Part shown: piece after piece, positions 1 to 64,000 of the stretch
How the letters are laid out: every line of letters starts with the position of its first letter
Position numbering within the stretch: position 1 is the first letter of the stretch
DNA from: Thermoanaerobaculia bacterium
GTDB lineage: Bacteria > Acidobacteriota > Thermoanaerobaculia > Multivoradales > Multivoraceae
Length of the DNA: 64,000 nucleotides
Reading direction: 5' to 3'
Assembly: GCA_022823665.1 (NCBI GenBank)
Contig: JAJEHN010000009.1
Span: 186,001 to 250,000, forward strand
Notes under the pieces: generated by a model
Seen by the model: the letters and a program-made list of their open reading frames with translations, nothing else
Databases searched by the model: none
Told to the model about the DNA's origin: nothing
Translations under genes and position numbers: made by a program

Positions 1-109
1 CGATCGCCCCTTGCAGTTGCCGCTCGAAGTCCTGGGAATTCGAGCTGTCGACGCGGCCCTCGACCCTGGCCACAAGGACCCCCTCGTGATTCTCCACCTG
101 GACGTTCAT
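1..109 (-). CDS. STAS-domain protein (anti-sigma factor antagonist-like), partial
   Basis: This is the N-terminal 36 residues of a protein that runs off the left edge of the window. It begins MNVQVENHEGVLVARVEG and continues with a D-S-S-N-S segment and F-E. This matches the first two strands and first helix of STAS domains, as in SpoIIAA-like anti-sigma antagonists and lipid-transfer STAS proteins. The ATG at 109 has a GGAGG Shine-Dalgarno about 9 bases upstream. It lies 35 bases downstream of the transglutaminase gene on the same strand and may be cotranscribed with it. The phosphorylatable Ser region is outside the window, so a regulatory role is only inferred from the fold. Confidence 0.6.
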   Translation of the reverse strand, partial: MNVQVENHEGVLVARVEGRVDSSNSQDFERQLQGAI

Positions 110-144
110 CGTCTCTGCCTCCCGTCGCGGTTCTTCCCGCCAAG

Positions 145-1014
145 TCATGCGTTGTCAACTGCATTCACTATCACATCCACCGCGATCCGCGCATCCCCGG
201 CGCCCTGAAACACCCCCCTTGTGGGAGAAACGTCGGCATAGTCGCGGCCCGCGGCCACGCGGATGTGTCGCTGATCGCTGAAGGTCGTGTTCGTAGGATC
301 GAAGCCTACCCAACCAGGTCCAGGCAACCAGCATTCCGCCCACGCGTGACTGGCGGCGGCCGTCACTCGCTCGCCGGCCCGCCCGGTGTCGTGGAGATAG
401 CCGGACACGTAGCGGGAGGGAACGCCCCAGGAACGGGCAATCGCGATCATCAGGTGGGCGTAGTCCTGGCACACGCCCCGGCCCGACTCGAGCAGGTGCT
501 CTATGGGCGAGTCGGCCGCGGTGCTGCCCGGCTCGTACTCGAAGCGCTCGCGAATCCCGTCGGACAGGCGGATCAGGCTTTCCATCGGATCATCTTCCGG
601 GCGAAACCCCTCGTCGCGAACGAAGTGCTCGATCGCGGGGGACGGCCGGGCGAGCGCGCTGGGTTCGACGAAGTGCCAGTACTCCGGCAACAGGCGCCGC
701 GACCGCACGTCCTCCCAGCCGCCAACCGCTTCCACCCCCGGCGCCGCGTCGAGCTCCGCCCGAAACCGGGAGGTGATCACCAGTTCCCCATGCCGCCGAT
801 GGATGTTCAGAACGTGGCGGCGGTTGCCGAAACCGTCCCGCTCCGGACTCAGGGACGCGGCCGGGATCGTCTCGATCTCGAAACGCCGCACCCTCTGACC
901 CGGTGTCCGGACCGGCTGCAGACAGAGCATCAGAACGCAGCCGCGGACGCCGTCCGAGTACTCGTATCGCGTCCGGTGCTCAACGTCGTAGCGGAACGGG
1001 CGGACAGACGTCAC
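145..1014 (-). CDS. Transglutaminase-like cysteine protease family protein
   Basis: The 289-residue protein has the bacterial transglutaminase N-terminal beta region (about 1-90, starting with FRYDVEHRTRYEY) followed by a transglutaminase core. The catalytic triad is readable: Cys in SGRGVCQDYAH, His in AASHAWAECW and Asp in VGFDPTN. The start is a GTG at 1014 that overlaps the TGA of the alpha-E gene (GTGA), indicating translational coupling. No signal peptide is seen. Proteins of this type usually occur in a conserved set with a circularly permuted ATP-grasp and an alpha-E protein, as here. The set is thought to form and process peptide-like amide bonds, but the substrate is not known. Confidence 0.9.
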   Translation of the reverse strand: MTSVRPFRYDVEHRTRYEYSDGVRGCVLMLCLQPVRTPGQRVRRFEIETIPAASLSPERDGFGNRRHVLNIHRRHGELVITSRFRAELDAAPGVEAVGGWEDVRSRRLLPEYWHFVEPSALARPSPAIEHFVRDEGFRPEDDPMESLIRLSDGIRERFEYEPGSTAADSPIEHLLESGRGVCQDYAHLMIAIARSWGVPSRYVSGYLHDTGRAGERVTAAASHAWAECWLPGPGWVGFDPTNTTFSDQRHIRVAAGRDYADVSPTRGVFQGAGDARIAVDVIVNAVDNA

Positions 1015-1973
1015 CGTAGCGGAGAATCCTCGATCGCGTAGTCGACGAAGGCGTCGAGCACGGCCTCGTGCAGATCGCGGGTGGACTGACCGACCTGTTC
1101 CAGCAGTTCTTCGGGTGCTGACGCTTCCGGCCAGTCGTAGAGGATGAGCGCCTCGGCCCGGCCCGCCAGCCGCCGTGCGGCGGCGTCGGCCTCGACGCCC
1201 GGCCCGCCGTCCAGGCCCTGAAGTTCGGTCGCCGCGGCCTGCACGGTCGCGAGTACGGAGCCGGGGAGGGACGGGTCGGCGACCAGCAGGTCCAGGACCC
1301 TGTCCGGTTGCAGGTCGATGCCGTAGACGCGGCCGTAGGCCTCCAGAGCATGGTGAGTGCGCAGCATGCTGGCCCAGCCCAGGGTCCGCCGCTCCGTGCG
1401 CCGGCTGAGATCGATCTGGGCCAGCAACAGGGACACCGCGAGTTGCGCCCGCTCGATCGCTCGGCCGAGGCGCATGAACCGCCACGCCGCGCCACGGTAC
1501 ATCGTCGCGTCCGCGACCCCGACGAAATTGTGGATCTCGCTTCGTGTCCGGGCGTAGAAGACCTCCGGCGTCCTCCAGATATCGACGGCCTCGAGATCGC
1601 GAATCCGCAGCCAGGCGGCGTTCAGGCAGGTCCACATTTCGCCGCTGATGCAGTGACGCATCTGGCGGGCGTTCTCGCGCCCGCTGGCCACGGTGCTCCA
1701 CACGGAATCCGGATTCGAACGCTCGAACGTCAGGTCGTCCGCCAGCGTGAAGGCATCCGCCAGGGCGAACTCGTCCGTCTCCGGCAGGAACTCCTCGCCC
1801 GGAGGCGGCAACCGCTTCATGCACCGGTAGATCCGCTTCCAGCCGAAGTGAATCTCCTCGACCGAACGGTCGACCAGAAACTGCACCTGCAACTCCAGCA
1901 GGCGGCTCAGATAGCCGGCCCTCGCCAGGTAGCGGGCCATCCAGTAGACCCCCTGGGCGCTGCGTGCGAGCAT
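1011..1973 (-). CDS. Alpha-E domain protein
   Basis: The predicted protein has 320 residues and is mainly helical. It begins MLARSAQGVYWMARYLARA, the usual opening of alpha-E (DUF403) proteins, and its length is normal for the family. The start at 1973 overlaps the stop of the ATP-grasp gene (ATGA), and its own stop overlaps the GTG of the transglutaminase, so the three genes form a tightly coupled operon. Alpha-E proteins have no established enzymatic activity. Their constant partners suggest they act with the ATP-grasp enzyme and the transglutaminase-like peptidase in a peptide modification pathway. Confidence 0.88.
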   Translation of the reverse strand: MLARSAQGVYWMARYLARAGYLSRLLELQVQFLVDRSVEEIHFGWKRIYRCMKRLPPPGEEFLPETDEFALADAFTLADDLTFERSNPDSVWSTVASGRENARQMRHCISGEMWTCLNAAWLRIRDLEAVDIWRTPEVFYARTRSEIHNFVGVADATMYRGAAWRFMRLGRAIERAQLAVSLLLAQIDLSRRTERRTLGWASMLRTHHALEAYGRVYGIDLQPDRVLDLLVADPSLPGSVLATVQAAATELQGLDGGPGVEADAAARRLAGRAEALILYDWPEASAPEELLEQVGQSTRDLHEAVLDAFVDYAIEDSPLR

Positions 1974-3406
1974 CAGAGATCGACCACCCAGAGGTCCTTG
2001 CCGCCGCCGCCCTGGCTCGAGTTCACGACCAGGCTCCCCCTGCGCAGTGCGACCCGGCAGAACGCCCCGGGGACGATCCGGGTCTCGTTTCCGGTCAGAA
2101 CGAAGGGGCGGAGGTCGACGTGGCGCGGTTCGGCGTGACCGTCGATCAGGCACGGCGACCGCGACAGCGCCAGCGTGGGTTGCGAAATGAAGTCCGCGGG
2201 ATCGGCCCGGAGCGTCCTCGCGTACTCGTCCCGTTCCTCCGGCGTCGAGTGCGGGCCGACCAGCATGCCGTAGCCACCCGACTCGCCGACCCGCTTGACC
2301 ACCAGGCGCTCCAGGTTGTCCAGCGTGTACTCCAGGTCCTCGGGCCGCCGGCAGAGGTGCGTCTCGACGTTCTGGAGCAGGGGCTCCTCGCCCAGGTAGT
2401 AGCGAACCATGTCCGGCACGTAGGCGTAGACGCTCTTGTCGTCGGCGACGCCCGTTCCCGGAGCGTTGGCCAAGGCCACGTTGCCGCGCTTGAACGCGTT
2501 CATCAGGCCCGGAACGCCCAGCAGGGAGTCGTCGCGGAAGACGAGCGGATCCAGGAAATCGTCGTCCACGCGGCGGTAGATCACGTCCACCCGCCTGAGG
2601 CCGGAGGTGGTCCGCATGTAGACGAAGCCGTCGTTGACCAGCAGATCCTGCCCTTCGACGAGTTCGGCGCCGATCTCGTGAGCCAGGAACATGTGCTCGT
2701 AGAACGCCGAGTTGTAGGTGCCCGGAGTAAGCAACGCCAGGCACGGATCCGGCCGGCCGCCGGGCGACAGCTCACAGAGGGTCTGCCGCAACAGACTGCC
2801 GTACTGCTCGACGTCCTGAACCCGGGAACGCCGGTAGAGCCGGCGCAGACCGGCCTTCACCGCCTTGCGGTTGGCGATCATGTAGGACACGCCGGAAGGC
2901 ACGCGCAGGTTGTCCTCCAGCACCATGAAGCCCTCGTGCGTGCGCACGATGTCCGTGCCGCAGATCGTCACCCAGACGTCGTTCGGCACGCCGACGCCGC
3001 GCATCGCCAGCCGGTACTGCGGGCAGCCGAGGATGACGTCGGCGGGAATCACTCCGTCCCTGACGACGCGGCAGTCGCCGTAGACGTCGGCGAGGAACAG
3101 GTTGAGGGTCCGGATCCGCTGCACCAGGCCGGCCTCGAGCTCCCGCCACTCCGCCAGGGCGAGCAGGCGCGGCACGCAATCGATCGGGATGATCCGCTCC
3201 TCGGCCTCCTCGTCGCCGTAGACGGTGAAGGTGATGCCCTCCTGCGAGAAGGAGCGGGTCACCCGTTCCTGGATCGTGTTCAGATCCCCGTCGGGCAGGC
3301 CCTTGAGCGCTTCATAGACGGCGCGGCAGTGGTCGCGAGGCTCCCCATCCGCGACGAACATCTCGTCATGGATCGCAGGATCGAAGTCGTAGCGGCTGAA
3401 GTCCAC
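1973..3406 (-). CDS. Circularly permuted ATP-grasp protein
   Basis: This 477-residue protein is the first gene of the ATP-grasp / alpha-E / transglutaminase operon. It contains the circularly permuted ATP-grasp signatures (the former DUF404/DUF407): TERVTRSF-like and FLADVYGD segments near 60-110, LEDNLRVPSGVSYM near 170, NSAFYEHMFLAHE near 240, and VVKRVGESGGYGMLVGP near 380, which is the nucleotide-binding glycine loop. A GTG at 3406 gives the usual family N terminus (VDFSRYDFDPAIHDEM). The reading frame stays open upstream, but the extra residues do not look like coding sequence. The family is expected to form an ATP-dependent amide bond; the product is unknown. Confidence 0.88.
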   Translation of the reverse strand: MDFSRYDFDPAIHDEMFVADGEPRDHCRAVYEALKGLPDGDLNTIQERVTRSFSQEGITFTVYGDEEAEERIIPIDCVPRLLALAEWRELEAGLVQRIRTLNLFLADVYGDCRVVRDGVIPADVILGCPQYRLAMRGVGVPNDVWVTICGTDIVRTHEGFMVLEDNLRVPSGVSYMIANRKAVKAGLRRLYRRSRVQDVEQYGSLLRQTLCELSPGGRPDPCLALLTPGTYNSAFYEHMFLAHEIGAELVEGQDLLVNDGFVYMRTTSGLRRVDVIYRRVDDDFLDPLVFRDDSLLGVPGLMNAFKRGNVALANAPGTGVADDKSVYAYVPDMVRYYLGEEPLLQNVETHLCRRPEDLEYTLDNLERLVVKRVGESGGYGMLVGPHSTPEERDEYARTLRADPADFISQPTLALSRSPCLIDGHAEPRHVDLRPFVLTGNETRIVPGAFCRVALRRGSLVVNSSQGGGGKDLWVVDL

Positions 3407-3566
3407 GGATCCACCAGAGCGTGGTGGCGATTGCCCGTACCCTATAGAAACGACCCGCCGCTTGGACGCCGCGGCCCTCCGCCCCGTATCATCCTGTAAG
3501 CCGTCGGCGAGGCGACTCCACCTCCGCCGCGGCCGGACCTCGAATCTCATACCAAGGAGCACGAAG

Positions 3567-4142
3567 ATGACCGGAGCGCGCTCCCACAGCCGGCAGGCCG
3601 GCTTCACCCTGATCGAACTCCTGATCGTCGTGGCGATCATCGGCATCATCTCCGCACTGCTGGTGCCGAACCTGATGACCGGGCTGCAGAACGCGAACCA
3701 GACCCGCACCCAGGCCGACATGAAGGCCGTGGGCTCCGCCTGGATGCAGTGGCTCACCGACCAGGTCAGCGCCGCGGCCGCCGGCTCGAGCACGACCGCC
3801 ACGTTCAGCTGGAGCGAGTTCACCTATCCCGACTTCTCCCACGCGGACCTCTCGGCCCTGCTCCGCCCGTCGAACACGTTCTTCTACCTGCAGGACGTAC
3901 CCGAACGGGACGGCTGGAACAACCCCTACCGGTTCGGCTTCGCCGGTTCGGATCAGCTCCTGAGCACCCAGGTCATCGGCATCTGGAGCGGCGGCCGTGA
4001 CGGCTCTGCCACGGAGCAGCCGCAGTCCACCTACGAGATCGGCGCCTTCCGCGGCACCGAGTTCAACGAGGACCTGGTCTGGGCCGACGGCTACTGGGTA
4101 CGCTGGCCGGGCAGCGCCGCCGAAGTCGACACGTCCGAATAG
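3567..4142 (+). CDS. Type IV pilin / type II secretion pseudopilin-like protein
   Basis: The 191-residue protein has a class III prepilin leader: a short basic N terminus, a cleavage site in RQAGFTLIELLIVVAIIG (G before F, E at position +5), then a 20-residue hydrophobic helix. The C-terminal half is a globular beta domain that includes DGWNNPYRFGF, which resembles the conserved D-x-W-x-x-P-Y segment of GspG-type major pseudopilins. The ATG at 3567 follows an AAGGAG ribosome site. No other pilus or secretion genes adjoin it, so it is an orphan here and its assembly machinery must lie elsewhere. It is transcribed divergently from the ATP-grasp operon. Confidence 0.85.
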   Translation: MTGARSHSRQAGFTLIELLIVVAIIGIISALLVPNLMTGLQNANQTRTQADMKAVGSAWMQWLTDQVSAAAAGSSTTATFSWSEFTYPDFSHADLSALLRPSNTFFYLQDVPERDGWNNPYRFGFAGSDQLLSTQVIGIWSGGRDGSATEQPQSTYEIGAFRGTEFNEDLVWADGYWVRWPGSAAEVDTSE

Positions 4143-4279
4143 CCGGCCGCGCGGCCGGCGAAGCGGCCTGTAACCGCGGGTCTTCTGACCCGCGGACGAA
4201 TCGCCGCCGCGAAGCGGTGACCCGTAGCCGTGGGTCTTCTGACCCACGGAGCGAAATCGCCGCCGCGAAGCGGCGACCT
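4143..4279. repeat. Tandem units with perfect palindromes between convergent genes
   Basis: The gap between the pilin-like and NIPSNAP genes holds repeated units about 55 bases long. Two units contain near-identical hairpins: 4174-4195 (arms CCGCGGGTC and GACCCGCGG, loop TTCT) and 4228-4249 (arms CCGTGGGTC and GACCCACGG, loop TTCT). The second palindrome has compensating changes in both arms. The flanking text GCCGCCGCGAAGCGG recurs near 4203 and 4259. The same hairpin core occurs elsewhere in the window. Its position between converging genes would suit a bidirectional terminator, but no T-run follows. Confidence 0.75.
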
Positions 4280-5152
4280 CTAGATCTGCGAGAACGCGGT
4301 CGGCCGCAGGAACACGTTCTCGATCCGCGAGACGGTTCCCTTGTAGTAGTCCATGTCGCGCATCCGGATCCACTCGGGATGGCCGCCGAACGCCTGCCAG
4401 TGCTCCCGGTGCGCCTCCATGTCGGGGGCCGACAGGATGTAGACGAGGGCCGGTACGTCCTCGCCGATCAGGAGCTCGGCAAACAGGAGGGGCGCCATGT
4501 CGACATCCCGCATGATGTCGATCTCACCGTTGTCGAACATGTGGACCTTGCGGCGAGCCGTCTCCTCGTTGTGGCTCTCGTACAGACGCAACTCGAAGAT
4601 CCGGTCCTGCCCGGCCGCGGTCTGGGGCGGCAGTTCCATCACCGGCATGCCCGTGAAGGCCCGCAGGAACCAGCTCTCCACGCGCTCGTAGATCGGCTCC
4701 TGCCTTGGCGTCGCGTACATCGGCGCGGCGGCTTCCAGGTACTCGGCGTCGGCCTCCAGCGTCGACTTCATCGCCGTGAAGTCCCCGACCGTCGGGAACG
4801 CGATGATCGCCCACACGGAAAGCGAATCCACCGGGTCGACCGGCTCGTCCGCCTCGGCGGGCGGCTCGACTCCGAACACGCCCACCCTGTCGATCCCGGC
4901 CCGGTTGAGCGCCGGCACCAGGGCGTTCTCCAGGTAGGCGAGGACGGTCTGCCGGCTGTCCTCGTCCGCCAGGCGGTAGCGGCGGATCTCGTAGTACTCC
5001 CGCCCCGGTTCGCTTTCCGCCGCGGCCTGACCGTCGCCCGCCGGATCCGCCACCGGTGCCTCGGCCGGTGCGCAGGCCAGCACCAGCGCGGCAACCGCGG
5101 CGCCGGCCAGGAAGACGGGAAGCGAACGCCTGGATTGCTGGGTCATCGACAT
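4280..5152 (-). CDS. NIPSNAP family lipoprotein
   Basis: The 290-residue protein begins with a lipoprotein signal peptide (basic N terminus, hydrophobic run ending in LVLAC, lipid-modified Cys near residue 27). Two related ferredoxin-like NIPSNAP modules follow: the first starts near YYEIRRYRL (about 55), the second near IFELRLYESHNEE (about 190). Both carry the repeated E-x-R-x-Y signature. The ATG at 5152 has an AAGGAG ribosome site. NIPSNAP proteins have no agreed bacterial function. It is probably anchored to the cell envelope. The next gene upstream on this strand is an exported alpha/beta hydrolase only 26 bases away, so the two may form an operon. Confidence 0.85.
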   Translation of the reverse strand: MSMTQQSRRSLPVFLAGAAVAALVLACAPAEAPVADPAGDGQAAAESEPGREYYEIRRYRLADEDSRQTVLAYLENALVPALNRAGIDRVGVFGVEPPAEADEPVDPVDSLSVWAIIAFPTVGDFTAMKSTLEADAEYLEAAAPMYATPRQEPIYERVESWFLRAFTGMPVMELPPQTAAGQDRIFELRLYESHNEETARRKVHMFDNGEIDIMRDVDMAPLLFAELLIGEDVPALVYILSAPDMEAHREHWQAFGGHPEWIRMRDMDYYKGTVSRIENVFLRPTAFSQI

Positions 5153-5178
5153 GCTGGATTCTCCTTGCGGCTGTGACG

Positions 5179-6114
5179 CTACTTCCTGGCCAGCAGCCAG
5201 GCGCGCATCGTGTCGGAAACGAGGTCGGCGGCCTCCAACTGGACCCAATGGCCGACCGTCGGCACCGTGACCAGGGTGTAGTCGCGGTCGACCCAGTCCC
5301 AGGTGTTCTTGAGCCCGTCCTTGTCCACCGCCGTGTCCTTGAGGCCGTGGAACTGGAGGACGGGCATCTTGAGGTTCGGTAACTCGCCGCCGGCCGCGAC
5401 GCCGCCGTAGTTCGCCCTGTAGTAGTTCAGCATGCCGTCCCAGTAGGAACGGGCGAACGCCTCGCGGTAGTGGCCCGCCACCTTCTCGCCCTCGCTCTCG
5501 TAGCGGCCGAGCAGTCCCTCCGGCACCGGGCTGCCGTCCGGCTCGGACGACGCGAAGTTCCGGGCGTACTGGACGTTGCGGCGCTGCTCCTCGCTCGCGT
5601 TCGCGATCACGTTCGCATAGCCGCGGGGGTGCGTGAGGTTCATGATGATCAACCGCTTGACCTTGTCCGGATGCTCGATCGCGAACCGCCAGGCGATCGC
5701 CCCGCCCCAGTCGTGGCCCACCAGGTTGATCGGTCCGCCGAGATCCTCGATCACGGCGGCCACATCCGCCAGCAGGAGAGGCATGGCGTAGTCCTCGACC
5801 CGCTTCGGCTGGCCGCTGCGGTTGTAGCCGCGGAGGTCCATCGCCGCGGCGCGGAAGTCCCCTTCGAGAGCGGCCATCTGGTGCCGGTAGCTGTACCAGA
5901 TGTCGGGGAACCCGTGGATGAAGAGCACCGGCTCGCCCTCGCCGAGGGTGACGTAGTGGATTCCCACGTCGCCGTTCTTCACCGTGTGATGTTCGACCCG
6001 GTCCCAGACATCCGCGTTGGAGTCATCCGCCGCGAGCCCTCCCGGGAAAACCGCGGCCGCGAGCAGCAGCGCCGCCCACGGAACACAACGCCTGCGAGCT
6101 TCGATCAAGTTCAC
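5179..6114 (-). CDS. Exported alpha/beta hydrolase (epoxide hydrolase / haloalkane dehalogenase-like)
   Basis: This 311-residue protein has a signal peptide ending near GGLAAD and a single alpha/beta-hydrolase domain. It shows the oxyanion loop HGFPD, the nucleophile elbow GHDWGG with Asp instead of Ser, and a C-terminal catalytic His in VGHWVQLE. An Asp nucleophile in GHDWGG is typical of epoxide hydrolases and dehalogenases, so hydrolysis of an epoxide or related substrate in the periplasm is likely. The GTG at 6114 is chosen because AGGAGGT lies 7 bases upstream; an ATG at 6144 would sit upstream of that ribosome site. A TACGAT -10-like hexamer lies at 6148-6143. Confidence 0.85.
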   Translation of the reverse strand: MNLIEARRRCVPWAALLLAAAVFPGGLAADDSNADVWDRVEHHTVKNGDVGIHYVTLGEGEPVLFIHGFPDIWYSYRHQMAALEGDFRAAAMDLRGYNRSGQPKRVEDYAMPLLLADVAAVIEDLGGPINLVGHDWGGAIAWRFAIEHPDKVKRLIIMNLTHPRGYANVIANASEEQRRNVQYARNFASSEPDGSPVPEGLLGRYESEGEKVAGHYREAFARSYWDGMLNYYRANYGGVAAGGELPNLKMPVLQFHGLKDTAVDKDGLKNTWDWVDRDYTLVTVPTVGHWVQLEAADLVSDTMRAWLLARK

Positions 6115-6171
6115 GTTCCGACCTCCTGGAGTTGGGCGGGCCATCGTAGCAGCGTGGCCCGTGGAACGGAC

Positions 6172-6690
6172 CTACGGCAACCGTCCTTCTTGCGCGGGAG
6201 GCGCTTCTTCCGCGGCCGGAAGGGCCTCGGCCGGCGGGTCCTCGAAGCGCTTGTAGTTCCTGCCGTAGTCCGGCCGGGTACGGCGATGGCATACGACGCA
6301 GGACATGTAGACCTGCTCGTTCAGGGCGATCAGCGCGTCCAGGTCGTGCTCGAGGGCGGCCTCGTAGGCGGCGGCGCCGGCGTCGAACATCAGCCTGGCG
6401 TCGCGCATCCACTCGTCGCGGTCGCCGACGACACGGCTCGGCATCATGATCAGGTTGGCGGACTCGGCGAGGATGAGGGCCTGCGCCTGCAGTTCGTTCC
6501 ACTCGACCTCGTTGGTCGGGGTACGGCTCTCTACGTAGAGGATGGCGTCCGACGCCGGGTACATGAGCTTGATCATCAGTTCGCTCATCGTGCCGATCGG
6601 CTCCGGCTCGGGAACCGGTCCGTCGTCCCCCGCGGCCGCCGCGCCCGCGAGGCCAACGAAGAGCGCTGCGATTGCAATCCGTCCCGGCAT
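6172..6690 (-). CDS. Cytochrome c'/c556-like monoheme protein
   Basis: The 172-residue protein has a signal peptide (cleavage near GAAAAGDD) and a helical body. A single heme-binding motif, CVVCH, lies close to the C terminus (about residue 137). This arrangement is that of cytochrome c' and c556 four-helix bundles, where His is the axial ligand. A Pro/Glu/Ala-rich tail follows. It is periplasmic by prediction. It has a GGGGAG ribosome site. It lies among other cytochrome genes but is divergent from the beta-helix/diheme pair, so no specific partner is clear. Confidence 0.8.
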   Translation of the reverse strand: MPGRIAIAALFVGLAGAAAAGDDGPVPEPEPIGTMSELMIKLMYPASDAILYVESRTPTNEVEWNELQAQALILAESANLIMMPSRVVGDRDEWMRDARLMFDAGAAAYEAALEHDLDALIALNEQVYMSCVVCHRRTRPDYGRNYKRFEDPPAEALPAAEEAPPAQEGRLP

Positions 6691-6764
6691 GAGGTCTCCC
6701 CTTTCGCGGCTATCATGGCATGATCCCGCCGGCCAGGTAACGACCCGGAGATGGAACCCCAGCC

Positions 6765-8015
6765 ATGAAGCAACACATCCTCTGTACCGCCGTCAGCCTG
6801 CTCGCGCTTTCCGCCTGCGCCCAGGAGGACGCCACGCTGCGTCCCGGAGACAACGACCACCGGACGCTTCAGGAGGCGCTGCTGACGGCCGAGCCCGGAG
6901 CGGTCATCGAACTCGCCGCCGGACGCTTCGAACTCGACGCCACCCTGTCCCTCGATGTCGAGGGCGTGACCGTGCGCGGCCAGGGGATGGACGAGACGAT
7001 TCTCGATTTCTCATCACAGGCTCCGGGGACCGGAGGCGAGGGGCTCCTCGCCACCGCCGACGACTTCACGGTCGAGAACCTCGCGGTCGAGAACACGAGG
7101 GGCGACGGCATCAAGGTGGAGGGCACGACCGGAGCCGCCTTCCGGAGTGTCCGGGTCGAATGGACGAACGGACCCGACACGAACAACGGCGCCTACGGCC
7201 TCTACCCCGTCCAGGTCACGAACGTCCTGATCGAGGACAGCCGGGTCCGCGGCGCCTCGGACGCCGGCATCTACGTCGGCCAGTCGGCCAATGTCGTCGT
7301 CCGGCGCAACGAGGTCTGGGAGAACGTGGCCGGCATCGAGATCGAGAACACGACCGGCGCCGACGTCTACGGCAACCGGGCCCACGGCAACACCGGCGGC
7401 CTGCTCGTCTTCTCGCTGCCCGAACTGCCCGTCAAGGACGGCCGCGACGCCCGCGTCTACGACAACGACATCACGGACAACAACCTGCCGAACTTCGGCA
7501 AGGAAGGCGCGATCGTCTCGACGATTCCGGCCGGTTCGGGGATCATCGTGATGGCGAGCGACAACGTCGAGCTCTTCGAGAACCGGATCCACCACAACCA
7601 GAACTCGAACCTGGCCGTCATCTCCTACCTCTCGACCGGTCGCACCTACAACGACCCCGGCTACGATCCGTACACCGAGGGCGTCTACATTCACGACAAC
7701 GAGTTCATCGGCGGCGGCGAGGGCCCGAACGGCGACTTCGCGGACGCTTTCGTCGCCCTCGCCGGCGGCGCCTTCCCTGACATCGTCTGGGACGGGGTTT
7801 CGAACCCGGACAAACTGGTGGAGGGAGAGGTGCCCGCGGACCTGCGGCTCTACATCGAGAACAACGGTGACGCCGACTTCGTGAATCTCGACCTCGGTTC
7901 CGTCTTCACCGGCGGTGAGCCGAACGTAAGCACGGACCTGGCGGCGCATCAGGGTTCGCTCCCGGCGGTACCCCAGCCGGTCGATCTCGGCGCGGCGACC
8001 GGTGGCGCTCCGTAG
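6765..8015 (+). CDS. Parallel beta-helix lipoprotein
   Basis: The 416-residue protein has a lipoprotein signal (LLALSAC, Cys near residue 17). A right-handed parallel beta-helix follows, with repeated turns containing GI-x-V/I and asparagine ladders, for example GIYVGQSANVVVRRNEVWEN and GIEIENTTGADVYGNRAHGN. It resembles the bacterial family of beta-helix proteins that is regularly encoded beside an SO_2930-type diheme cytochrome, which is the next gene here. The two genes overlap by 14 bases, suggesting a shared function at the cell envelope. The substrate, perhaps a polysaccharide or a surface structure, is unknown. TATCAT at 6711-6716 may be a -10 element. Confidence 0.87.
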   Translation: MKQHILCTAVSLLALSACAQEDATLRPGDNDHRTLQEALLTAEPGAVIELAAGRFELDATLSLDVEGVTVRGQGMDETILDFSSQAPGTGGEGLLATADDFTVENLAVENTRGDGIKVEGTTGAAFRSVRVEWTNGPDTNNGAYGLYPVQVTNVLIEDSRVRGASDAGIYVGQSANVVVRRNEVWENVAGIEIENTTGADVYGNRAHGNTGGLLVFSLPELPVKDGRDARVYDNDITDNNLPNFGKEGAIVSTIPAGSGIIVMASDNVELFENRIHHNQNSNLAVISYLSTGRTYNDPGYDPYTEGVYIHDNEFIGGGEGPNGDFADAFVALAGGAFPDIVWDGVSNPDKLVEGEVPADLRLYIENNGDADFVNLDLGSVFTGGEPNVSTDLAAHQGSLPAVPQPVDLGAATGGAP

Positions 8016-9114
8016 CGCACCACCCGCGGCACTGGCGATCGCGGCACTCGCGCTCGCGGGCTGCGCGGCTGGAGAAGGCGGTCCCGGGCAGGGGCCGTTC
8101 GCCCGCTACCCGGCGAAGCTCTCAGCCTGGGGACTGTTCACCGGGGAGCTCGCGAGCCACATCCCGGCCGCCGGCGTCGAGCCCTACGACCTGAACACGG
8201 CACTGTTCTCGGACTACGCGCTGAAGTTCCGTTTCGTGCGCCTGCCGGAGGGGCCTGACGGGGACGTCGAACCCGCGCTGTACCGCGAGGAGGGCCCGTT
8301 CGAGTTCCCGGTCGGCACGGTCATCTCGAAGACCTTCGCCTACCCCGCGGACTTCAGGGTTCCCGAAGAAGGCCTCCAGCCCCTGGAAACCAGGCTGCTG
8401 GTCCACGAGGAGGACGGCTGGGTCGGCCTGCCGTACATCTGGAACGCCGAACTGACCGACGCCGACCTTGCCATCGTGGGCGGGCCGCTCGAGGTGTCAT
8501 GGATCGACGCCGGAGGCGAGGGGATCGAGCACACCTACCGGGTGCCGAACGCGAACCAGTGCAAGACCTGCCACCGGACGGACGGCGAGCGCGTGCTGCC
8601 GATCGGCCTCCAGGCGGCGCAATTGAACCGCAACTTCGTCTTCACCGAGGCCGACGGCTCCACCCTCTCCGAGAACCAGCTCGAGCGATGGCGGCGAACG
8701 GGCTTCCTCGAGGGCGCGCCGCCGGCCGCCGAGACGCCCCGCGCGCCGGTCTGGAACGTCGGGCGTACCGGCAGCGTCGACGAGCGGGCGCGCACCTGGC
8801 TCGACATCAACTGCGCCCACTGCCACAACCTGAAGGGCAGCGGGCGCACGTCGGGACTCGACCTGCGCAAGGGACACCGGGACCGAACCAGGCTGGGCGT
8901 TTTCAAGCACCCGGTCGCCGCCGGCCAGGGGACCGGCGACCGCCTGTACGGGGTCGTTCCCGGCAAGCCCGACGAATCGATCCTCGTCTACCGGATCGAA
9001 TCGACGCACCCGGGCATCATGATGCCCGAGCTCGGCCGCGGACTCGTCGACGTCGAGTCCGTGGCCCTGATCCGTCAGTGGATCCTGGAGATGGAACCGC
9101 CGCCCGAGGCCTGA
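8002..9114 (+). CDS. SO_2930-family diheme c-type cytochrome lipoprotein
   Basis: The 370-residue protein starts at a GTG that overlaps the end of the beta-helix gene by 14 bases. It has a lipoprotein signal (LALAGC). Its length and two heme motifs, CKTCH (about 189) and CAHCH (about 272), match the SO_2930-like family, a partner of beta-helix proteins. Conserved features include PYDLNTALFSDYALKFRF near the N terminus and IMMPELGR near the C terminus, whose Met could be an axial ligand. It should be anchored in a membrane facing the periplasm. The electron donor and acceptor are not known. Confidence 0.88.
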   Translation: MALRSAPPAALAIAALALAGCAAGEGGPGQGPFARYPAKLSAWGLFTGELASHIPAAGVEPYDLNTALFSDYALKFRFVRLPEGPDGDVEPALYREEGPFEFPVGTVISKTFAYPADFRVPEEGLQPLETRLLVHEEDGWVGLPYIWNAELTDADLAIVGGPLEVSWIDAGGEGIEHTYRVPNANQCKTCHRTDGERVLPIGLQAAQLNRNFVFTEADGSTLSENQLERWRRTGFLEGAPPAAETPRAPVWNVGRTGSVDERARTWLDINCAHCHNLKGSGRTSGLDLRKGHRDRTRLGVFKHPVAAGQGTGDRLYGVVPGKPDESILVYRIESTHPGIMMPELGRGLVDVESVALIRQWILEMEPPPEA

Positions 9115-9119
9115 CTGCC

Positions 9120-9776
9120 CTACTCCGCCAGGATCTGCAGGGTGCGGTGGAAGACCTCGTCCAGACCGACGGCATCCGAGCCGTAGTAGCCACGGACACC
9201 GCCGTCCCGGTCGACGAGAGCCAGCCGCGCCGCGTGCGCGACATCGACCAGACCGCCGGCGAGGTCCAGCCGTTCGCCCATGGGCAGGGCGAAACCGTCG
9301 ACGACCATCGAACGCACCTCGGGTTCGGCGCCGGTGACGAGGCTCCAGCGCTCCAGCTCCAGGCTCCGGCTCCGTGCGTAGTCGCGGAGCCGCTCCGGGG
9401 TGTCGTGCGCCGGGTCGACCGTGAAGCTCACCAGCCTCACTTCGTGCATGCCCTCCTCGCGATAGCGGCGCTGAAGCTGCCGCAGCGAGGCCGTGAGGCG
9501 TGGGCAGACCGTGGCGCAGCGCGTGAACAGAAAGGAGGCGACGTAGACCTCGCCCGCCAGCTCGGCGCTGCCGAACGAGTCCCCGTTCTGGTCGACCAGC
9601 CGCCACTGCGGCAACTGCCGCAGGACGGGCGGCGGGTCGGGCTCGAACCGGAGCAGCGGCCTGATTGCCGGGATCAGGACGAGACCTGCCAGCGCCGCGA
9701 GAAGCCAGGGGTTCAGCAGGCTCCGGCGAGGCTCCGGCGCGCCTCCATCGAGGCCGGAATGAGGGTCCCCGGACAT
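9120..9776 (-). CDS. SCO1/SenC family copper chaperone-like protein
   Basis: The 218-residue protein has one N-terminal membrane anchor (about 24-42) and a thioredoxin-like SCO domain. The copper ligands are present: CATVC (CxxxC, about residues 88-92) and a His in DVAHAARLALVD (about 176). SCO proteins deliver copper to the CuA site of cytochrome oxidase or act as thiol reductants. No cytochrome c oxidase genes lie in this window, but the gene sits back-to-back with the respiratory operon, which fits a role in respiratory-chain assembly. It converges on the diheme cytochrome gene with a gap of only 5 bases. Confidence 0.9.
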   Translation of the reverse strand: MSGDPHSGLDGGAPEPRRSLLNPWLLAALAGLVLIPAIRPLLRFEPDPPPVLRQLPQWRLVDQNGDSFGSAELAGEVYVASFLFTRCATVCPRLTASLRQLQRRYREEGMHEVRLVSFTVDPAHDTPERLRDYARSRSLELERWSLVTGAEPEVRSMVVDGFALPMGERLDLAGGLVDVAHAARLALVDRDGGVRGYYGSDAVGLDEVFHRTLQILAE

Positions 9777-9803
9777 GATCCGAGCCTATCCGGGCGCCGG
9801 GCT

Positions 9804-9832
9804 TTGACCGCCTCGATAGCACGCTGTACACT
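9804..9832 (+). promoter_or_regulatory. Predicted sigma70-type promoter of the respiratory operon
   Basis: TTGACC at 9804-9809 and TACACT at 9827-9832 are separated by exactly 17 bases. Transcription would begin near 9839, leaving a leader of about 48 bases before the TTG start of actA. This is one of the two best promoter-like matches seen in the window. Confidence 0.6.
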
Positions 9833-9886
9833 CCGCGCGACCGCAGGACGGGCAGGGCTTCGTACCCTGCTTCAAGGTACGGAATC

Positions 9887-10534
9887 TTGGCTCAGATCTT
9901 CCCCAAGTGGACCCTCAGGCTACCGCTGTACGCGGCGCTCGCCCTGCCGGTGGTCGGCGCCGCCATCGCCGGCGGCATCTGGTACTTCTTCTCGCCCGAA
10001 TACACCGATGTGGGCTACCGGCCGGCCCAGCCGGTGCCCTACAGCCACGCGCTCCACGTCGGCGAACTCGGCCTGGACTGCCGTTACTGTCACGCCTCGG
10101 TCGAAGAGTCGGCGGTTTCCAACGTTCCCCCGACCCAGGTCTGCATGAACTGCCACCACGTCGCTGTCCGGGACAGCGAACTGCTGGAGCCGATCCGCAA
10201 GAGCGTCGAACAGAATCGTCCGATGCGCTGGGTGCGCATCCACAACCTTCCCGACTACGCTTTCTTCGACCACAGCGTCCATGTCGGGGCCGGCGTCGGC
10301 TGCCGGACCTGCCACGGCCCGGTCCATGAGATGGAGGTCGTGTCCCAGGTGGAGCCCCTGAGCATGAGTTGGTGCCTCGACTGCCACCGCGACCCGGGAC
10401 CGCACCTGCGGCCGCTCGAAGCGGTGACCGACATGGAGTGGATACCGACCGGCGACCACGCGGCCTTCGCCGAGTTGGCGATCGCGGAACGCGCGCTCGC
10501 GCCGCCCGAGGACTGCACGGGGTGCCACCGATGA
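9887..10534 (+). CDS. actA: ActA: pentaheme cytochrome c subunit of alternative complex III
   Basis: The 215-residue protein has one N-terminal transmembrane helix (about 9-31) and five CxxCH motifs: CRYCH, CMNCH, CRTCH, CLDCH and CTGCH, the last at the very C terminus. This is the layout of ActA, the multiheme subunit that passes electrons from the quinol-oxidising part of alternative complex III to a periplasmic acceptor. The start is a TTG at 9887 with AAGG about 10 bases upstream. The stop overlaps the start of actB (ATGA). It is the first gene of a seven-gene cluster. Confidence 0.93.
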   Translation: MAQIFPKWTLRLPLYAALALPVVGAAIAGGIWYFFSPEYTDVGYRPAQPVPYSHALHVGELGLDCRYCHASVEESAVSNVPPTQVCMNCHHVAVRDSELLEPIRKSVEQNRPMRWVRIHNLPDYAFFDHSVHVGAGVGCRTCHGPVHEMEVVSQVEPLSMSWCLDCHRDPGPHLRPLEAVTDMEWIPTGDHAAFAELAIAERALAPPEDCTGCHR

Positions 10535-13500
10535 GTGCCGGCAACGGAAAGCGGTCGGAGAGAACGTACTGGCGCAGCCTGGAGCAGCTTCAGGACGACC
10601 CCCGATCCGTCGATCTCCTGGAGCGTGAGTTCCCGGAGGGTGCGTCGGAAGCGCCGCCCGAGTTGCTGCGCGACGGCGTGAGCCGGCGCAGCGTACTCGC
10701 CATGCTGGGCGGTACGGCGTCGCTCGCCGGCCTCGCCGGCTGCGACATCGTCCGCCGGCCGGTCGAGCACATCGTCCCCTACGTCGACGCTCCGGAGGGC
10801 ATGGTCCCCGGCGTTCCGCTGGCCTACGCCACCACGATGCCGTTCGGCAGCCGCGCGCTCGGTCTGCTGGTGGAGAGCCACGAGGGACGGCCGACCAAGG
10901 TCGAAGGCAACGAGCTCCATCCGTTCTCGGAGGGCGCATCGAGCGTGTGGGCCCAGTCCTCGATGCTCGACCTGTACGACCCCGACCGGTCGAAGTCCGT
11001 ACGGTTCGGCGACGACGAATCCTCCTGGGACGACTTCGTGGCCGCCTGGACCGAAGGCGACCTCGGCCCTGCCGCCGACGGCACGGGCTTCGCCATCCTC
11101 GCCGAGCCGTCCTCGTCACCGACCCTGGTCCGGCTGAAGGAAGCGCTCCTCGACCGGTACCCGCAGGCGCGCTGGGTGACCTGGGAGCCGGTCAGCGAGG
11201 AGAACGCCGACCAGGGGACGGCGCTCGGTGCCGGCGAGCACGTCCACGCGCTCTACCACCTGGACCGCGCGCAGGTCCTGCTGACCCTGGATTCCGACTT
11301 CCTCGGCACCGAGGGCGACAGCGTTCGCAACCTCCGCGGCTACTCCCGGGCCCGGCGCGTGAACGAGGACGGCGGCGGCAGCCCGCTGCGGCACTATGCC
11401 GTCGACGGCGTCCACTCGCTCACCGCGGCGAACGCGGACCACCGCCTGCGGGTGCAGAGCGGCCGCGTCGCGGCCTTCATCGCCCGCCTCGGCAGCGCGC
11501 TCGCGGGTCACGGCCTGGAACTGCCGGTGGCTTCCTCGGTGCCGGCCGAAGACATCGACGACGCCTGGGTCGACGCACTGGCGCAGGACCTGATCGCCCA
11601 CCAGGGCGCCGGCCTGATCGTCGCCGGCAACCGCCAGCCGGCGGCCGTCCACGCCGCCGTCTACGCCCTGAACTCGGCGCTCGGCAACGCCGGATCGACG
11701 GCGACCTACCACCGGACGGCCGACAGCGGCAGTTCGAGCGACGCCGATCTCGCCGGTCTGGCGGCGGCGATTCGGGAAGGTGCGGTCGACCGCCTGCTCA
11801 TTCTGGGCGCCAACCCCGCCTACAGCGCTCCCGCCGACCTCGACTTCCCGGCCGCCCTCGAAAGCCTGGGCGACGCGGGCGCGGTCACTCACGTCGGCGC
11901 CTACCGGGACGAAACCAGCCGCTTCGCGCGCTGGCACGTGCCGCTCGCCCACTACCTCGAGAGCTGGGGCGACGCCCGGGCCACCGACGGCACAGCGAGC
12001 GTCGTGCAGCCTCTGATCGAGCCGCTCTACGGCGCGAAGAGCCTGGTCGAGGTGCTGGCGCTGGCGGCAGAGGGCGAGTCCCGCGACGGCCGCGACCTGG
12101 TTCGCGAGACCTGGTCCGGGATCCTCGGCCTGCCGCTCGAGGAGGATGCCGAGGAGGGCGGCGCCGCAGCCGCCGCGCCCGAGCCCGAGGCGGAAGCCGA
12201 AGCGGCTGCCGAGGGCGCCGGCGAAGACACTCAAGCGGCAGAGGAGGCCGTGCCGGTCGACCCGATGTCGCTGCCGTTCCCCGTCGCGCTCTCCGAGTTC
12301 GAAGTCGCCTGGCGCAAGGTGCTGCATGACGGCCTGCTGGACGGCAGCGCCGCGCCGGCGGCCGATCTCCCCGCCATCGCGCCCGAGGATGGCGCCGCCG
12401 CGGTCCGCGCCGCAGGCGACGCCGCCCAACCGATCGCCTTGGGCGACGATCTGGAGATCGTCTTCCGCTGCTCTCCGGCGGTCCACGACGGTCGCTTCGC
12501 CAACAACGGCTGGCTCCAGGAGCTGCCGGACGCGATGACCAAGCTGACCTGGGACAACGCCGCCCTGATCAGCCCCGCCACCGCCACCGCGCTGGGCCTC
12601 GAGAACGAGGATCTCGTTACGGTGACCTCCGGCGGCCGGGAGCTCGAACTGCCCGTCTGGCAGGTGCCGGGACAGGCGGACAACGCCGTGACGATCGACC
12701 TCGGCTACGGCCGTGACTTCGCGGGCCGAATCGCGAGCGCGGCCAATGCCGAAGGCCACAGTCCGGGGCGCAACGCCTATCTGCTGCGCACCTCGGAGGC
12801 CCCCGACCTCGCCCGCGGCACGCTCAGTCCGACCGGCGGCACGTACCCGCTGGCACAGACCCAGGACCACCACTCGATGGAAGGGCGCCCGATCGTCCGC
12901 GAGGCCGATCTCGACTACTTCGAGACGCATCCCGACTTCGCCACCGCCCACAGCGAGAAACCGCACGAGAACTCGATGTGGGACGAGTGGACCTACCAGG
13001 ACTCGCCGCAGTGGGGCATGACGATCGATCTGAACGCCTGCGTCGGCTGCAACGCCTGCATGATCGCCTGCCAGAGCGAGAACAACGTGCCGATCGTCGG
13101 CAAGGAACAGGTGATGGAGGGCCGGGAGATGCACTGGCTCCGCATCGACCGCTACTTCTCCGACGAGGGAAAATCCGCCGGCATGCTCCGGGACCTCGTC
13201 CGCGACCTCCCGTCCGAGCCGCAGACGAGCTTCCAGCCGGTGCCCTGCATGCAGTGCGAGAACGCGCCCTGCGAACAGGTCTGCCCGGTCGCGGCCACGG
13301 TGCACGACAGCGAAGGCCTGAACGCAATGGTCTACAACCGTTGCATCGGCACCCGCTACTGCTCGAACAACTGTCCCTACAAGGTACGGCGCTTCAACTA
13401 CTTCAACTTCACCAAGGACACCCCCGAGGTGATGAAGCTGGGCAAGAACCCGGACGTCACGATCCGTTCCCGGGGCGTCATGGAGAAGTGCACGTACTGC

Positions 13501-13818
13501 GTCCAGCGAATCAGCCGGGCCAAGGTCGACGCCAAGCAGGACGGCCGGGGCCTGGCCGACGGCGACGTCGTCACGGCGTGCCAGCAGGCCTGCCCGGCCG
13601 AAGCGATCCGCTTCGGCGACATCACGGACGCGGCCAGCGGGGTTTCCCAGGCGAAGGCGAGCCCCCGCAACTACAACCTGCTCGACGACCTGCACACGAA
13701 GCCCCGGACGACCTACCTCGCGAAGATCCGCCACCCGAACCGCGACATCACGCCGGCGCCGCCGCCGGCCGAGGACCACGGCGGCGGCGAGGACGGCCAC
13801 GGCGAGGACGCGCACTGA
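10531..13818 (+). CDS. actB: ActB: iron-sulfur / molybdopterin-fold subunit of alternative complex III
   Basis: The 1095-residue protein has a twin-arginine-type signal (SRRSVLAMLGG, about 50-60), ending in a Cys that could be lipidated. A molybdopterin-oxidoreductase-like domain (about 70-770) follows, then a four-cluster ferredoxin domain. The first cluster motif is CVGCNACMIAC at 837-847. Further groups are CMQCENAPCEQVC, CIGTRYCSNNC and CTYCVQR with CQQAC. An Ala/Glu-rich insertion lies near 540-575 and a His/Gly-rich tail closes the protein. ActB normally joins an NrfD-type ActC in the membrane; no such gene follows here. The ends overlap both neighbours. Confidence 0.93.
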   Translation: MSAGNGKRSERTYWRSLEQLQDDPRSVDLLEREFPEGASEAPPELLRDGVSRRSVLAMLGGTASLAGLAGCDIVRRPVEHIVPYVDAPEGMVPGVPLAYATTMPFGSRALGLLVESHEGRPTKVEGNELHPFSEGASSVWAQSSMLDLYDPDRSKSVRFGDDESSWDDFVAAWTEGDLGPAADGTGFAILAEPSSSPTLVRLKEALLDRYPQARWVTWEPVSEENADQGTALGAGEHVHALYHLDRAQVLLTLDSDFLGTEGDSVRNLRGYSRARRVNEDGGGSPLRHYAVDGVHSLTAANADHRLRVQSGRVAAFIARLGSALAGHGLELPVASSVPAEDIDDAWVDALAQDLIAHQGAGLIVAGNRQPAAVHAAVYALNSALGNAGSTATYHRTADSGSSSDADLAGLAAAIREGAVDRLLILGANPAYSAPADLDFPAALESLGDAGAVTHVGAYRDETSRFARWHVPLAHYLESWGDARATDGTASVVQPLIEPLYGAKSLVEVLALAAEGESRDGRDLVRETWSGILGLPLEEDAEEGGAAAAAPEPEAEAEAAAEGAGEDTQAAEEAVPVDPMSLPFPVALSEFEVAWRKVLHDGLLDGSAAPAADLPAIAPEDGAAAVRAAGDAAQPIALGDDLEIVFRCSPAVHDGRFANNGWLQELPDAMTKLTWDNAALISPATATALGLENEDLVTVTSGGRELELPVWQVPGQADNAVTIDLGYGRDFAGRIASAANAEGHSPGRNAYLLRTSEAPDLARGTLSPTGGTYPLAQTQDHHSMEGRPIVREADLDYFETHPDFATAHSEKPHENSMWDEWTYQDSPQWGMTIDLNACVGCNACMIACQSENNVPIVGKEQVMEGREMHWLRIDRYFSDEGKSAGMLRDLVRDLPSEPQTSFQPVPCMQCENAPCEQVCPVAATVHDSEGLNAMVYNRCIGTRYCSNNCPYKVRRFNYFNFTKDTPEVMKLGKNPDVTIRSRGVMEKCTYCVQRISRAKVDAKQDGRGLADGDVVTACQQACPAEAIRFGDITDAASGVSQAKASPRNYNLLDDLHTKPRTTYLAKIRHPNRDITPAPPPAEDHGGGEDGHGEDAH

Positions 13819-14408
13819 TGAGAGGCCATCGGCTCCACGCCGCGGTCCTGATCGCCGTCCTGCTGCTCCTCGGTTGCCGGGGCATGCCGTCGCCCTTTCC
13901 GCCGATCCATCCCAACCCGAACATGGACTACCAGGAGCGCTACGACCCGCAGGAGGCGAGCGCTTTCTTCTACGACGGCATGGCGATGCGCCAGCCGGTC
14001 GCGGGTACCGTGGCACGCGGGCAGCTCGACGTCGACCACCGGCTCCTGTTCGGCCGCGACGACGAGGGCTACTTCCTCGAAACCTCGCCTCTCGCGGTCA
14101 CCGACGAAGCGCTGGCTCGGGGCGAGAGCCGGTACGAGATCTACTGCCAGCCCTGCCACGACGAGCGCGGCACGGGCCAGGGCATCCTGTTCGAGCGCGC
14201 CGGCACCCCCACCGCCTCCCTCCACGACGATCGCATCGCCGCCTACAACGACGGCCGCATGTACGACGTGATCACGAACGGCGTCGGGTTGATGGCGGGC
14301 TACCGCTATCCGCTGACGGTCGAGGACCGTTGGGCGGTCGTCGCCTACGTTCGTGAGCTGCAGCAGGAACGCCGAACGATGCAGGCGGAGCGGGAAGCGC
14401 GCCAGTAG
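13818..14408 (+). CDS. actE: ActE-like monoheme cytochrome c lipoprotein
   Basis: The 196-residue protein has a lipoprotein signal ending LLLLGC and one heme motif, CQPCH (about residue 112). The ActE-typical text IHPNPNMDYQ and MRQPVAGTVARG lies before the heme domain. The ATG overlaps the actB stop (TGATG). In known alternative complex III operons the order is actA-actB-actC-actD-actE; here ActE follows ActB directly, so both the NrfD-like subunit and the ActD subunit are missing from this cluster. It likely faces the periplasm and accepts electrons from ActA. Confidence 0.9.
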   Translation: MRGHRLHAAVLIAVLLLLGCRGMPSPFPPIHPNPNMDYQERYDPQEASAFFYDGMAMRQPVAGTVARGQLDVDHRLLFGRDDEGYFLETSPLAVTDEALARGESRYEIYCQPCHDERGTGQGILFERAGTPTASLHDDRIAAYNDGRMYDVITNGVGLMAGYRYPLTVEDRWAVVAYVRELQQERRTMQAEREARQ

Positions 14409-14422
14409 CGCCCGGGGAACAG

Positions 14423-16354
14423 ATGACCAGAAACAGGATCCTCTTCGGCATCGGCGTTCTCGCCTTCGTCTCCGTGATCGTCACGGTGCGTCTGGGCGGT
14501 TTCCTGGTCGACAACGAGTACCGCCAGCCGGACCGGCAGGTCGCCGCCCAGGAAGAGCTGGGCGAGGCCGAGCTCACGCCGCGCCAGCAGGGCATCGCCG
14601 ACGAGCAGGCCGCGGACGAAGCCGAAGCGAGGGCCAGGCCCTACGAGGAGGCCGAGTACCGCACGGTGCCGTTCGTCGGCAGCCGGGTCACCGTGTGGGT
14701 GCTGGCGCAGCTCCACCTGCTGTTCGCGGCGTTCGTCCTCGCGGTGCCGCTGTTCGCCTTCATCATCGAGTTCGTCGGCTACGTGAAGAAGGAGGAGCGG
14801 TACAACAAGCTGGCGTACGAGTTCACGAAGCTGCTCTCCGTCTCGTTCTCGATGACCGCCACCTTCGGGGCGTTCCTGACCTTCGCGTTGATCATCCTCT
14901 ACCCGAAGTTCACGAACTACCTGATGCACATCTTCTCGCCGACGTTCCTGCCCTACGTCCTGCTGTTCTTCCTGGAAGCGCTCTTCCTCTACAGCTACTA
15001 CTACGGCTGGGGCAAGTTCGGGCCGAAGATGCACCTGTTCCTCGGCTTCATGCTGAACGTCGTCGGCACCGCGATCATGTTCATCGCGAACGCCTGGCTC
15101 ACCTTCATGATGTCGCCCGGCAAGCGCGACGACATCGATGGCGACGGCGTCCCGGACTTCGTCTCCGCCGTCTCGGAGAGCGGCGCCCTGCTCAGTCTCC
15201 GGGACGCCTTCTTCAACTTCACCTGGATGCCGATCAACATCCACCGGATCATCGCGAACGTCGCCTTCGGCGGCTCGATCGCCGCCGCTTACGCCGCCTT
15301 CCGGTACCTGCAGGCGAAGACGGACGAGGAGAGGGCCCACTTCGACTGGATGGGCTACGTCGGCAACTTCGTCGCCATCATCGCCTTCCTTCCCCTGCCG
15401 TTCGCGGGCTACTACCTGGCAGCCGAGATCTACGCCTTCAGCCAGACGCTGGGCATCCAGATGATGGGCGGCACCTTCTCCTGGCTGTTCGTGCTCCAGG
15501 CGGCTCTCATCGGCAACCTCTTCCTGGGCGCGAACTACTACCTCTGGCTGGGGATGGGCCGCATGGAGGGCGGCGTCCACTTCCAGAAATTCATCAAATG
15601 GCTGCTGATCGCGATCGCCCTCTGCTTCGCCGTCTGGGCAACGCCGCGCTACGCCATTTCTTCGGTCTCCGAGATCGCCGCGATGGGCGGCAGCAGCCAC
15701 CCGCAGCTTTCCTACCTGGGGCAGATGTCGGCCAAGAACACGGCGGTCAACATCCTGATCCTCTCGACCTACATGAGCTTCCTGCTCTACCGGCGGACCG
15801 GCAGGCAATCGATCCATCCGTACAGGCAGCTCCTCACCCGCGCCCAGGCGATCGTGTTCTCCTCCGCGGCGGCGCTGGTCATCTTCTACGGCGTCTACGG
15901 CTACTTCGTCGACTCGGCGACACGCATCCGGTTCGCGATTCCGCAGGTCTACTCGGTGCTCGCGGCCCTGGTGGTGATCACCGTGATCGACCTGCCCCTG
16001 TACCGCAACGCCGCGCAGTCGGGCGAAACCAAATGGGGAAGAATCCCGGCCGTCTCGCAGTACGCCCTCATCTTCATCGCCCTCAGCTTCACCTGGCTGA
16101 TGGGGCTGATGGGCTACGTCCGCTCCGGCCTGCGCCAGGAATGGCACGTGTACGGCGTGATCCTGGACACCTCCCCGGACGCCTACACGCCCAATCTCGG
16201 CTTCGCGACACAGGTCGTCTCGGTCACGGTTCTCATCTTCTTCGGGCTGATCGGCGTCGTCTTCTGGCTCAGCAGCCTGAGCGGAAAGAAGGACTACGCG
16301 CCGGGCGCCGCCGGTGAGGGCGGCGGCCGGCTCGAAGGGGGCCAGGCGGCATGA
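14423..16354 (+). CDS. Cytochrome bd subunit I (CydA)-like membrane protein
   Basis: The 643-residue protein has about 13-15 predicted transmembrane helices. Its core resembles CydA: His98 in LAQLHLLFAAF is placed like the b595 ligand, Glu185 in LLFFLEALFLYSYYYGW like the second acidic residue of helix III, and His274 in INIHRIIANVAFGG like the b558 ligand. The first acidic residue of the helix III pair appears as Tyr178. I see no GRQPW motif or canonical Q-loop. There is an additional N-terminal helix, a charged linker (30-85), and about 200 extra C-terminal residues with helices. No CydB follows. In gene order it takes the place of ActC, and it may be the quinol-oxidising or oxygen-reducing membrane part. 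Confidence 0.75.
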   Translation: MTRNRILFGIGVLAFVSVIVTVRLGGFLVDNEYRQPDRQVAAQEELGEAELTPRQQGIADEQAADEAEARARPYEEAEYRTVPFVGSRVTVWVLAQLHLLFAAFVLAVPLFAFIIEFVGYVKKEERYNKLAYEFTKLLSVSFSMTATFGAFLTFALIILYPKFTNYLMHIFSPTFLPYVLLFFLEALFLYSYYYGWGKFGPKMHLFLGFMLNVVGTAIMFIANAWLTFMMSPGKRDDIDGDGVPDFVSAVSESGALLSLRDAFFNFTWMPINIHRIIANVAFGGSIAAAYAAFRYLQAKTDEERAHFDWMGYVGNFVAIIAFLPLPFAGYYLAAEIYAFSQTLGIQMMGGTFSWLFVLQAALIGNLFLGANYYLWLGMGRMEGGVHFQKFIKWLLIAIALCFAVWATPRYAISSVSEIAAMGGSSHPQLSYLGQMSAKNTAVNILILSTYMSFLLYRRTGRQSIHPYRQLLTRAQAIVFSSAAALVIFYGVYGYFVDSATRIRFAIPQVYSVLAALVVITVIDLPLYRNAAQSGETKWGRIPAVSQYALIFIALSFTWLMGLMGYVRSGLRQEWHVYGVILDTSPDAYTPNLGFATQVVSVTVLIFFGLIGVVFWLSSLSGKKDYAPGAAGEGGGRLEGGQAA

Positions 16355-16836
16355 AGTTCTCCGTTCCCATGCCGTTGCGGCTGGTCCTTCTCGTGCTGGG
16401 CACCACGGCCTTCTACATGTACCTCGGCCAGATCGTGCCGCAGAAGGAATCCCACCCACCGCCGCCGGTCCTGATCAACGCCGAGATGACCACGGAGGAC
16501 CTGGTGGCGGTCGGCGCGGAGCTGGCGAGCGGCAAGGGCCAGTGCCTCGTCGGGTGCCACACGGTCGGCCAGAGCGGCCCCTTGCGCTATCCGGACCTGG
16601 ACGGCATCGGCGGCCGCGCCGCCACCCAGGTGGACGGACTGTCGGAGCTGGAGTATCTGGCCCAGTCGCTCTACGAGCCGGCCGCGTTCATCGTCCCCGG
16701 CTTTGCCGACGGAATGCAGGCCATCAACCAGCCGCCGATCAACCTCTCCGACGACGAGATCAAGGCGGTGATCGCCTGGCTGCAGAGCCTGGGCGGTACG
16801 CCGAACGTGACCCTGGACACTGACCTCGGATACTGA
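16351..16836 (+). CDS. Membrane-anchored small cytochrome c with CX3CH motif
   Basis: The 161-residue protein overlaps the CydA-like gene by ATGA. One N-terminal transmembrane segment (about 8-29) anchors a cytochrome-c-like domain. The heme site reads GQCLVGCHTVG: Cys65, Cys69 and His70, that is CX3CH rather than CxxCH. The rest of the fold looks normal, with YPDLDGIGGRA after the heme and a Met-containing GFADGMQAINQPPINLSDDE that could supply the axial Met. It ends IAWLQSLGG-like, as class I cytochromes do. I infer covalent heme binding despite the extra residue; loss of heme cannot be excluded from sequence alone. Confidence 0.8.
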   Translation: MKFSVPMPLRLVLLVLGTTAFYMYLGQIVPQKESHPPPPVLINAEMTTEDLVAVGAELASGKGQCLVGCHTVGQSGPLRYPDLDGIGGRAATQVDGLSELEYLAQSLYEPAAFIVPGFADGMQAINQPPINLSDDEIKAVIAWLQSLGGTPNVTLDTDLGY

Positions 16837-16838
16837 TC

Positions 16839-17657
16839 ATGTTGGGACTCAACCTTCCCGTTGTCATCGTCCTGGCCGCGATCGGCGGCGTGCTCGCCTG
16901 GCGCCGGGCCAACACTCTCACCTGGCTCCTCTACACCTGGGTCGCCCTGTGGGCCTTCTTCAAGTACGGCTTCGCCGTGCCGATCCCGCAGTCCGTGGTG
17001 ACGATCTACCTCGGAATCACCGGGCTCGCGCTCGTCTGCTTCGCCTCCTCGAGCCGGGAACGGTTGTCGGAGACGGTCCAGCCGATCGTGCGGCTGATTC
17101 TCGAACCGCGATACCGGCTGGCCCTGGCCGGGCTTCTCGTCGCCCTGCCGGCACTCGCCGCCTACAACGTCTACGCCGATCTGAACGTGCCGCTGGAGGC
17201 GCCCGGCTTCGGCCGGGAGGTCCATCCGCCGCCGCCAACGGAGATGACGGTCCACGACGAGACGGTCGACATGGCGACGGCCGAGAACCCGTACCTGCAC
17301 TACAAGCACGACGATCCGGAGCTCTATGGCGAGCACCTGGAAAACGGGCGGCGGGTCTACTACGAGAACTGCTTCTGGTGCCACGGCGACGGCATGGGTG
17401 GAGACGGCATGTTCGCCCACGGCCTGAACCCGGTGCCCAGCAACTTCAACGACGTCGGCACGTTGCCGATTCTCCAGTCCTCCTTCGTCCACTGGCGGAT
17501 CGCCAAGGGCGCTCCGGGCCTTCCCGGGGCGGGGACCCCCTGGGACAGCATGATGCCGGCCTGGGAGAAGTTCCTGACCACCGAAGAGATGTGGGACGTC
17601 AACCTGTTCATCTACGACTTCAACGGCTACGAGCCGCGCGCCCTGGGGCAGCACTGA
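16839..17657 (+). CDS. Membrane-bound monoheme cytochrome c
   Basis: The 272-residue protein begins 3 bases after the previous stop. Three hydrophobic segments near 5-20, 30-70 and 90-110 form a membrane domain. A periplasmic cytochrome c domain follows with heme motif CFWCH (about 180-184) and a probable axial Met in PWDSMMPAWEKFLT (about 234). The linker contains PPPPTEM. The gene overlaps the next by TGATG. Together with the CX3CH protein and the diheme protein it forms a chain of c-type cytochromes attached to the CydA-like/Act module. Confidence 0.85.
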   Translation: MLGLNLPVVIVLAAIGGVLAWRRANTLTWLLYTWVALWAFFKYGFAVPIPQSVVTIYLGITGLALVCFASSSRERLSETVQPIVRLILEPRYRLALAGLLVALPALAAYNVYADLNVPLEAPGFGREVHPPPPTEMTVHDETVDMATAENPYLHYKHDDPELYGEHLENGRRVYYENCFWCHGDGMGGDGMFAHGLNPVPSNFNDVGTLPILQSSFVHWRIAKGAPGLPGAGTPWDSMMPAWEKFLTTEEMWDVNLFIYDFNGYEPRALGQH

Positions 17658-19435
17658 TGACCGCGCACGCCAGACGCCGCGTCCGGAGAATCGCCACGTT
17701 CGCCGCCGCGATCCTGCTCGTGGCCCTGCCGGTCGGCGCCCAGGTCGACCTCGGCACCGAGGAGCAGCGGGCGGCCGGCAAGGTCGTCTACGACAAGTAC
17801 TGCGGCCAGTGCCACGGCGACACGGGCGACGGCAACGGCTACGCCACGCCGCGGGTCAAGCCGAAGCCGCGCGACTTCACGACCGGCACGTACAAGTTCC
17901 GCACCACGCCGAACGGCATGCTGCCCACCGACGACGACCTGCGCCGGGTGATCGAGATCGGCGCCCCCTACACGTCGATGCCGGGCTGGCCGAACCTGAC
18001 GAGCGCCGAGATCCAGAACGTCATCTACTACATCAAGTCCTTCTCGCCCGACTTCGAGAACCCCGACCGATACGGCGAGCCGATCGAGATTCCCCGGCCG
18101 CTCGAGTCGACCGAGGAGTCGATCGCCCGCGGCCGCGTGGTCTACGAGGAGCAGGGCTGCGCCGCCTGTCACGGCGAGGTCGGGCGAGGCGACGGGCCAT
18201 CCGCGCCGACCCTGGTCAACGACAAGGGCGACCCGATCAAGGTCGCCGACCTCACCCAGCGCTGGACCTACCGCGGCGGTGCAACCAAGGAAGACATCTA
18301 CCGGACCTTCTCCACCGGGCTGAACGGCACGCCGATGCCGTCCTACGCCGACTCGCTCGAGGTCGAGGATCGCCAGCACCTGGTGAACTACGTCTACTCG
18401 CTGGGCGACGGAGACGATCCGAACTACGGCACCCTGATCACGGCGGTCTACTCGGAAGAGCCCATCGACCTGCAGAACGGAGAAACGCTCGACGCGCTGT
18501 TCGAGGCCGCGCCGACGACCCGCTTCCCCCTCGTCGGCCAGATCACCGAACCGGGACGCAACTTCTTCCCCTCCGTCACCTCGATCGAGGCCCAGGCGGT
18601 CTACAACCGCGACGAGATCGCGTTCCGGGTCCGCTGGCACGATCTCCGCGCCGACACCTCGGGCCGCAACAGCCCGAGCCTGGAAGTGCCGATGTGGGAC
18701 GAGGACAACGGCATCGGCGACGACGCGGGCGACGACGGGGGCGACTCCGACGACTTCTTCGGTGACTTCGGCGGCGAGGAAGCGCCCGCGGAAGACGACT
18801 TCTTCGGCGACAGTGGCGACGATTTCTTCGGTGACGGCGGCGACGACTTCTTCGGCGCCGCCGACGCAGGGCCCCCCGGCGCCGAGTTCTCCGACGCCGT
18901 GGCGCTGCAGTTCCCGGCCTCGCTGGCGCCTGAAGAAACTCCAGAACTCAAGCCGTACTTCCTCTACGGCGACTCCCAGAACCCGGTCGACCTCTGGTTC
19001 GTCAACCTGACCTACGGTGTCGCCGACACCTTCCGGGGCCGCGGCAGCGAGTCGATCGAGCCCACCGAGGCGGACATCGTCGAAGCCGTGACTTCCTACG
19101 ACCAGGGCGAATGGACCGTGACCTACAAGCGGCGGCGCTCGTCCCGCGCCGGCGTCAGCTTCGCCGAGCAGCAGTACACGCCGCTCGCCTTCAGCGTCTG
19201 GGACGGCTTCAACCGCGAACGCGGGAACAAGCGGGCGCTGTCCTCCTGGTTCTACGTCTACACCGAGCCGAGCGTGCAGCCGGCGACAGCGTTCCCCATC
19301 GTCCGGGCAGCCATCATCGTGCTCGTGCTCGAGCTGCTGGTCGTTTTCCTGGTTCGCCGACGCGCCCGCCAGAAGGCGGCCGGCGAAGAGGCCGCGAGCA
19401 CGACCCTCGCCGCAACCGAGGCGCCCGCCATCTGA
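17657..19435 (+). CDS. Diheme cytochrome c with ethylbenzene-dehydrogenase-like heme domain
   Basis: The 592-residue protein has a signal peptide (to about GAQ28) and two cytochrome c domains with CGQCH (49-53) and CAACH (about 168-172). A C-terminal domain (about 290-530) resembles the heme-binding gamma subunit of ethylbenzene dehydrogenase: IEAQAVYNRDEIAFRVRW, VALQFPASL and a WFVNLTYG segment. A Gly/Asp-rich insertion at about 354-404 holds four DDFFG units. A transmembrane helix near 545-565 and a basic tail anchor it, so the redox part faces the periplasm. It is the last gene of the respiratory operon and may be its electron outlet or inlet. Confidence 0.85.
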   Translation: MTAHARRRVRRIATFAAAILLVALPVGAQVDLGTEEQRAAGKVVYDKYCGQCHGDTGDGNGYATPRVKPKPRDFTTGTYKFRTTPNGMLPTDDDLRRVIEIGAPYTSMPGWPNLTSAEIQNVIYYIKSFSPDFENPDRYGEPIEIPRPLESTEESIARGRVVYEEQGCAACHGEVGRGDGPSAPTLVNDKGDPIKVADLTQRWTYRGGATKEDIYRTFSTGLNGTPMPSYADSLEVEDRQHLVNYVYSLGDGDDPNYGTLITAVYSEEPIDLQNGETLDALFEAAPTTRFPLVGQITEPGRNFFPSVTSIEAQAVYNRDEIAFRVRWHDLRADTSGRNSPSLEVPMWDEDNGIGDDAGDDGGDSDDFFGDFGGEEAPAEDDFFGDSGDDFFGDGGDDFFGAADAGPPGAEFSDAVALQFPASLAPEETPELKPYFLYGDSQNPVDLWFVNLTYGVADTFRGRGSESIEPTEADIVEAVTSYDQGEWTVTYKRRRSSRAGVSFAEQQYTPLAFSVWDGFNRERGNKRALSSWFYVYTEPSVQPATAFPIVRAAIIVLVLELLVVFLVRRRARQKAAGEEAASTTLAATEAPAI

Positions 19436-19501
19436 GCCGAAGCCTTCCGACACACCCGAATCTCTCTGACCCGACACTCCGTCAACACAAGAGACACCAC
19501 C

Positions 19502-21661
19502 ATGTACAAGACGATCTACGTCCCCGTCGACAACTCGGACTACTCGAACCAGGCGATCGCCTCGGCGGTCGAGCTGGGCCGCAAGTTCGACTCCACGATG
19601 GTCGGCTGCCACGTCTACGCGGCCAGCATGCACGACTACCGGTTCAAGCAGATGGAGTACACGCTGCCTGACGAGTACCTGGAGGAGACGGAGCTCGACC
19701 GCCAGCGGAAGATCCACGATTCGCTGATCACGATGGGTCTGGAGCTCATCTCGGAGAGCTACCTCGAGCCGATGAAGGCGGTCTGCGACGACGCCGGCCT
19801 CGAGTTCGAGCCGAAGATGATGGACGGCAAGCACCACGTCGAGATCGTCCGCGACATCCGCGAGTCGGGCTACGACCTGACGGTGCTCGGCGTGATGGGT
19901 ATCGGCCGCGTCCGCGACACCCAGATCGGCTCCGTCTGCGAGCGGGTCGCCCGCACCGCCGACAGGGACGTTCTGGTCATCAAGAGCCTGCCGGCGAAGG
20001 CCGGGGCCACGAACGGCAACGGCAACGGTCACCACGCCGAGTCCGACAGCCGCGACACGATCCTGGTCGGCGTCGACGGTTCGCCCCAGTCCTTCGGCGC
20101 GCTGATGACGGCAATCGACCTGGCGAAGACGTTCGGCAAGAAGGTCGAGGCGATCTCGGTCTACGACCCCTACCTCCACTACTCCGTGTTCAAGGGCGTG
20201 GTCAACGTGCTGACCGAACGCGCCGCCAAGATCTTCCGCTTCGAAGAGCAGAACCAGCTCCACGAGGAGATCATCGACACCGGTCTGGCGCAGATCTACC
20301 AGTCGCATCTCGACGTCGCCGAGACGATGGCGACCGAGGTCGGCGTCGAGCTGACGAAGACCCTGCTCGACGGCAAGGCGTTCCAGAAGGTCCTCGATCA
20401 CGCCCGGAAGATCGACCCGTGGATGCTGGTCATCGGCCGGGTCGGCGTCCACAGCGACGAGAGCGAGACCGGTCTCGGCAGCAACGCGGAGAACCTGCTT
20501 CGCTCCTGCCCCTGCGACCTTCTGCTCACCACCCGCCTGGAGTACCCGGAACTCGACGTCAAGGCCGAGGAGAGCATCCGCTGGACGCCCGAGGCCGAGG
20601 AGCGTTTCGAGCGGGTGCCCGAGCAGGTCCGCGGCATCGCCCGCACCGCGCTCTACCGGCTGGCGGTGGAGCAGGGCCACAGCGTCATCTCGAGCGATGT
20701 GCTCGACGAGGCGATGGACCGCTACATGCCGAAGTACACGGCACGCGAGACGGAGGCGCTGGCCGAGCAGGTCGCCCTGCAGCTCGCGCGCAGCCGGCCC
20801 ACCTTCATCTGCCGCAAGTGCGGCGTCACCTCGGCGGAACCGGATCCCGTCCGCTGCGGCGTCTGCGGCAGCGAGTCCTTCGAACAGATCACCGAGGAGA
20901 TGCTCGACCGGATCGCCGAGATGGAGGGCGGCCTCGAGGTCGAGACCACCTACGACGGCCGCAAGCTGAAGTGGACCGCGGACGCCCGCCTGGCGCTCAA
21001 GACGATCGAGGACGCCTACCGCCGCCGCCGCGCCAAGGCCCGGATCGAGAAGAAGGCGCGGATGAGCAAGCTGCCGACCGTCACCTTCGAGTTCGCCCGG
21101 GTGATGATCGAGGAGGAGACCGGCGAGCCGGTGACGATCGAGGCCCGCGAGCAGGCCGCCGAGGCGAACGGCAACGGGTCCGCCGAGTCGCCCGCGGACG
21201 AGCGCAAGCTGATCGCCCGTGACGACGACCGCGTGCCGCTGCTCTCGAACCACGAGTGGACCGCCGAAGCGATCGAGCGCATTCTCCGGGTTCCCGCGGG
21301 CTTCATGCGGGACCGCACCCAGGAGCGCGTCGATCTCGTGGCCCGCGAGAAGCACGTTGCCCGGATCGGCATCAAGACGGTCGAGGAAGGCATCGCGCTC
21401 GGCCGCGAGTTGATGGAGCAGATGATCGCGGCCTACGAGATCGGCAAGGGCGAAGGGACCCAGGCAAGCGAGGTGGCCGAGGCGGAAGCCAAGGCCGCGA
21501 CCTCGGCAGGCAGGTGCCCCTTCTCCGCTCTCGCCGAAGCCGGCGCCAGCGAAGCCCAGGTCGAGGCGGCCAGGGACGCGAAGGCCGGCGCCTACCTCAA
21601 CGAGGTCGGCCTGATGTCGGCCCTGGACGAGAAGCGCAAGGGCGGCGAACCGGAAGCCTGA
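19502..21661 (+). CDS. Double universal-stress-protein fused to PCP_red-like domains and a zinc ribbon
   Basis: The 719-residue cytosolic protein has two USP domains (about 1-165 and 186-345; the first opens with IYVPVDNSDYSNQA). A PCP_red-like domain follows at 361-410 (WTPEAEERFERVP), then a four-Cys ribbon (437-440 and 452-455, CRKC and CGVC) and two more divergent PCP_red-like segments (about 490-540 and 585-645, each beginning WTA-x-A). A CPF motif sits at 672-674. PCP_red is known as the C-terminal domain of the BchB subunit of dark protochlorophyllide reductase. The fusion is unusual. The same domain occurs in two proteins downstream, so I infer a joint role. The start is 67 bases after the respiratory operon. 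Confidence 0.8.
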   Translation: MYKTIYVPVDNSDYSNQAIASAVELGRKFDSTMVGCHVYAASMHDYRFKQMEYTLPDEYLEETELDRQRKIHDSLITMGLELISESYLEPMKAVCDDAGLEFEPKMMDGKHHVEIVRDIRESGYDLTVLGVMGIGRVRDTQIGSVCERVARTADRDVLVIKSLPAKAGATNGNGNGHHAESDSRDTILVGVDGSPQSFGALMTAIDLAKTFGKKVEAISVYDPYLHYSVFKGVVNVLTERAAKIFRFEEQNQLHEEIIDTGLAQIYQSHLDVAETMATEVGVELTKTLLDGKAFQKVLDHARKIDPWMLVIGRVGVHSDESETGLGSNAENLLRSCPCDLLLTTRLEYPELDVKAEESIRWTPEAEERFERVPEQVRGIARTALYRLAVEQGHSVISSDVLDEAMDRYMPKYTARETEALAEQVALQLARSRPTFICRKCGVTSAEPDPVRCGVCGSESFEQITEEMLDRIAEMEGGLEVETTYDGRKLKWTADARLALKTIEDAYRRRRAKARIEKKARMSKLPTVTFEFARVMIEEETGEPVTIEAREQAAEANGNGSAESPADERKLIARDDDRVPLLSNHEWTAEAIERILRVPAGFMRDRTQERVDLVAREKHVARIGIKTVEEGIALGRELMEQMIAAYEIGKGEGTQASEVAEAEAKAATSAGRCPFSALAEAGASEAQVEAARDAKAGAYLNEVGLMSALDEKRKGGEPEA

Positions 21662-21725
21662 GTTCACGGCCGGCGCCTCCTTCCGGCCGGCCCCGGCCTC
21701 CAGCCCGGAAGGAGACATCGTTGCC

Positions 21726-22622
21726 ATGACAAGACCCAGGGACATCGGCGTCGTCGACCTCTTCCTCGACATTCCGGCCGGCGGCGCCGGCATGGGCATG
21801 GAGGCCGTGCGCCGGCTCAGCCGGGACCGCGGGACGGAGGACTTCTCCCACCATCCGGCCCAGTACCTGTTCAAGGACGCCGGGCAGCGGATGGACAGGG
21901 CCTGGACGACGGCCGACGTCGTCGCGATGATGGACGCGTTCGGCGTCCGGATCGCCCAGATCGGCGTCAGCGCCCAGAACCCGGAGCCAGCGCTCAAGGT
22001 GTTCGAGGAGTTCCCCGGACGCTTCTTCGGCGCCGTCGGCGTCGATCCGAACGCCGGCATGGACGGCGTCCGGGCGCTCGAAGCGACCGTCGGGCTTCAC
22101 CCCGCCATCCGCGCCGCTTCCGCCGCGCCCTGCCTGGCCTACCCCCAGGTGCCGATCGACGACAAGCGCTTCTACCCGATCTACGCCAAGTGCATCGAAC
22201 TCGACATCCCGATCAACATGCTGGTCGGCGTGCCGGGGCCGCGGGTCCCCTACAAGTGCCAGCATCCCGGTCTGCTCGACGAAGTCGCCTGGTTCTTCCC
22301 CGAACTCCGGGTCGTCATGCGGCACGGCGGCGACCCATGGACCGACCTCTGCGTCAAGCTGATGCTCAAGTGGCCCAACCTCTACTACTCGCCGTCGGCC
22401 TGGGCGCCGAAGCACTACCCGCGCAACGTGATCGAGTTCGCGAACAAGCGGGGACCGAACAAGTTCATGTACGCGGGCTACTTCCCCGGCCTCTCCTACG
22501 AGCGGATCTTCACGGAGATGGATGACCTGCCGCTCCGCGACCACGTCTGGCCGAAGTTCCTGCGCGAGAACGCGGCCGAGGTCTTCAAGCTGGACGACCT
22601 GCTGAGGCAGACCGCCAGCTAG
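21726..22622 (+). CDS. Amidohydrolase-2 family protein lacking the HxH motif
   Basis: The 298-residue protein matches the TIM-barrel amidohydrolase-2 (ACMSD-like) family: GAVGVDPNAGMDGVRALE, a PINMLVGVPGP strand and VVMRHGGDPW with a probable metal-binding His. The family's N-terminal metal motif (D-x-H-x-H) is replaced by VVDLFLDIPAGG, so a normal binuclear or mononuclear metal site is doubtful. An AAGGAG sits about 15 bases before the ATG. It follows the USP/PCP_red gene on the same strand. It may be a catalytically altered decarboxylase or hydrolase; I cannot name a substrate. Confidence 0.8.
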   Translation: MTRPRDIGVVDLFLDIPAGGAGMGMEAVRRLSRDRGTEDFSHHPAQYLFKDAGQRMDRAWTTADVVAMMDAFGVRIAQIGVSAQNPEPALKVFEEFPGRFFGAVGVDPNAGMDGVRALEATVGLHPAIRAASAAPCLAYPQVPIDDKRFYPIYAKCIELDIPINMLVGVPGPRVPYKCQHPGLLDEVAWFFPELRVVMRHGGDPWTDLCVKLMLKWPNLYYSPSAWAPKHYPRNVIEFANKRGPNKFMYAGYFPGLSYERIFTEMDDLPLRDHVWPKFLRENAAEVFKLDDLLRQTAS

Positions 22623-22664
22623 TCGAACCTCAGGCGCTCGCCGCTTTGCGCCGAGCGTCCGGAT

Positions 22665-22684
22665 CGCGGGCCAGAAGGCCCGCG
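22665..22684. repeat. Dispersed palindrome (AGAA-loop form)
   Basis: Perfect hairpin with arms CGCGGGCC and GGCCCGCG around AGAA, just upstream of the MFS gene. It is the reverse-complement form of the TTCT-loop palindromes near 4.2 kb, with changed but matching arms. Confidence 0.6.
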
Positions 22685-22695
22685 CTACGACCATC

Positions 22696-24066
22696 ATGCG
22701 GACGCCTCCCGCCAACGCTCCCTTCCACGGCTGGAAGATCATCTTCGTCTCCTTCCTGGCGCTCTTCGTCTCCGTCGGCTTCGGCTTCTACTCCTTCAGC
22801 GCCTTCTTCGTCGCCCTGACCTCCGAGTTCGGCGGCGGCCGAACCGGCGTCGGCGTCGGCGTGGCCATCTTCGGCATGACGAACGGCCTGGTGGCGCCGT
22901 TCCTGGGCCACGCCCTGGACCAGGGCCACGCAAAGAGGATCATGACCGTGGGCACCTGGCTGCTGGCTCTGGGCCTGCTGTTGACCGCCACGGTCCAGAA
23001 TCTGATCCAGTTCTACCTCGTCCTCGGCACCTTCCTGGCCCTGGGAGCCGCACTGATCGGGGGCGTGACCGCGTCCACCCTGGTCGCCAACTGGTACGTC
23101 CGCCGGCGCGCCATGGCTCTCGGCATCGCCACGATGGGCATCTCCCTCTCGGGCGTCGTGATGGCGCCCGTGGCGACACGGCTGATCGACCTGATCGGCT
23201 GGCGCGGCACGTTCGTTCTCTACGGCGCGCTGACCCTTCTCTTCGTCCTGCCGGCCGTCCGGCGGTGGGTCATCGACCGCCCGGAGGACATAGGCATCCA
23301 CCCCGACGGGGCAGCAACTTCGCTGGCCGGCGAGTGGACGGCGGCGCCGGCGGCCGGGGAAGGTCCGGCGGGTGTCGAACCAGTGACACCCCTGCCGACG
23401 GCCGGCGGCGCGCCGCCCAGACGCCCGCGCATGGAGTGGATGCAGCCGCTGGCGAACCGCAACTTCTGGGTCATCGTCGCCGTCGTGTCGATGTGCTTCT
23501 GCGCCAACTCCGCCATCCTCACCCACATCATCGCGCACGCGACGGACCTGGGCTTCCCGCCCGTCGAGGCGGCCTTCTGCCTGTCCACGATCGCGGCCAT
23601 GGGAGTGCTGGGCAAGATCGTGTTCGGCTGGATCAGCGACCGGCTCAGCAGCCGCGGCGCCATGTGGCTGGCGGTCGGCCTGATGGGCTCCGGCGCCGCC
23701 GGCCTGCTGCGGGCCGAGAGCTATACGGCGGTCCTCGGAGCCGTCGCCGTCTTCGGCCTGGGCATGGGCGGCATCATGCCGTTGTGGGGAACATTGATCG
23801 GGGCCTGCTTCGGCCGCCGCTCCTTCGGCCGCGTGATGGGCCTGATGAGTCCCATGCTGCTGCCGATCCAGGTACTCGGCGTCCCGTTCGCGGGCTACGT
23901 CTACGATCGTTTCCACAGCTACGACCCGGCCTTCACCACCTTCGTCGGCCTGTACGCCTTCTCCATGATGGCCCTCCTGATCCTGCGCGTACCCGAACGG
24001 GAGCCGAGCGATTCCACGCTCTCCCCTGCGAGGCTCGCGACCGCGGCCGCGCCGCGGACGGAGTAA
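22696..24066 (+). CDS. MFS transporter (OFA / monocarboxylate-like)
   Basis: The 456-residue protein has about 12 transmembrane helices split by a cytoplasmic loop (about 200-245). The N half has FGMTNGLVAPFLGHALDQG, an MFS loop 2-3 motif, and the C half KIVFGWISDRLSSRGAMW, the matching motif between helices 8 and 9. The pattern is that of oxalate/formate or monocarboxylate carriers in the inner membrane. The ATG at 22696 gives a normal cytoplasmic tail. It is followed after 3 bases by the acetyltransferase gene. The substrate is not evident. Confidence 0.87.
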   Translation: MRTPPANAPFHGWKIIFVSFLALFVSVGFGFYSFSAFFVALTSEFGGGRTGVGVGVAIFGMTNGLVAPFLGHALDQGHAKRIMTVGTWLLALGLLLTATVQNLIQFYLVLGTFLALGAALIGGVTASTLVANWYVRRRAMALGIATMGISLSGVVMAPVATRLIDLIGWRGTFVLYGALTLLFVLPAVRRWVIDRPEDIGIHPDGAATSLAGEWTAAPAAGEGPAGVEPVTPLPTAGGAPPRRPRMEWMQPLANRNFWVIVAVVSMCFCANSAILTHIIAHATDLGFPPVEAAFCLSTIAAMGVLGKIVFGWISDRLSSRGAMWLAVGLMGSGAAGLLRAESYTAVLGAVAVFGLGMGGIMPLWGTLIGACFGRRSFGRVMGLMSPMLLPIQVLGVPFAGYVYDRFHSYDPAFTTFVGLYAFSMMALLILRVPEREPSDSTLSPARLATAAAPRTE

Positions 24067-24069
24067 CCG

Positions 24070-24966
24070 GTGACCGCCTACCGCTTCTGCCGTTCGGACG
24101 ACGTGCCCCTCATCGTCGACGCTTACGCGCGCTGCAACGTGGGCTCCGGCGCCCGGCCCTGGAGCCTGACGGTGGACCACATGAAGCGGCTGGGCAGGGA
24201 GATGAACCTCTGGACCAGCAGTTGCATGGTCGCCCTCGAGGGTTCCGATCCGATCGGCGTGCTCATCGCCGCCAAGCGGGAGCCGACCGCCAGCCTGGTG
24301 CTCCACGTCGCCGTCCATCCGGACCACCGCCGCAGGGGTCACGGCCGCCACATGATGACCTCGCTGAGCCAGAAGATGGCGATCCTCGAACCGACCCTGA
24401 TGCTTGCCGAACTACCGGAGGACGATGCCCTCGGACGCCGCTTCTTCGAGGCCTGCGGATTCACCGAGCGAGACGTGCTGACCGACTACTCCCGCGCGGG
24501 CGAGGCGCCGGCCGGCGTCCCCGGCGTCGACCTCGTCGCCGGCGTTTCCGCCTCCGAGCTCGTTTCGCAAGAGGATTTCCAGGCCGTCCCGGAGCTCGAC
24601 CGCTGCTGGCAGCGCTCTCCCCGGAGCGTCCGGAACCTTCGTGACCGGCCGCGGGGCCTGGCGATCGCCACCGACAGGGGCCTCGAGGCGTGTGTGCTCC
24701 ACCGCAGCCTCGACGATACGGACCAGCCCCTGCCCTTTCTCTCGACTCCGTCCACTGCTCCGCTCGAGATCCTCGCCCTCGGCGGCAAGACGCCTGTGCC
24801 GGCGCTGATGCGCCCCCTGCTCGCCGTGGCCGCCGACGGCGCCGGCCGGCCCCTCCACCTGCCGCGGGTCCATCCGTCGGAGGCGCCCCCCGGCCGCCTC
24901 GAGGAGTACGGCTTCGTTCCGGGCGCCCGGACGATTCGCTATGAGACCGACGCCGCTCCCGCCTGA
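24070..24966 (+). CDS. GNAT family N-acetyltransferase
   Basis: The 298-residue protein has a GNAT domain in its N-terminal half. The acetyl-CoA loop is clear: LHVAVHPDHRRRGHGRHMM (about 78-96), with a following helix and FFEACGFTERDVLTDY typical of the last strand. The second half (about 160-298) looks like a degenerate second GNAT unit, ending LEEYGFVPGARTIRYE. It starts with GTG 3 bases after the MFS stop, so the two are probably cotranslated. The acceptor substrate is unknown. Its place between the transporter and the Mrp-like ATPase does not show its role. Confidence 0.82.
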   Translation: MTAYRFCRSDDVPLIVDAYARCNVGSGARPWSLTVDHMKRLGREMNLWTSSCMVALEGSDPIGVLIAAKREPTASLVLHVAVHPDHRRRGHGRHMMTSLSQKMAILEPTLMLAELPEDDALGRRFFEACGFTERDVLTDYSRAGEAPAGVPGVDLVAGVSASELVSQEDFQAVPELDRCWQRSPRSVRNLRDRPRGLAIATDRGLEACVLHRSLDDTDQPLPFLSTPSTAPLEILALGGKTPVPALMRPLLAVAADGAGRPLHLPRVHPSEAPPGRLEEYGFVPGARTIRYETDAAPA

Positions 24967-24990
24967 GGACTTGCTACTCTCCCACCCGCG

Positions 24991-25872
24991 ATGAAGAGCT
25001 ACTTCGACCTGATCGATGACGGCGGCTCCGACATCGCGGGGCAGGTCGGCCGGCAGCGGGAACGTATCGCCGAGGCCCTGGCCGGCGTACAACACATCGT
25101 CGCCATCGGCTCCGGCAAAGGGGGTGTCGGCAAGAGCACCCTGACCATGCAACTGGCCCTGGCGATGCAGCGCCGCGGCCGCCGCTGCGCCATCCTCGAC
25201 GCCGACCTGAACGGACCCTGCCAGGCGCGTCTGGCTGGGCTCGAGAACGCCGCGCTGATTCCCGGCGGGCGCGGCATGACCCTGCCTCGCACCGCCAACG
25301 GACTCGGCGTCGTGTCCGTTGGTTCCGCGGTGCCGGAATCGCAGGACCTCGACTTCGCGAGCGTCGCCCGTGGCGACTCCCATGTCTGGCGCGCCACCCG
25401 CGAGTTCAACCTCTTCCAGCAGTTGCTGGGACTGGTCGAGTGGGGTCGTCTCGACGTACTCCTGGTAGACCTCCCGCCGGGCGCCGAGCGGACGCTCCAG
25501 TACGCCGAAGTCCTCGGGGCCAGCGCCCGTTTCGTCCTCGTCTCCATCCCGACCGCCCTGGCCCGGGGAGTCGTGGCGCGATCAACCGCCGCGCTGCGGC
25601 GAACGCCGAACGCGACACTCGGTCTGATCGAGAACATGAGCGGCTACTACTGCGAAGACTGCGACGAGGTCCGGCCCCTGTTCGACCACGGCCGGGTCGA
25701 CACGGCGCCCGAGCTTGGACTCCCCGTCCTCGCTTCGATACCGTTCGACGCGCGACTGGCGGCGGCCTCCGACGCCGGAGACCTCGAATCGCCGCGGGGA
25801 CCAGCGGTCCGCGCGATCGAGGCTGCCGCCGACTCCATCCTGAACGGCCTCGCCGAGCGGCGGGCCGGCTGA
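24991..25872 (+). CDS. Mrp/NBP35-like P-loop ATPase
   Basis: The 293-residue protein has a deviant Walker A (GSGKGGVGKST, about 40-50), a DADLNGP segment and VLLVDLPPGAE, followed by GLIENMSGYYCEDCDE. The CxxC at the end of that motif is the Fe-S cluster-bridging site of Mrp/ApbC carriers. Compared with housekeeping Mrp it lacks the N-terminal MIP18-like domain. It is placed directly before the two PCP_red proteins and is a good candidate for delivering Fe-S clusters to the radical SAM enzyme (inference). There is no clear ribosome site; a TACTCT hexamer lies 10 bases before the ATG, so the message may be nearly leaderless. Confidence 0.88.
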   Translation: MKSYFDLIDDGGSDIAGQVGRQRERIAEALAGVQHIVAIGSGKGGVGKSTLTMQLALAMQRRGRRCAILDADLNGPCQARLAGLENAALIPGGRGMTLPRTANGLGVVSVGSAVPESQDLDFASVARGDSHVWRATREFNLFQQLLGLVEWGRLDVLLVDLPPGAERTLQYAEVLGASARFVLVSIPTALARGVVARSTAALRRTPNATLGLIENMSGYYCEDCDEVRPLFDHGRVDTAPELGLPVLASIPFDARLAAASDAGDLESPRGPAVRAIEAAADSILNGLAERRAG

Positions 25873-25884
25873 TCCGGAGACCTG

Positions 25885-26364
25885 ATGAAGTTCCTCTGCG
25901 TACCCTGCGACGAGCAGATGAAGCTCAAGCACGCGATCGGCCCCGAGGGCGGCTCGGTCGCCCTGGTCTATGCCTGTCCCGCCTGCTCGGCCGAGATGGC
26001 GATGATGACGAACCCGCACGAGACCCAGGTCGTCGGTTCGCTCGGGGTGAAGATCGGCGCCGCGGACGATCCCGAGACGGCCGCGGCCGCCTCGAAGTGC
26101 CCGTTCACCGGCATGCTGGCCGACATGGGCGTTCCGGTGACCGGGACGCGCACCGCGGAGAACGCCAACCCCGTCGAGAGCGGCAACGGCGGCCCCGGGG
26201 GCATTCCCTGGACGGTCGAGGCCCGCGAGCGGCTCGCCAACATCCCGGACATCGTCCGCGCTTCGGCGGTCGCGGGGATCGAGAAGTTCGCCGAGGACCA
26301 CGGCTACGAAGAAGTCGACGCGGCCGTCCTGGAACGCGCCCGCTCGTTCTTCGGTATCGCCTGA
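25885..26364 (+). CDS. Small zinc-ribbon protein with C-terminal PCP_red domain
   Basis: The 159-residue protein has two CxxC pairs (Cys5/Cys8 and Cys31/Cys34) that should bind a metal. A CPF motif follows at 72-74 (SKCPFTGMLADMG), then a PCP_red domain at about 109-155 (PWTVEARERLANIPDIV). The PCP_red domain is the C-terminal helical unit of protochlorophyllide reductase subunit B. It has a CGGAGA ribosome site and sits 12 bases after the Mrp-like gene. The CPF segment is matched by RCPFSALAEAG in the USP fusion upstream. I infer that it is an accessory protein for the radical SAM enzyme encoded next. Confidence 0.8.
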   Translation: MKFLCVPCDEQMKLKHAIGPEGGSVALVYACPACSAEMAMMTNPHETQVVGSLGVKIGAADDPETAAAASKCPFTGMLADMGVPVTGTRTAENANPVESGNGGPGGIPWTVEARERLANIPDIVRASAVAGIEKFAEDHGYEEVDAAVLERARSFFGIA

Positions 26365-26380
26365 CCGCCCGGAGCCGGCG

Positions 26381-27751
26381 ATGACGGTGTCACCCCTGGA
26401 GCGGCAGGCGAGCGTGAACCCGACCGCCTTCGCGCGGCCGTACGTGATCTCCTGGAACCTGACCTACCGCTGCAACCTGGCCTGCGAGCACTGCTACCTC
26501 GACGCGGGCGGCAAGCCGCTGGTCCAGACGGCGAACTTCGCCGACCGTTCGGAACTCTCGACCGACGAGTGCCACAAGGTGATCGACGACATCTGCGAGT
26601 TCGCTCCGGAAGCCCTGGTCATCCTCACCGGCGGCGAGCCGCTGCTGCGTCGGGACATCCTGGAGATCGTGCGCTACGCGGCGGAACGGGACCTCTGGGT
26701 CGTCGTCGGCAGCAACGGCGTCCGCATCACCGAGAACCTGGCCCGCATCCTGGCCGGCGAGGGCGTCCGCGGCCTCGCCCTGTCCCTCGACGCGCTCGAT
26801 GCGGAGGTGCATGACGGCTTCCGGCGGGTTCGCGGCGCCTGGCAGAACACGGTCGACGGCGCCGGGCACCTAGCCACGGCAGGTTTGCCCTTCATCATCC
26901 AGACCACCGCCGGAGCCCACAACCGGGGTCAACTCGAGCAGATCGCCGAGTTCGCCTACAGCGAACTCAAGGCCCGGGTCTGGAACCTCTACTTCCTGGT
27001 TCCGACCGGCCGGGGCCAGTTCGTCTCGGACCTGTCGCCGTCCGACTACGACGACGTGCTGGCCGCCCTCACGTCCATCCAGCGGAACTACCGCGGGCGC
27101 ATGGTCGTCAACGCCAAGTGCGCGCCCCACTACGTCCGCCAACTGCTCGAAGGGGATCCGGACTCGCCCTTCCTCAAGGCGTACGACGGCGGCGCCGGCG
27201 GCTGCCCGGCCGGAACCCACTACATGGGAATCCGACCCAACGGCGACGTCACGCCCTGCCCGTACCTGCCGGTGTTCGGCGGCAACCTGAAGCGGTCGAC
27301 GCTCTCGGATCTCTGGAACGACTCCGACCTCTTCCAGTCGATCCGGCGCCGCAACGATCTCGGCGGCCGCTGCGGCTCCTGCGAGCTGTCGACGGTCTGC
27401 GGAGGCTGCCGCGCCCGGGCCTTCGGAATGACCGGCGACCTGATGGCGGAAGATCCCCTCTGCACCCACGAGCCCGGCACGTTCACCGCGGACCGGCTCC
27501 AGGCGTTCGGCGACCGCACGGGGCTGGCCTCGCTCGCCCGCTACGGCGAAGACAGTTCGACCAGCATCACCTGGGAACCCGAAGCCGAAGCGCGCATGAA
27601 GCGGGTACCGGCCTTCGTCCGCGGCATGGTCGTGCGATCGGTCGAGTCCCACTGCCGCAAGAACGGGATCTCGACCGTGACCGTCGACGAACTCGAGTCG
27701 ATTCGCGCCCGGATGCCGACGCCCAAGGTGTTCGGCAGCCGCCCCTCCTGA
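26381..27751 (+). CDS. NirJ/Ahb-like radical SAM enzyme with PCP_red domain
   Basis: The 456-residue protein has the radical SAM cluster motif CNLACEHC (Cys31, 35, 38), a GGEPLLR motif and the NirJ/AhbC/AhbD-like text LYFLVPTGRGQF with CAPHYVRQL. A SPASM/twitch-like C-terminal cysteine set follows (275, 293, 331, 334, 340, 343, 361), then a PCP_red domain at about 397-446 (TWEPEAEARMKRVP). Relatives modify tetrapyrroles in heme d1 and alternative heme synthesis. The extra PCP_red domain is not part of those enzymes. The product is unknown, but modification of a heme or other tetrapyrrole is the best inference. Confidence 0.87.
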   Translation: MTVSPLERQASVNPTAFARPYVISWNLTYRCNLACEHCYLDAGGKPLVQTANFADRSELSTDECHKVIDDICEFAPEALVILTGGEPLLRRDILEIVRYAAERDLWVVVGSNGVRITENLARILAGEGVRGLALSLDALDAEVHDGFRRVRGAWQNTVDGAGHLATAGLPFIIQTTAGAHNRGQLEQIAEFAYSELKARVWNLYFLVPTGRGQFVSDLSPSDYDDVLAALTSIQRNYRGRMVVNAKCAPHYVRQLLEGDPDSPFLKAYDGGAGGCPAGTHYMGIRPNGDVTPCPYLPVFGGNLKRSTLSDLWNDSDLFQSIRRRNDLGGRCGSCELSTVCGGCRARAFGMTGDLMAEDPLCTHEPGTFTADRLQAFGDRTGLASLARYGEDSSTSITWEPEAEARMKRVPAFVRGMVVRSVESHCRKNGISTVTVDELESIRARMPTPKVFGSRPS

Positions 27752-27765
27752 ACGGTCCCAAGGTC

Positions 27766-28422
27766 GTGGCCAGCAGCCGCCGCCCGCTGCCCCGCTCCTA
27801 CGCCCACGTCCCGCGAACGATCCTCTGGCTCGTCCCGGGCGGCGAGATCGAAGTCGACGGGCGCCTCGTGTCGGTAGAGCCGTTCTACCTCAGCAAGTGG
27901 CCCATCACGAACGAACAGTTCGAAGCCTTCGAGCCGGACTACCAGAGGTCGCCGCTCTCCCCTGATGACCGCGATCTCGCCGTCGGCATCAGTTGGAACG
28001 TGGCCGACGCCTACTGCCGCTGGTACGCCGAGGTGTCACGCAAGCCGATGAGACTGCCGACCCGAGCGGAGTGGCTCTACGCCTGCCGGGGCCTCCCGGA
28101 CCCCGACGACCAGCCGTCCTGGAACGCCAGCCCGGAGGCCATCGACCGCCACTGCTGGCACGCCGGCAACTCCAAAGGCCGCGTGCAGCACCCCGAGCAC
28201 AAGCACGCCAACGACTTCGGCCTCCACGGCATGCTGGGCAGCGTCTGGGAGTGGGTCGCCGAGAATCCCGCCGACGCCCCCGATCAACGCACCCTCCACG
28301 GCGGCTCCTTCCGTCTCCACCCACAAGAGTTCCACCCCGCCCCCATGAAGCACGAAACACCCGATTTTGCATCCGAAGAAACCGGCTTCCGCGTAGCCCG
28401 TTCCTTCCGCATAGGAGGATAG
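27766..28422 (+). CDS. FGE/SUMF1-fold protein lacking the catalytic cysteines
   Basis: The 218-residue protein has the formylglycine-generating-enzyme fold: FYLSKWPITNEQFEAF near 43-58, a MRLPTRAEWLYACRG segment and GMLGSVWEWVAENP with HGGSFR near the C terminus, ending GFRVARSF. In true FGE the segment after GGS(F/W) holds the two copper-binding cysteines; here it reads GGSFRLHPQEFHPAP and has none. It therefore probably binds rather than oxidises. The GTG at 27766 is the best start near the preceding stop. It closes the PCP_red cluster. NirV-type proteins of the same fold accompany some nitrite-reductase genes, which is only a loose parallel. Confidence 0.82.
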   Translation: MASSRRPLPRSYAHVPRTILWLVPGGEIEVDGRLVSVEPFYLSKWPITNEQFEAFEPDYQRSPLSPDDRDLAVGISWNVADAYCRWYAEVSRKPMRLPTRAEWLYACRGLPDPDDQPSWNASPEAIDRHCWHAGNSKGRVQHPEHKHANDFGLHGMLGSVWEWVAENPADAPDQRTLHGGSFRLHPQEFHPAPMKHETPDFASEETGFRVARSFRIGG

Positions 28423-28831
28423 GCCGCGCCAAAGCGGAGCCGGCCTGACGGCCAGCGCAGTTCTCCGGCCGCCTCCGGCGGCAGCGGGTCAGAAGACCCG
28501 CGCACCCAGAGAACACCCTCGGCCAAGCGCAGCCCTTCTGCCAACGGCACGTTCTACGCGGCCCAGTACGTCGCAGAGCAACGGCCGCCAGCCCGTGCGG
28601 GGTCAGGGAGGGGGTCCCGGCGGGCTGGAGCCAAGCGCCTGCCGTAGAGCTCTCCCCCGCCGACGCCCTCCCGGAGCGCAGGCGACCGAAGCGAGCGCCA
28701 GACCCCCATTCACCAAGCGGGCGTGAGCGTCCGTCCGGGACCCCCTCCCTGACCCCACACGGGCGGGTTCAACGCCCCGACCCGCCGCCGCGTCCGTCCG
28801 GGACCCCTCCCCTGACCCCGCATAGGCGGGT
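28423..28831. repeat. 409-base intergenic region with inverted and direct repeats
   Basis: No credible gene is seen. A 22-base element occurs three times: 28599-28620 (inverted), 28735-28756, and a slightly changed copy at 28798-28819. The first two are perfect inverted repeats of each other, containing GGGACCCCCTCCCTGACCCC. The last two belong to direct units about 63 bases apart (28729-28777 and 28792-28840), each followed by GGCGGGTTCAACGCCC. The last copy overlaps the end of the dehydrogenase gene. The 28484-28501 palindrome also lies here. Confidence 0.7.
28484..28501. repeat. Dispersed palindrome (AGAA-loop form)
   Basis: Arms GCGGGTC and GACCCGC around AGAA. It is the exact reverse complement of the core of the 4174-4195 hairpin. 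It follows the FGE-like gene by about 60 bases and could terminate or stabilise the PCP_red transcript. Confidence 0.65.
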
Positions 28832-29800
28832 TCAACGCCCGCGGACGACCGGCGTCGGCGGCTCCTCGCCGCGGTGCAAGGCGAGGACGTTGTCCACGGC
28901 GAGTTGGGCCATCGCCAGGCGGGTCGGGATCGAAGCGCTGGCGATGTGGGGCAGCAGGACCGCATTGTCGAGGTCGAGAAGGTCAGGATGGACCTCCGGC
29001 TCGCGCTCGAAGACGTCCAGGCCGGCGGCCCAGATGGCGCCCGAGCGGAGCGCCGCCGCCAGGGCGGCTTCGTCGACGATCGGCCCGCGGGCGGTGTTCA
29101 CGAGCACCGCGGTCGGCTTCATCCGCGCGAGTTCGTCCCGGCCGATCAGGCCGGCCGTCCCTTCGGTCAGCGGCAGGTGGATGGAGACAAAGTCCGCGGA
29201 GCGGAGCAGCTTGTTCAGCTCGGTACGCCGGGCGCCAAGTTCGCGCTCCAGATCAGGCCGCCCCAACTCGTCCCAGTACAGGATCTCCATGCCGAAGCCG
29301 AGCCGGGCGCGGCGGGCGACCGCCTCGCCGATGCGACCCATGCCGAGGATGCCGAGCGTCCGGCCGTGGACCTCCTGGCCGGTCAGCAGCATCGGCCCCC
29401 AGCGCCGGTAGCGGCCGGCGCGCAGGAACCGCTCGGCTTCCGGCAACCGACGGGCAGCCGCGAGCAACAGCGCCATCGCCAGGTCGGCGGTGGCGCCGTC
29501 GAGCACGCCCGGCGTGTTCGTGACCCAGAGTCCGCGGACCTCCGCCGCCGCAATGTCGACATTGTCGAAGCCGACCGCCATGTTCGCCACCATGCGCAGG
29601 CTGCTCGCGCGGTCGAAGAGCTCCGCATCCATCCGCTCAGTGAGCAGGGCCAGGATCACCTCGGCTTCGGCCGCCGCGTCGAGCAGCGCCGAGCGGTCCA
29701 TCGCCGCGTCCTCCTCGAGCACGCGCGTCTCGATTCCCGGCTCCGCCCGCAACCGCTCGACCGCCGGCTCCGGAATCGGCCGTGTGACGAGTACCTTCAT
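28832..29800 (-). CDS. D-2-hydroxyacid dehydrogenase (glyoxylate/hydroxypyruvate reductase-like)
   Basis: The 322-residue protein has the NAD(P)-binding loop GILGMGRIGEAVA (about 150) and the catalytic set: Arg in NTARGPIVDE, Glu in DVFEREPEV, and His in LLPHIASAS. It begins MKVLVTRPIPEPAVERL, typical of glyoxylate reductases. The substrate is probably glyoxylate or hydroxypyruvate. The ATG at 29800 overlaps the stop of the ABC ATPase gene (ATGA). SHMT, which could supply a linked one-carbon/serine pathway, is encoded 15 kb away but is not evidently coregulated. Confidence 0.9.
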   Translation of the reverse strand: MKVLVTRPIPEPAVERLRAEPGIETRVLEEDAAMDRSALLDAAAEAEVILALLTERMDAELFDRASSLRMVANMAVGFDNVDIAAAEVRGLWVTNTPGVLDGATADLAMALLLAAARRLPEAERFLRAGRYRRWGPMLLTGQEVHGRTLGILGMGRIGEAVARRARLGFGMEILYWDELGRPDLERELGARRTELNKLLRSADFVSIHLPLTEGTAGLIGRDELARMKPTAVLVNTARGPIVDEAALAAALRSGAIWAAGLDVFEREPEVHPDLLDLDNAVLLPHIASASIPTRLAMAQLAVDNVLALHRGEEPPTPVVRGR

Positions 29801-31011
29801 GAAGCGTCCTCCCCGGATGTTCCGGACCGCCGACCATCGAGTTCCCACTCGTGCCGCACGTCGAACAGGCTCGGTTCGAAGCGTCCGGCCTCGATCTCCA
29901 GCACGTTCGCCTGCACCTTGCGGTCGTAGACGTGGAGAGACTCCTCGTCCAGCAGGAACACGCAGGCCGAGTAATCCCCCTTCGTCATCGGGAGACGCGG
30001 CACCGTCACCACCGCCCGGTGGCTGCCTCGCCCCCTCACCGGCGAAAGGCCGGCCCGCTCGGTCGTGAACGCGCAGACCTGGACGCCGTCCGCGGTGTCG
30101 AGGCCCACCGCCAGGTGAAAGCCCAATTCCTCTTCCCGGCTCTCCCACTCGATCTCGAGGGCCCAGGGCTCCGAAGCCCGGCGCCGGGCGGCGCCGTGGG
30201 GCCGGATGGCGACGATTCGCGCCAGGGCGCTTGCCGGATCGGCTCCTCCGTCGCTTTCCTGGACACTCTCACCACTCTTGGCCATCAGGAAACGTTCGTA
30301 CTCGCCGACCACTCGCAGTGCCGGGCCCGCCGCGGCCACTTCGCCCTGGCGGAGCCACAGCGCCTCCTGGCAGAACGCGGTGACGTAGTACATCGCGTGC
30401 GAGCAGAACAGGAGGGTGCCGCCGCCGGCGACGAAGGCCTGCAGCCGGTCCATGCACTTCTTCTGGAAGTAGCCGTCACCGACCGAGAGCGCCTCATCGA
30501 CGACCAGGATGTTCGGCTCGACCTGGACCGCGATCGAGAAGCCGAGCCGCATCGTCATTCCAGTCGAGTACGAGCGCACCGGCTGGTCGATTGCCGCTCC
30601 CAACTCACTGAACTCGATGATGTCGCCCGTCCTCTCCCTGAGCTCCCGTTCGTCCAGCCCCACGATCGCGGCGCTCAGGCGGATGTTCTGGCGGCCCGTG
30701 AACTCGTGGTGGAACCCCGAGCCGAGTTCCAGGATCGAGGCGACCCGGCCCTGGACGTCGAGCTTGCCCGAGGTCTGCCGGGTGACCCCCGCGACGATCT
30801 TGAGCAGGGTGCTCTTGCCGGCGCCGTTCTCCCCCACCACGCCCAGCCCCTCGCCGGCCGGCAGTTCGAAGCTGACGTCGTCAAGCGCCCGAAACGGCAC
30901 GTGGGCAGGCCGTCTCGTCACCGCCTCCCGCAGCCGGCCCCAGGGGCTGGCGTAGACCTTGTAGACCTTGGTCAGACGGTCTGCCGTGACCGCGGTGGCG
31001 GCGACCGTCAT
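29797..31011 (-). CDS. Wzt-like ABC transporter ATP-binding protein
   Basis: The 404-residue protein has an ABC ATPase domain (about 5-240) with Walker A GENGAGKST, the signature RSYSTGMTMRLGFS, Walker B ILVVDEAL and H-loop FCSHAM. These are features of polysaccharide/teichoic-acid exporters. A C-terminal beta-sandwich (about 270-390) corresponds to the carbohydrate-binding domain of Wzt. The partner permease (Wzm) is not in this window. The ATG at 31011 has GAGG 5 bases upstream and lies 4 bases after the metG stop, so the ATPase is cotranscribed with metG. A GTG at 31035 is a weaker start. Confidence 0.87.
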   Translation of the reverse strand: MTVAATAVTADRLTKVYKVYASPWGRLREAVTRRPAHVPFRALDDVSFELPAGEGLGVVGENGAGKSTLLKIVAGVTRQTSGKLDVQGRVASILELGSGFHHEFTGRQNIRLSAAIVGLDERELRERTGDIIEFSELGAAIDQPVRSYSTGMTMRLGFSIAVQVEPNILVVDEALSVGDGYFQKKCMDRLQAFVAGGGTLLFCSHAMYYVTAFCQEALWLRQGEVAAAGPALRVVGEYERFLMAKSGESVQESDGGADPASALARIVAIRPHGAARRRASEPWALEIEWESREEELGFHLAVGLDTADGVQVCAFTTERAGLSPVRGRGSHRAVVTVPRLPMTKGDYSACVFLLDEESLHVYDRKVQANVLEIEAGRFEPSLFDVRHEWELDGRRSGTSGEDAS

Positions 31012-31015
31012 CGCC

Positions 31016-32671
31016 TCACCCGGCGCCGTCCTCACCCGAAGCCGCGATCATCGCCGCCACCTGCTCGGGCCGCACCCGCGTGAGCAGCGGCTCGAAGGGA
31101 CCGATCTCGCGGTCGAGCAGCGGCGTGTGAACGTCCTCCCACACCAGGGGACCCGTCCGCAGAAAGGACTCGGCCCGCCCGGCGATCGCCGGCACGACCG
31201 GCTTCAGGAACACGATCAATTGCCGGAACAGCTCGAGGCCCGTGGTGCAGACGGCCTGCACCTCCGCGGCGCGTTCCGGATCGCGCGCCACCTCCCAGGG
31301 CCGCCGCTCGTCGATGTAGCGGTTGGCGCGGTCGGCGAGCGCGATGACGCGGCGGAGCGCCCGGTTGTAGTCGCGGCCTTCGAAGAGCTCGGCGATCTCC
31401 TCGGCTTCCGCGGCGGCCGCCGCCGCCAGCTCGGGCGCGTCGAGCGCCGCCGCCAGCCGGCCGTCGAACTGCCGGTGCAGAAAGCCGGCGCAGCGGCTGG
31501 CGATGTTCACCACCTTGCCGACGAGATCCGAGTTCACCCGCAGGACGAAGTCCTCCAGGTTGAGGTCGATGTCGGCGAGGCCGTTGCTGAACTTGGCCGC
31601 GATGTAGTAGCGGAAGGCTTCCGGATCGAGGTGCTCCAGGTAGGTGCGCGCCATGACGAAGGTGCCGCGCGACTTCGACATCTTGCCCCCGTCGACGGTC
31701 AGGAAACCGTGAACGAAGACCGAGGAAGGCGTGCGGTAGCCGCCGCCGTGCAGCATGGCCGGCCAGAACAGGCAGTGGAAGTAGAGGATGTCCTTGCCGA
31801 TGAAGTGATACAGCTCGGCGTCGCTGTCCGGTCCCCAGAAGTCCTCGAAGCCGAGTCCGTTCCGGTCGCAGTACTGGCGGAAGCTGGCCATGTAGCCGAT
31901 CGGCGCGTCGACCCACACGTAGAAGTACTTGTTCGGCGCATCCGGAATCTCGAAGCCGAAGTAGGGCGCATCACGGGAAATGTCCCAGTCGCGCAGGCCG
32001 TCGTCGAACCACTCGCGAAGCTTGTTGACGACCTCGCTCTGCAGGCGGCCCCCGCCGACCCACTCCTCGAGGAGCTCGCGGTAGTCGGAGAGGCGCAGAA
32101 AGAGGTGCTCGGACTCCTTCTCGACCGGCAGGGCGCCGGTCACGATGGAACGGGGATCGATCAGGTCGGCCGGCTCGTAGGTCGAGCCGCACTCGTCACA
32201 ACTGTCGCCGTTCTGGTCCTTCGCCCCGCAACGCGGGCAGGTGCCCTTGATGAAGCGGTCCGGCAGGAACATCTCCCGCTCCGGGTCGTAGAACTGGCGC
32301 ACCGTCCGCCGGTCGATCGATCCACGGTCGCGCAACCGCTCGTAGATTCCCTCGACCAGCTTGCGGTTCTCGGCCGAGTGCGTCGTGTAGTAGTTGTCGA
32401 AGTGGATCGAGAACGCCCGGTAGTCCTCCAGGTGCTCGTCCGCCAGCCGGACGATCAGTTCTTCCGGAGAGATTCCCTCGCGCTCGGCGCGCAGCATGAT
32501 CGGGGTGCCGTGGGCGTCCTCGGCGCAGACGTAGTAGCACTCGTGTCCGCGCATGCGCTGCAACCGGCACCAGATGTCGGTCTGCACCGCCTCCACCAGG
32601 TGGCCCATGTGGATCGGGCCGTTGGCGTAGGGCAGGCCGCTGGTGACCAGAATGCGTCGTCGTTCGGGCAT
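31016..32671 (-). CDS. metG: Methionyl-tRNA synthetase
   Basis: The 551-residue protein charges tRNA-Met in the cytosol. Class I signatures are intact: PIHMGHL (HIGH motif, about 20) and KMSKSRG (about 335). The zinc knuckle has CPRCG and CDECG. The anticodon-binding helical domain occupies about 390-551. The C-terminal tRNA-binding domain found in longer MetG proteins is absent, as in many bacteria. A GGAGGG ribosome site precedes the ATG. The following ABC ATPase and dehydrogenase genes are probably in its operon. Confidence 0.96.
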
Positions 32672-32800
32672 GGCGATCCCTCCAGCGCGGACGAAGCCCG
32701 GCGAAGACGGGAACGGGTGGGACGGTGGATTATGCAGGATCCACGGGCGCCCTACAGGAAACTTCGGCCGGGCATCATGCGTCTTCCTGATCAGAGAACG

Positions 32801-33418
32801 ATGGCCTCCAAGCGACAGTCGCAAGAACCCAACCCCGACCTGTTCCTCGCCAGGCGCGCCGCCGCCGGCCACGCCGACGCCTGGGCCGAGCTGATCGAGC
32901 GGTACGGCCGGCGCATCTACAACATCGCCTTCCAGTTCGCCGGTAACAGGGCCGAGGCCGAGGACCTGACCCAGGAGATCTTCCTGCGTCTGTATCGCAA
33001 CCTCGGCCGCTACCGCGGCGACGTGCCGCTTGCCGGCTGGACCCTCCGCCTGTCCCGCAACCTCTGCATCGATCACTACCGGCGGACCCGTACCGAGCGA
33101 CGGACGGTCGTGGTTTCGGAGGAGATTCTGAAGCACCAGGCCGGCGGCAGCGACCCGGCCGCCCGCGCGGAACGAAGGGAGAAGCTGCGCCTGGTCTACG
33201 GGGTCATCGAGGAGATGCCGGAGCCCTTCGCGGAGATCCTGACGCTTCGCGATCTTCAGGGTCTGAGCTACGCGGATATCTGCGCGTTCCTCGACCTGCC
33301 GGAGGGGACGATGAAGTCCAGATTGCGGCGCGCTCGCCTTGAGCTCATCCGCCGGATCGACCGCAAGCGGCAGGCCCTCGGTGACTCCACGCCGACCCGC
33401 GGTGGAGCCTACCGGTGA
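32801..33418 (+). CDS. ECF-type RNA polymerase sigma factor
   Basis: The 205-residue protein has sigma region 2 (about 25-95, with [17 protein letters not shown] and [16 protein letters not shown]) and region 4 (about 140-190, [20 protein letters not shown]). It lacks regions 1.1 and 3, as ECF factors do. The ATG at 32801 is preferred; an in-frame ATG at 32777 is possible and neither has a strong ribosome site. The next gene starts inside its stop (GTGA) and has one membrane helix, the usual sign of a cognate anti-sigma factor. Confidence 0.9.
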
Positions 33419-34113
33419 GTCACCAGCGTCAGCACAGGGCGACCCCTCCGGAGGCGGCGTCCCTGCAACGGATGCCGGGCATCGAAGAGCTTGGCGCCGA
33501 CTTGCCCGTCTCCACTGAACTTCAGGCCGGACTGCTCGAGATCGCCGTCGGCGCGCCGCTCCACCGCGATGGCGAGGCGCGAGCCGCGGAGCTCGAGTCG
33601 CTGGTCGGATCCGAACTCGAGCCGCCACCGGCTCTGCTGGAGCGGTTGCGAGCGATCGCGGAGCGCAACCCGGCTCACCGGCCCGCGGTTCCCGGCGCAC
33701 CGCCCCGGACAGCGACGGCGGTCGCCGCCAGCTACGTGCTCGCGGTTGCCCTGACCCTGCTTCCCGGCGACCCGGTGGCCGCCGGCCGCCAGGCCGCCGC
33801 GAACCTCGGCGCCGCGGCCGGCGAGCACGTGCTCGAGCCCGTCGCCGAAGCCGGCTCCTCGATGCAGGCGGGGGTCGCCCAGCGTTTCGGCGCCGTCCAG
33901 GATCTCCGCCCCCCGGTCGGCTTCTTCACCGACCCCCTGGTCCTGGCCACCGACCGCGTCAGCGCCTGGTTTCAGAGCGCGGTCGACTCGTCCTCCGAGG
34001 CCGCCCGCAAACTGGGCGGTCTGTGGCCATGGAGCGATACCGGCAATGACGACAGTCCTCCGCCCACGAGTGGAGACCGCCCACAAACCCCGAGGGAGGG
34101 AACTTCCGCATGA
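33415..34113 (+). CDS. Single-pass membrane protein, probable anti-sigma factor
   Basis: The 232-residue protein starts at a GTG overlapping the sigma gene stop. An N-terminal cytoplasmic part (about 1-95) precedes one transmembrane helix (about 97-117, [19 protein letters not shown]). The rest is low-complexity Ala/Gly-rich. No ZAS zinc motif (HxxxCxxC) is seen and I do not recognise a domain. The role as an anti-sigma factor rests on position, translational coupling and topology. Its stop overlaps the next start (ATGA). Confidence 0.6.
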
Positions 34114-34637
34114 GTACCGAGAGCGAACAGACCCCGCCGCCGCCGCCGACGTCCACGCAGGGAAGCCTCACGACCCGCCACGTGATCAGCGTCATCCTCG
34201 CCCTCTTCCCCGGGCTGGGCCACATCTACAACGGTCTCTACCAGCGGGGCATCGTGCTCTTCCTGCTGGCGGTCGGTTCCATCTATCTCGCCACCGAGGA
34301 AGGCGTGATGGGAATGGTCGTGGCCTTCGTGTGGCTCTTCAACATCATCGACGCCTACCGGCAGGCATCCCTGATCGAGCGCGGCTTCGCCACGGACCTC
34401 GGGCTGCAGGACGCTCCGAAACCGCCCGCCAACGGGCAACTGGGCCTGCTGGCCGGCGCCGGACTCTTCATCATCGGCTTCCTGGCCCTGCTCGACTACA
34501 CCTTCGGCTACGACATCGACCGCGTGTGGGAGTACTGGCCCCTTGGTCTGCTCGCGGCCGGCGCCTGGCTGATGATCGGCGCCTACAGGCAGTGGCTGCG
34601 CAACCGCGACGAGGCGAAGGCGGCGGCTCCGGACTAA
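34110..34637 (+). CDS. Multi-pass membrane protein of unknown function
   Basis: The 175-residue protein has a proline-rich, charged N terminus and four or five predicted helices (about 25-40, 45-62, 64-82, 112-132, 142-160). The text FPGLGHIYNGLYQRGIVLF near residue 34 resembles TM2/DUF5683-type small membrane proteins, in which a G-x-G-x-x-Y-x-G motif joins two helices. It overlaps the probable anti-sigma gene and may be part of the same regulon. I cannot assign a function. Confidence 0.7.
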   Translation: MSTESEQTPPPPPTSTQGSLTTRHVISVILALFPGLGHIYNGLYQRGIVLFLLAVGSIYLATEEGVMGMVVAFVWLFNIIDAYRQASLIERGFATDLGLQDAPKPPANGQLGLLAGAGLFIIGFLALLDYTFGYDIDRVWEYWPLGLLAAGAWLMIGAYRQWLRNRDEAKAAAPD

Positions 34638-35557
34638 CCCAACTCGGCTCGCAGCTTCTCGTGGAGCGCGGCGGCGCCGTCGATCATCGCGTCGACCGTC
34701 CGGGCGCCTGCCAGGAACAGGCCGGTCAGGTTCAGGGCCACGCCGTCGAACCCCATCTCGCCGAGCTTCGCGGCGGCCGCGGCGACACGGTCGGGCTCCG
34801 TGTAGAAGGTCCGGTCGCTCTCGTTGCCGGGCCGCGGCGGCGGCGACACCTGCGCCTGGAACTCGAGCCCCACCGGATCGCGGCCGGCTTCCTCGGCGTA
34901 CCTGCGGATCGCCGAGATGGCCTGGGCGCCGTTCTCGAAGAGCTCCGGCGAGGCGACTCCCATCCAGCCTTCGCCGAGCCGTCCGGCACGGCGAAAGGCG
35001 GCCTCGCTATGACCGCCGATCCAGATCGGCAGCGCTCCGCCTCGGGGCGGTTTGGGTTCCATCGCCATCGCTTCGAGCCGGTAGAACTCGCCCTCGAAGT
35101 CGATCGGGTCCTGGCTCCAGCAGGCGCGGAGCACCGCGATCGCCTCGTCCATGCGCCGGCCGCGGTTCCTGAAGTCGTGGCCCAGGGCCTCGTACTCCGA
35201 CTCCTGCCAGCCAACGCCGAGGCCCAGGCGCAGGCGGCCGCCGGACAGGGTGTCCAGGGTCGCCGCCTGCTTGGCGGTCAGCACCGGGTCGCGCTGCGGC
35301 AGTACGAGGACCTCGGTGCCAAGCCCGATCCGGGAGGTGCATGCCGCCATGTAGCCGAGGGTGGCGAACGCCTCCATGATCGGCATCTTTGCCGGATAGC
35401 GGTTCTTCTCCCGGCCCTCCGTGTCATGGCCCATGACCACGTGGTCGAAGATGTCGAGCTGATCGAAGCCGATCTCGTCCATCGCGGCGGCAAGGCGGGC
35501 GATGGCCTCCGGTCCCTCACGGTACACGACACTCGGAAACTCAAGGGCAAGCTTCAT
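34634..35557 (-). CDS. F420-dependent LLM-class oxidoreductase
   Basis: The 307-residue protein is a luciferase-like TIM barrel. Signatures include LDIFDHVVMGHD near 35, a TLDTLSGGRLRLGLGVGW segment near 100, and LPIWIGGHSEAAFRRAGRLGEGWM near 175, typical of the TIGR03619-like F420-dependent group. It should use F420 (or possibly FMN); the substrate is unknown. Its end overlaps the convergent membrane-protein gene by 4 bases. The SDR gene upstream on the same strand is 32 bases away, so the two redox enzymes may share an operon. Confidence 0.87.
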   Translation of the reverse strand: MKLALEFPSVVYREGPEAIARLAAAMDEIGFDQLDIFDHVVMGHDTEGREKNRYPAKMPIMEAFATLGYMAACTSRIGLGTEVLVLPQRDPVLTAKQAATLDTLSGGRLRLGLGVGWQESEYEALGHDFRNRGRRMDEAIAVLRACWSQDPIDFEGEFYRLEAMAMEPKPPRGGALPIWIGGHSEAAFRRAGRLGEGWMGVASPELFENGAQAISAIRRYAEEAGRDPVGLEFQAQVSPPPRPGNESDRTFYTEPDRVAAAAAKLGEMGFDGVALNLTGLFLAGARTVDAMIDGAAALHEKLRAELG

Positions 35558-35589
35558 TCTCGGTGCTCCTGGGAAGGTGTCGGCGGCGC

Positions 35590-36363
35590 TTACGCGCCGG
35601 CCAGGAAGCGCTCACGCAGCCGTCTCATGCCGTTGAGCCAGCGGTCGTAGTCGGCCGTCTTGCGGCGCATGTACTCCTGGACCTGCGGGTGCGGCAGGAT
35701 GAGGAAGCGTTCCTGGTCGATCGCCCGAACGACGATGTCGGCCACCTCTTCCGCTTCCATCATTCCGTCGACGCCGGCCACGCCGGGGCCCCTCGCGGTC
35801 ATCGCAGTGCGCACCGCCTGCGGACAGAGGACCGAGACACGAATGCCGTCGTTGCCATGAGTGATGGCGATCCACTCGGCCAGGGCCACGGCCGCGTGCT
35901 TGGTCACCGCGTAGGGCGCCGAACCGATCTGCGACAGGAGGCCGGCCGCCGAGGCCGTGCTCGCGATGTAGCCCTCGCCACGCTCGATCATCTTCGGCAA
36001 CACGGCGCGGGCCGCGAAGATGTGGGACATCACGTTGATCTCCCAGATGTTCTGCCAACCCTCGTCGCTCACCTCGACGCCGCCTCCGGTGCCGATGCCC
36101 GCGTTGGAGAAGATGAGATCGACGTCGCCGAAGGCGGCCTCCGCGCGGGCGACCATGTCCTGGACCTCACTCTCGACCGCCACGTCGACCGTCACGGCGA
36201 CCGCTGCGGCGCCGATCTCCTCCGCCACCGCCGCCGCGCCGTCGCCGTCGCGGTCGGCGACGACGACTCCCCGCGCACCGTCGGCGGCGAACCGCCGGCA
36301 GAGCGCCCTGCCAATGCCGCTGGCGCCGCCGGTGACGACGCAGTTCCTGCCCTGTATCTCCAT
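35590..36363 (-). CDS. Short-chain dehydrogenase/reductase
   Basis: The 257-residue classical SDR has the cofactor loop TGGASGIG (about 11-18), NAG in FSNAGIG, the active-site Ser in TASAAGLL and YAVTK with catalytic Tyr and Lys. Asp following the second strand (VVADRDGDG) suggests NAD(H) preference. A TACGAT hexamer ends 8 bases before the ATG and no ribosome site is present, so the transcript could be leaderless. The substrate is not known. Confidence 0.9.
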   Translation of the reverse strand: MEIQGRNCVVTGGASGIGRALCRRFAADGARGVVVADRDGDGAAAVAEEIGAAAVAVTVDVAVESEVQDMVARAEAAFGDVDLIFSNAGIGTGGGVEVSDEGWQNIWEINVMSHIFAARAVLPKMIERGEGYIASTASAAGLLSQIGSAPYAVTKHAAVALAEWIAITHGNDGIRVSVLCPQAVRTAMTARGPGVAGVDGMMEAEEVADIVVRAIDQERFLILPHPQVQEYMRRKTADYDRWLNGMRRLRERFLAGA

Positions 36364-36497
36364 GGGCGGCGATCGTAGCAATTGCTCGAACGAGCCGCAG
36401 GATGTGGCTAGAATCGGCTTCTGACCGGCCCCGCAGCTCGCGCCGCCAAACCCGTCGCAGGCTCCGTGTTTGGCCCCAGCCCCCACCTCACTAGCAC

Positions 36498-36539
36498 CCT
36501 GCGTCACAGAACTTGCTTCGCTGCGTTCCATGACGCAGG
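36498..36539. promoter_or_regulatory. Long hairpin directly before the GCS2-like gene
   Basis: Arms CCTGCGTCA (36498-36506) and TGACGCAGG (36531-36539) pair perfectly. After a CA/CA internal loop a second stem, GAAC with GTTC, closes a 12-base loop. The 3' arm includes the only AGG near the ATG at 36547, so the RNA could mask the ribosome site. It may alternatively be a dispersed palindromic repeat; no second copy is seen here. A possible -10 (TAGAAT) is at 36409-36414. Confidence 0.5.
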
Positions 36540-36546
36540 CTCCTAG

Positions 36547-37701
36547 ATGACCGCAGACCAACTATCGCTGCACCGGCAGTTACTGAAGGGCCTCGAGGAG
36601 GAGGTCTACACCGGCACCGCCGACGGTCACGTGCTGCCGCTCTCGGCCCAGGTCAAGGCCGCGATGGACGGCTACACGACCGAGCCGGACGGCCGCAACG
36701 TCGAGTTCACGACGGCGCCCTACCGCAGCTACCAGGTCCTGATCGACCGCCTGATGGCGAAGCGCTGCGCTCTGCGCCGCTACCTGGAAGCCGAGCACGG
36801 CTGCACCCTGATACCCGGCGGTGCGCTGTCCCTGGCCGACCCGGATTCCTTCCACTTCTCCGACCCGGACAACCCCTACTACCGCTACATCCGGGACACG
36901 TACGGCAACCGGGTCGTGACCGCCTCGACCCACATCAACCTCGGCATCGACGAACCGGACGAGCTGCTCCGCGCCTACCGGGTGTTGCGGCTCGAAGCGG
37001 CGATCTTCCTGGCCCTGACCGCGGCGTCGCCCTTTCTGGCCGGCAAGCCGACCGGCCAGCATTCGAGCCGCTGGCTTCGCTTCCCCCTGACCCCGGAGCG
37101 GGTGCCCTTCTTCCCCGACGCCGCCGCGTTCGCGATCTGGATGGACGAACAGCTCGAAACCGGCACGATGCAGAACCGGCGCCACCTCTGGCTCGGCATC
37201 AGGCCGAACGGGCCGGCGACGCCAAGGGAACTGGATCGCCTGGAGCTTCGCATCTGCGACCGGATCAGCGATCCCCACGTTCTCCAGGCGGTCACGGCGC
37301 TCTACGAGGCCCGGGTCTGGCAGGTGCTGGAACGGCCCGACCTCGATCCCCTGCGTGAACGGCCCTCAACGGCGCTCGAAGAGCTGGCCTCCGCCAACGA
37401 GCGCGCGGCCGGCACCGGCAGCCTGGACGCGATCGCCGTGAACTGGGTCGACGGCAGGAGCCTGACGTTCAGGGACTGGATCCGCTCGATGCTCGACGAT
37501 GTCGCTGAGACCGCGGATCGCCACGGATTGGCATCGCTGCTCGAGCCGATCGAAGGGGTGCTCAACAGGGGCAACCCGGCGATCCAGTGGCTGCGCCGGG
37601 TGGACCAGGGGGCGACGCCCCAGCAGGTCATCCAGGAAGCGATCGTCGAGCTGGCCGCGCTGGACCGGGAGTTCGACCCGAGCTGCCCCCTGGTCGCCTG
37701 A
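36547..37701 (+). CDS. GCS2-family glutamate-cysteine ligase-like (carboxylate-amine ligase) protein
   Basis: The 384-residue protein matches the GCS2/carboxylate-amine ligase family: EFTTAPYRSYQVLIDRLM near 55, a THINLGIDEPDELLRAYRV segment near 125 with the metal/ATP-binding His, an RLEAAIFLALTAASPFLAG helix, and GIRPNGPATPRELDRLELRI. It would use ATP to join an amine to a gamma-carboxylate, possibly making gamma-glutamylcysteine or a related low-molecular-weight thiol precursor. No glutathione synthetase lies beside it. The flavin reductase gene converges 18 bases downstream. Confidence 0.8.
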   Translation: MTADQLSLHRQLLKGLEEEVYTGTADGHVLPLSAQVKAAMDGYTTEPDGRNVEFTTAPYRSYQVLIDRLMAKRCALRRYLEAEHGCTLIPGGALSLADPDSFHFSDPDNPYYRYIRDTYGNRVVTASTHINLGIDEPDELLRAYRVLRLEAAIFLALTAASPFLAGKPTGQHSSRWLRFPLTPERVPFFPDAAAFAIWMDEQLETGTMQNRRHLWLGIRPNGPATPRELDRLELRICDRISDPHVLQAVTALYEARVWQVLERPDLDPLRERPSTALEELASANERAAGTGSLDAIAVNWVDGRSLTFRDWIRSMLDDVAETADRHGLASLLEPIEGVLNRGNPAIQWLRRVDQGATPQQVIQEAIVELAALDREFDPSCPLVA

Positions 37702-37719
37702 CGGCAGCCTTCGCTCGCG

Positions 37720-38214
37720 TCAGCCTGCTGCCAGGCGGGCGTAGCGGCCGCCGTGGAACAGCAGCGGCTCCGCGTCGCGCACGCGTTCGCCGGCGACGAC
37801 GTCGCCGATCACGATGATGTGATCGCCGCCGTCGATCCGCTCCGCGATCCGGCATTCGATGTGGACCAGCGCATTCTCGATCAGGGGCTCGCCCAGGCCG
37901 CCCCGCCGGAACGCGACGCCCAGCAGCGAACCCGCGGCCGGCGCGGTCGTGCGCGCGAACACGTTCGAGATCTCCTCCTGGTCGGACGCCAGGATGCTGA
38001 GGCCGAAAGCCTCCGCCCGCTGCATCTGCTGGTAGCAGTTCGACTCCCGGTCGACGCAGACGAGGAGTTGCAACGGCTCGAGCGAGAGCGAACAGACGGC
38101 GTTCGCCGTCATTCCATGGAGCCGGCCGTCCACGTTCGTCGTCACGACGGTGACGCCGGTCGCGAACTGGCCGATCAGGCCGCGGTACGTATCGCGATCC
38201 AGCTCAGAAGGCAT
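37720..38214 (-). CDS. Flavin reductase-like domain protein
   Basis: The 164-residue protein is a split-barrel FMN-binding flavin reductase: FATGVTVVTTNVDGRLHGMT near 16, LEPLQLLVCVDRESNCYQQM near 45, FGLSILASDQEEISNVFA near 70 and a C-terminal DHIIVIGDVV strand. Such proteins supply reduced flavin to monooxygenases or act as small flavoenzymes. The ATG at 38214 overlaps the end of the metalloprotease gene by 11 bases, so it may be translated with it. No partner oxygenase is adjacent. Confidence 0.88.
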   Translation of the reverse strand: MPSELDRDTYRGLIGQFATGVTVVTTNVDGRLHGMTANAVCSLSLEPLQLLVCVDRESNCYQQMQRAEAFGLSILASDQEEISNVFARTTAPAAGSLLGVAFRRGGLGEPLIENALVHIECRIAERIDGGDHIIVIGDVVAGERVRDAEPLLFHGGRYARLAAG

Positions 38215-41200
38215 CGATGTCGATCTCACCGCAGATGCTCCCCGCCTCGTTCCGGTAGGTCGCAACGCTATCGGCCAACGTGTCGGTCACCGTGATCGTG
38301 TACTCCACGTCCGAGAGACCGCCGTACAGGAACCAGAAGCTGCCGTTCACGCCGCGACCGTCCAGCATCTTCACCGCCAGTTCGACGTTTGAGGGGCTGA
38401 AGTACCAGAAGAAGCCGGTCTTTCCCGTCGTCAGCGACGGGATCACCCCGGCGGCCCGTGGCGCGTCCGCATCGACGTTCGGGTCGATGAAGTCGACTTC
38501 GACCGCGAACCGGTCGTCGAGCAGGCACAGCCGCTCGTCACTGGCCTCGCAGTGGCCCGTGCCGTCACTGGCGAGTTCGATACCGCCCGGATCGAGCGAC
38601 GCCACGTTCATCCGCAGGAGGTCGAATCCCGGGCGGCCCGCACCCGCGGCCGCGGCGGGGGACGGACCCGTCGCTGCGGCCGTGTCGCTGAACGCCAGCA
38701 GGTCCTTCTGGCCGCAGACGTCCTTCGGCGGGTTGTGGTACGTCCGCCGCTCTCCCGTCATCGCGTCTCTCACCGTGATCCAGTACTCGACGTCGGACAG
38801 GGCGCCGAAGAAGACCCAGTAGGCGCCGTTGATCTCCCGCCCGTCGAGGACCTTGACGACCAGCTCGATGTTCTCGGACTCGAAGAACCAGAACAGCCCG
38901 GACTCGTCCGAGATGCCGACCGGCACGGCCGTACCCGCACCGAACTCCTCCAGCACGTCGGGCCTGCTCCAGTGCGCCCGCACCTCGAAGCGTTCGTCAC
39001 GGAGGCAGAGGTAGTCCGCCCCCTCCCGGCAGGCGCCCTGGAAGGCGCCGGTGGTGGCGCTGGCCTCCGGAGAGTGGTCCGCGGCCCCGGACCGCAGCCG
39101 GAACGTGTAGGGAGTCTCCGGCTCGAGACCTGCGATCACCGTTCCACCTGCCGTGGCCTCGGACCTGCCGACCTCCGTCCATCCGCTCGCCGGGTTCCGC
39201 GCCTCGATGACGAGCGTGCCCCGCGCCGGCCGCGTCCACCTGCCGGTCCAGGTCAGCTCGACCGAGGTCTCGCCAGATGGAAGGACGATCAGCCCGCCAT
39301 CCTCCTCCCGCGGCGGGTCGCCGCTCGGCGCCGGCATCCCCCTGACCGTGTTGCTGGCGCGCGAGTAGCCGGCGTCGCTGTAGGCGAAGACGCGGTAGTC
39401 GACGGCTTCGCTCCGGGGCAATTCGAACGAAGTGGCGCCAGCCGGGACCAGAGCAACCCGCGTCCAACGGCCGCCACCCACGACGGTGGTGTCCTGCCGG
39501 TCGTACTCGGGCCGCAACTGGACCTCGAAACCCGTCTCTCCGCGCGAGTTGTCTCTCCAGGTCAACCTGGCCACGCCGCCGTCCGCGCCCCAGTCGAGCC
39601 TGGTCGGCGCCGCCGGACCGGGGCCCGCCTCGCCCAATGCCAACCTCGCGAAGCTGCGTTCGCCAACGCCCGCGTCGTTGTACGGCAGGACGAAGAAGAG
39701 GTAGCCGCCGCCGCGGGCCAGCCCCTCGATCTCGATCGCCTCCCTGTTGGCATCGGCCTCGAACAGGCCGAACCAGCCCGAGACGAGCGCCAGGACCCGA
39801 AAGCCCAGTTCGTCGGACGAATTGTCGCGCCACGTCAGACGAACGGACGTATCGCCCGTCGCCCTGGCGGTCACGCCGGAGACAGCCCTGGGCCCCGGCA
39901 TGGGCGGCGATTCCAGGGCGAGGAGGCTGCTGGCAGAGGTCCCGGCGATGCCATGCGCGTACACCCGAACGCTGTAGGAGATGTCTGGGAAGAGGCTTGT
40001 CAGGAGCGTCGATTCGCTGTTCGCCGAGACCCACTTCCGCCGCTGCAGCACTCCCCGGTACAGGAGCTGCACCTCGAAGAGACTCTCGTCGTCCGAGTTG
40101 TCGACCCAGCTCACGCGCGCCGAGTTCGTCCCCGCGCGGACGGGATCCTCCTCGACGACCGGGCGCCAGGCGAGTCCCGAAGGCGGCGCCGGCTCCGCGC
40201 CCGGGACCGCCAGCGTGACCGTGCTGCTTCTCGCCGAGTAGGTGTTTTCCCCCCTGACCGCCCTGACGAAGAAGAAGTACCGCGTACCCGGGTCGGCCAC
40301 CGGAAGATCGAGGGTCGCCGACCCCCGCTCCTCGAACCGTCGCGTCGGGGGGTCTCCCGACTGGCCCGACTGCCAGTACGTCACTTCGTAGCCATCCGCG
40401 TCCGGCGCGTTGTCCTGCCAGAGCAGCCGCACCGAGAGGTCGCCCGTCATCCGGACCGACAGGTTCGTCGGCGCCGCGGGGCCGTCCTCCGGCAAAGGGT
40501 CAACGGAGTCGCCGTACCGAACGCCGATGTGGATGCTCTCGCGCAGAGCCCTCTCGTTCTCCCGCTCGTTCGCGATGCCGATCACCCGGCCCTGTGGCTT
40601 GACACGTACGCTCGACAGGTACGGTTCGCCCTGGCCGGTGTAACTCATGATTGTCCCGACGTTCGGGATGCGATCGAGATTGCCGTGCCCGAAGGCGTAC
40701 GGCCTGAACGCGGTTTGAGGGGAACCGCCGTTCGCGGGGTCGTGGTGCGCGCCCAGCCCGTGGCCGACTTCGTGGGCGAAGATCGGCCCATCGTCGGAAC
40801 AGGCGCTGGAGGTCCAACCGTAGGCGTACTCCGAGAACTCTTCAGCCGTCTCGTCGCGAAACAGGAGGTAGTGCTGTCCGCACGCGCCTCCAAGCACCCA
40901 GGGCGACTCCCCCGTAAAGAGATGAACCAGATCGGCGCCGTGCTCACGTCGTAGCCGCAGCGCCTCCCCGTCCCACCGCAGTTGCGTGATGATCGAGGCG
41001 CCGTACGGACCGGTGCCGTCTCTGCCGACCCGGTCCAGTCCCGAGAGCTGGGCCATGTGGACGATTCTCGCGCTCACTCCGATGTTGCCGTTCCGCAGGA
41101 CCATGTTCAGGTAGTCGCCGGCACTTCGAATCGCCGCTCGGGCGCCTCCCCGATCCGCCCAGTTCGAAGCCGCCGTCCTCGTGTAGACGACCAGGATGTC

Positions 41201-41806
41201 GAGCTGTTCGTGGTTCTGTGGCGCAGCCACTCGCGCCGGCAGATCGACGGCCATCGCTTCGGCCGGAAGGCGTGCCAGCTCCCCTAATCGCGGATCGGAA
41301 TCGCTGCCCACCGGGCAGAAGGCCTCGGGCTCGCGTCCGGGCAGACCGAAGCTCGAGGCCATCTCACCGCGACCGTCGGACCGGGCGCTGATCCGATATC
41401 GCACGCCGCCGGGCTCGCCGAACCAGCCGACCAGACGGCCACCCTCCACGGTCAGGACGACGCTGTCATGACCCGCGCCCGGAAGACCGCCCGACCACAT
41501 CAGGTCGCCGCCGCCCCGATCCGCGAAGACGCTGAGTTCCGCCTCCAGCACCAGGCCATTCGGCGTCGGCAGCTCCAGCCGGACCGGCTCCGTGCGAAGC
41601 AGCTCCATGTCGACCTGGACGGCGATTGGGGAAATCTCCGGGGCGAGGTCCTGGACGGAGACAGTTGCCGGCTGGGTCGCCTGCGGAGTCAGCGTCAGCA
41701 GGCGCTGACCCTGAAGCGGCGCGGCGAGCAAGAGGAGCGCCGCGGCGGCAAGAAGTTCGCCAATCCGACTTCCGCCGTACTCCAATCTGGACAGGACTGA
41801 CCGCAA
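38204..41806 (-). CDS. Secreted metzincin protease with FN3 repeats and two C-terminal repeat domains
   Basis: The 1200-residue exported protein has a signal peptide, a propeptide-like region and a reprolysin-like domain (about 200-420). It carries the zinc motif HEVGHGLGAHHD (about 344-355) and a Met-turn TIMSYTG (about 390). Four or five FN3 domains follow (about 445-905), several with RLTWRDNS. The C terminus has two copies of a domain of about 100 residues (about 920-1030 and 1090-1200): DERFEV or DDRFAV, then SGLFWFF or TGFFWYF, then VKVLDG or VKMLDG, then a DVEY-x-ITV strand. The same domain appears at the end of the Calx-beta protein at 58-64 kb. Confidence 0.88.
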   Translation of the reverse strand: MRSVLSRLEYGGSRIGELLAAAALLLLAAPLQGQRLLTLTPQATQPATVSVQDLAPEISPIAVQVDMELLRTEPVRLELPTPNGLVLEAELSVFADRGGGDLMWSGGLPGAGHDSVVLTVEGGRLVGWFGEPGGVRYRISARSDGRGEMASSFGLPGREPEAFCPVGSDSDPRLGELARLPAEAMAVDLPARVAAPQNHEQLDILVVYTRTAASNWADRGGARAAIRSAGDYLNMVLRNGNIGVSARIVHMAQLSGLDRVGRDGTGPYGASIITQLRWDGEALRLRREHGADLVHLFTGESPWVLGGACGQHYLLFRDETAEEFSEYAYGWTSSACSDDGPIFAHEVGHGLGAHHDPANGGSPQTAFRPYAFGHGNLDRIPNVGTIMSYTGQGEPYLSSVRVKPQGRVIGIANERENERALRESIHIGVRYGDSVDPLPEDGPAAPTNLSVRMTGDLSVRLLWQDNAPDADGYEVTYWQSGQSGDPPTRRFEERGSATLDLPVADPGTRYFFFVRAVRGENTYSARSSTVTLAVPGAEPAPPSGLAWRPVVEEDPVRAGTNSARVSWVDNSDDESLFEVQLLYRGVLQRRKWVSANSESTLLTSLFPDISYSVRVYAHGIAGTSASSLLALESPPMPGPRAVSGVTARATGDTSVRLTWRDNSSDELGFRVLALVSGWFGLFEADANREAIEIEGLARGGGYLFFVLPYNDAGVGERSFARLALGEAGPGPAAPTRLDWGADGGVARLTWRDNSRGETGFEVQLRPEYDRQDTTVVGGGRWTRVALVPAGATSFELPRSEAVDYRVFAYSDAGYSRASNTVRGMPAPSGDPPREEDGGLIVLPSGETSVELTWTGRWTRPARGTLVIEARNPASGWTEVGRSEATAGGTVIAGLEPETPYTFRLRSGAADHSPEASATTGAFQGACREGADYLCLRDERFEVRAHWSRPDVLEEFGAGTAVPVGISDESGLFWFFESENIELVVKVLDGREINGAYWVFFGALSDVEYWITVRDAMTGERRTYHNPPKDVCGQKDLLAFSDTAAATGPSPAAAAGAGRPGFDLLRMNVASLDPGGIELASDGTGHCEASDERLCLLDDRFAVEVDFIDPNVDADAPRAAGVIPSLTTGKTGFFWYFSPSNVELAVKMLDGRGVNGSFWFLYGGLSDVEYTITVTDTLADSVATYRNEAGSICGEIDIDAF

Positions 41807-41847
41807 GACGTCCTCCTCTGCGATCCGGGACTCAGTACACTGGATTC

Positions 41848-43608
41848 GTGCAGTACAGGTCTATCTCACCATGCAAGAAGCCCGCCGTCGATCTCCCTGG
41901 GCTTCGCGGGCCGACCGTCGTCCCCGTGCTGATCGCGGCAATCGCCCTGGCGCTTTCCGGTTGCCGCGGTGTCGACGCCCCGCCCCGGCCCGACATCGTC
42001 TTCATCATGGCGGACGACATGGGCTTCTCCGACCTGGGCAGCTACGGCGGCGAGATCGGAACTCCGCACCTGGATCGCCTGGCCGCCAACGGCCTGCGCT
42101 TCAGCCACTTCTACAATACGGCCCGCTGCTGCCCGACCCGCGCGTCCCTGCTGACCGGCCTCTACGCTCACCAGGCCGGCGTCGGCCACATGATGGGCGA
42201 CGACGGGCTGCCGGGATACCGCGGCGACCTCGCCGCCAACGCGGTGACGATCGCCGAGGCCCTGAAGGAGGCCGGCTACGGCACCTACATGTCGGGGAAG
42301 TGGCACGTCACTCGTCACGTGGGCCACTGGAGCGGCAACGACGAACTCACCTCGACTCACAACTGGCCGCGGCAACGCGGCTTCGACCGCTTCTACGGCA
42401 CGATCCACGGCGCCGGCAGCTTCTACGACCCGGTCTCCCTCACCGAAGACAACGAACCCGTCGAACTCACGCCGCCGGACGACCCCGAAGCCCCCATCTA
42501 CTACTACACGGACGCAATCTCCGGGCACGCGGCGCGCTTCGTGCGCGACCACGCGGAGAGCGAACGCAGCGACGATCCGCTCTTCCTCTACGTGGCCCAC
42601 ACCGCGCCCCACTGGCCGCTGCACGCGCTGCCGGAGGACATCGCCCGCTACCGGGGCCGCTACGCCGCCGGCTGGGACGCGATCCGCGCCGAACGGCGCC
42701 AGCGGCTGATCGAACTCGGGCTGATCGAAGCCGACTGGCCGATCGCCGAGCGCGACCCGCGCGTGCCCGCCTGGGCGGACGTTCCCGGCGAGGAACGGCC
42801 CTGGTTCGAGCGCGCGATGGAGGTCTATGCCGCCCAGGTGGACCGCATGGATCGGGGTATCGGCGAGGTCGTCGCGGCGCTGGAGGAGACCGGCCGTCTC
42901 GACAACACGCTGATCCTGTTCCTGGCCGACAACGGCGGTTGCGCCGAGGTTCTGACGGAACGGTGGACCGGCCTCGCGATCCCACGTCAGGCCCTCGACG
43001 GCAGCCCGGTGGCGGTCGGCAACGACACGGACGTGCTGCCAGGCCCCGAGTCGAGCTACCAGAGCTACGGCCCCCACTGGGCCCACGCCAGCAACACGCC
43101 GTTCCGCCTCTACAAGCACTGGGTCCACGAAGGGGGCATCGCGTCCCCGCTGATCGTCCACTGGCCGACGCGGATCGCCGACGGCGGCGGCATCGTGCGC
43201 GAAACCGCCCACGTCATCGATCTGATGGCGACCGCGCTCGACGCCGCCGGCGCCACGCACCCCGCAAGTCGCGCCGGCAGCGCCTCGATCCCGGTCGAGG
43301 GCGTGAGTCTGCTGCCGGCGTTCCAGGCTCAGCCTCTCCATCGAGACGCGGTGTTCTGGGAGCACGAAGGCAACCGGGCGGTCCGCTCCGGCAAGTGGAA
43401 GCTGGTGTCCCGGTACCCGGGCGAGTGGGAGCTCTACGACGTGCTCGCCGACCGCACGGAAGCCAACGATCTGGCGCTGGCGGAACCCGAGCGGGTCGCC
43501 GCGCTCGCCGTGCTCTGGAACGACTGGGCCGCCCGCACGGGAGTGGTCCCCTGGGACGAGATCAGGGAGCGCCGGCGGGCCGCCCGCGAGGCCGGCCAGG
43601 GGTCCTGA
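41848..43608 (+). CDS. Formylglycine-dependent sulfatase
   Basis: The 586-residue protein is a type I sulfatase: metal-binding IVFIMADDMGFSDLGSYGG, the formylglycine site CCPTRASLLTG (CxPxR) and GKWHVTRH. Also present are HTAPHWPLHALP and LFLADNGG with the late metal ligands. It begins with an exported signal carrying a possible lipobox (LALSGC). The GTG at 41848 is chosen because it gives a full signal peptide and lies 6 bases after a TACACT hexamer, suggesting a leaderless message. The sulfate ester substrate is unknown. A true FGE is not seen in this window. Confidence 0.9.
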   Translation: MQYRSISPCKKPAVDLPGLRGPTVVPVLIAAIALALSGCRGVDAPPRPDIVFIMADDMGFSDLGSYGGEIGTPHLDRLAANGLRFSHFYNTARCCPTRASLLTGLYAHQAGVGHMMGDDGLPGYRGDLAANAVTIAEALKEAGYGTYMSGKWHVTRHVGHWSGNDELTSTHNWPRQRGFDRFYGTIHGAGSFYDPVSLTEDNEPVELTPPDDPEAPIYYYTDAISGHAARFVRDHAESERSDDPLFLYVAHTAPHWPLHALPEDIARYRGRYAAGWDAIRAERRQRLIELGLIEADWPIAERDPRVPAWADVPGEERPWFERAMEVYAAQVDRMDRGIGEVVAALEETGRLDNTLILFLADNGGCAEVLTERWTGLAIPRQALDGSPVAVGNDTDVLPGPESSYQSYGPHWAHASNTPFRLYKHWVHEGGIASPLIVHWPTRIADGGGIVRETAHVIDLMATALDAAGATHPASRAGSASIPVEGVSLLPAFQAQPLHRDAVFWEHEGNRAVRSGKWKLVSRYPGEWELYDVLADRTEANDLALAEPERVAALAVLWNDWAARTGVVPWDEIRERRRAAREAGQGS

Positions 43609-43637
43609 AGACCCGCCTGCGTGATACCCTGCCGGCC

Positions 43638-44258
43638 ATGAAAACCAGAGCTTTCCTGGCTGGCGCGGCCCTGGTCTGCGCCTCTCCCGCACTTGCCGCC
43701 GAGGTGCCGACATCCGCGGAGGACGTTCGGCCGCTTCTGGTCGGCAGCGCCGTCCCCGAGGTCGAGCTTCCCGCCGCCGACGGCGGTGTCGTTGATCTGG
43801 CCGCCCAGGCCAGGGCACAGCCGACGATCCTCATCTTCTACCGCGGCGGCTGGTGACCGTACTGCAACACGCAACTGGGTCAGTTGCAGGAGATAGAGCA
43901 GGATCTGATCAACCTCGGCTACCAGTTGTTCGCGGTCTCGCCGGACGTCGCGGACCAACTGCAGGCCACCGTCGACAAGAACGAACTGAAGTACCGGCTT
44001 CTCTCCGATCGGGGCATGGCGGCCTCGCAGGCGTTCGGCATCGCCTTCCGCGACGAGGAGATGGTGCGCACCTACCGGGAGAGCTACCAGCTCGACCTGG
44101 AGGCGTACGCCGGGGACGATCACCACATGCTGCCGGTGCCCGCGGTCTTCGTGCTCGACACGGACGGCCGGGTCGCCTTCCACTACGTGAACCCGGACTA
44201 CAAGGTCCGTCTCCCGGAGACGGTTCTGCTCGAGGCCGCGAAGGCGGCGCTCAAGTAG
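43638..44258 (+). CDS. Peroxiredoxin-like (AhpC/TSA family) selenoprotein, TGA read as Sec73
   Basis: Reading through one TGA at 43854-43856 gives a continuous 206-residue exported thioredoxin-fold protein. The signal peptide is MKTRAFLAGAALVCASPALA. The site reads FYRGGW-U-PYCNTQLGQL, where relatives have FYRGGWCPYC, so TGA replaces the first Cys of the CxxC motif (U73, C76). The second half, with FAVSPDVADQL and PVPAVFVLDTDGRVAFHYV, is intact and in frame to a TAG. A hairpin follows the TGA. The best explanation is selenocysteine; a fresh nonsense mutation or a sequencing error is the alternative. It would reduce peroxides or disulfides in the periplasm. Confidence 0.8.
43862..43889 (+). 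promoter_or_regulatory. Candidate bacterial SECIS hairpin
   Basis: Two alternative stems lie just 3' of the TGA at 43854-43856. One is GCAACT (43871-43876) with AGTTGC (43882-43887) around loop GGGTC, whose loop begins 20 bases after the TGA. The other is CTGCAAC (43862-43868) with GTTGCAG (43883-43889). A short hairpin with a G at the start of its loop at this distance is what bacterial SECIS elements require. Confidence 0.6.
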
Positions 44259-44292
44259 TTTCCGTCAACGGCCGAAGTCGCCGGCAAGCCGT

Positions 44293-45639
44293 TTGGCGAC
44301 GGTAGTGGATTCCAACCGACAGGCGCTGGCGCGCAACGATCCCGCGGTGTGGGCCGCGATCGCCGGCGAGGAGGAGCGCGAGCGGCGCGGCATCGAGCTG
44401 ATCCCATCGGAGAATTACACCTACCCCGAGGTGTTCGCGGCGAACGGCTCGGTGCTGACGAACAAGTACGCGGAGGGCTATCCCGGCCGCAGGTACTACG
44501 GCGGCCAGGAGTTCACGGACGCGGTCGAGCGGCTGGCGATCGAGCGCGCCTGCCGGCTGTTCCGGGCCGAGCACGCGAACGTCCAGGCGCTGTCCGGCTC
44601 GCCGATGAACCAGGCCGTCTACTTCGCCTTCCTCGATCCCGGCGACACGGTGCTGGCGATGGATCTGTCACACGGCGGCCACCTCACCCATGGCGCGCCG
44701 GTGTCCCACATGGGCCGGGTCTTCAACTTCATCCGCTACCGGACGGACCCGGCCAACGAGGGCGCAATCGACTTCGACGCCATGCTCGCCCAGGCCCGCG
44801 AGCATCGGCCGAAGATGATCCTCTGCGGCTACTCGTCCTACCCGCGGGACTACGACTACCGCGAGTTCAAGCGGGTCGCGGACGACGTGGGGGCGCTGAC
44901 GATGGCCGACGTGTCCCACATCGGCGGCCTGATCGCGGGCAATGCGATGGCGAACCCGCTCGACCACGGCTTCGACGTGATGACGACGACCGGCCACAAG
45001 ACCCTCCGCGGTCCCCGGAGCGGGCTCATCCTGTCCCGCGCGGAGCACCGCCGGAAGATCGACAAGGCGGTGTTTCCGGGTCTCCAGGGCGGTCCCCACA
45101 TGAACGCGGTCGCGGCGCTCGCGATCACTCTGGGCAAGGCGCTCGAACCCGAGTTCGCCGTCTACGCCCGGCAGGTCCTTTCGAACGCGAAGGTGCTGGC
45201 GGACGAACTGATGAGCCGCGGCGCCGAACTGGTCACCGGCGGCACCGAGAACCACATGATGGTGCTGGACACGCAGGCGAGCTTCGGTATCGACGGCCGG
45301 ATCGCCGAAGAGACGCTGGACAAGGTCTCGATCACGGTCAACAAGCAGTTGATCCCGGACGATCCGCTGCCGCCGCTGCGACCCAGCGGCATCCGCCTCG
45401 GCAGCCCGGCGGCCACCACCCGCGGCATGGAAGAGGCGGAGATGAAGCTGCTCGCCGAGTGGATCATGGACGCGCTCCGGCGCCACCGGGACGAGGAGCG
45501 CCTCGACGCCATGCGCCAGGACATCGAACGGTTCTGCCTGCGCTTCCCCGTGCCCGGCGTGACCCCGTCAGACGCTGGCGCCGCCAGCCCCCGAAGATCA
45601 AGCGCCGCCAGACCCCGAACACCAGACGCAAGAGGCTGA
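44293..45639 (+). CDS. glyA: Serine hydroxymethyltransferase
   Basis: The 448-residue PLP enzyme interconverts serine and glycine with tetrahydrofolate. Features include ELIPSENYTYPEV, NKYAEGYPGRRYYGG, the Schiff-base Lys in TTGHKTLRGPRSG, and VFPGLQGGPH. The TTG at 44293 is the farthest reasonable start; GTG at 44305 is an alternative, and neither has a strong ribosome site. The C-terminal 25 residues are low-complexity and charged. It follows the selenoprotein by 34 bases. Confidence 0.93.
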   Translation: MATVVDSNRQALARNDPAVWAAIAGEEERERRGIELIPSENYTYPEVFAANGSVLTNKYAEGYPGRRYYGGQEFTDAVERLAIERACRLFRAEHANVQALSGSPMNQAVYFAFLDPGDTVLAMDLSHGGHLTHGAPVSHMGRVFNFIRYRTDPANEGAIDFDAMLAQAREHRPKMILCGYSSYPRDYDYREFKRVADDVGALTMADVSHIGGLIAGNAMANPLDHGFDVMTTTGHKTLRGPRSGLILSRAEHRRKIDKAVFPGLQGGPHMNAVAALAITLGKALEPEFAVYARQVLSNAKVLADELMSRGAELVTGGTENHMMVLDTQASFGIDGRIAEETLDKVSITVNKQLIPDDPLPPLRPSGIRLGSPAATTRGMEEAEMKLLAEWIMDALRRHRDEERLDAMRQDIERFCLRFPVPGVTPSDAGAASPRRSSAARPRTPDARG

Positions 45640-45647
45640 AGAACGAG

Positions 45648-46505
45648 ATGGCTTCCGAACCCCACGACGACGCGATCCGCCACGAACTCGAGGACGGCGT
45701 CCTCACGATCACGCTGAACCGGCCCGAGCGTCTCAACGCTTTCAACGGCCAGATGATGGCGGAGATGATGGACGCCTTCGACCGCGCGGACGCGGACGAC
45801 GACGTCCGCGCCGTCATCATCACCGGCGAAGGGCGAGGATTCTGCGCCGGCGCCGATCTCTCCTCCGGCGGCGACACCTTCGCCCGGTCCAACGCCGACC
45901 TCGACGACTACCGGGACGGCGGCGGCGTGCTGTCGCTGCGGATCTACGACCTCCGCAAGCCGATCATCGCCGCGATCAACGGCCCGGCGGTCGGAGTCGG
46001 CATCACGATGACCCTGCCGATGGACGTGCGCCTCGCCTCCACCGAAGCGCGGATGGGCTTCGTCTTCGTGCGCCGGGGCATGGTGCCCGAAGCCTGCAGC
46101 AGCTACTTCCTGCCCCGGCTCGTCGGCATGGGGCGGGCCTCCGAGTGGACGCTGACCGGCCGCGTCTTTCCGGCCTCCGAAGCGTTGGAAGCAGGGCTCG
46201 TCAATCGCGTCCTGCCGCCGGACGAGCTGCTTCCCGCCGCCCGTGAGCTGGCGAGCGAGATCGCGGCCAACACCTCGCCTGTTTCGGTCGCGATCACTCG
46301 GCACATGCTGTGGAAGGCCCTCGACGCCGAGTCGCCGATGGCGGCGCACCGCGTGGAGTCGAAGGGCATCTACACGCGCGGCAGGAGCGCCGACGCCAGG
46401 GAGGGCGTCACCTCCTTCCTCGAGAAACGACCCGCCGAGTTCCCCCTGAAGGTGAGCGCGGACTTGCCGCCCTACTTTCCCTGGTGGGAGGACGAGCCGT
46501 TCTAG
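45648..46505 (+). CDS. Enoyl-CoA hydratase/isomerase family protein
   Basis: The 285-residue crotonase-fold protein has ITLNRPERLNAFNGQMM (about 23), the oxyanion-hole GFCAGADLSSGG and INGPAVGVGITMTLPMD. A catalytic Glu is placed in MVPEACSSYFLPRLVG. It acts on an acyl-CoA thioester, as a hydratase or isomerase. It begins 8 bases after glyA. The C-terminal DLPPYFPWWEDEPF tail is commonly seen in this crotonase subgroup. Confidence 0.9.
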   Translation: MASEPHDDAIRHELEDGVLTITLNRPERLNAFNGQMMAEMMDAFDRADADDDVRAVIITGEGRGFCAGADLSSGGDTFARSNADLDDYRDGGGVLSLRIYDLRKPIIAAINGPAVGVGITMTLPMDVRLASTEARMGFVFVRRGMVPEACSSYFLPRLVGMGRASEWTLTGRVFPASEALEAGLVNRVLPPDELLPAARELASEIAANTSPVSVAITRHMLWKALDAESPMAAHRVESKGIYTRGRSADAREGVTSFLEKRPAEFPLKVSADLPPYFPWWEDEPF

Positions 46506-46549
46506 GCGAGAACGGCAGCGGATCGCGGCCCGCAACCCGCCGCGGGGCG

Positions 46550-47830
46550 GTGGCGTCATGGTGTCTCTACGACTGGGCCAATTCCGCCTTCACGACCCTG
46601 GTCGTGACCTTCATCTACGCGACCTACTTCACGCAGACCTTCGCCGAGAACGCGGACCGGGGCACCGTCCTGTGGTCCCGGGGGATCACGATCAGTTCCC
46701 TGGTCATCGCACTGATCTCTCCCGTGCTCGGCGCGATGGCAGACCGCTCCGGACGGCGGCGGCGCTTTCTGGCCGTCGCCACCCTGGTCTCCATCGGCGC
46801 CACGATCTGGCTCACATTCATCGTTCCGGGAAGCGACAACGCGGTCCTCGCCGCTCTCGCGCTCTTCATCATCGGCAACGTCGGCTTCGAAGTCGGACTC
46901 GTCTTCTACAACGCCTTCCTGCCTCAGTTGTCGACCCGGGAGACGATCGGGCGCATCTCCGGCAACGCCTGGGCGCTCGGCTACGCGGGAGGCCTCGCCT
47001 GCCTCGTGCTGGCGTTGTTCGGGCTGATCGGCCTCGGCGACGCCGATCCCTGGCTCGCGCTCAGCGCGGAGAACGGCTTCAACGTCCGGGCCTCCAACCT
47101 GCTGGTCGCGGTCTGGTTCCTGCTCTTCAGCCTGCCGGCGCTCCTTCTCCTGCGCGACCAGGTCGGGGCGCGAACGGTCGAAGGCGCCGGAGGCACAACC
47201 GCAGCCATTCGCGGCGCCTTTCTGAAGCTTGGCCGCACTCTGACCCGGATCCGCGACTTCAGGGACATCGTGCGTTTCCTGGTCGCACGCCTCATCTACA
47301 ACGACGGCCTGATCACCGTGTTCGCCTTTGGCGGCGTGTACGCCGCGGGCACCTTCGGCATGGACACGGCGGAGGTCATCGTCTTCGGCATCGCGCTGAA
47401 CGCCGCCTCCGGGCTGGGCGCGTTTCTGTTCGGCCTGGTCGACGACCGGATCGGCGGCCGCGCCACCATCCTGTGGAGCCTCGTCGGTCTCTTCGGCTGT
47501 TCCCTGGCCGCGGTGGCGGCGCCGAACAAGGCGTGGTTCTGGGGTGCGGCGATGGTGATGGGCCTGTTCATCGGTCCCAACCAGTCCGCCAGCCGGTCGC
47601 TGATGGGTCGATTCGCCCCGAAGCGCTACGAATCCGAGTTCTTCGGCTTCTTCGCCTTCTCCGGCAAGGCAACGGCGTTCCTGGGCCCGATGCTGCTGGG
47701 CCTGATCACGGCCGGCTACGGTCAGCGTGCCGGCATCGCCGTCGTCCTTCTGTTCTTCCTGGTCGGCGGTCTGCTGTTGCTCCGCGTCGATGAGGCGCGA
47801 GGCATCGAACGAGCGACGCGCGGCGCGTAG
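46550..47830 (+). CDS. UMF1/Atg22-like MFS transporter
   Basis: The 426-residue protein has 12 predicted transmembrane helices. The start region WCLYDWANSAFTTLVVTF is the hallmark of the UMF1 (vacuole effluxer Atg22-like) MFS family. Other loops include SPVLGAMADRSGRRRRF and FFAFSGKATAFLGP. The GTG at 46550, with GGGGCG just upstream, sets it 44 bases after the hydratase. Bacterial members are presumed exporters of amino acids or small metabolites; the substrate is unknown. Confidence 0.87.
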   Translation: MASWCLYDWANSAFTTLVVTFIYATYFTQTFAENADRGTVLWSRGITISSLVIALISPVLGAMADRSGRRRRFLAVATLVSIGATIWLTFIVPGSDNAVLAALALFIIGNVGFEVGLVFYNAFLPQLSTRETIGRISGNAWALGYAGGLACLVLALFGLIGLGDADPWLALSAENGFNVRASNLLVAVWFLLFSLPALLLLRDQVGARTVEGAGGTTAAIRGAFLKLGRTLTRIRDFRDIVRFLVARLIYNDGLITVFAFGGVYAAGTFGMDTAEVIVFGIALNAASGLGAFLFGLVDDRIGGRATILWSLVGLFGCSLAAVAAPNKAWFWGAAMVMGLFIGPNQSASRSLMGRFAPKRYESEFFGFFAFSGKATAFLGPMLLGLITAGYGQRAGIAVVLLFFLVGGLLLLRVDEARGIERATRGA

Positions 47831-47878
47831 CGGCATCAACCATGGACTCCGGAATCACGTAGAAGAGAGAGGGGAGCG

Positions 47879-48466
47879 ATGGAGGCAGTCAGCAACTGGT
47901 GGGGGTCCCTGGAGGGTGCGTATCGCGTCTTCTACGCGCTCGGCATCGTCTCCGCCCTGGCCCTCCTGATTCAGGTCGTCCTGACGGTCTTCGGACTCGA
48001 CGACATCTTCGACGCGGCCGAGGGCGAAGGGACGTCGCTGCTCTCGATGCGCACCGTCAGCGGTTTCCTGGCCGGCTTTGGCTGGACCGGCGTCGTGATG
48101 ATGCGAGCCGGTTACTCCACTCTGGCCGCCTCGATCGGCGGCACAGTGGTCGGTCTCCTCTTCGCCGGCATCCTGTTCCTGATCATCCGCGTGATGATGG
48201 GCCTGCGCCACAGCGGCACGATCGACTACAGGAACGCGGTCGGCGTGGCCGGCAAGGTCTACGCGCCGATCGGCGCGAGTCTCGAGAAGCCCGGCCAGGT
48301 CGAAGTCCTGGTCCAGGGCCGGCTGCGAACGGTCGCCGCGATGACCCGGCACAACCAGGACCTGCCGACTCTCGCCCGCATCCGCGTGGTCGACACTCTC
48401 GATTCCAACACCCTGCTCGTCGCTCCCCTCGACGCGGAAGCCGGCGACGCGAAAGAAACCAAGTAG
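47879..48466 (+). CDS. NfeD-like membrane protein partner of flotillin
   Basis: The 195-residue protein has three or four membrane helices (about 15-40, 60-75, 82-108). A small soluble beta domain follows (about 120-190: NAVGVAGKVYAPIGASLEKPGQ) that looks like the OB-fold of short NfeD/YuaF proteins. GGGGAG lies upstream of the ATG. It is followed after 19 bases by the flotillin gene, the usual pairing. The pair organises membrane microdomains and influences membrane fluidity and stress responses in other bacteria. Confidence 0.8.
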   Translation: MEAVSNWWGSLEGAYRVFYALGIVSALALLIQVVLTVFGLDDIFDAAEGEGTSLLSMRTVSGFLAGFGWTGVVMMRAGYSTLAASIGGTVVGLLFAGILFLIIRVMMGLRHSGTIDYRNAVGVAGKVYAPIGASLEKPGQVEVLVQGRLRTVAAMTRHNQDLPTLARIRVVDTLDSNTLLVAPLDAEAGDAKETK

Positions 48467-48485
48467 CAGTTAGGAGAATCCATAC

Positions 48486-49901
48486 GTGGACCTGATCATT
48501 CTCATCCTGTCCGCCCTGGCGGCGGTCCTCATCCTTATCTTCTCGCTCTCGAGCCGCTACCGGCGGTGCCCGTCGGATCGCATCCTCGTGGTCTACGGGA
48601 AGATCGGCGGCGCCGGTTCGGCGAAGTGCTACCACGGCGGCGCGGCCTTCATCATCCCGATCCTGCAGGCCCACCAGTTCCTCGATCTCGAACCGATGAC
48701 GATGGACATCAACCTGACCGGAGCGCTGTCGAAGCAGAACATCCGCGTCAACTGCCCGTCGACGTTCACGGTCGGCATCTCGACCGAGGCCGGGGTGATG
48801 GAGAACGCGGCCGAGCGCCTGCTCGGCATGCAGATGGAGCGCGTCTCCGCGCTCGCCCGCGACATCATCTTCGGTCAGATGCGGGTCGTCCTGGCGACGA
48901 TGCCGATCGAGGAGATCAACGCCGACCGCGACAAGCTGATCGAGAACATCTCGAACGGCGTCGAGGTCGAGCTGAAGAAGGTCGGCCTGCGGCTGATCAA
49001 CGTGAACATCCAGGACATCACGGACGAGTCCGGCTACATCGACGCGCTCGGCAAGGAAGCCGCCGCTCGGGCGATCAACGAGGCGAAGGTCAAGGTGGCC
49101 GAGCAGGAGCGCGACGGCGAGGTCGGCGCGGCGGCCGCAGAGCGGGACCGGCGCATCCAGGTCGCCGAGGCCAGGGCGACGGCTCAGGAGGGTGAGAACG
49201 AATCCGCGGTGCGGGTGGCCCAGTCCGACTCCAGCCGAAGAAAGGAAGAGGCCGAGGCCGAGCGCGACGCATCCGCCGCCGAGAAGGTCAAGGCCGCCCA
49301 GGCCCTGCAGGAAGCCTACGCGGCCCAGCAGGAGTCCGAGGTCGCGCGCGCCAGCCGGGAGCAGGCGACCCAGCGCGCCGACGTCGTCGTTCCCGCCGAG
49401 ATCAAGAAGGAAGAGATCGCCACGCTGGCCGAGGCCGAAGCCGAGCGCAACCGCCGCCTGAAGCAGGGCGAAGCGGACGGCATCCGGTCCCTGACCGAGG
49501 CCGACGCGGACCGCATCCAGCGCCTTCAGGAAGCCGAAGCGGCAGGTATCGAGGCAGTGCTCAAGAAGAAGGCCGAGGGTTTCGACCGGATCGTCGACGC
49601 AATCGGCGGCGCCGACAACGCGGCGTTGCTCCTGGCCACGGAACAGCTACCGAAGCTGGTCGAGGAGCAGGTCAAGGCGATCGCCGGTCTCAAGATCGAC
49701 AACGTGACCGTCTGGGACTCGGGCCGCGGCGAGAACGGCAAGACGGCCACCGCGGATTTCGTCTCCGGCCTGATCGGCTCCCTGCCCCCGCTGCACGAGC
49801 TGACGAAAAACGTCGGCATCAAGCTGCCGGAGTACCTGGGCAGCAGCGAGGAAACCGAGGCGGCTTCGCCCGCGGAACCGGAGGCCGATCCCGAACCCTG
49901 A
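48486..49901 (+). CDS. Flotillin-like SPFH protein
   Basis: The 471-residue protein has an N-terminal membrane helix (about 2-19) and an SPFH domain (about 30-200, with RCPSDRILVVYGKIGG and NVNIQDITDESGYI). A long Glu/Ala-rich coiled coil follows (about 200-360) and a C-terminal region starting near GGADNAALLLATEQLPKLV. Length and order match FloT/eukaryotic-type flotillins. The start is GTG at 48486 after TAGGAGA. It is expected at the inner face of the membrane together with the NfeD-like protein. Confidence 0.93.
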   Translation: MDLIILILSALAAVLILIFSLSSRYRRCPSDRILVVYGKIGGAGSAKCYHGGAAFIIPILQAHQFLDLEPMTMDINLTGALSKQNIRVNCPSTFTVGISTEAGVMENAAERLLGMQMERVSALARDIIFGQMRVVLATMPIEEINADRDKLIENISNGVEVELKKVGLRLINVNIQDITDESGYIDALGKEAAARAINEAKVKVAEQERDGEVGAAAAERDRRIQVAEARATAQEGENESAVRVAQSDSSRRKEEAEAERDASAAEKVKAAQALQEAYAAQQESEVARASREQATQRADVVVPAEIKKEEIATLAEAEAERNRRLKQGEADGIRSLTEADADRIQRLQEAEAAGIEAVLKKKAEGFDRIVDAIGGADNAALLLATEQLPKLVEEQVKAIAGLKIDNVTVWDSGRGENGKTATADFVSGLIGSLPPLHELTKNVGIKLPEYLGSSEETEAASPAEPEADPEP

Positions 49902-49908
49902 GACGGCG

Positions 49909-50148
49909 TCAGGTGATGTCGCGGAGCGTCAGGCCGCGGCTCTTCAGGTAGGGCATCAGGCCCTTCCTGTCGATCGTGCGCAAGGCACGGGTCGACACCT
50001 TCAGCTTGAGCGTCCGCTTCAGTTCGGGCACGTACAGACGCTTGGTCTGGATGTTCGGCCGCTGCCACTTGTTCGTGACGTTGTGCGCGTGGGAGATGTT
50101 GTGGCCGCTGAGCGGCTTCTTGCCGGTGATCCGGCAGACTCTGGGCAT
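49909..50148 (-). CDS. rpmB: Ribosomal protein bL28
   Basis: The 79-residue protein begins MPRVCRITGKKPLSGHNISH and contains RRF-free L28 text such as VTNKWQRPNIQTKRLYVPE and VSTRALRTIDRKGLM. It is a normal length for bL28, a component of the large ribosomal subunit. Its stop is only 7 bases from the convergent flotillin gene. A TATCAT hexamer lies on this strand at 50218-50213, about 65 bases upstream, as a possible -10. Confidence 0.96.
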   Translation of the reverse strand: MPRVCRITGKKPLSGHNISHAHNVTNKWQRPNIQTKRLYVPELKRTLKLKVSTRALRTIDRKGLMPYLKSRGLTLRDIT

Positions 50149-50336
50149 GATTCAGGACTCCATCGACGCGACGCCGCGGTGAGAGCGTCGGAGCGGTCTC
50201 GTTGGGCGCGCGATGATAGCAGCGTAGCCGTTCGTTGTCGCGCGAAGGCCGCCGACCGGCTGCTAGGCTGCACCGACCAGAGAAAGCAACCGCAACGCCG
50301 GAAACGTCCCGGCGCGCCACACCGGGAGGACCCACC

Positions 50337-52196
50337 GTGAACGAACTGGTCTACCGCTTCCTCCGCAACGATCTCTCGCGTCGCGGGTTCATCCAGGCCC
50401 TGACCGCGCTGGGGCTCACCGGCACGATCGCCGAATCCACCGCGAACGCGGCGGCCGCGGCAACGAACGCCGACCCGGAATCGGGGAGCCACACGGCCAA
50501 CGGCACCGGGGGTGAACTGATGGTCGAACAGATGGAGGCGGCCGGCGTCCGCTTCCTGTTCACCAACCCCGGATCCTTCGAGGTCGGCCTCTTCGACGCC
50601 TTCCTCGACCGGCCGAAGATGCAGCTCATCATGGGGCTGCACGAGGGGATCGTCATCGCGATGGCCGACGGCTACCACAAGGCCTCCGGCGAACCGGCTC
50701 TCGTCAACGTCCACGTGATCGCCGGCACCGCGCAGTCGGCCGGTCAGCTCTACAACTCGAGTCGCGACGGCTCCGCTCTGATCGTGACCGCCGGCCTGCT
50801 CGACAACGAGATGCAGGACGACAACCTGCTGCTGGGACCCAGGCCGGGCTTCGACCAGAAGGACGTGAACCGGCAATTCACGAAGATGTCCTGGGAGACG
50901 CGGGATGCGGAGTCGATTCCGGTCATGCTCCGGCGCGCCTTCAAGGTCGCGACGACGGCCCCCGGCGGCCCGACCTACCTCGCTCTGGCCAACCACGCCC
51001 TGGAAGCCAAGGGGGTCAGCGCCGCGATCCACGACCGGGCCTCCTTCATCATCCCGGACGACATCCCGGCGCGCGATGAGGACATCGAGGCCGTCGCACG
51101 GACGTTGATCGAAGCCGAAGCGCCCATCATCCACGTCGGCGACGAGGTGAGCAAGGCCGGCGCCCAGCAGGCCGTGCTGGAACTGGCGGAGCTGCTCGGA
51201 GTGCCGGTGGCCGACGTGAACTGGCCGTTCCACAGCTTCCCGCGGACGCACCCGCTCTACGCCGGCGGTTACAGCAGCCGCGACCGCGACTTCGTGCTCC
51301 GTATCGGCGTCGGCGACATCGGCGGCACGGCCGCCGCGGCGCCCGACGCCGAGGGTTCGCGGAGCACCTGGATCGGCCTGAACACCGGGGCGATCGGCGG
51401 CGACCGTCCGTTCGGCCGCGCCGTCGTGGCCAACACGAAGCTGGCCGCGGAAGCGCTGGTCGAGGCCGTCGAGTCGCTGACGACCGAGGAACGCCGGTCG
51501 AAGATCCGCGCGTCGCGACCCGAAAACGCTCGCCGGCAGCCCCAGCTCGACCCGGCAAACGTCGGCAACAGCCCGATCCACGCCGACGAGCTCGGCCACG
51601 TCCTCGAAACGGAGCTCGACCCGAACGCGATCATCGTCAGTGAGAACCTGAGCGGCTCGAACCAGTTCTTCTCCACCGGCCACCGGGACAACGAGAAGAC
51701 CTGGCTCGCCACCTCCGGCGCCGGCCTCGGCTGGGGCATCGGCGCCGCGACCGGCGCCAAGCTCGGCCAGCCCGACCGCCAGGTCGTCTGCAACATCGGC
51801 GACGGCTCGGTCATGTACAGCGCCGCCGGTTTCTGGTCCCAGGCCCGCTACGGCGTCCCGGTGCTGACCGTGGTCACGAACAACCGGAACTACCAGACCG
51901 TCCGCTTCGCGTACGCCCGCTACGACGGCAGGATGAAGGCGGCCAACCGCTACACCGGCATGCACCTCGGTGACCCGGACATCGACTTCGCCGGTCTCGC
52001 CAGGAGCCAGGGCGTCGACGGCGTGACGGTCGAGTCGGCGGCCGATCTCCGGCCGGCGATCCGCCGCGGCATCGAAGTCACCCGCGCCGGCGAGCCCTTC
52101 CTCGTCGACGTGGTCGTCGACCGCAAGGGCGACGGCGGCGACTCCACCTGGCACCAGGAGTTCAGCCTGGCCGACCAGCGGACGAAGACGGTCTAG
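50337..52196 (+). CDS. Tat-exported thiamine-diphosphate-dependent enzyme (ALS/benzoylformate decarboxylase-like)
   Basis: The 619-residue protein has a twin-arginine signal, LSRRGFIQALTALGL (about 13-27). All three ThDP-enzyme domains follow: pyrimidine-binding (about 60-225, with GLHEGIVIAMADGYHKASG and a Glu), a central domain (about 250-390) and a pyrophosphate-binding domain with NIGDGSVMYSAAGFW and NNRNY (about 510-545). The GTG at 50337 follows GGGAGGA. Acetolactate synthase-like enzymes are normally cytosolic, so export is unusual. Reaction unknown; probably decarboxylation or lyase chemistry on a 2-oxoacid. Confidence 0.87.
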   Translation: MNELVYRFLRNDLSRRGFIQALTALGLTGTIAESTANAAAAATNADPESGSHTANGTGGELMVEQMEAAGVRFLFTNPGSFEVGLFDAFLDRPKMQLIMGLHEGIVIAMADGYHKASGEPALVNVHVIAGTAQSAGQLYNSSRDGSALIVTAGLLDNEMQDDNLLLGPRPGFDQKDVNRQFTKMSWETRDAESIPVMLRRAFKVATTAPGGPTYLALANHALEAKGVSAAIHDRASFIIPDDIPARDEDIEAVARTLIEAEAPIIHVGDEVSKAGAQQAVLELAELLGVPVADVNWPFHSFPRTHPLYAGGYSSRDRDFVLRIGVGDIGGTAAAAPDAEGSRSTWIGLNTGAIGGDRPFGRAVVANTKLAAEALVEAVESLTTEERRSKIRASRPENARRQPQLDPANVGNSPIHADELGHVLETELDPNAIIVSENLSGSNQFFSTGHRDNEKTWLATSGAGLGWGIGAATGAKLGQPDRQVVCNIGDGSVMYSAAGFWSQARYGVPVLTVVTNNRNYQTVRFAYARYDGRMKAANRYTGMHLGDPDIDFAGLARSQGVDGVTVESAADLRPAIRRGIEVTRAGEPFLVDVVVDRKGDGGDSTWHQEFSLADQRTKTV

Positions 52197-52220
52197 AGCC
52201 CCAGACCGGTCGCAGGCTAC

Positions 52221-54455
52221 GTGTTCGACGCTCGCCGGCCGCCGCAGCAGACGGCCCTGCTTCTACTCGCGCTGGGCCTCCTGCATCCTCCGGTCGAAGC
52301 ACAGACGAGCACCAGCCCGCGGCCCACGATCGAAGCGCTCCGGATCGACACGCCGATCCGCGTCGACGGCGTGCTCGACGAGGCGGCTTGGGACCAGGCC
52401 TCCGTCGCCGCCGACTTCACCGCCCGCGAGCCGGAGGACGACCGATCGGCCGCCCAGCAGACCGAGTTCTCCGTCGTCTACACGGACACGGTCCTGTACT
52501 TCGGAATCCGCGCCTTCGACTCACAGCCGGAGGCCATCGTCGCCAAGGAACTCCAGCGCGATTCCGACCACGGGCGCAACGACGACTCGCTCGCCATCGT
52601 CCTCGACACCTTCCACGACCAGCGCAACAGCTTCACCTTCGAGGTCAACCCACTCGGCGCCCGCACGGACTCGCTGGTCACCGAGGAGGGCAAGAATCAG
52701 AACATCGAGTGGAACGGGGTCTGGAGGGCCACGGCGCGGGGAACCGCCGAGGGCTGGCAGGCCGAGGTCGCGATCCCCTTCTCGACCCTGCGATTCGATC
52801 CGGCGGCGAGCACATGGGGGCTCAACGTCCGCCGGGTCGTACGCCGGACGAACGAGGAGAGCAACTGGGCGCCGATCGGACGGGAGATCGGCCCGCGGGC
52901 CGTCAGCCGCATGTACGCGGCGCACTGGGTCTCGCTGGCAGGCGACCTCACCGGGATCTCGGGTGTCAAGCCGGGAAGACGCCTGGACGTCAAGCCGTTC
53001 GTCCTGGCCTCCGCCGCGGAAACGCCGAGCGTTCCGGCGAGCGGGACGCTCGACGACATCGATGGCGGCATCGACCTGAAGTGGGGACTGACCAAGTCGC
53101 TGACGCTCGATCTCACCTACAACACCGACTTCGCGCAGGTGGAGGTCGACCAGCAGCAGGTCAACCTGACCCGCTTCTCGCTCTTCTTTCCCGAGAAGCG
53201 GGAGTTCTTCCTGGAGAACGCCGGCATCTTCGAGTTCGGCCCGCCGAGTCCGGGAGGAGGGAACCAGCCGCCGCTGATGAAGGCCTTCTTCTCCAGGCGC
53301 ATCGGCCTCGATCGCGGCGAGGAGGTTCCCATCGACGTCGGCGCCCGCCTGACCGGCCGGGCCGGCGCCTGGAACCTCGGCCTGCTCACCGTGGGAACCG
53401 AGGCTCTGGCGATGGGAGATCGGCCGGCAACGGCCGCCGCCCAACACAGCGTCTTCCGGCTCAAGCGCGATCTCGGTGAGCGGTCGAGCGTCGGCATGAT
53501 CTACACCGAACTCGACCCGCGGGCCGGCGAAGGCAACCGGCTCTACGGCGTCGATCTCGACTACAAGCCGAACCGGCAGTCCCAGTTCTACCTGTTCGGC
53601 GCCGCCAGTGAGGACGAAGGTCGAAGCGGAGACACCGGCGCCCTCGGCACCGGCTGGGCCTACACGACGCGCACCGTCCGCGCCAGCGTCGATCTGACCG
53701 AGGCCCAGGGCGACTTCAACCCCGGTTCGGGTTTCCTCCTGCGCCGGGATTTCCGGCGCTACAACCCGAGGGTGCGCTGGGAACCACGAGTGAACCGCGG
53801 TGTCGTCCGCAGCGTGTTGTTCGAAGCGGAACTCGACTACTTCGAGCGCGAGAGCCTGGGCAGCGTGGAGAGCCGCAGGCTTCTCCTGGCGCCGATCGGC
53901 ATGCGCACCACCGGCGACGACCGGTTTCGCCTGGCCTTGGTCGACGAGATCGAGCAGCTCTTCGAGCCGTTCGAGATTCGTCCCGGCATCGTGATCCCGG
54001 CCGGCCTCCACCGCTTCAACTCGATCTTCCTACGCGGCTTCTCGAACCAGGGACGGCGTCTGGCCTGGCGCGGCAACATCAACGTCGGCGAGTTCTTCGG
54101 CGGCGACCGCCGGAGCTACATGCTGTCGAGTTTCGTCCGCCTGTCGCGCCACCTGCTGACCGAGTTTCAGTGGAACTACAACGACGTCATGCTGCCGCAG
54201 GGCGACTTCACCGCCACGATCTACACCGTTCGCCTTGACGCCGCCTTCAGCCCGGACCTGCGCCTCAACACGCTCGCCCAGTACAACGAAGCGGCGCAGC
54301 TCGCCGGGATCAACGTGCGCTTCAACTGGATCTACAAACCCGGCGCCAACCTCTTCGTCGTCTACAACCACAACTGGGACGCACCGACCTTCAGTGCCAG
54401 GGAAACGGCGCGGCGCGAGCTGATCGTCAAGTTCAACTACCTCTGGCAGCCCTAG
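52221..54455 (+). CDS. CBM9-like / DUF5916 outer-membrane protein
   Basis: The 744-residue protein has a signal peptide (to about VEAQ), a CBM9-like beta-sandwich (about 40-230: IRVDGVLDEAAWDQA and EVAIPFSTLRF) and a DUF5916 region. It starts with DFAQVEVDQQQVNLTRFSLF and FPEKREFFLENAGIF, then alternating strands to the C terminus (VKFNYLWQP), as expected of an outer-membrane barrel. The start is GTG at 52221. Its function is unknown; proteins of this type often sit near TolB/peptidase or amidohydrolase genes, as here. Confidence 0.85.
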   Translation: MFDARRPPQQTALLLLALGLLHPPVEAQTSTSPRPTIEALRIDTPIRVDGVLDEAAWDQASVAADFTAREPEDDRSAAQQTEFSVVYTDTVLYFGIRAFDSQPEAIVAKELQRDSDHGRNDDSLAIVLDTFHDQRNSFTFEVNPLGARTDSLVTEEGKNQNIEWNGVWRATARGTAEGWQAEVAIPFSTLRFDPAASTWGLNVRRVVRRTNEESNWAPIGREIGPRAVSRMYAAHWVSLAGDLTGISGVKPGRRLDVKPFVLASAAETPSVPASGTLDDIDGGIDLKWGLTKSLTLDLTYNTDFAQVEVDQQQVNLTRFSLFFPEKREFFLENAGIFEFGPPSPGGGNQPPLMKAFFSRRIGLDRGEEVPIDVGARLTGRAGAWNLGLLTVGTEALAMGDRPATAAAQHSVFRLKRDLGERSSVGMIYTELDPRAGEGNRLYGVDLDYKPNRQSQFYLFGAASEDEGRSGDTGALGTGWAYTTRTVRASVDLTEAQGDFNPGSGFLLRRDFRRYNPRVRWEPRVNRGVVRSVLFEAELDYFERESLGSVESRRLLLAPIGMRTTGDDRFRLALVDEIEQLFEPFEIRPGIVIPAGLHRFNSIFLRGFSNQGRRLAWRGNINVGEFFGGDRRSYMLSSFVRLSRHLLTEFQWNYNDVMLPQGDFTATIYTVRLDAAFSPDLRLNTLAQYNEAAQLAGINVRFNWIYKPGANLFVVYNHNWDAPTFSARETARRELIVKFNYLWQP

Positions 54456-54501
54456 CGCCCGGCCCCGCCGGGGCACTCCCGATCGGTCGTAGACTCGCCG
54501 G

Positions 54502-57500
54502 ATGACACGACTAGGACTTCGCGACAGCCCGCTCTTCCTGCTCTCCGCCAGCCTGCTCCTGGCGCTGGCCGCCCTTCCGGCCCTCGCCGAGGACGGGAAG
54601 GAGTGGGACGTGAACGACCCGCCCGGCGAGGAGTACGAGGTCGAGATCGACACGACCGAAGGCACCTGGATCGGCCTCGACGTGTCGCCGGACGGCGAGC
54701 GGATCGTCTTCGACCTGCTGGGCGACCTCTACCTGCTGCCGATCGGCGGCGGCGACGCGGAGGCGCTGACGAACGGGATGGCGTGGGACATGATGCCGCG
54801 CTTCAGCCCGGACGGCAGCCGGATCGCCTTCATCAGCGACCGCAGCGGCGGCGACAACGTCTGGACGATCCCGGTTGCCGGCGGCGAGCCGAAGCAGATC
54901 AGCCGCGAGGACTTCCGGCTCGTCAACAACCCGGTCTGGAGCCCGGACGGCCGCTTCATCGCGGCGCGCAAGCACTTCGTGTCGACGCGCTCGATCGGCA
55001 GCGGCGAGATCTGGCTCTACCACGCCAGCGGCGAGGGTTCGGGCCTCCAGTTGAACGAGAAACCGAACGAGCAGAAGGACCTTGGCGAACCGGCGTTCTC
55101 GCCTGACGGGCGCTACGTCTACTTCAGCCAGGACACGACGCCGGGCGGCGTCTACGAATACGGCCGGAACGCCGCCATCGGCATCTACTCGATCCGCCGC
55201 ATCGACCGCGAAACCGGAGCGATCGAGACCGTGATCTCGGGGCCCGGCGGCGCCGTCCGCCCGACTCCCTCGCCTGACGGCAGGTACGTCGCCTTCGTGC
55301 GCCGGATCCGCTTCCAGAGCCACCTCTTCCTGCACGATCTGAGAAGCGGCGAGAACATCCCGATCCATGACGCGCTCGACCGCGACATGCAGGAGATCTG
55401 GGCGGTCCACGGCGTCTATCCCGGCATGGCCTGGACGCCGGACAGCCGCTCCGTCGTCTTCTGGGCGCGCGGCGGCCTCCACCGGATCGACATCGAGACC
55501 CGCGAGGTCAGCGGGATCCCGTTCCGCGTGCGCGCCACTCACCGGATGCAGGAGGCCCTCGCCTTCGACTTCGAGGCGGCGCCGGACACCTTCCGGACGA
55601 AGATGCTCCGCTGGATCCAGGTGTCCCCCGCCGGCGACCAGGTCGTCTTCCAGACGCTCGGCCGGCTATGGACCCGCGGCCGCGACGCCGAGACCGGCGA
55701 GCTCGGCGAGGCACGGCGACTGACCGCCCAGGACGACCACTACGAGTTCTACCCGTCCTGGTCGCGCGACGGACAGTCGATCGTCTACGTGAGCTGGCAC
55801 GACGAGGACCTGGGCGCGGTACGCATCGCGCCGGCAGCCGGCGGCGAGGGGCGGACGATCACACCCGATCCCGGCTTCTACCTCGAACCCGCCTTCTCGC
55901 CCGACGGAGCGACCGTCGTCTACCGCAAGAGCCGGAGCGGCGGCATTCTGAGCCCGTTGTGGTCGAAGGATCCCGGGCTCTACCGGATCGACGCCCCTGG
56001 CCAAAGCGCTCCCGTACGGTTCACCCGCGCCGGCGCCGGCCCGCACTTCGGCGCCGACGCGGATCGCGTCTACTTCACCGCCACCCAGAGGTGGGACCGG
56101 CGGGTGCTCCGCAGCGTGCCGCTGATGAGCAGTGGCGACGCCCAGACCCGCGACCATGCCGGGAGCAAGGTCGCCACCGAGATGCGGGTCTCCCCCGATG
56201 GCCGCTGGCTGGCCTTCGCGGAGCGCTTCGACGCCCACGTCGTGCCGTTCACCCCGGCCTCGAAGGCGATCGAGGTTGGGCCACGGACACCCGGCCTGCC
56301 GGTGAGAAACGTCTCGACCGACGACGGCGCCTACCTCCACTTCTCCGGCGACAGCTCGACCCTGTACTGGTCCCTGGGGCCCGAGCTGTTCGAGCGGCGG
56401 CTCGAGGACGCCTTCGGGCCGGCTGACGACCCGGCCGAGGACGGTGACGGCAACGAAACCGAGGAGGCCCCAAGCGGTCGCGACCTCGGCTTCGACGTGA
56501 CGGCCCACCGTCCCGAGGGCCGGATCGCGATCACGAACGCACGGCTGATCACGATGGCCGGCCAGGACAACATGGAAATCATCCGCCGCGGCACGGTTCT
56601 GGTCGACGGCGACCGGATCGCGGCCATCGGCCCGTCACGCCAGGTCGACGTGCCGGCCGACGCGACGGTGATCGACGCCGCCGGCATGACCGTCATGCCC
56701 GGCCTGATCGACGTCCACTGGCACGGGCCCCAGGGCAGCCAGGAGATCATCCCGCAGCAGAACTCCGAGCTCTACGCGACGCTCGCCTTCGGCGTGACGA
56801 CGGCCCACGACCCATCGACCGACACCAGCACCTTCTTCGCGGCCAGCGAAATGCAACAGGCCGGCGAGATCATCGGGCCCCGCCTGTTCGCCACCGGCAC
56901 GATCCTCTACGGCGCCTTGGGCGCCTTCCGCGCGATCGTCGAGACGCCGGACGACGCGGTACAGCACGTGCGCCGCCTGCAGAAGGCCGGCGCGATCAGC
57001 GTGAAGAGCTACAACCAGCCCCGGCGCGACCAGCGCCAGAAGATCGTCGCCGCCGCCCGCGACCTCGGCATGCTCGTGGTCAACGAAGGCGGCGCCCTGT
57101 TCCAGCACAACATGACGATGGTCGCCGACGGCCACACCGGCATCGAGCACTCGCTCTCCGTGGGCGCGATCTACGACGACGTGATCCAGTTCTGGGGAAA
57201 CAGCCGCGTCGGCAACACGCCGACGCTGGGCGTCGCCTTCGGCGGCATCCAGGGCGAGGACTACTGGTACGAGCACACGGACGTCTGGGCCAACGAGCGG
57301 CTGCTGAACTACGTGCCGCAAGCGGTGATCGACGCCCGCGCCCGCCGCCGCCAGAAGGCGCCGGAAGGTGAGTACAACCACATCCTGGCCGCGCAGGTGG
57401 TCAACGACCTCGACCAGGCCGGCGTGCCGATCATGCTCGGCGCCCACGGCCAGCGCGAGGGTCTCGCCGCCCACTGGGAGATGTGGATGTTCGAGCAGGG

Positions 57501-57759
57501 CGGGATGAGCCCGCACCGCGCGCTGATCGCCGGCACGATCAACGGCGCCCGCTACATCGGCATGGAGGCCGACCTCGGATCGCTCGAAGCCGGCAAGCTC
57601 GCCGACCTGATCGTCCTCGACGAGAACCCGCTCGAGAACCTGCGTAACTCCGAGCTCGTCCGCTACGTCATGGTCGGCGGCCGCATCTTCGACGCCCTGT
57701 CGATGAACGAGATCGCCGGCGAGAAGCTGCAGCGGAAGCCGTTCTGGTTCCAGCGGTGA
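54502..57759 (+). CDS. Exported TolB-like propeller fused to amidohydrolase
   Basis: The 1085-residue protein has a signal peptide (to about ALAE) and a WD40/TolB-like propeller (about 45-640) with repeated SPDG turns, for example RFSPDGSRIAFISDRSGG and VWSPDGRFIA. A metal-dependent amidohydrolase follows (about 670-1080): GLIDVHWHGP (HxH), VKSY with a possible carboxylated Lys, GIEHSL and GAHGQREGLAAHWE. The end ADLIVLDENPLENL is typical. TAGACT at 54490-54495 ends 6 bases before the ATG. It may cleave a peptide-like or cyclic amide in the periplasm. Confidence 0.9.
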   Translation: MTRLGLRDSPLFLLSASLLLALAALPALAEDGKEWDVNDPPGEEYEVEIDTTEGTWIGLDVSPDGERIVFDLLGDLYLLPIGGGDAEALTNGMAWDMMPRFSPDGSRIAFISDRSGGDNVWTIPVAGGEPKQISREDFRLVNNPVWSPDGRFIAARKHFVSTRSIGSGEIWLYHASGEGSGLQLNEKPNEQKDLGEPAFSPDGRYVYFSQDTTPGGVYEYGRNAAIGIYSIRRIDRETGAIETVISGPGGAVRPTPSPDGRYVAFVRRIRFQSHLFLHDLRSGENIPIHDALDRDMQEIWAVHGVYPGMAWTPDSRSVVFWARGGLHRIDIETREVSGIPFRVRATHRMQEALAFDFEAAPDTFRTKMLRWIQVSPAGDQVVFQTLGRLWTRGRDAETGELGEARRLTAQDDHYEFYPSWSRDGQSIVYVSWHDEDLGAVRIAPAAGGEGRTITPDPGFYLEPAFSPDGATVVYRKSRSGGILSPLWSKDPGLYRIDAPGQSAPVRFTRAGAGPHFGADADRVYFTATQRWDRRVLRSVPLMSSGDAQTRDHAGSKVATEMRVSPDGRWLAFAERFDAHVVPFTPASKAIEVGPRTPGLPVRNVSTDDGAYLHFSGDSSTLYWSLGPELFERRLEDAFGPADDPAEDGDGNETEEAPSGRDLGFDVTAHRPEGRIAITNARLITMAGQDNMEIIRRGTVLVDGDRIAAIGPSRQVDVPADATVIDAAGMTVMPGLIDVHWHGPQGSQEIIPQQNSELYATLAFGVTTAHDPSTDTSTFFAASEMQQAGEIIGPRLFATGTILYGALGAFRAIVETPDDAVQHVRRLQKAGAISVKSYNQPRRDQRQKIVAAARDLGMLVVNEGGALFQHNMTMVADGHTGIEHSLSVGAIYDDVIQFWGNSRVGNTPTLGVAFGGIQGEDYWYEHTDVWANERLLNYVPQAVIDARARRRQKAPEGEYNHILAAQVVNDLDQAGVPIMLGAHGQREGLAAHWEMWMFEQGGMSPHRALIAGTINGARYIGMEADLGSLEAGKLADLIVLDENPLENLRNSELVRYVMVGGRIFDALSMNEIAGEKLQRKPFWFQR

Positions 57760-57798
57760 AGGTCGAAACCGCATCCCGGCCAGCGCCCGGGGTGCGGA

Positions 57799-57885
57799 TC
57801 AGGAGCGGATGACGGCACCCTCGGCGCCAGCATCCGGGCGCTTCTGAACGGCCCATCTCGTCAGGAGCTGCTCGACCTCTGTCAT
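57799..57885 (-). CDS. Possible small peptide (28 aa) with strong ribosome site
   Basis: A short frame begins MTEVEQLLTRWAVQKRPDAG and ends after 28 residues. AAGGAGGT lies about 6 bases upstream of the ATG at 57885, the strongest ribosome site in this gap. Its ATG overlaps a TGA that ends another open frame upstream (ATGA), but that frame has no good start. It may be a real small gene, or a remnant of a damaged two-gene unit such as a toxin-antitoxin pair. No homology recognised. Confidence 0.35.
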   Translation of the reverse strand: MTEVEQLLTRWAVQKRPDAGAEGAVIRS

Positions 57886-58053
57886 GCGCGACCTCCTTCG
57901 GGTCCGTTGAAGTCCGGCTCCAGCAGCAAGGCTCGTCGCAAACGGACGAGATCGTCCCTGCCGGCTCCGGGACGCAGTTTCCGTCCAGGTCTGTAGAACC
58001 TCGCTCCGGGCGGTGCGACGGCGCCAGCAGCCCCTGTCGTTCGCTCGGTCGCA

Positions 58054-58071
58054 AGTCAACGATAGTTGACT
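58054..58071. promoter_or_regulatory. Operator-like palindrome overlapping a -35 box
   Basis: AGTCAAC and GTTGACT form a perfect inverted repeat around GATA. The right arm supplies the -35 hexamer of the promoter at 58066-58094, so a bound dimeric regulator would block it. Confidence 0.55.
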
Positions 58072-58094
58072 CTACTTCGTCCATCGAGTATAAA
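58066..58094 (+). promoter_or_regulatory. Near-consensus sigma70 promoter for the Calx-beta gene
   Basis: TTGACT (58066-58071) and TATAAA (58089-58094) are separated by 17 bases. Each matches the consensus at five of six positions. The region is A/T-rich against the GC-rich background. Transcription would start near 58101, about 340 bases before the coding start. Confidence 0.65.
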
Positions 58095-58438
58095 CGTATG
58101 CACCCTAGACAGGTTGAGCCGAGGGACGGCGCGCTAGCTTATTCCGCCCAACAGTGCCAGGCGGCAGCCACGGCGGCTCGCACCGGAGACCTTGGCAACA
58201 GGTCGGAACGGACGCTGCTTCACACCTGGAGGGTTGGTCATATCGCGCGCAGCGTCTCAGCGGTGCATGCAGTGAAGACTACCCCCCCCCCGGATCCGCC
58301 GACGGAGGGGATCGTCACGGCGCGACCATCCTCGCCCGCGCGGCCACGCACCGGAACGCAGCCGCTGGAGGCGGAGCCAGACGGTCGCACACCGGAGCGG
58401 GCCAGAGCCCCGAGGGCGAAGCCGTACTCCGCCGGCCC

Positions 58439-61400
58439 GTGAAGAGCGAGCGCGGGGCCCGTCATGTGGCGCTCGTACCACCAAGGCGAGGGCGAGCCAT
58501 CCCGTGGCTCTGCCCCTTGGTCGCGGGAGTCCTCATCGTGACGGTCGCCCCCGCCGCTTCGGCCCAGACCTCGGCCGAGGTGAGCGTGGGCTTTGTCGAG
58601 GTGGGAACCTCGACCGCAATCAACGAGCAAATAGAGCCGGCGGCAAACAACGACCGTCTCGAATTCGACGTCCGCGTCGCAATCAGCCAGGCCCAGCTCG
58701 TCGCCGTGCCCTTCAGACTCTGCTTCTCCGGCGAGGCGACGATCGGAAGCGGCGGCGACTACGTCCTCCTCGGCGCCGGCGGCCAGGGAACCACGACGCT
58801 TGACCCAAGCGGCTGCACCACGAGCGAGATCGCCGCGAACGACCAGGCCTGGGTGCGCGCCCTGTCCCTGCGAGGCGACAACGAAGACGAACTCACCGAG
58901 ACGATCGTCGCCGCCGTGTCCGAGGATCCGAACGCAGCGCTGCCAGCCGGCGTGACCATCAGTTCGACCGCCGCGTCGGCCACGATGCGGATCCGCGACA
59001 ACGACCCGACGACCGTCACCATGAAGCACACCGACGCCCCAGCTAGCGTCATAGACGAAAACGGCGGCAGGACAGCGATTGAGATTCAGCTGGGGCGGGA
59101 ACTCCAGAACGGCGAAACGGTGACCACGCCGCTCACCTTCACCCTTACTGAAGCCAGCGACCCCAAAAACGGAAACTATTTCGCAACGTCATACGGCGGC
59201 AAAGCGGTCAGTCAATCGGGCGACAGAAGTAAATTCGCGCTTGTCTTCAGCGCCGGCGCCAGAACTGGCAACTTGTACATCGTCGGCGCCCCAAACACAC
59301 TCACGGACAACGTCGGAATAGAAGTGCAGTATGGCACTGGAGCGCGCGCGCCGAGCTCCACAGGGATGGATGGCGGCATAACCTATCGTCAGGACCAAAT
59401 TGCCATCGCCATAGCGAACGACGACGGCCTGCCCTCCCTGAACGTCAGTCCGGGCGGCGCCATCACGGAAGGCGGCTCCGCCACGTTCACGATCTCCAAA
59501 ACGCCGAATGCGAATCCCACCGACGATGTACCCCTGAACGTCCAGTTACGCGTATCCCAGCAAGGCGCCTACGCCCCTGTGACAAGTCTGGGCGACAAGG
59601 CAATCAACCTCACGTCCAACTCCGCCGCATACTCGGTAACCACGCTAAACGACAACACGGACGAACTGCCAGGATCTGTCGCCGTCACCCTCCTGCCGCC
59701 GATAAGCGGCTCCCGGTTCCGCTACCTGCTCGGCGTCTCCACCGCAACCGTGGCGGTCACGGACAACGACCCCACCACCGTCACGCTGTCCGCGCCAACT
59801 GGCGACGTAACCGAAGGCGGAACGAAGACACTGACCGTATCGCTCAGCCGTGCGCTCGTTTCGGGAGAAAGCCTGACGGTCCCGCTCTCGTTTGGCGGGG
59901 ACGCAACTTTCGGAACGGACTACGCGCTATCCGCGCCTGACCCGACGCCCACGGGAGTCAGCTACGCCAACCTGGCGAGCGCGAACCTTGCGACCAACCC
60001 GCCCACGATCACATTCACTGGCGGCACGGGCGCATCTCCCTCCGCCACGATCAGCCTGAACGTCACGCCCGACGCGCACAACGAAGCAAAGGAGGCCCTG
60101 ACCGTGGCCCTCGGTACGCTTACGCCCAGCGGGATGGACGGCGGCGTCCAGGCCGCGCCGGGCTCCCTGAGCTTCAACGCGCTCGATGCGAACAAACCCG
60201 AAGTCAGGGTCAGCAGGGCGTCGTCGTTCGTAACGGAAGGCACGGACGCGCGATTCACCCTGACCGCAAACCCCGCGCCGAGCGCGGACATCAGCGTCAA
60301 TCTCTCCATACAAGCAACCCGCAACTACGTCGGCGGCGCAAACAAGGGCAACAAACAGATCCAGATCAAGGCGGGAGCGACGACCGCCACCTGGGACGTC
60401 CCGACGCTGAGGGACGCGGTCGACAAACCGCGCGGGACCATCACCGCCACCGTCAAGCCCGGGACCGGCTACGCGCCGGCCAAGAGCGGCGCTTCGGCAA
60501 CCGTGGAGACGCGGGACGACGATCCGACCACGGTGACCTTGAGCGTCCTGAGGGACGAGGCGCTGGAGCAAACCAACAAAGCCGGTCTGATTCGACTGAC
60601 GATAGGGCGAAAGCTGGTTCAAGGAGAAGAACTCACCGTTCCAGTCTCCGTATCCTCGGAGTCCAGTACCAGATACCGCCTGTCGAAGTATGAGAACACA
60701 CTCGAAGGCATTGTCAGCCTCCACTCCTTCGACTCATCGACGAACACGGCAACGTTCCATCCACAAGAATCCCCCAGCGAGGTACACCTCTTCGTAGGCG
60801 TGACGGCGCTCAGAGACGCGAACAAGGCGGACGAGGCCATCACGGTGAGCATTCCCGCCTCGTCCTCGGGCGGCGCGCCCCGCCTCGGCGTCACGAACCT
60901 GGACGGCGGAGCGACGGGTTCGCGGACGGGCGACGGCGTCATCCGGATGCTCGATTCGGCCGTCAAGAACACGGTGCGCGTCACCGGCGGCGCCGCGGTG
61001 ACGGAAGGGACGGCCGCCACGTTCACCGTGGCGCTGGACGGAGTCCCGCGCACGGACTTCCAGGCGAGGGTGCGTCTCGAACAACAGGGGAGCTTCGCCG
61101 CCGCCTCGCAACTGGGTCAACGGAACATCACGTTTCTCGGCGGGGGGCCGACCAGCAGGACATTCACCGTCGCCACCGAGGACGACAACAGCGACGAGGC
61201 CCACGGCCATATCCGGGCCACCATAGTCGCCAACCCGGCCTACAAGGTCGCTGCCGCGCCGGACAACGAGGCGACGATAACGGTCAACGACAACGACGAT
61301 CCGCCGTTGACCACGCCAATCGCGGCCTTCGGAAGCGCCACGGCAACGGTGGATGAAGCAGCCGGGTCGACGGCGGCCAGCCTCTCGCTCTCGCTTGCCG

Positions 61401-64000
61401 CGCCAAAGGCCCTGACACTGAACTACGCACTCACCGGTACCGCCACGCACGGCGCGGACTACGCGATCAGTGGCGTCACCGGAACGTCCGGGACCGTCTC
61501 CGTGGCGAAGGACGACACGTCCGCCTCGATTCCCGTCACCATCACGAACGACGCCGTGGCCGAGGGCGACGAGACGATTGTCCTCACCCTGACGGACGGC
61601 GACGGCTACTCCGTCGGAACGCCAGGCAGCATCGTAATCACGCTGCGCGACGACGAGCCGGTGGTCTCCGTGTCGGCCGCCGCGACGAGCATCGTGGAGG
61701 GAGCGACGGCGAACTTCACGGTGAGCACCCGCGGCGCCACGACGACCGCTCTCACCGTGAGCCTCAACGTGACGCAGCAGGGGGACTTCGCCGCCGCCGG
61801 AGGTGCCGGACCGCGCTCGGTGACGATCGCCCGCGGCGCCAGTTCGGCGACGCTCGCCGTCGACACGACAAACGACGGCACGGACGAGCCGAACGGTTCG
61901 GTGAAGGCCACCCTGGTCGCCGCCAGCGGCTACACGATCGCCCCGGCGCCCGGCAACGCCGCGGAGATCACGGTGGAGGACAACGACGAACCGAAGTCCG
62001 TAACGACCCTGTCGGCCGCGCCGAATCCGGTGGACGAGGGGGCGGCCAGCGTGATCACCGTAACGCTCGACCGGGCACTCCCCAACGCCGTTACCGTGCC
62101 CATCGTGACTACGGCAGGCACGGCCGAGACGGGGGACTACACGGCGCTTACGTCCATCACCGTGCCGGCCAGCCAGAATACGGGCACGGGTTCCCTTGTC
62201 ACGACGAGGGACGCGGACACCGACAACGAAACGGTCACCTTGAGGCTCGGCGCCTTGCCGCAGGAGCTGGAAGCCGGTTCACCCGCCAGCGTCACGGTGG
62301 AGATCACCGACACGACGCCCGTGGTGACGCTCAGGGCGGCGCCCAACCCGGTAACGGAGGGAGCGAACGCGTCGGTAACGGCGTCCCTGTCCCGGACGTG
62401 GAACGCCACACTCCAGATTCCGCTCACGGTTACGCGGGTGACGGCGGAAACGAACGACTACACCGTGCCGGCGCGGATCTCCATTCCCGCCAACACGGCG
62501 GAAGCCGCGGTCACCCTGGCTACAACGGACGATTCCGACACGGACGACGAGGAGCTCACGGTCGCCATCGACCGGACCTCCCTGCCGTCCGTGGTCCAGG
62601 CGGGCGACCCCTCGAGCGTGGACATGGTCATCGCGGACACGACGACGAAACCAGGCGACAAGCCGCGCGTCAGCCTGTCCGTCTCGCCCTCCACGGTTAC
62701 GGAGGGGACGAACGCGAGCGTCCAGGCGACCCTGTCCGGAAGCCTCGCCGCGTCGGTGACGATTCCGCTACTCGTCTCGCCCGGCAGCGCGGAGGCCGGA
62801 GACTACACGCCGCCGGCGAGCATCGTCATTCCAGGGGGGAAGACGTCCGCGACGTCGAATCTGATCACGACGACCGACGAGGATCTCGACAACGAGACCC
62901 TGAGCATCTCTCTCGGAGCCCTTCCCGACACGGTGCAGCGCGGGTCGCCGAGCAGCGTCGCGGTCACGATCAGGGATACGACGGCCCCCGCCGCCGTCAG
63001 CCTGTCCCTCTCGCCCGCTTCCGTACTCGAGGGCGCCAACTCCGCGGTGACCGCTACCCTCTCGAAAGCGATGAGCCGGACCGTGGTCATTCCGCTCGTC
63101 GAAACGATGATCACTGCCGAGCCGGGCGACTGCGTGACGCCCGGCGTCATTGTCATCCCGGCGGGAAGCCGCGCCGTTTCGGGGGCCATCAGCACGACGG
63201 ACGACGATGATGACGATCAGGAACTCGTGCAGCTGTCCCTCGGCTCCCTGCCCGTCGGTCTCCGCCCCGGAACGCCTTCGAGCGTCACGCTGACCATCCG
63301 CGACGCGGACGGCGGTGGTGGAGGTGGAGGGGGTGGGGGTGGGGGTGGGGGTGGAGGTCCGCCGCCACCGGGACCGCCGCCGCCACCGGGACCGCCGCCA
63401 CCACCGGGACCGCCGCCGAGCGGAGGCCCGACCGCTCACTTCGAAATCCTCGGCGCCGACTGTGACGAAAATCTGTGCACGACGCTGACCGGCGTACGCG
63501 TCACCTTCCAACCCGCGTCCAGCGGCGGCGCTCTCCTTTGGGACTTCGGCGACGGCAGGATCTCGAGATCGGCCCGTCCGGGGCACTCTTGGGAGGCGCC
63601 CGGTTTCCACATGGTCACGTTGACGCAAGGAAGCGGCGAAGCCGTCGCGATGGCTTCGCGGAACGTCCTCGTTCGCGCCCGCGACCCAGACGGCTATTGC
63701 GAACCCGACGACACGATCCTGTGTCTGCGTGACTCGCGCTACTCGGTCTCGGTGGAGTGGGAAACCGGCGACGGGACGGCGGGACAGGCCCGGGTGACTC
63801 ACGCCGGCACGAACGACTCCGGGCTGTTCTGGTTCTTCGACCGGGTCAACTGGGAGATACTGATCAAGGTACTCGACGGCTGCGCGATCAACGGCCACGT
63901 CTGGGTGTTCGCGGCCTCAACCACGGACCTTGGCTATCTCATCCGGGTAACGGACACGGCCACCGGCGACGTCTGGGAGAGTTCGAACGAACCCGGAATG
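58439..64000 (+). CDS. Giant secreted Calx-beta repeat protein, 3' end beyond the window
   Basis: The frame is open from the GTG at 58439 to the last base (1854 codons) with no stop. A signal peptide is visible (PWLCPLVAGVLIVTVAPAASAQ region, about 22-42). About a dozen Calx-beta-like repeats follow, marked by VTEG or VDEG near each start and DND or TDD acidic turns. Then come a poly-Gly/Pro-Gly linker (about 1625-1662), a PKD-like unit (LLWDFGDGRISR) and the first part of the domain shared with the metzincin (SGLFWFFDRVNWEILIKVLDG). It likely binds calcium and acts in adhesion or matrix. GTG at 58466 is an alternative start. Confidence 0.88.
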   Translation, partial: MKSERGARHVALVPPRRGRAIPWLCPLVAGVLIVTVAPAASAQTSAEVSVGFVEVGTSTAINEQIEPAANNDRLEFDVRVAISQAQLVAVPFRLCFSGEATIGSGGDYVLLGAGGQGTTTLDPSGCTTSEIAANDQAWVRALSLRGDNEDELTETIVAAVSEDPNAALPAGVTISSTAASATMRIRDNDPTTVTMKHTDAPASVIDENGGRTAIEIQLGRELQNGETVTTPLTFTLTEASDPKNGNYFATSYGGKAVSQSGDRSKFALVFSAGARTGNLYIVGAPNTLTDNVGIEVQYGTGARAPSSTGMDGGITYRQDQIAIAIANDDGLPSLNVSPGGAITEGGSATFTISKTPNANPTDDVPLNVQLRVSQQGAYAPVTSLGDKAINLTSNSAAYSVTTLNDNTDELPGSVAVTLLPPISGSRFRYLLGVSTATVAVTDNDPTTVTLSAPTGDVTEGGTKTLTVSLSRALVSGESLTVPLSFGGDATFGTDYALSAPDPTPTGVSYANLASANLATNPPTITFTGGTGASPSATISLNVTPDAHNEAKEALTVALGTLTPSGMDGGVQAAPGSLSFNALDANKPEVRVSRASSFVTEGTDARFTLTANPAPSADISVNLSIQATRNYVGGANKGNKQIQIKAGATTATWDVPTLRDAVDKPRGTITATVKPGTGYAPAKSGASATVETRDDDPTTVTLSVLRDEALEQTNKAGLIRLTIGRKLVQGEELTVPVSVSSESSTRYRLSKYENTLEGIVSLHSFDSSTNTATFHPQESPSEVHLFVGVTALRDANKADEAITVSIPASSSGGAPRLGVTNLDGGATGSRTGDGVIRMLDSAVKNTVRVTGGAAVTEGTAATFTVALDGVPRTDFQARVRLEQQGSFAAASQLGQRNITFLGGGPTSRTFTVATEDDNSDEAHGHIRATIVANPAYKVAAAPDNEATITVNDNDDPPLTTPIAAFGSATATVDEAAGSTAASLSLSLAAPKALTLNYALTGTATHGADYAISGVTGTSGTVSVAKDDTSASIPVTITNDAVAEGDETIVLTLTDGDGYSVGTPGSIVITLRDDEPVVSVSAAATSIVEGATANFTVSTRGATTTALTVSLNVTQQGDFAAAGGAGPRSVTIARGASSATLAVDTTNDGTDEPNGSVKATLVAASGYTIAPAPGNAAEITVEDNDEPKSVTTLSAAPNPVDEGAASVITVTLDRALPNAVTVPIVTTAGTAETGDYTALTSITVPASQNTGTGSLVTTRDADTDNETVTLRLGALPQELEAGSPASVTVEITDTTPVVTLRAAPNPVTEGANASVTASLSRTWNATLQIPLTVTRVTAETNDYTVPARISIPANTAEAAVTLATTDDSDTDDEELTVAIDRTSLPSVVQAGDPSSVDMVIADTTTKPGDKPRVSLSVSPSTVTEGTNASVQATLSGSLAASVTIPLLVSPGSAEAGDYTPPASIVIPGGKTSATSNLITTTDEDLDNETLSISLGALPDTVQRGSPSSVAVTIRDTTAPAAVSLSLSPASVLEGANSAVTATLSKAMSRTVVIPLVETMITAEPGDCVTPGVIVIPAGSRAVSGAISTTDDDDDDQELVQLSLGSLPVGLRPGTPSSVTLTIRDADGGGGGGGGGGGGGGGGPPPPGPPPPPGPPPPPGPPPSGGPTAHFEILGADCDENLCTTLTGVRVTFQPASSGGALLWDFGDGRISRSARPGHSWEAPGFHMVTLTQGSGEAVAMASRNVLVRARDPDGYCEPDDTILCLRDSRYSVSVEWETGDGTAGQARVTHAGTNDSGLFWFFDRVNWEILIKVLDGCAINGHVWVFAASTTDLGYLIRVTDTATGDVWESSNEPGM
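63311..63424 (+). repeat. Poly-Gly then Pro-Gly linker coding repeat
   Basis: A run of GGN codons (about 15 Gly) is followed by three PPPP(P)G-type units in the Calx-beta gene. The DNA is a simple G-rich then C-rich repeat that would be prone to length change. The linker separates the Calx-beta array from the PKD-like and C-terminal domains. Confidence 0.8.

Follow-up and report, generated by a model that had tools for sequence, protein, structure and literature searches.

Selenoproteins in which a UxxC redox motif lies within a peroxiredoxin-like (Prx-like) protein have been catalogued since 2005 (PMC1088965), and are also covered by later entries in the literature (PMC1794560, PMC9312934, PMC13188914). 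Members of the class described as Prx-like thiol:disulfide oxidoreductases (PF00578, with UxxC or UxxU) possess an AhpC/TSA domain, carry UxxC instead of TxxU or TxxC, are served by a bacterial SECIS element directly downstream of the selenocysteine (Sec) codon, and exist in both Sec and Cys forms. Its published exemplars were described in Deltaproteobacteria, such as Geobacter, and in marine metagenomes. UxxC selenoproteins assigned to PF08534 have been described separately under the name 'Redoxin family protein' (PMC13188914). Bacterial SECIS (bSECIS) elements are modelled as hairpins with a stem of 4–16 bp and a loop of 3–9 nt, bearing a G within the first two loop positions and lying 16–37 nt from the UGA codon; the published energy threshold is a minimum free energy (MFE) of −7.5 kcal/mol or below (PMC13188914).

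The gene discussed here lies at positions 43638–44258 on the forward strand of a 64,000-nucleotide stretch of DNA from a Thermoanaerobaculia bacterium (Acidobacteriota), the whole of which we refer to as the window. In common with the Prx-like class, it encodes an AhpC/TSA domain (PF00578), has UxxC in place of TxxU or TxxC (here U73-P-Y-C76), is followed directly by a bacterial SECIS-type hairpin and has relatives of both Sec and Cys form; the W-U-P-Y-C clade that it represents is likened to the published exemplars, among them WP_010940744.1, by description only. With the 'Redoxin family protein' selenoproteins it shares PF08534 and UxxC, again a likeness by description, but it fits PF00578 better. 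Homology to the SelL-related redox proteins (NCBIfam NF040769) is weak (E 1.6e-11), and the 44.1 bits scored against that model place the protein outside it (cut-off 120).

A first-pass annotation of this DNA had called the gene a probable selenoprotein and UxxC redox selenoproteins an established class. Published catalogues confirm the latter statement (PMC1088965), and the former is upheld by the Sec machinery of the host, the conserved TGA codon, the occurrence of Cys or Sec at residue 73 and a covarying hairpin. We put at about 95% the probability that the gene encodes a Sec enzyme, a 206-amino-acid, probably exported thiol:disulfide (or hydroperoxide-dependent) oxidoreductase produced by SelB-dependent decoding of UGA.

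An in-frame UGA codon and the Sec machinery

The reading frame opens with an ATG at 43638 and closes with a TAG at 44256–44258, and the sole in-frame stop between them is the TGA at 43854–43856. This TGA is codon 73 and the first position of UPYC; within a GGWCPYC motif (FYRGGW-TGA-PYC) it takes the place of the first Cys codon, while Cys76, the putative resolving Cys, is encoded by the TGC at 43863–43865. When read through, the product matches two Pfam families, AhpC-TSA (PF00578) at 94.2 bits (cut-off 26) and Redoxin (PF08534) at 68 bits. These matches span the TGA, in keeping with the earlier claim of family sequence on both sides of it, and no other stop interrupts the frame.

Comparison within the genus gives a dN/dS of 0.14 downstream of the TGA and 0.16 upstream of it, and the downstream frame is therefore coding. 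Synonymous divergence falls to 0.01–0.05 between about codons −6 and +21 relative to the TGA, a stretch that takes in the hairpin, compared with 0.06–0.37 elsewhere, and therefore the nucleotides of this region are constrained beyond the needs of the protein.

TGA is found at codon 73 in all 21 of the genus genomes searched, with 20 copies full or near full length and one cut at the N-terminus. Beyond the genus, it occupies this codon in further genera and families of the same order, in additional families spread over the Acidobacteriota, and in one Candidatus Eisenbacteria MAG (L046). In the closest Cys homologues, which belong to Bacteroidota, Verrucomicrobiota, Gammaproteobacteria, Planctomycetota and other groups, codon 73 is TGC or TGT and the motif is otherwise near-identical (FYRGGWCPYCNTQL). 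The TGA thus stands exactly where a catalytic Cys codon had been expected, and the alignment contains both Cys and Sec forms at residue 73. The contig scan for homologues used the pattern WCPYCNTQ and is skewed towards Cys forms, a bias from which the genome searches are free.

All four components of the Sec machinery (selA, selB, selC and selD), which the first-pass annotation had proposed as a check, are present in the host genome, which was covered by targeted searches and selected stretches. Profile matches exceed their cut-offs for SelA (445 bits), SelB (358 bits) and SelD (249 bits), and a tRNA-Sec scoring 73 bits is identified by ARAGORN as SeC (tca). SelB and/or tRNA-Sec are present in nearly all 72 genomes of the order. 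The active-site residue of the host SelD is Cys, not Sec, and the SelD frame (L018, G000:C29:189649-190572; 879 aa) has an upstream extension that looks NADH-dehydrogenase-like by eye.

A covarying hairpin downstream of the UGA codon

Comparative pairing and folding place a bacterial SECIS-type hairpin at 43871–43887, with stem strands at 43871–43876 and 43882–43887 and the apical loop GGGUC at 43877–43881 (GCAACU-GGGUC-AGUUGC; UGA-to-loop spacing 20 nt). Its geometry agrees with the bSECIS model, having a stem of 6–7 bp and a loop 20–21 nt from the UGA. At −7.4 kcal/mol, the MFE of the bare window hairpin is just short of the −7.5 threshold, which is reached by 12 of 23 Sec relatives, most of the others being at −7.3 or −7.4. 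Stability of the single sequence is unexceptional (z −0.55), as 724 of 5000 synonymous recodings are equally stable. It is the comparative evidence that makes the SECIS significant, the energy of one sequence alone being insufficient.

Over 20 distinct Sec sequences, the stem pairs in 98.3% of cells, against 89.5% in shuffles (0/500), and stem registers slid from this position pair in 7.5–54% of cells. Both sides have changed in four of the six stem pairs, for example from G-C to A-U in seven sequences. The full in-register 6-bp stem is present in 18/23 Sec sequences vs 1/55 Cys sequences. Three of the five remaining Sec forms, all distant (L115, L116, L117), have a hairpin in a shifted register, with a stem of approximately GAGC-TGGAT-GCTC, which is possibly an independently arisen SECIS. 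The hairpin with a G-rich loop that had been noticed close behind the TGA therefore withstands a bacterial SECIS check, since it fits the model geometry, covaries among Sec forms and is rare in Cys forms. An alternative stem of lowest energy, CUGCAAC/GUUGCAG, was rejected as it is without covariation support. An Rfam scan of the window gave no RNA family at gathering score, which is little informative for a hairpin this small.

These data bear on two accounts in which Sec plays no part. If a Cys codon had become TGA in a pseudogene, or through a sequencing or assembly error, the protein would be truncated, and the TGA does formally shorten it to 72 aa. A misread TGC at 43854–43856 is nevertheless excluded by the recurrence of the TGA throughout the genus, in independent assemblies, and in many families besides, and purifying selection persists beyond it; we assign this account a negligible probability. 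Readthrough of UGA by reassignment to Trp or Cys, or by near-cognate suppression, would accord with the Cys of the homologues and with the UGA-decoding tRNA of the genome. Nearby, however, UGA is an ordinary stop that ends the upstream sulfatase frame (41626–43608), and both the complete SelA/B/C/D set and a hairpin that covaries in UGA forms and is rare in Cys forms argue against such readthrough, which we judge very improbable. Under the preferred reading, Sec decoding, SelB and Sec-tRNA-Sec would bind the hairpin just 3′ of the UGA, and Sec would be inserted at residue 73 to yield the 206-aa protein.

Predicted fold, export and redox function

The fold class of the product is predicted from an AlphaFold model (pLDDT 89), whose closest folds are those of PrxQ/Bcp4, AhpE and AhpC (Z 20–23); ResA is also among its Foldseek matches. 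In an alignment with Aeropyrum Bcp, U73 corresponds to the Thr/Ser of the Prx motif and C76 to the peroxidatic Cys, with R69 at the motif Pro and P168 at the conserved Arg. Although the fold is held in common with PrxQ/Bcp, AhpE and AhpC, the protein thus departs from the classical PxxxT(S)xxC motif and catalytic Arg, and has UxxC rather than TxxC. P168 belongs to an LPVP segment (residues 165–168; 44130–44141) in which L165, P166 and P168 are nearly invariant among aligned homologues. It matches the 'VP' cis-Pro position of thioredoxin and TlpA, and it would likely have the geometry of a thioredoxin-like cis-Pro.

An N-terminal segment at 43638–43700 (MKTRAFLAGAALVCASPALA-A) was recognised by eye from the translation as a probable signal peptide, and the N-termini of homologues are likewise hydrophobic. 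Because of this segment the product is probably exported, and its placement would be periplasmic. We infer both its catalytic chemistry and its substrate class to be those of a thiol:disulfide (or hydroperoxide-dependent) oxidoreductase. Within a thioredoxin fold of peroxiredoxin type, the Sec73-Pro-Tyr-Cys76 pair would alternate between the selenenylsulfide and the reduced state, with Sec73 acting as the fast attacking nucleophile and Cys76 as the resolving residue.

The WUPYC pattern occurs at three sites in the host genome. One paralogue (L133, G000:C31:13537-14004, reverse strand) has a signal peptide, a redoxin domain with TGA at residue 115, a hairpin past the TGA (GCAGCT-GGTCG-AGCTGC) and, by Pfam, a C-terminal DsbD_N domain. 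The other, a candidate (L135, G000:C10:264129-264143, reverse strand), has a signal peptide, a redoxin domain, a TGA and a comparable hairpin; its C-terminus resembles DsbD_N by eye and was not scored in Pfam. Both proteins are probably exported.

A true selenoprotein could also function as a classical PrxQ-like peroxidase, as the nearest solved folds and the top NCBIfam match, a thiol peroxidase model scoring below its cut-off, might suggest. The replacement of Pro by R69, of Thr/Ser by U73 and of Arg by P168 speaks against this role, as does the fusion of one paralogue to DsbD_N, and we regard it as unlikely but worth keeping in mind. Thiol:disulfide exchange appears about twice as probable as a pure peroxidase role, because the genome has the two WUPYC paralogues with DsbD-N-like C-termini. 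We refine the original description as a 'peroxiredoxin-like enzyme': 'Prx-like thiol:disulfide oxidoreductase' is more accurate than 'peroxiredoxin', because U73 falls on the Prx Thr/Ser and Cys76 on the peroxidatic Cys.

Exchange of Sec and Cys within the family

The most interesting aspect of this gene family is the repeated switching between Cys and Sec. In a 75-protein tree (midpoint root) the two forms interleave, with 12 undirected changes by parsimony, of which well-supported branches require at least 6. We give even odds to a distinct, unmodelled subfamily of exported W-U-P-Y/F-C redoxins that is widespread among Acidobacteriota, includes some DsbD-N-like fusions and accounts for these switches. 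If real, it would point to a network of periplasmic electron relays that depends on Sec and comprises several paralogues per genome. The interleaved forms provide a natural set for testing the causes of Cys-to-Sec switches, and are equally useful for studying how a SECIS arises within a coding frame.

As no NCBIfam model scores above cut-off for this protein or for its two DsbD-N-linked paralogues, automated annotation would probably truncate the gene, as had been anticipated when it was said that normal annotation would split or truncate it. The gene adds a well-supported and probably exported selenoprotein, one that annotation would cut short, to an Acidobacteriota lineage whose Sec machinery is complete.

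Directly downstream of the redoxin gene starts glyA (serine hydroxymethyltransferase; 44293–45639). The order sulfatase-redoxin-glyA is kept in nearly all genus loci checked and is unseen beyond the genus, where no conserved neighbour points to a pathway. Because the neighbours are conserved within the genus only, we claim no operon-based function.

Two observations concern the 3′ end of the frame. A TAG in the homologue L130 was considered as a stop at the Sec site and rejected, as it lies near the C-terminus and codon 73 of L130 is TGC. In one genus member (L104, G046:C73) the TAG stop has been lost and the frame continues for approximately 420 codons past the usual end, possibly owing to a frameshift near the C-terminus.
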